Under the pieces are notes generated by a model that was not told where the DNA came from, made no database searches, and saw only the letters and a program-made list of their open reading frames with translations. A stretch of DNA of 17,031 nt from Nitrospira sp. (lineage in GTDB: Bacteria > Nitrospirota > Nitrospiria > Nitrospirales > Nitrospiraceae). The stretch spans positions 1 through 17,031 of the forward strand of contig JACOEF010000523.1 in the NCBI GenBank assembly GCA_024998705.1. Direction: 5' to 3'. Of this stretch, positions 1 through 17,031 are shown one piece after another (position 1 is the stretch's first letter; every line of letters starts with the position of its first letter). The position numbers and the translations under genes were made by a program.

Positions 1-215
1 GCCCGCGCCGAATACGACGGATACTTGAGAATCATCTGTTCGATATAACGGTCGAGCCCCCGAAACCGTCGTTTGATCCTGGGCGTATCTTCATCCAACA
101 GGATATTGAGCCAGAGGCCACTCAAGCGTGGCGCTCGGACTCTCGCTTCGTGCAACAACTCGTAAAACCGATTCATGTAGTCTTCGCGTAATGCTCCCCC
201 TCGTTGTCGTGGCAT
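1..215 (-). CDS. Hypothetical small basic protein, 3' end outside window
   Basis: An open frame on the minus strand starts with ATG at 213-215 and runs off the left edge without a stop, giving 71 visible residues that begin MPRQRGGALREDYMNRFYEL. The start is supported by a GGGAGGG ribosome-binding site about five bases upstream (+ strand 221-227). The visible part is rich in Arg, Leu and Tyr, with no signal peptide and no membrane segment; it looks like a small helical cytoplasmic protein. I do not recognise the family. It is transcribed away from the ParM-like gene, and the two share the palindrome-rich spacer between them, so it could belong to the same mobile or plasmid-derived module (replication, control or a helix-rich accessory protein). 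That role is inferred from position only. Confidence 0.6.
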   Translation of the reverse strand, partial: MPRQRGGALREDYMNRFYELLHEARVRAPRLSGLWLNILLDEDTPRIKRRFRGLDRYIEQMILKYPSYSAR

Positions 216-238
216 AGAAGCCCTCCCGGGGGAGGTAT

Positions 239-320
239 TACCGGATGCAGAAGGCCGTCAGGGGGCAAGTGGGGAGACGGTGACAAGTCTCAATATAAGA
301 CACCATATATGCATCCGGTA
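239..320. repeat. Exact 11-bp inverted repeat with 60-bp spacer
   Basis: TACCGGATGCA at 239-249 is exactly complementary to TGCATCCGGTA at 310-320. The left arm lies immediately upstream of the ribosome-binding site of the leftward small gene, so protein binding there could control that gene. The repeat could be a regulator or recombination site; nothing in the sequence decides between these. Confidence 0.5.
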
Positions 321-328
321 TACGAAAT

Positions 329-614
329 GCGTACGCGCCGGTCCTGCCGCACCCTGCTCCCATTGCGTACGCCGCTGTCAGCTGGCACGATCGTGATAGG
401 CATCCGTCGAGGGAGTCTTGGAAGCGGTCGGGCAAGGCCTTAGGACAACACGCACCAAGGCCCTGTCCAGACGCACTCACCGGCCATCCGTCTGACAGGT
501 GTACGACATTGTCTGTGTTAGGGAGGCCTGACTCCCCCACATCGTCATGGATGTCGGGCTGATCCAGTGAACTCGTGGTGAACCCAAGGCGTTTCCGTTT
601 GGGTGTGCGTACGC
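329..614. repeat. Three copies of palindromic octamer GCGTACGC
   Basis: GCGTACGC occurs at 329-336, 365-372 and 607-614, each preceded by T. The octamer is its own reverse complement. Three copies in under 300 bp, all inside the spacer, is more than expected by chance and suggests a repeated protein-binding site. Confidence 0.5.
490..508. promoter_or_regulatory. Imperfect dyad, GTCTGACA...GTACGACA
   Basis: The element reads GTC-TG-ACA-GG-TGT-AC-GAC, with complementary outer GTC/GAC and inner ACA/TGT half-sites. It is related to the stronger palindrome at 637-660, which carries the same half-sites with two fewer central bases. The two may be copies of one operator. Confidence 0.35.
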
Positions 615-636
615 ATGACAGCGGAATGTCTTACCT

Positions 637-660
637 ATTTGTCTGACATGTATGACAAAT
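637..660. promoter_or_regulatory. 24-bp palindrome upstream of the ParM-like gene
   Basis: Outer arms ATTTGTC (637-643) and GACAAAT (654-660) are exactly complementary and flank a central self-complementary ACATGT. Only the TG and AT dinucleotides between arms and core break the symmetry. It lies about 100 bp upstream of the ParM-like start codon, a sensible place for an autoregulatory operator or part of a centromere. Binding by the small partner protein is inferred. Confidence 0.5.
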
Positions 661-750
661 CGATTTGGTGGTGTGCGAGCCCGTTCGAGGTCCACGAAGC
701 CAGTAATACATCCCTAGCTGAGTGGGACCAATCTGAACCGCATGACGAAC

Positions 751-755
751 GGAGG
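751..755 (+). promoter_or_regulatory. Ribosome-binding site GGAGG deciding the ParM-like start
   Basis: GGAGG lies six bases before ATG 762-764. This favours 762 over the in-frame upstream GTG at 603, whose extra 53 residues have no family similarity and overlap the 637-660 palindrome. Confidence 0.8.
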
Positions 756-761
756 CTGTGT

Positions 762-1835
762 ATGAGCAAGGCGACTGTTGAACAACCGAAGGCGTCTCGT
801 GGACGGCAACGCCCCGCGTCCTCGGCTCCCTGGGTCGCGATCGACGTCGGGTATGGGTACACGAAGATCCTGACTCAAGAGGGCCAGGCGCATGTGTTCC
901 CGTCTCTGGTGGCGCCGGCGGAGATCTCCAATATCGACTTGAGCTTGTCCGATCCGCAGGAGACCGTGAAACTGGAGGGCGCGGAGTATATTGTGGGCCA
1001 GGCGGCAGTGTCCCGAGGGTTTCGCTTTAGCGAGGAATATGACGGCTGGTGGATGACGACGCGCTACAAAGCGCTGCTGCACTATGCCGGCGCCAACTTC
1101 GTTCTGCCGGGCTCACGCATCGTGACAGGCATTCCTCTGCATATCTTCGGCTCTCAGCGGGCCCAACAGCAAATCAGCGACGTCTTCCGGAAAGCGCTCA
1201 AAGCGCCTGCCGTGGCCGTCCTGCCTCAGGGATTCGGCGCGTTGTGCCTCGCGATCAGCACCAACTCCGCGCTCGCGCAAGGTCGAGTGGCCTTGGTCGA
1301 TATCGGCAGCCGCACTACGGAACTCATTTGTTTCTCCGATGGACAGTACCTGAATCACGAATCGGCGGGAGTCGTGTTAGGGGTTGGACAGGTGTATACG
1401 CAAGTCGCTCAAAAGCTTTCTTCTCAGCATCAGCGACAGATCGATGCCTACGAGGTGGATTGGGCGTTGCGCGAGGACAAGCCGATCAAGATTAAAGGGG
1501 GCGTGGTCGAGCGGCAAGCCTTAGATACGCTGGTGCAACATTACGTGCGACCGTTGGCCACCAGGCTCCACACCGAGATGACGCGGCTATGGAAAGAAGG
1601 CGCGCCAGGCGTCGATCACTTGCTGTACTGTGGTGGCGGATCAGCCCTCCTCGCTCCCTATCTCGGCCACTTCCGAGATGACTACACGATTCTCCCAGAG
1701 AGTCAGTTCACCAATGCGGCCGGCTACCTGGAATACATCCGCCTCACCAGCACAGATCAGACACGGCCGCAGGATCAGGAGGCTGATGATATTCCACAGG
1801 GTAACGCGTCCGCACAGAAGGCGCCGCATGCCTAG
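762..1835 (+). CDS. parM: ParM/StbA-family actin-like ATPase (DNA segregation)
   Basis: This 357-residue protein has the three nucleotide-binding signatures of the actin fold. Phosphate-1 loop: AIDVGYGYTKIL at residues 26-37 (D28, G30, K35). Phosphate-2 loop: VDIGSRTTEL at 179-188. Adenosine-contact turn: YCGGGSALL at 289-297. Known ParM-like proteins polymerise into dynamic filaments in the cytoplasm and, with a small adaptor bound to centromere DNA, push DNA copies apart. Length fits the family. The N-terminal 22 residues and the last 30 or so (Gln/Asp-rich) are probably disordered. It is followed by an overlapping small gene and preceded by palindromes, as in a par operon. Unlike the R1 prototype it belongs to the broad ALP/StbA type; a phage or plasmid actin-like protein of other function cannot be excluded. 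Confidence 0.85.
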   Translation: MSKATVEQPKASRGRQRPASSAPWVAIDVGYGYTKILTQEGQAHVFPSLVAPAEISNIDLSLSDPQETVKLEGAEYIVGQAAVSRGFRFSEEYDGWWMTTRYKALLHYAGANFVLPGSRIVTGIPLHIFGSQRAQQQISDVFRKALKAPAVAVLPQGFGALCLAISTNSALAQGRVALVDIGSRTTELICFSDGQYLNHESAGVVLGVGQVYTQVAQKLSSQHQRQIDAYEVDWALREDKPIKIKGGVVERQALDTLVQHYVRPLATRLHTEMTRLWKEGAPGVDHLLYCGGGSALLAPYLGHFRDDYTILPESQFTNAAGYLEYIRLTSTDQTRPQDQEADDIPQGNASAQKAPHA

Positions 1836-2118
1836 GGTCACAGTCTATTTCTCAGAGAGGTCGGCGGCGGATATGCGGCTGTTTCGATGGCTCGTTCGTC
1901 TTCCCCCGTATCAACGTGGTCGCAACTTCAAGCGGTTGGCGTTGGCTCGCCTCATCAATGGGGCGGGCCGTTCGCGGTCGAAACGTGTAGGAGAGCCAGC
2001 TCAGACAGAACCGAAGGCCAAGATTCGTGACGCACACATCCCTTCGACCTCCACATTTTTGCCGGTGAGCCTCGCGGAAACTCAGGCTGCGTTCTTGCGG
2101 GCGATCAAAAAACCGTAA
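1828..2118 (+). CDS. Small basic protein, candidate ParR/StbB-like adaptor
   Basis: The 96-residue frame starts at ATG 1828, overlapping the 3' end of the ParM-like gene by eight bases. AGAAGG at 1816-1821 sits six bases upstream, so the start is well placed and translation is probably coupled. The protein begins MPRVTVYFSERSAADMRLFR. It has an N-terminal beta-strand-like start followed by helices, an Arg/Lys-rich centre (RGRNFKRLALARL, SRSKR) and a C-terminal amphipathic stretch (LAETQAAFLRAIKKP). Known ParR proteins are small DNA-binding adaptors with a ribbon-helix-helix N-terminus and a C-terminus that caps ParM filaments, and this arrangement fits. I see no unambiguous ribbon-helix-helix signature, so the assignment rests on size, charge and operon position. 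The upstream in-frame extension from 1630 lies inside the ParM-like gene and is not used. Confidence 0.65.
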   Translation: MPRVTVYFSERSAADMRLFRWLVRLPPYQRGRNFKRLALARLINGAGRSRSKRVGEPAQTEPKAKIRDAHIPSTSTFLPVSLAETQAAFLRAIKKP

Positions 2119-2305
2119 CGTTGCCGCCCGTTGAGGCCGATCCTTGATTCCAGGGTTGTAAATCTAAGGGAATAGTTTCCAGCTACAATCACGTCAATTT
2201 GATGATTCTGCTTGCGAGTTGGACAAGACTAGACCAGGACCCTCGCCTTACTCACAGGTCAGGAATATAGACAACAGTCTTTGAAAGAGGTGGCTCCGGT
2301 TGGTT

Positions 2306-2314
2306 GGACAGTGT
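2306..2314. repeat. Candidate IS terminal inverted repeat, orfB side
   Basis: GGACAGTGT here matches the complement of 3531-3539 at eight of nine positions. It lies about 35 bases beyond the end of orfB, the usual location of an IS3 terminal repeat. Confidence 0.5.
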
Positions 2315-2349
2315 CTGCCCGTTCATAAGTGGCGCCTGACCATTGATAC

Positions 2350-3172
2350 CTACGCGGCCATGGGCCGTGCAGGCTGGTGTTCCCAGTACACGCGGGGCGT
2401 GCGGCCGTCAAGCGCGCGATGCGGCCTGAGTTGATTGTAGAAGGTCAGGTAGCGTCCCACCCCCTGCTGAGCGTCGGCGACGGTTTCGTAGGCATACAGA
2501 TAGACCTCATCATATTTGGGGCTCCGCCACAACCGTTCGACGAAGACGTTGTCGCGCCACCGTCCCATCCATACTGATCTGAATCCCGTGGTCGTTCAGG
2601 AGTCCGGTGAATTCCTGGCTCGTGAGCTGGCAGCCTTGGTCCGTGTTGAAGATCTCCGGTGCACCATACCGGCTGATCGCCTCTTGCACGGCGGCGAGAC
2701 AAAAGCCCGTCGTCAACGTATTGGACAGCCGACAGGCCAACACCCGACGACTGGCCCAGTCCAGAATGGCACACAGATACACGAAGCCCCGCCGCATTGG
2801 TATGTACGTAATATCAGCTGCCCAGACGTGGTTAGGCCGCGTGATCGTCAGCTGACGCAGCAGGTACGGGTAGATCCGATGGATGGGATGGCGTTGACTG
2901 GTGCGCGGCTTTCGATAGATCGCCATGATGCCCATCCGCCGCATTAGCGTTGCGACCTGTCGCCGTCCCACCCCATGGCCCTCTTGCCGTAAGAGAGCCC
3001 GCAGCATGCGGGCGCCAGCGAACGGATACTGCAGATCCGGTGCATCGATCCGACGCATGAGCGCCAGTGCCGTGTCGGAGACGGGCGTCGGCTGGTAGTA
3101 CACCGTCGACCGAGCCAGCCTCAGCAGCCGGCATTGTCGCGCTACCAATAATGTGTGAGTCCGGTCGATCAT
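2350..3172 (-). pseudogene. IS3-family transposase orfB (DDE integrase), frameshifted
   Basis: Reading starts at ATG 3172, which overlaps the orfA stop. The N-terminal frame carries the HTH_21-like region and the rve integrase core with WAADITYI (first Asp) and FNTDQGCQ (second Asp). At about 2564-2568, right after the conserved ISMDG, the frame shifts. The original frame reads nonsense to a stop at 2510. The next frame carries WRDNVFVERLWRSPKYDEVY, with the catalytic Glu, and the C-terminal FYNQLRPHRALDGRTP ending at 2350. The total length (823 bp) is one base more than a multiple of three, consistent with a five-base deletion or a one-base insertion. As it stands the transposase lacks its third catalytic residue and should be inactive. 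An alternative upstream start at 3220 is the frame used in the family's orfA-orfB frameshift fusion. Confidence 0.9.
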
Positions 3173-3468
3173 GGCTTTGCGCTCAGCAAGCCCGCCTTGG
3201 TGAGCGCGCCTTCTAAACAATCATGCTCCAAGATCAGCTGGCCGATCTTCGCGTGCAGGGGCTTGAGATCTGGGGCCTCCGTTGGTGGTTTCGGCCCGCC
3301 AAACACATCGGCCGCTCGGGCCAGTAGTTGTTGCTTCTAATCCGTAATCTGAGTGGGATGCACCTGGAACTGCTCGGCCAACTCGGCCACCGTCTTGTCC
3401 CCTTTGACCGCGGCCAACGCCACCTCGGCCTTAAAGGTCGCTCCGTGATTCCGTCTCGTCCGCTTCAT
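3169..3468 (-). pseudogene. IS3-family orfA (helix-turn-helix), amber-interrupted
   Basis: It starts at ATG 3468 with GGGAG seven bases upstream. The first 43 residues, beginning [20 protein letters not shown], form the HTH_Tnp_1 domain typical of IS3 orfA and end [13 protein letters not shown] at 3337-3339 follows. Reading on in the same frame gives KQQLLARAADVFGGPK and then KIGQLILEHDCLEGALTKAG, exactly the usual orfA second half with its heptad-like Leu zipper, stopping at TGA 3169-3171. The family normally has Trp after QIT(D/Q), so the TAG is most simply a TGG-to-TAG nonsense change. The restored orfA is 99 codons, normal length. Confidence 0.9.
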
Positions 3469-3530
3469 GGCCTGGCTCCCTTGGTTTACCACCCCGCCGT
3501 GGCTTGAGTGAAGCCAGGCTACCACTTAGC

Positions 3531-3539
3531 ACGCTGTCC
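3531..3539. repeat. Candidate IS terminal inverted repeat, orfA side
   Basis: ACGCTGTCC here is the partner of 2306-2314 with one mismatch. It lies about 60 bases upstream of the orfA start codon. The next base outside is G3540; no flanking direct repeat is evident. Confidence 0.5.
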
Positions 3540-3556
3540 GAATTTCCGGAGCCCCT

Positions 3557-3584
3557 CTCATCGTTCGATGGAACGCTAGATGAG
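3557..3584. terminator. Hairpin downstream of the fascin-like gene
   Basis: CTCAT-CGTTC (3557-3566) pairs with GAACG (3571-3575) and ATGAG (3580-3584) around a GATG loop, with a four-base CTAG bulge on one side. It lies 12 bases beyond the stop codon at 3596 and could end leftward transcription. It lacks a T-tract on the minus strand, so it is not a classical intrinsic terminator. Confidence 0.3.
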
Positions 3585-3595
3585 TGTCAGGTAAC

Positions 3596-5479
3596 TCACG
3601 GGTCGCCGACCGTCGTTTGGTCCACTTGCATAATCATGAAACCTTCTTTCCCATCATCGTCTCGGCTGACCGCGCTCGTGATCGATATGAATCCTCTAAT
3701 CCTGTTTGTCACAGGATCGCGGCAGATCTCTTGAATGCGGATCCCTAGTTTCTCAGGGTATCGAACACGTTCTCTCACTGTCAGTGCGGTGATCTTTCTT
3801 AAAGGAACACCGACCTTGTTCGTCACGGTGTAGGTGATGGCATGGTCTCTTCCAGGACCGCTATCGTCCGTGTGCGGGGACATGTTCTGAGAGGGAAAGT
3901 GTGCAAGCGGCAGCTTAGGGTCGCGTTCTACAATGGTATAAACTGGCAACTGGCCATCCGGCAGATCGAGGTCAGATTCAAAGGCAATGCGGAACTGCCC
4001 GACCATTGGAGGCGCCGCCCAGGGGCGCCACCAATCGGTATACTCTGGATTCCTTTGCCAAACACCATCGCCATCGGCATCACTGTTTACCTTTGAAAAA
4101 TGCCCCCATTTACTAAAGCGCTCCGAGTCATCCTGGATTTGCATGAGCATATAACGCTTTTTCGAGGGAGAGAGATCCTCACGCCACCAGTACATTTCAG
4201 CTGGATGGATTTCCGATTTGTTCCCATGATTTTCTTCGCGGATGAAGGGGCCGTATGTGCAGAGTCTTTTGCCGTTGAACGATGATTCCAAGCTTTCGGA
4301 GGAAAGGGTAGTGCCGAAAGGCCCCGGTTTTTTCACACTCACGATCTTAAACCAGGGGTTATTCCACATCTCCTCTGTAGGTGTTACTTCGGTGGCAATT
4401 GCGTAACGGCGAAACGTATCATTAACCTGCCTACCGAGAAGGCGGGGATCCTTATCGGGTTCCGATAGGCACCCCTCCCCCTCCTCGCTGCGACTAGGAT
4501 CACACGTGCACCTCTTGCCGCTACGATTAGGGTCACACAGAAGCCAATCCTTCAGAGCGTGGTCCAAAGTGGCACAGCACCATGCATCGGTGATAGCCCA
4601 GGTGTAGTGATCGTCTGGTATGAGGTCAATATTGATGTCTTTCTCGTGATGGTCATCCCTTCCCACGGCCGGATGCACGGTAGCCTCGTCTACTACACCA
4701 CAGACTGTGCGCTTTTCCCATGAGAGGAGATACCAGTTTTGACCGCGCACCCCCCTCCAGAAGTCTCCCGAAAGAGGATTGCTCGAAAGCTCAGACCTTT
4801 TCAATGCAGCGGGGGTCAGGCCCTGTTTGCCGACTTGATGACCCACCGGGTCCAAGGCGGCGACATCATGGGAATATAACCTCGATTCCTGCCAACCCTT
4901 CTCGTACCAGTCAAGTTGGTTGCTGCAGATGGGACAATTGGTCACGTCGATAGGTGGTCCCTGGAACCGGAACGTCTCCCAGGCGTCCGCCACAGACCGA
5001 CTGGCATTGACAGCGGCTCCTCCTCCCGATTCGGCTACGACATACTGACCATTATGGGCTTGAAGCGTGAAGGGGTCGTTGTAGCCGATGGTCTGTGAGA
5101 AGATACTACCGCCCACTTCCCAAATCGTGAAGGTCTCCCAGTCGCTCGGGATCGTCCGATCTGCCTTAACCTCCCGACCTCCGCCTCCTTCCGCGACTAG
5201 ATAAGTTCCTCGTTCCGTCCGGAACTGCACCTTGTCACCGCTTCGGAGCGTGCCGCCGTTCAGATCGATCAAAGTGAAGGTAGTCCCAACGCCGACAATC
5301 GATGCTGTGGCATTGACGGCACCGCCGCCACCGCCGACCGCCACCACGTACTGGCCGTTTACGGTCTGAAGGGTGACGGCACGAGGTCCATTTTGAGCCT
5401 GAGCACTATCAAAGATCGACAGGTATAGGCCCGCGAGGATCATGAACTGCGCACTACGTCTTAGGGTTGCGGTCAGCAT
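3596..5479 (-). CDS. Secreted protein with fascin-like beta-trefoil repeats and novel C-terminus
   Basis: The 627-residue protein starts at ATG 5479, supported by GGGAGGT five bases upstream; the TTG at 5497 is a poor alternative. Residues 1-29 form a Sec signal peptide (LRR, then a hydrophobic core, then SAQAQ). Residues 35-172 hold three beta-trefoil-type repeats: NGQYVVAVGGGGGAVNA (41-57), RGTYLVAEGGGGREVKA (90-106) and NGQYVVAESGGGAAVNA (143-159). These resemble fascin/actin-crosslinking domains, which bind protein or sugar ligands. The rest (about 180-627) is unrecognised. It has Cys pairs (CPIC at 182-185, and a Cys-rich stretch at 301-337), an HGNKSEIHPAEMYWW motif (418-432) and DADGDG (467-472), a possible calcium loop. 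It lies 148 bp downstream of the astacin-type gene on the same strand, so the two may share a secretion-related role. No enzymatic function can be assigned. Confidence 0.8.
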   Translation of the reverse strand: MLTATLRRSAQFMILAGLYLSIFDSAQAQNGPRAVTLQTVNGQYVVAVGGGGGAVNATASIVGVGTTFTLIDLNGGTLRSGDKVQFRTERGTYLVAEGGGGREVKADRTIPSDWETFTIWEVGGSIFSQTIGYNDPFTLQAHNGQYVVAESGGGAAVNASRSVADAWETFRFQGPPIDVTNCPICSNQLDWYEKGWQESRLYSHDVAALDPVGHQVGKQGLTPAALKRSELSSNPLSGDFWRGVRGQNWYLLSWEKRTVCGVVDEATVHPAVGRDDHHEKDINIDLIPDDHYTWAITDAWCCATLDHALKDWLLCDPNRSGKRCTCDPSRSEEGEGCLSEPDKDPRLLGRQVNDTFRRYAIATEVTPTEEMWNNPWFKIVSVKKPGPFGTTLSSESLESSFNGKRLCTYGPFIREENHGNKSEIHPAEMYWWREDLSPSKKRYMLMQIQDDSERFSKWGHFSKVNSDADGDGVWQRNPEYTDWWRPWAAPPMVGQFRIAFESDLDLPDGQLPVYTIVERDPKLPLAHFPSQNMSPHTDDSGPGRDHAITYTVTNKVGVPLRKITALTVRERVRYPEKLGIRIQEICRDPVTNRIRGFISITSAVSRDDDGKEGFMIMQVDQTTVGDP

Positions 5480-5483
5480 CTTT

Positions 5484-5490
5484 ACCTCCC
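5484..5490 (-). promoter_or_regulatory. Ribosome-binding site of the fascin-like gene
   Basis: Minus-strand GGGAGGT lies five bases (counted from GGAGG) before ATG 5479 and settles the start at the signal peptide. Confidence 0.75.
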
Positions 5491-5627
5491 TAGACAATTG
5501 TTGTCCTGATGTGACCTGCCGAATTACGGGTATTCACTACGCTCGAATAAATTCAGCCTCTTGCATCTCCCCGGATCATCAATAGTAGAAAAGCTGAACC
5601 ATCGCCTAGATATGCGCTGAGCGTCTC

Positions 5628-6101
5628 CTATTTTGCATTTGTGTGGCTTGATTCTTCAGGTGCAGAAGGCCTTTCCACGCGTAGCTTAACAAACGGATCG
5701 CTTTCGGTTACCTGGGGTACGAGGAAAGGCGTGGTGCCTGTAGCGCTAGAAGTGATCCCGGAGGGCACACTTGGACGAACTGGACTCGTTGTAATTCCTA
5801 ATTGGGTGCTGGGACCAAGTGGTGAGGGAGGAGCGGGACGAAACTGTACCCGGACGGAACTCACCTTATCCCCCCAGTCTTGTCCACTTGGGCCGTTTCG
5901 GTGTAAGTCTCCCCAATTTTGAGGACCAGCGAAACGCCAACTCTTCCCGCCATAGTTCACATGCTCATACAATGTGATTGTCCAGCCGGCCGGCACGCAG
6001 AGGGATGAGGCCCTGTCGTTGAATGAACTTTGATACGTAGTTACACCGTCACACGTCACGGCCTTGAGTTTCAGATCGGGAACGTCGTTCAGGGCGTCAA
6101 A
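5628..6101 (-). pseudogene. Frameshifted C-terminal part of the astacin-crystallin gene
   Basis: This is the out-of-frame continuation of the gene at 6089-7999. Read from TTT at 6101 it gives FDALNDVPDLKLKAV, then DRASSLCVPAGWTITLY and GPQNWGDLHRNGPSGQDWGD. That completes the third beta/gamma-crystallin-like module begun in the upstream frame (TPVLFEHDNYRGR). It ends with a Pro/Ser/Thr-rich tail of about 65 residues and a TAG at 5628-5630. There is no ribosome-binding site or good start, so it is unlikely to be translated independently. The break can be explained by a single missing or extra base at about 6101-6104. It could be a true mutation, a sequencing error or, less likely, programmed frameshifting. 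Confidence 0.8.
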
Positions 6102-7999
6102 GGCCTGCCTCGGTAATTATCGTGCTCGAAGAGGACCGGGGTGTTCGAACAAGCTGGGGGTGGCTGATTGGCCACCGTCGCTGGCCCCATGACTTCTGCC
6201 GAACTGAACAGATCGCCCCACCTTCGACCACCGGGGCTTTCCCGTTTCAGATCGGGTAGGTTGAACGGACCGTCGACTGTCAACACATCGCCCTTGTAGC
6301 TGGTGTGTTGGTACAGCCTCAGGGTCCAGCCCACGGGGACGCAGACAGACGAGATATTGTCGCCGAAGAACCAGGTGTGCAGCGTGGCAGCATTGTTGGT
6401 GAGCGCTAGGCGGCGTCCAGCGTAGTGGTCATGCTCGACCACGATCGGCGTCGCTGCGCACTCAGGCGGAGCCGGATTGGCCTGCACGCCCTCTCCCCGC
6501 ACGGAACTCACCCGATCTCCCCAATTCTTGCCGTTCGGTCCAGCCCGATGCAGATCCACATACATCGTGGGACCCGGAATCGATACCGCCTCTCCGCGAT
6601 AGTCGGAGTCGGCATACAAGGTTACCGTCCATCCTATCGGAACGCATAATGAGGAGCCTCTGTCGACGAAGTTTTCGTTGCCAAGATTCGGCTGCGACCA
6701 TTCGAGCGAAACGCTCCGGCCGGCGAAGTTTGTATGTTCGTGGAGCACGGGAACCCGAGCGCAATCCACCCGGGGATAGAGCTGATTGAGGCCGGCAAGA
6801 TCGGCCGGCGAAAGTGTCACGCTAGAGCTGATCGACTGCCCGGGGATGCGACTCCGCAATGTCGGCAGGCCGTTTTTTGAAAGGCTGTCCGTGCGGTAAT
6901 GCATCCTCGACGTCATATCGTAGGGCCCGAGGTCGATGCCATCACTGACATGCCTGTCGAAATTGTGCCTTGCTTCATCTGTGACGTTGTCCCAGAGAAC
7001 TTCCACGTAACGATCACGATCCATGCGCGACTGCTCGTGGAAGATACCGACGGCGTGTGCCATTTCGTGGATTACGCAACTGCTATCCGCATCGGCTATG
7101 AGTCGGATACTTTGTCTGACGCCCTGCCGGCCGACCATAGACTGGCCACAACCCGGAATGCTCTGGTCGCGGACAAAGACGACAAAATCTGGCTCCCCGT
7201 TTCGTGGTACGAAGCGGACATTGGTCTGATTCCAATCCGCAATTGCAGCCTGAATAGCAGTGCGTAACCTATGACCGGTCGGAATCGAATTTGCGTCGAT
7301 TTCGAAGGGCACCACGCCGCCCGGCCAGAGCCACCATGACCCTGCCTTCACGCTCAAGGGTTGCCGGATTCCCCCAAGGCCGCCGACAATCCAAGAGACG
7401 GAGCCCTGACGACCGAGGAGCCAGAGCTGGCTCTCCCGACCCAGATCGATGTCCTCTTGCAAAATGGCATGGCCAGCTCTCGCTTCATAGGTAATTTGGA
7501 TCGGATCGCGGTGCCGAGGCAACAGCACCGTTGCCGTACGTAGGGTCGGCTTTTCTGTGCCACTAGCCTGGACCTTCACCGCTTTATGTAATTGAACCGG
7601 GGAGGGGGCCGCATGGGTTATGTCAGGTGACTGAGTGCCCGAGAGTGAACCGACGGCGGCCAGCACGTGGCCGTTGAGCGGAAAGTGGACCACGTGCATG
7701 ACATCCGGATGCTCACTCAGCGTGTTTATCGCCAGCGGCGCGGTGTTTTCGCGGTTGAATCGGAGTTTAGTTCCCACCCATGGGTCTAGCGCATAACTTC
7801 CAGGGTTAGCAACCACATCTCCGGTGGGTGCGGCAAAACGAGGACCTTGCTCCGGCACAAATGTCAGCGCATCTGCTGACGCCGTGGCGGTGACCTGAGC
7901 GACGTGAAGACCCGAGTCGTTCTGGCTGAAGGGAATGCCGAAGAATACACTCCCACTCGCTGCCAATACGAAAAATGCGACCCAAAACGTTCGGCTCAT
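6089..7999 (-). CDS. Secreted astacin-type metalloprotease with beta/gamma-crystallin modules
   Basis: It encodes 636 residues before the frameshift; the original product was about 790. ATG 7999 has GGAGA seven bases upstream. Residues 1-24 look like a signal peptide and about 40-215 like a propeptide. The catalytic domain (about 220-409) opens with WPGGVVPFEID. It has the zinc motif HEMAHAVGIFHEQSR (H311, E312, H315, H321) and a Met-turn SRMHY (M366), the hallmarks of peptidase family M12A. Two complete crystallin/I36-type modules follow (about 415-502 and 517-606), each with EHxxxxGR, SSxCVPxGWT, LYxxxxYxG, GPxxxxDLxR and WGDxxSS. A third is cut by the frameshift after residue 632. Known astacins are secreted, zymogen-activated endopeptidases, and the crystallin modules may bind calcium or a surface. 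The truncated protein keeps the whole protease, so it may still be active. Confidence 0.88.
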   Translation of the reverse strand: MSRTFWVAFFVLAASGSVFFGIPFSQNDSGLHVAQVTATASADALTFVPEQGPRFAAPTGDVVANPGSYALDPWVGTKLRFNRENTAPLAINTLSEHPDVMHVVHFPLNGHVLAAVGSLSGTQSPDITHAAPSPVQLHKAVKVQASGTEKPTLRTATVLLPRHRDPIQITYEARAGHAILQEDIDLGRESQLWLLGRQGSVSWIVGGLGGIRQPLSVKAGSWWLWPGGVVPFEIDANSIPTGHRLRTAIQAAIADWNQTNVRFVPRNGEPDFVVFVRDQSIPGCGQSMVGRQGVRQSIRLIADADSSCVIHEMAHAVGIFHEQSRMDRDRYVEVLWDNVTDEARHNFDRHVSDGIDLGPYDMTSRMHYRTDSLSKNGLPTLRSRIPGQSISSSVTLSPADLAGLNQLYPRVDCARVPVLHEHTNFAGRSVSLEWSQPNLGNENFVDRGSSLCVPIGWTVTLYADSDYRGEAVSIPGPTMYVDLHRAGPNGKNWGDRVSSVRGEGVQANPAPPECAATPIVVEHDHYAGRRLALTNNAATLHTWFFGDNISSVCVPVGWTLRLYQHTSYKGDVLTVDGPFNLPDLKRESPGGRRWGDLFSSAEVMGPATVANQPPPACSNTPVLFEHDNYRGRPLTP

Positions 8000-8612
8000 C
8001 GTGCATCTCCATCGGTATGAACCTGAGGTACTCTGTTGGTCGCCCTTCTCCTAATGTTCGGATTTGGTGATGGGTACTCTCCTCGCGCAGATCAAAAGGC
8101 TCTGTCCCACTTGCTCCAATGGAAGAGTCCAGACATCTTGTGTGTGAGAGGAGGGGCACGCCTTGCCTCTCATTCGGTTGAGCCACAATCAGAAGGAGCA
8201 GATTTGTGGCAAGGAAATCCCCGGAGTTGCCTGTGAGAAGGTTGCCGAGAAGATCGCGCGATGACCACAGCCTGCACGTTTGCCGACAACAATTCGACAT
8301 TCGGATTCTTACTCCAGGTTTCATTCCCATCGTCCACTGCGGCTTGGAAGGCGAGCATATTGTCGGGGAACATCAAGAGGAAGTCAAACCACAACTAGCT
8401 GGAAATACGTGCATTTAAGCGTCCGCTGCTATTACGCCTTCACACACGAACTGTCCACTTTCTGAAAGTCTGACTCCTACCGCGAGTGCCACCGCGATTC
8501 CTATGAAGATTAATTGAGATATGCGTGCTCATCATTAAATTGGTATTGACACTCGGGGAAGGTATCGGTACGAAGGCGGACCGCTTATAGTCACTCCAGA
8601 CTTGGAGCCTAT
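8000..8612. other. Divergent intergenic region without a convincing gene
   Basis: This 613-bp spacer lies between the leftward protease and the rightward TonB receptor and must hold both promoters. Short frames exist on both strands (for example minus-strand 8170-8394), but none has a ribosome-binding site with a recognisable product, and several overlap each other. I saw no tRNA, no clear Fur box and no riboswitch-like structure. A gene remnant here is possible but not shown. Confidence 0.5.
8546..8574 (+). promoter_or_regulatory. Possible sigma-70 promoter for the TonB receptor
   Basis: TTGACA at 8546-8551 is a perfect -35 box. With 17-bp spacing the -10 position is TACGAA (8569-8574), a weak match to TATAAT. 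The start codon lies 39 bases beyond. A weak -10 could mean activator control. TATAGT at 8585-8590 is better but too far from this -35. Confidence 0.3.
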
Positions 8613-10760
8613 GTGCTCGATCTAAAGAGAGCGTTCATTACGAAGAAGTTTCTTTCACTGCTTAGCTTCTTCGTGTTTCTGTCTTTTCTATTCGTCCCCA
8701 TAAGTCTTCTCGCCCAACCTACCAATGAAATGTCCCCGTCAATGACTGATGGGGCACACGACTCATCCGGTGAAGTGCTAATGTTAGACGAAATCACGAT
8801 CTCGGCAACGCGTGAGAAGCGAAAAACGTTCGACATCCCGCAGGATGTCACGATCGTTAGCCGCGACGAAATAGCCCGGCGCACGCCTACCATTCTGCCC
8901 GATCTCTTGGAAGGTGCTGAAGGCGTGTTCGTGCAAAGAACCACCCCCGGTCAAGCAAATCCCATCATCCGAGGACTCGTCGGAAGTTCCGTCCTCACGC
9001 TCGTCGATGGCATGCGCCTCAATACGGCATTTTTTCGCCCCTCACCCAATCAATTCGTCGCTCTGGTTGACCCGCAGAACGTCGACAGTATTGAGGTGGT
9101 CCGAGGATCCGGGTCCACACTCTATGGCAGTGATGCGATCGGCGGAGTAATTAATATCCTGACGCCGATCCCAACCTTCGATTCTAAAGACTGGCAGACC
9201 AGAGGGAAGGTAGGGGGGCAATTCAGCAGCGCGGACTTGGGCTATGTGTCTCGTCTCGCCGTCGAGTCTGGAAAGAAAGGCATTGCGTTTAGTACCGGGT
9301 TGACCTATCAGGCGGCGGACGACTTGCGCGGAGGTGGCGATATCGGGATTCAGCGTCCATCCGGATTTAGGTCCTATGCGTTTGATAGCAAAGTGTTTGT
9401 GGAGGGCAATGCGCAAGACCTTCTCTTGAATGTACAGTATCTGCAGCAGCCGAAGACCCCGCGTTACGATGAGCTGAATCCGGGATATGGACAAACCACA
9501 CCCAGCTCCTCCGTCTTCCTCTTCCAACCCAATGATCGACTATTTATTCATGGGCGGTATCGCGTGTTCCAGCCCATGTCGTTTGTGGACCGGGCCGAGT
9601 TTAACGTCGGCCTACAGGAGATTCGTGATGATCGACGCGCGCGAGATTTTGAGAGTCCGATCGAGGTCAGAGAGCGGAATAAAAGCCGCATGATTGGCGC
9701 CACCTTTCAGTTCACCTCCGTCTTATCTGAGTGGCTGACGCTCACGTATGGGGGGGAAGCCTATTTGGACACGATTTCGAGCCGTAGCATGGGAACGGAC
9801 ATCACGAGCGGGCAGACAGTGGCACAGACCAGTCGGTTCCCGGATGGGTCAACGCTGAACAGTTTTGGGGCCTACGACGAAGGGGAGATCAAGGTACATC
9901 CCCGACTCACTGCCGTGGTTGGAGGACGACTCAGTTATTTTGAAATCGATATCCCGAAAGCCGACCGAGACGTGGGCGCCCAATTAAACCCCCTCGCTCC
10001 CACGGGTCACGTCGGTCTTGTGTATCACCTTACCCCCGAAGTCAATCTCGTCACCAATGTGAGCCGAGGTTTCCGAGTCCCCAACGTCTTTGATCTGTCT
10101 ACCTTGGGTTCCCGACCAGGGAACAGATTTGCTATTCCGAATCCCAACCTGAAACCTGAGGAGGCGTGGTCCTTCGATGCCGGGACAAAGGTCCGTTTCA
10201 ATCGCTTTACCGGCGAACTCTTCGGTTTTTACACTCTGATTCCGAACAGGATTGAAGGGGAGTTGACGGGGGGCAGAACCGCGGAAGGAAGGCAGATTAT
10301 TCAAACGGCCAACCTCAATCGTGTCCAGCTCGCAGGAATCGAAGCAGGCGGCCGGATTTATGTGAGTGCTGACCTAGAAGTCTTCGGCAATCTGACCTAC
10401 ACCTATGGCTGGGAAACACTTCCACAAGGTCAGGTTCTCTCGGCCGATCGCATTCCCCCCTTGAATGGCCGAGTAGGCTTGCTCTACCGCTCGGTGCCTA
10501 AAGTGTGGATTGAGCCCTTCTTTCGCTTCTCGTCGCCGCAAGATCGCTTAAGTAATCGTGACTTGACCGATCCACGAATCAACCCCAATGGGACGACCGG
10601 ATGGACCACAGCGAGTCTCCGCCTTGGGTGGATTCTCTCACAATATCTGACGCTTCATGGCACGCTCGAGAATATGTTTGACCAACCCTACCGGGAGCAT
10701 GGATCGGGAATTAATGCGCCGGGCAAAAATGTAGTTGTGGCGTTGGAAGGACGTTTTTAA
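8613..10760 (+). CDS. TonB-dependent outer-membrane receptor
   Basis: It encodes 715 residues from GTG 8613, with TTGGAG five bases upstream; the ATG at 8611 is out of frame and stops at once. A long signal peptide (about 1-35) ends SLLA-Q. A TonB-box-like LDEITISATR (58-67) precedes the plug domain (about 70-185), which has NPIIRGLVGSSVLTLVDGMR and the signature SIEVVRGSGSTLYGSDAIGG. The remainder is a beta-barrel of usual size with a C-terminal LENMFDQPYREHGSG segment and final Phe (LEGRF), the outer-membrane insertion signal. Such receptors import scarce ligands using TonB-ExbBD energy. The plug and the HGSGINAPGKN terminus resemble heme/hemoglobin and cobalamin/colicin-type receptors, but no partner import genes are nearby, so the substrate is open. 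It converges with the high-GC gene pair. Confidence 0.93.
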   Translation: MLDLKRAFITKKFLSLLSFFVFLSFLFVPISLLAQPTNEMSPSMTDGAHDSSGEVLMLDEITISATREKRKTFDIPQDVTIVSRDEIARRTPTILPDLLEGAEGVFVQRTTPGQANPIIRGLVGSSVLTLVDGMRLNTAFFRPSPNQFVALVDPQNVDSIEVVRGSGSTLYGSDAIGGVINILTPIPTFDSKDWQTRGKVGGQFSSADLGYVSRLAVESGKKGIAFSTGLTYQAADDLRGGGDIGIQRPSGFRSYAFDSKVFVEGNAQDLLLNVQYLQQPKTPRYDELNPGYGQTTPSSSVFLFQPNDRLFIHGRYRVFQPMSFVDRAEFNVGLQEIRDDRRARDFESPIEVRERNKSRMIGATFQFTSVLSEWLTLTYGGEAYLDTISSRSMGTDITSGQTVAQTSRFPDGSTLNSFGAYDEGEIKVHPRLTAVVGGRLSYFEIDIPKADRDVGAQLNPLAPTGHVGLVYHLTPEVNLVTNVSRGFRVPNVFDLSTLGSRPGNRFAIPNPNLKPEEAWSFDAGTKVRFNRFTGELFGFYTLIPNRIEGELTGGRTAEGRQIIQTANLNRVQLAGIEAGGRIYVSADLEVFGNLTYTYGWETLPQGQVLSADRIPPLNGRVGLLYRSVPKVWIEPFFRFSSPQDRLSNRDLTDPRINPNGTTGWTTASLRLGWILSQYLTLHGTLENMFDQPYREHGSGINAPGKNVVVALEGRF

Positions 10761-10787
10761 CTCATAACGCAATCAGAAACTGTTCAT

Positions 10788-10824
10788 ACCGGGGCTCGGT
10801 GGGTTGCCGATGGGGAGCCCGGGT
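10788..10824. terminator. GC-rich hairpin between convergent genes
   Basis: ACCGGGGCTC (10788-10797) pairs with GAGCCCGGGT (10815-10824) with one mismatch around a 17-base loop. It starts 28 bases after the TonB receptor stop and lies between two convergent genes, so it could stop transcription from either side. No T-tract follows on either strand. Confidence 0.35.
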
Positions 10825-10902
10825 CCGGAAGCATAGTTTACTTTGAATGGACGCTCATCTGTACCACGCACAATTGGTTCGGCCTTACCACATTTTACCA
10901 AA

Positions 10903-13900
10903 TCAGTCCCCTGCCTCGCTCAACAGGCTAGCAAGAGTTGCAATGAACGTCGCACCGTTGGCTCCATCGGGATCCGCCATGTCATCCGTCGCCGGCAGCA
11001 CCGCATTATCCGATGGCCCCGGCCACAGCGGCAATATCCGCCCCAGGCCGTTCTGCGACAGCAAATCACTGATCAGATCAAACGCCGCCGCCGGACGCCC
11101 CAGCCGGATATACTCCGCCACCGGGATCGTCCCCGGCGCCGGAAACGGTACCGCCAGCTTCGCCGCCATCAAATCCCGCCGGTACTCCCGCACCTTCTTC
11201 GAATACCCCTTCTCGAACTGCCGGTCGAACGACACCACATCCGCCGCGCCGTCAAACGTCATCCCGCGTCGCCGGAAATGGCTCGTTCCCACCAGCGCAT
11301 ACACGTCATCCACGATGACCGACGTCGTCCGGATAAACGCAGTCCTCCCCGGGAATCCCACCGGATGGAACACCACCACTCGATCGGGGGCCACCGCCAG
11401 CAGGTCTCCCACCGCTTCCAGCCGAGCCGCATAATGCCTGCGGTTCCATCCCTTGTACTTCGGTGCGAAGTCCGCGATCTTCGGCGTGCAGATGATCACT
11501 CGCAGCGAGGGAAACGCCTGCATCCGCGCCGCCAGCAGTGCCACCAGATCTATCTTCCAAGCCTCCGGCGTGCTGCCCGGTCGCGCCGTTCTCGAAAACG
11601 CCGGCGACTCGATATACACGAGCTCACGCGCCTCCTGGATCGCCCGCCGCAGCGACCACAACGCATCCCGCAAGCCCTTCTTCGAAACGAAGAACTCGCG
11701 CCGCACCTCGTTGATCAGCCGGTCCCCGTTCTGCACATTCCCGTTCGGCGGAGGCACATTCAACCGGTTCGCCACATCGTTCACGATCTGCTGCACCGTC
11801 ACGTTCTCCGCCGGCACGTTCACGTTCAACGCGCTCAACTCCGGCGTCTCGCACACCGCCGCGATCGTCTGTAGAAACGCTCCCGTCCCCGTGTTCGCCG
11901 GCGTATTGTCCACGGGCTCGTTGAAATTGTTGCCGCCCATGAACACCACCCAGCTCGGCGTCGGCGCGCCCGGCAGTGGAATCACCGACTGCACCCGCCG
12001 CGCCGCGTGACGCGCTGCATCCCACGCCAGCGCTCCCGTCACGCGCACTCCCGGCGCGTGCACATCGGGCCCGCCCGGATTCCCCGGATTGCCTCCCGCG
12101 TGCAGCGCCGATCTCGTCTCTCTCGACCAACGACCGCCCGAGATCACTGCATCCCAAAGCAGCGTCCCCGCCGGATTCGGCACCGCCGGACCCGTCGTCC
12201 CCGTCACTATCACCGATTCAAACCGCACCATCGTCGGCAGCCTCGGCCCCTCTCTCGGGCTCCCCTCCGACGCCAGCTTCCTCACCAGATCGATCGGCGT
12301 CGCTGGAGCCCCCGGTGCCGGATTAATGATCCGCGTCATCCCAAACAGCGGCACCGGACAGATCGACTTCACCATATCGGGGAGCGCCTGCACGACACCC
12401 GGATTCGTGAACGAATCCGGTGGAGCCGCCACCGCCGCCTGCGACATCGTCACCGCAATGTTCCCAAACATCCGCCACGTCCCCGTGCGCGGTGCCACAA
12501 CGATGTCCATCACCAGATTCGCCGGATTCGGCATGGCCTGCCCTGGAAAGAGGTTCAATGGATTTCTCAACAAAATCGCCGTCGGATTCGCGCCGTTCAC
12601 GATCCCCGATGCGCCATCCCCGCGCTCGAACGACAGCTCCTCAGTGATCGCCGGGATCTCCACGAACACCCGCGGATAGATCCGGATCGTCGCCCCGTCC
12701 GGCGCAACCCCTCCCGCGATCGTCACCACCACATCCTGTGTACCGCTCAGCGCCGCCTGGATCCCCTGCGCCGGGGAGACGATCGTCGTCGCAAAGCCCG
12801 CATTCGTATTCGGAGCCGGAAACGCCGGCCAATGCGCGTTGGCGCCGCGCTGTGCCGGCACGGACATCGTCCCGTCGATCTCCGGCGAAACGATCAGCAC
12901 CATCGACTGGTTCGGCCTAGCCAGCACAGTCGAACCTTCCCCCAGCACGTCCGGTCCGTCCACCAGGTAATCGATTACCACCTGGTCCCGCACCTTCGGC
13001 ATCAGGCTCTCCGGAATCGCTTCGTCGTCCGGCCCCACGCCCAACACCGTCGCGTTCGTCCGGTTGCCCAGCAGGTGCCACTGCGTATCCACGACACACA
13101 CCCGGAGAAACTGCCGCGGCATCGTCACTCCGCCCGGCAAGGCCGGCGGCGTCAGTGGCGTCCGCGCCAGCGTCCCGTTCGTCCCGAAACCCCAGCGGAG
13201 CCGCCCCTGATCTCCCGCCGCCGCATTGATCCTCTGATTTGCCGGAAGCGTCGTCACTCCGCTCGACGGCACATTCGCTTGCACGACTCCCGCATTGTTT
13301 TCCAGCACCATCGTCGTGCCCGGTAGCGCCGCCTGATATGCGCCGCCGTGCGGACTCACGAAGTGCAGCACCGTCGCCGACGCCAGCATCGTCGAAATCG
13401 ATGTCACTCCGCCCGCGCCGTTCGCCGGACCGCCCGCATTCGCCACAAGCAGCCCCAGAAACTGCGTCAGCAGATCCGACAGCATTGACGCCACGTACAA
13501 AGGATCCACAATCAACCCGCGGTTGTCGTGGAACGAGATGACTCCGTTCAACGCCGGACCGCTCGGATCGAATAGCGCCTCGTCGGCCTCATACCACTGG
13601 GCCGTCCGGAATCCTTCCGCCGCCCGGATCACCATCGCCACCGGAATCGGCCTCACCACCGGATTGCCGCCGTCGAACCTCTGCGACGCCAACCGCTCCA
13701 GCCGCATCGCCGCCTGCGGATGCAGCCGGATCGCCGTTACCGATCCCGTCAGCGGCGCCCCGTCCACGTTGAAGAAATCATGTGTCCGGTTCGAGCCCGT
13801 CAGCTTCAACTCCAGGCGGTCGCTCGAACTGAACGCCTGTGCCGCCGTACTGTCCCAAGCCCTCTGGATCGTGAACATGTCCCCTGCCCGCGCCGTGCAG

Positions 13901-14274
13901 TTCACGACTTCACGCTTTGTCCCGGAACTGTTCGATAACACCAGAATCACCGACCCTGGAGCCTGCGGAGCCGGAAACGCGTTCCCCTGCCCCGCGTTCA
14001 CCGTCACCGTCGTCGCCCCCGCCGTCAAATCCGCGCCCAATGTCGCTCGCGCCGGCGAGTAACAGTACTCGCGAATCCCCTTCCAGGGTGACCGGATCCC
14101 GTTCGTGATGTTCAACGTCAAGGCGTTCGGATCGTAATCGCCCGACTGCACCGCGCCGCTCGACCACCGCGGCCCCAGCGTCACCGCCGTTAGCCCCAGC
14201 GTCTGCAGACCATCGCTCTGCAACTCCTGCTGCGCCGCATTCGGCGTAAAGGTCGTGATTGGGAATGACACCAT
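10903..14274 (-). CDS. Large protein with phage-like module and degenerate phospholipase D domain
   Basis: It encodes 1123 residues from ATG 14274 with no signal peptide or membrane segment. Residues about 80-160 (TAGATTVTVNAGQGNAFP ... FTIQRAWDSTAAQAF) resemble a small beta-module common in phage structural proteins. The middle is Gly/Ala/Pro-rich and unrecognised. The C-terminal region (about 840-1025) has the PLD layout: a helix, then LVYIESPAF, LRVIICTPK, and RTTSVIVDDVYALVGTSHFRRRGM. In the HKD motif HxKx4Dx6GS the His is Arg982 and the Lys is Thr984; Asp989 and Gly996 remain and Ser becomes Thr997. No intact second HKD is visible, so phospholipase activity is doubtful. The gene starts three bases after its upstream neighbour's stop. 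GC is clearly higher than in the left part. A structural or binding role is inferred. Confidence 0.8.
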   Translation of the reverse strand: MVSFPITTFTPNAAQQELQSDGLQTLGLTAVTLGPRWSSGAVQSGDYDPNALTLNITNGIRSPWKGIREYCYSPARATLGADLTAGATTVTVNAGQGNAFPAPQAPGSVILVLSNSSGTKREVVNCTARAGDMFTIQRAWDSTAAQAFSSSDRLELKLTGSNRTHDFFNVDGAPLTGSVTAIRLHPQAAMRLERLASQRFDGGNPVVRPIPVAMVIRAAEGFRTAQWYEADEALFDPSGPALNGVISFHDNRGLIVDPLYVASMLSDLLTQFLGLLVANAGGPANGAGGVTSISTMLASATVLHFVSPHGGAYQAALPGTTMVLENNAGVVQANVPSSGVTTLPANQRINAAAGDQGRLRWGFGTNGTLARTPLTPPALPGGVTMPRQFLRVCVVDTQWHLLGNRTNATVLGVGPDDEAIPESLMPKVRDQVVIDYLVDGPDVLGEGSTVLARPNQSMVLIVSPEIDGTMSVPAQRGANAHWPAFPAPNTNAGFATTIVSPAQGIQAALSGTQDVVVTIAGGVAPDGATIRIYPRVFVEIPAITEELSFERGDGASGIVNGANPTAILLRNPLNLFPGQAMPNPANLVMDIVVAPRTGTWRMFGNIAVTMSQAAVAAPPDSFTNPGVVQALPDMVKSICPVPLFGMTRIINPAPGAPATPIDLVRKLASEGSPREGPRLPTMVRFESVIVTGTTGPAVPNPAGTLLWDAVISGGRWSRETRSALHAGGNPGNPGGPDVHAPGVRVTGALAWDAARHAARRVQSVIPLPGAPTPSWVVFMGGNNFNEPVDNTPANTGTGAFLQTIAAVCETPELSALNVNVPAENVTVQQIVNDVANRLNVPPPNGNVQNGDRLINEVRREFFVSKKGLRDALWSLRRAIQEARELVYIESPAFSRTARPGSTPEAWKIDLVALLAARMQAFPSLRVIICTPKIADFAPKYKGWNRRHYAARLEAVGDLLAVAPDRVVVFHPVGFPGRTAFIRTTSVIVDDVYALVGTSHFRRRGMTFDGAADVVSFDRQFEKGYSKKVREYRRDLMAAKLAVPFPAPGTIPVAEYIRLGRPAAAFDLISDLLSQNGLGRILPLWPGPSDNAVLPATDDMADPDGANGATFIATLASLLSEAGD

Positions 14275-14277
14275 GGG

Positions 14278-17031
14278 CTAGCTCACCTCCTCCATGTGCT
14301 CCACGAATCGCCCATCCGGCGAGGTGATTCGGATCGTTATCCGCGTCGCCGCGACACGACACAGCGCTCCGTAGCTCTTGTTCGCTCCCCCGCCTTGCAG
14401 CCGCCTCACCACCACCGGCTCGCTCCCCGGCGGAAAGCCCGGCCCCGACTGTACCGGAATATCGTCAAGCGCCAACTTGATCACGATCGGCTTCAGCGGC
14501 GCTACAATGATTTCTCCTGGACTCGGCCTCCCCGGCGGCCGCAACGGCGGAAACGGCTGCGCCACCTGCTTCCGGGTCACTGTCAGGCCCAGCATGTACG
14601 AACCCGCCGGGGGTGCGGTCACCGGAGCCGAACTCTGCCAGCTCAACACCAGACCCACGTTCGCCACCTGCACCAGCGTCACGTTCTGAATGTCCGGAGC
14701 CGGCAAGACCGGCCCCGCCGGGATCTCCAGAATCCGCTCGGTCATCCTCCCGATCGGATCCGTGATCCGCACCGCGAACTTGATCACGTCGTTCACCGCC
14801 GCGCGCTTAATCAACGCCCGGTACTGCACCGCGTCCGGCGGGGGCGACGAGGTTCTCCACGCGCCACTGCCGACTCCCGGCTGTGCCGTCGGCAGCGCCT
14901 CCAGATTTGTCAGCACCTCGATCAACGGCGGATCCCCGGCAACCCCAACAACGCTCGCATCGACGGCCAGCCGGTGATGTCCTAGCGGCGTTTTTTTCAG
15001 TGGAGCCGTGCTCGTCCACTTCACCAAAACATCCTCCAGAGGACCGCCCGGCCAGTCCAGCGTGAGCGCCGAAAGGTTCGGCGGCGCGTTGGGCGGTACT
15101 ACGATCCACGCTGCGTTGCTCGCAGACGACTTGCCGCGCAACGCTCCTCGCAACGGGTCGTCCTCCGACCAGGCAACCGCCCTGTACCACACTCGCCGCC
15201 ACGAGCCCGACCGCGTGTCCTGCCCGCTCACTTTCGAGATGTGCGACACGCCCGCGCCATCCAGTTCCCGCGTCACTGTCCATCCGCCGCCCGTGTTCGC
15301 CAGAGTCAGCACAGGCGGCCCCATCGTGTTCAACTCCCTTGCCGCGTCATCCACGCGCACACGGTGCAACTCCACCTTCTGCACGCGCGGTCCGCTCCTC
15401 ATGTTCGCCAGCACTGCCGCCCGGAATACGTTCGGGTTCACGTTTTTGTCCAGCACCCGCGCCACCTCCAACGTCGGAACAGTCGGAACCATCACCCGCG
15501 GAGCCGCTACCGCAATCAACTGATCCTCAGGATCCTGGCCCGACGGCCACTTCGCCTCCACCTGCCCCGCACTCACCCCCATCACGATGTATACGTGGAT
15601 CGACGTGCTTCCCTTCGGAAGCGTCACGTCCGCGCTCGTCGCTTGAATCAGTCGCGCATTCCTCCTCGTGAACTCTCGACGCGACGGGTTCGCCTTGAAC
15701 GCATTCTTGATCCGGGTCAGCCTCTGGCTCAGCGTCAGATTCGGCGTCGCCTCCGGCAGGCTGTTCGACTCCAGAATCTTGCTCTCCGTTGACTCATAGA
15801 TGAAATACCCGACGGCGCCCGGATCATTCGACCAGCTGATCCGCGCGTGACACTCCCCCGCCGCATCCGGCAAACTCGCCAAATCTACGATGTCCGGGGG
15901 TATCACCGGGGGCCTCGGATCCGACGCCGTGCAGAGATTCGGCTGCGGAGACCACAGACTCACTCGCTGCGGAGCCAGCCGCTCCACCGCCTGCGCCCAC
16001 AACGCACACCCGATGTGCCCTGTCGCCGCGTAGTTCAGAGAAAATCCCTTGATCATCACACGGTACCGCCGTGTCTCGTTCCCCTGCTGCGGCCCGAACG
16101 CCACCTGCTTGTCGCCGTCCGCGCTCAATGCGATCACCGAATCCTGTGCATTCGGCAGCCCCGGCACATCGCCCGTGAACTCAATCTCGTACGGCACGCC
16201 CGCTCCGCCCGCGAGCGACTTTTGCAAGCCCGCCGCCGGAACATTCGACGCCGGCGGCGCTCCGTGAAACGGCATCGCATACAGATTCGCCACGAACCGG
16301 ACTGTCTTCGGCCCCCGGATCCGCCAGTCCCACAGGAACTCGATCCCCAGCGTCGCGTCGCACACCGCTCCCGACGCCGGAGCCACCGGTTTCAGATCCA
16401 TGTTCACGATCCGCACCAGATCCGGATCCGGCTGCGCCACCACGTGGTCCCGAGACGACCACGGGCTCCACAGTCCGTACAGATTCTGCGTCGCCGCCGC
16501 GCACTTAACCGTCCTCGTCCCTGGATTGTTCGGAATCGAAATCGACCGCGCCACCGCGTGCATCCGCCAGGCCTCAGGATCCAGATCGTTCCTCGACTTG
16601 TTTGATGCGATCGGCACGAACCCGCCGCTCGGCCTTGCCTCCATTAACGCTATCGCTCCGCCCGGCGGAGCCACGCTCGCCCGCGCCGCCGCGAAACTCG
16701 AAACCCTCAACAGATTCATGGACGGCAGTCGGTCCCAGCTGATCCGCACCGCCCCCTGCCACGATCTGTCCGATCCCACTGGCCTCTCGTGCCCCATCAG
16801 CTCAGTGAAGACGTTCGCCGGCGCCGGTGGCGGCAGCGCCGGACCCGGTGACGGGACCAGCGCCGCAAACTCCACCGCCTCCGAATTCCCGTTCAACCCC
16901 TTCTCCCACCGCGCCGTGATCATGTAATCGAAGAACACTCCCGGATTCGACGCCACCCCTACGGGCAGCGTACTCACCGGATACGCCGTTCCGAACCCTA
17001 GCACCAGGCTCACGAACGGATCGCTCCCCAC
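14278..17031 (-). CDS. Giant fibronectin-III-like beta-sandwich protein, 5' end outside window
   Basis: The frame is open at the right edge and encodes 917 visible residues, ending at TAG 14278-14280. The first visible codon (GTG) is an internal Val rather than a proven start. Repeated tracts have the FN3 look: VRISWDRLP (about 95-103), ARISWSNDPGAVGYFIYEST (396-415), VLVKWTSTAPLKKTP and LVLSWQSSAPVTAPPAGSYM (about 795-814). They are separated by Pro-rich linkers, with few Cys and no transmembrane segment. Known FN3-type proteins in bacteria are extracellular enzymes, adhesins, or phage-tail and injection-system fibres. The sequence alone does not choose between these. It sits directly upstream of the PLD-like gene in an apparent operon that continues beyond the window, and shares its high GC and codon use. 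Confidence 0.75.
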   Translation of the reverse strand: MGSDPFVSLVLGFGTAYPVSTLPVGVASNPGVFFDYMITARWEKGLNGNSEAVEFAALVPSPGPALPPPAPANVFTELMGHERPVGSDRSWQGAVRISWDRLPSMNLLRVSSFAAARASVAPPGGAIALMEARPSGGFVPIASNKSRNDLDPEAWRMHAVARSISIPNNPGTRTVKCAAATQNLYGLWSPWSSRDHVVAQPDPDLVRIVNMDLKPVAPASGAVCDATLGIEFLWDWRIRGPKTVRFVANLYAMPFHGAPPASNVPAAGLQKSLAGGAGVPYEIEFTGDVPGLPNAQDSVIALSADGDKQVAFGPQQGNETRRYRVMIKGFSLNYAATGHIGCALWAQAVERLAPQRVSLWSPQPNLCTASDPRPPVIPPDIVDLASLPDAAGECHARISWSNDPGAVGYFIYESTESKILESNSLPEATPNLTLSQRLTRIKNAFKANPSRREFTRRNARLIQATSADVTLPKGSTSIHVYIVMGVSAGQVEAKWPSGQDPEDQLIAVAAPRVMVPTVPTLEVARVLDKNVNPNVFRAAVLANMRSGPRVQKVELHRVRVDDAARELNTMGPPVLTLANTGGGWTVTRELDGAGVSHISKVSGQDTRSGSWRRVWYRAVAWSEDDPLRGALRGKSSASNAAWIVVPPNAPPNLSALTLDWPGGPLEDVLVKWTSTAPLKKTPLGHHRLAVDASVVGVAGDPPLIEVLTNLEALPTAQPGVGSGAWRTSSPPPDAVQYRALIKRAAVNDVIKFAVRITDPIGRMTERILEIPAGPVLPAPDIQNVTLVQVANVGLVLSWQSSAPVTAPPAGSYMLGLTVTRKQVAQPFPPLRPPGRPSPGEIIVAPLKPIVIKLALDDIPVQSGPGFPPGSEPVVVRRLQGGGANKSYGALCRVAATRITIRITSPDGRFVEHMEEVS
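14284..14293 (-). promoter_or_regulatory. Strong ribosome-binding site inside the upstream gene's 3' end
   Basis: Minus-strand GGAGGAGGTG lies within the last codons of the FN3-like gene, 9 bases before ATG 14274. It sits just ahead of the upstream TAG, which suggests coupled translation of the two large proteins. Confidence 0.75.

Follow-up and report, generated by a model that had tools for sequence, protein, structure and literature searches.

The window, here meaning the whole stretch of 17,031 nucleotides of Nitrospira sp. DNA that was analysed, is one contig (C788) of an assembly of 4.16 Mb in 1028 contigs. An open reading frame (ORF) on its minus strand (coordinates 10903–14274) encodes a protein of 1123 amino acids (aa), referred to below as the pseudo-PLD, and is the third and last gene of a cluster. 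The ORF, strand and coordinates given in an earlier, sequence-only reading of the window were correct, as were the residues it had named in a degenerate phospholipase D (PLD) motif (R982, T983, T984, D989, G996 and T997). Upstream of the pseudo-PLD gene, also on the minus strand, is the cluster's middle gene (14278–17031), of which 917 of ~1200 aa are visible because the end of the contig cuts off its 5' end. Its TAG stop codon (14280–14278) is separated by three bases from the ATG of the pseudo-PLD gene at 14274, and a ribosome-binding-like sequence, GGAGGAGGTGAG (14282–14293, minus), is located within the end of the middle gene.

A gene for a TonB-dependent receptor (8613–10760, plus) converges on the pseudo-PLD gene; the receptor is nearest to heme/hemoglobin receptor models and scores under their cut-offs. 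An astacin-type metalloprotease with beta/gamma-crystallin and inhibitor-I36 matches is encoded at 6089–7999 (minus), followed by a shorter ORF of similar-looking sequence (5628–6059), and a 633-aa ORF (3596–5497, minus) matched DUF7910 in two stretches. The window further carries a transposase-type ORF (2510–3220, minus; Pfam rve, integrase core, and HTH_21), which we take to be IS3-like, and a gene for an actin-like protein (603–1835, plus; Pfam ALP_N and MreB-like_C), for which the nearest NCBIfam models were PRTRC_D and ParM, both matched under their cut-offs.

The three-gene cluster and its giant partner

The genetic context of the pseudo-PLD gene was examined in 56 loci, of which 2 and 5, respectively, were dropped from the following two counts for too little upstream DNA. 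The middle gene was found directly upstream and on the same strand in 50 of the 54 loci in which over 3 kb precedes the match; a giant gene preceded the middle gene in 48 of the 51 loci with over 5 kb. The exceptions were L047, which lacks the middle gene, and L053, L055 (a 3.7-kb contig) and L059, which lack both partners. Only the C-terminal lobe of the pseudo-PLD was seen in L047, L053 and L059; L047 follows the giant gene, and L053 and L059 have E-T-T in place of the R-T-T of residues 982–984. In the genome from which the window derives, the giant gene is on another contig (G000:C692:17-5533; L073) and runs to near the end of that contig, so the cluster has probably been split there by the assembly.

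A survey of 13 upstream stretches (L070 excluded) found giant gene products of 2318–2545 aa, and in the 12–20 kb upstream in 11 genomes and one plasmid record no further gene was common to more than four. Other recurrent neighbours within 10 kb, identified with six members scanned with Pfam, were ABC ATPases (7 loci) and short-chain dehydrogenases (4 loci), in changing places and on changing strands; both are common families. Three proteins of the cluster gave no match to a PADLOC model at E≤1, and a known anti-phage defence system was rejected on this result.

A segment of the giant protein from L009 scored 30.1 bits against DUF6603 (PF20248), over the Pfam cut-off of 27, while the longer L009 protein reached 26.1 bits, under the cut-off, and the L052 protein gave no match at E≤0.5. 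Matches to DUF6603 at E≤0.01 were obtained for 10 of 38 giant segments. The Pfam entry gives no function for this domain, and no paper naming DUF6603 or PF20248 was found in the library searched; the cluster provides it with a conserved genetic context and a complex that could be tested.

A 716-aa segment of the giant protein was predicted as a long beta-meander (pLDDT 80.4), with a pTM of 0.55 and an overall shape that is not reliable. Its 22 predicted strands alternate in hydropathy (3.23 versus 1.44 in shuffles, with 0 of 2000 as high), a test that took strands of at least 8 residues from residue 257 on and left out earlier strands. Membrane barrels, too, typically have amphipathic strands. 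An outer-membrane porin is disfavoured, as Paenibacillus, Streptomyces and Glycomyces carry the cluster and the giant protein has, by eye, no evident signal peptide.

Predicted fold and register with intact phospholipases D

The sequence-only reading had placed a PLD layout in residues 830–1030 of the pseudo-PLD, behind a long Gly/Pro-rich centre. The predicted model does fold as a PLD, with the two lobes of that superfamily, but the lobes together span residues ~398–1101 (10972–13083, minus), which rules out a PLD limited to the last 200 residues. Nor is the Gly/Pro-rich centre a floppy linker, as it contains the first PLD lobe and, by predicted secondary structure, a beta-rich stretch (residues ~505–611; 12442–12762, minus) that is likely to be an insertion in this lobe. 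Mean pLDDT was above 80 in 47 of the 48 ten-residue blocks of residues 171–650, the exception being 541–550. The window protein had no match to Pfam PLDc_2 (PF13091) or PLDc (PF00614) at the curated cut-offs; among 27 relatives searched at E≤1, PLDc_2 was matched in five and PLDc in two, with a best E of 6.1e-4.

A phage-structural N-terminal module had also been proposed. Residues ~76–172 (13759–14049, minus) indeed gave matches to PHROG tail-fibre families, with E 1.3e-16, and to the tail fibre 8jov, with E 6.3e-6 when the protein was used alone and 2.7e-9 when a profile was used; BFVD tail fibres fit the module at ~2 Å over ~90 residues. The module is therefore real, but it is an optional domain related to those of tail fibres, present in 94 and missing in 27 of the 121 rows with an intact N-terminus. 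A search of 50,697 phage records gave no whole-protein relative at E≤1e-5, and of 11 candidate stretches on viral contigs none was confirmed; a phage gene was rejected on these two results. Five genomes of the host phylum (G129, G399, G337, G183 and G046) match only model positions ~51–161, the tail-fibre-like domain, which is apparently part of other proteins in those genomes.

Among plasmids, tblastn matched a Nonomuraea record in which the underlying ORF encodes a 553-aa PLD with H-x-K intact at the two HKD sites (SHHQKFVIL and YVHAKVCVVDD). When the window protein was compared with this PLD using BLASTP (58.9 bits; E 5e-13 for one comparison), FIRTTSVIVDDVYALVG was aligned with YVHAKVCVVDDVWATIG, placing R982 on the His, T984 on the Lys and D989 on the Asp of the second HKD motif (HKD2). 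An hhalign comparison with 13 intact PLDs, 12 from host-phylum genomes and one from Massilia, gave 97.0%, and 98.8% was obtained with the Nonomuraea PLD added, each value being for one comparison; hhalign likewise placed the motif in register with true PLDs. HMMER gave the same HKD2 register against Arabidopsis PLDalpha1 (6kz8), weakly (whole-sequence E 0.0061; 9.6 bits for the HKD2 piece). The equivalent of the first motif (HKD1) reads R-F-E-S-V-I-V-T-G (residues 684–692; 12199–12225, minus), and in the hhalign run with 13 PLDs F685, S687 and G692 fall, by eye, on its His, Lys and Asp, in a register that is uncertain by one residue; the run with 14 PLDs does not align the HKD1 motif. PDVHAPGVRVTGALAWD, which follows the HKD1 equivalent, was aligned by hhalign with the WHDV...G segment found after HKD1 in PLDs.

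The window protein thus resembles two-HKD PLDs (human PLD1/PLD2, Arabidopsis PLDalpha1 and bacterial PLDs) in its two-lobed fold and in having the HKD2 strand, Asp and Gly in register. It differs from them in lacking the catalytic His and Lys at HKD2 and H-x-K at the HKD1 equivalent, and in possessing the beta-rich stretch in lobe 1, an H-P-x-G-F-P-G-R motif and an N-terminal part of ~390 residues.

Conservation at the former HKD2 site and spread of the family

The degenerate HKD2, R-T-T-x4-D (residues 982–989; 11308–11331, minus), continues in the window protein as R-T-T-x4-D-x6-G-T to residue 997. Homologue searches found 235 proteins at E≤0.001, of which the best 120 were listed, with full-length relatives at 48–59% identity. 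The family alignment, which takes these best 120 of the 235 hits, has 218 rows (200 database proteins and 18 locus proteins) and contains fragments and perhaps near-duplicates. Of the 216 rows with a residue at position 982, 202 have R, 9 have E and 2 have P, with a single instance each of K, S and N; at position 984, T is found in 196, S in 9, Q in 5, A in 4 and N in 2 of the 216. No row has His at 982 or Lys at 984. D989 is retained in 213 of 216 rows and G996 in all 215 compared. A branch of the Bacteroidota/Nitrospira type has mostly Glu, and also Asn or Ser, replacing Arg982.

The Arg/Thr replacement is therefore conserved across homologues, with one branch lacking the Arg, and homologues with an intact HKD, which would have spoken for a lone mutation, are absent from the 216 rows. 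As no sampled member has the catalytic His or Lys, a lone mutation was ruled out. HxK searches of the family alignment likewise revealed no intact second HKD elsewhere in the protein, another finding that would have told against a pseudoenzyme. An HxK-x4-D string occurs in only one of the 218 sequences (P0166), where it is outside HKD2, the HKD2 of this protein being RSTTIIVDD; in P0073 and L037 an H-x-K lies near HKD2 and is, by eye, out of register. H-x-K is absent within residues 676–700 in 169 of 169 rows. The HxKx4D of an active PLD was thus found neither at HKD2 nor at the HKD1 equivalent. With full-length relatives and a motif in register with true PLDs, the observation was confirmed, at the level of sequence comparison, as far above chance.

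The strongest conservation of the whole protein surrounds the former site (HPxGFPGR, RTTx3VDD and RRRGxTFDG). H-P-x-G-F-P-G-R (residues 970–977; 11344–11367, minus) is a family-specific motif just before HKD2, with its fixed positions retained in 96.7–99.5% of rows (H970 211/215, P971 208/215, G973 214/215, F974 212/215, P975 209/214, G976 211/214 and R977 212/214), and none of the 14 intact PLDs compared has it, by eye, before HKD2. After HKD2, R-R-R-G-x-T-F-D-G (residues 1001–1009; 11248–11274, minus) has R1001 in 213 of 216 rows, R1002 in 216 of 216, and R1003 and D1008 each in 215 of 215; H999 is present in 202 of 216. A near full-length alignment of 28 rows has 124 invariant columns, of which 23 are in residues 965–1032, the densest 68-residue stretch, and the densest stretch elsewhere (709–780, after the HKD1 site) has 14. 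This count was used instead of that from a 70-row alignment, whose 12 invariant columns lie near the C-terminus partly on account of a fragment row (L058). Judging from these counts, the HKD2 region is under selection for something, either binding or new chemistry, and the near-complete conservation of the site among members offers a guide to mutagenesis targets.

The 42 proteins placed in a tree come from nine phyla (Pseudomonadota, Acidobacteriota, Bacteroidota, Actinomycetota, Nitrospirota, Planctomycetota, Cyanobacteriota, Gemmatimonadota and Bacillota). Two more were added by partial loci from a Dehalococcoidia bacterium (Chloroflexota; L047) and a Verrucomicrobiota bacterium (L055), bringing to eleven the phyla in which this pseudo-PLD family, tied to two very large partner genes, is represented; many of the records are MAGs with names from their submitters. 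In the tree the window protein falls into a starred clade whose 14 rows come from mixed phyla, apart from the Nitrospira proteins L042 and L043, a placement that fits horizontal transfer, of which the tree alone is not proof. Among 395 host-phylum genomes, 11 had any match and four (G000, G023, G338 and G360) matched most of the model. G338, a genome of the host's family, has its match at coordinates identical to those in G007, which carries the Nitrospira locus L043, suggesting that host and Nitrospira share a family. Two genomes of the same genus carry stretches of ~60–75 aa like pseudo-PLD residues ~1057–1122 (L099 in G260, ~3591–3809; L100 in G155, ~3407–3631), with the partners absent from the 8 kb examined, and these are possible relics of a lost cluster.

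Possible roles of the pseudo-PLD

PldA of Pseudomonas aeruginosa (7v55) is a catalytically active effector, and its neighbours differ from those of the pseudo-PLD cluster. Vaccinia F13 has a variant HKD motif; this protein (9fhk) differs from the pseudo-PLD in being viral, in its length of ~370 aa and in having no such partner genes. The best-known pseudoenzymes with a PLD fold are those of vertebrates (FAM83). FAM83 (PMC6008594) is the nearest described pseudo-PLD; its PLD-like domain, DUF1669, likewise lacks PLD activity and belongs to a protein with a different function, and it is stated to be restricted to vertebrates. DUF1669 was not among the Pfam matches at E≤1 of the window protein or its relatives. 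Judged by their titles, none of the literature matches listed concerns a bacterial pseudo-PLD family.

The proteins described here constitute a real, conserved bacterial pseudo-PLD family that has no separate name in Pfam and is part of a conserved three-gene cluster. With a predicted PLD fold, no His or Lys at HKD2 in 216 rows and no second intact HKD found, the original proposal of a pseudoenzyme was supported; the loss of HKD chemistry is well supported by the aligned sequences, and the structural or sensing role suggested with it is plausible. As the same dead version is found at the end of the cluster in many unrelated bacteria, it looks like a non-enzyme part that has been kept across bacteria rather than a one-off mutation. 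We lean slightly towards the explanation that a catalytically dead but complete PLD has been retained as a non-catalytic subunit that binds a phosphorylated ligand within a three-protein complex. The products of the three cluster genes would form one complex, in which the rebuilt cleft with its several invariant arginines may, as its ancestry and these arginines suggest, bind a phosphorylated ligand without cutting it, a phospholipid head group being the first-choice candidate. The ligand-bound pseudo-PLD could then anchor or position the complex, to which the DUF6603-type partner would contribute a very large amphipathic beta-sheet surface.

Against this explanation, 14 of the 216 rows have a residue other than Arg at 982 (E, N, S, P or K), and new chemistry could also be served by the conserved H970, H999, D989, D990 and E889. 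The protein might then be no pseudoenzyme, and instead an enzyme re-invented on the PLD scaffold, with a new active site made up, for example, of H970 and H999, D989/D990 and invariant arginines. The site-like conservation of H970, R977, H999, R1002 and D1008, stronger than that of R982, the absence of HPxGFPGR from the intact PLDs compared and the position of residues 965–1032 as the most conserved stretch all point in this direction. However, 14 of the 216 rows have Thr, Ser or Ala instead of H999, residue 970 is Gln in 2 and Ser in 2 of 215, and binding loops, too, typically contain Gly/Pro/Arg-rich motifs. We know of no precedent for an active site of the HPxGFPGR type in the PLD superfamily, and we regard a re-invented enzyme as unlikely. 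It is similarly doubtful that the PLD fold is purely an architectural block joining the other two proteins, with a cleft that binds nothing. The constant three-gene linkage, the large added beta-rich regions and the location of 101 of the 124 invariant residues outside 965–1032, spread over the whole protein, would agree with such a scaffold, whereas the density of invariant residues, by far the highest at the former HKD2 (23 in 68 residues versus 14 in the best stretch elsewhere), argues against it.

That the protein is phage-derived or a secreted effector, whether tail-fibre or PldA-like, is highly improbable. The tail-fibre-like domain is dispensed with by 27 of 121 members, the searches of phage records and viral contigs gave no relative of the whole protein, the recurrent neighbours are not secretion or immunity genes, and H-x-K is missing at both HKD sites. 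A broader proposal, that the cluster is an undescribed, horizontally spread bacterial machine of ~4700 residues, is distinctly unlikely. Its giant amphipathic beta-sheet protein, which weakly resembles porin barrels and the belt of apolipoprotein B, has no obvious signal peptide and is found in Gram-positive bacteria as well. This protein would be combined with a PLD rebuilt at HPxGFPGR that grips, or newly processes, a phospholipid or other phosphodiester, and the machine would form an intracellular particle that coats or carries lipid.
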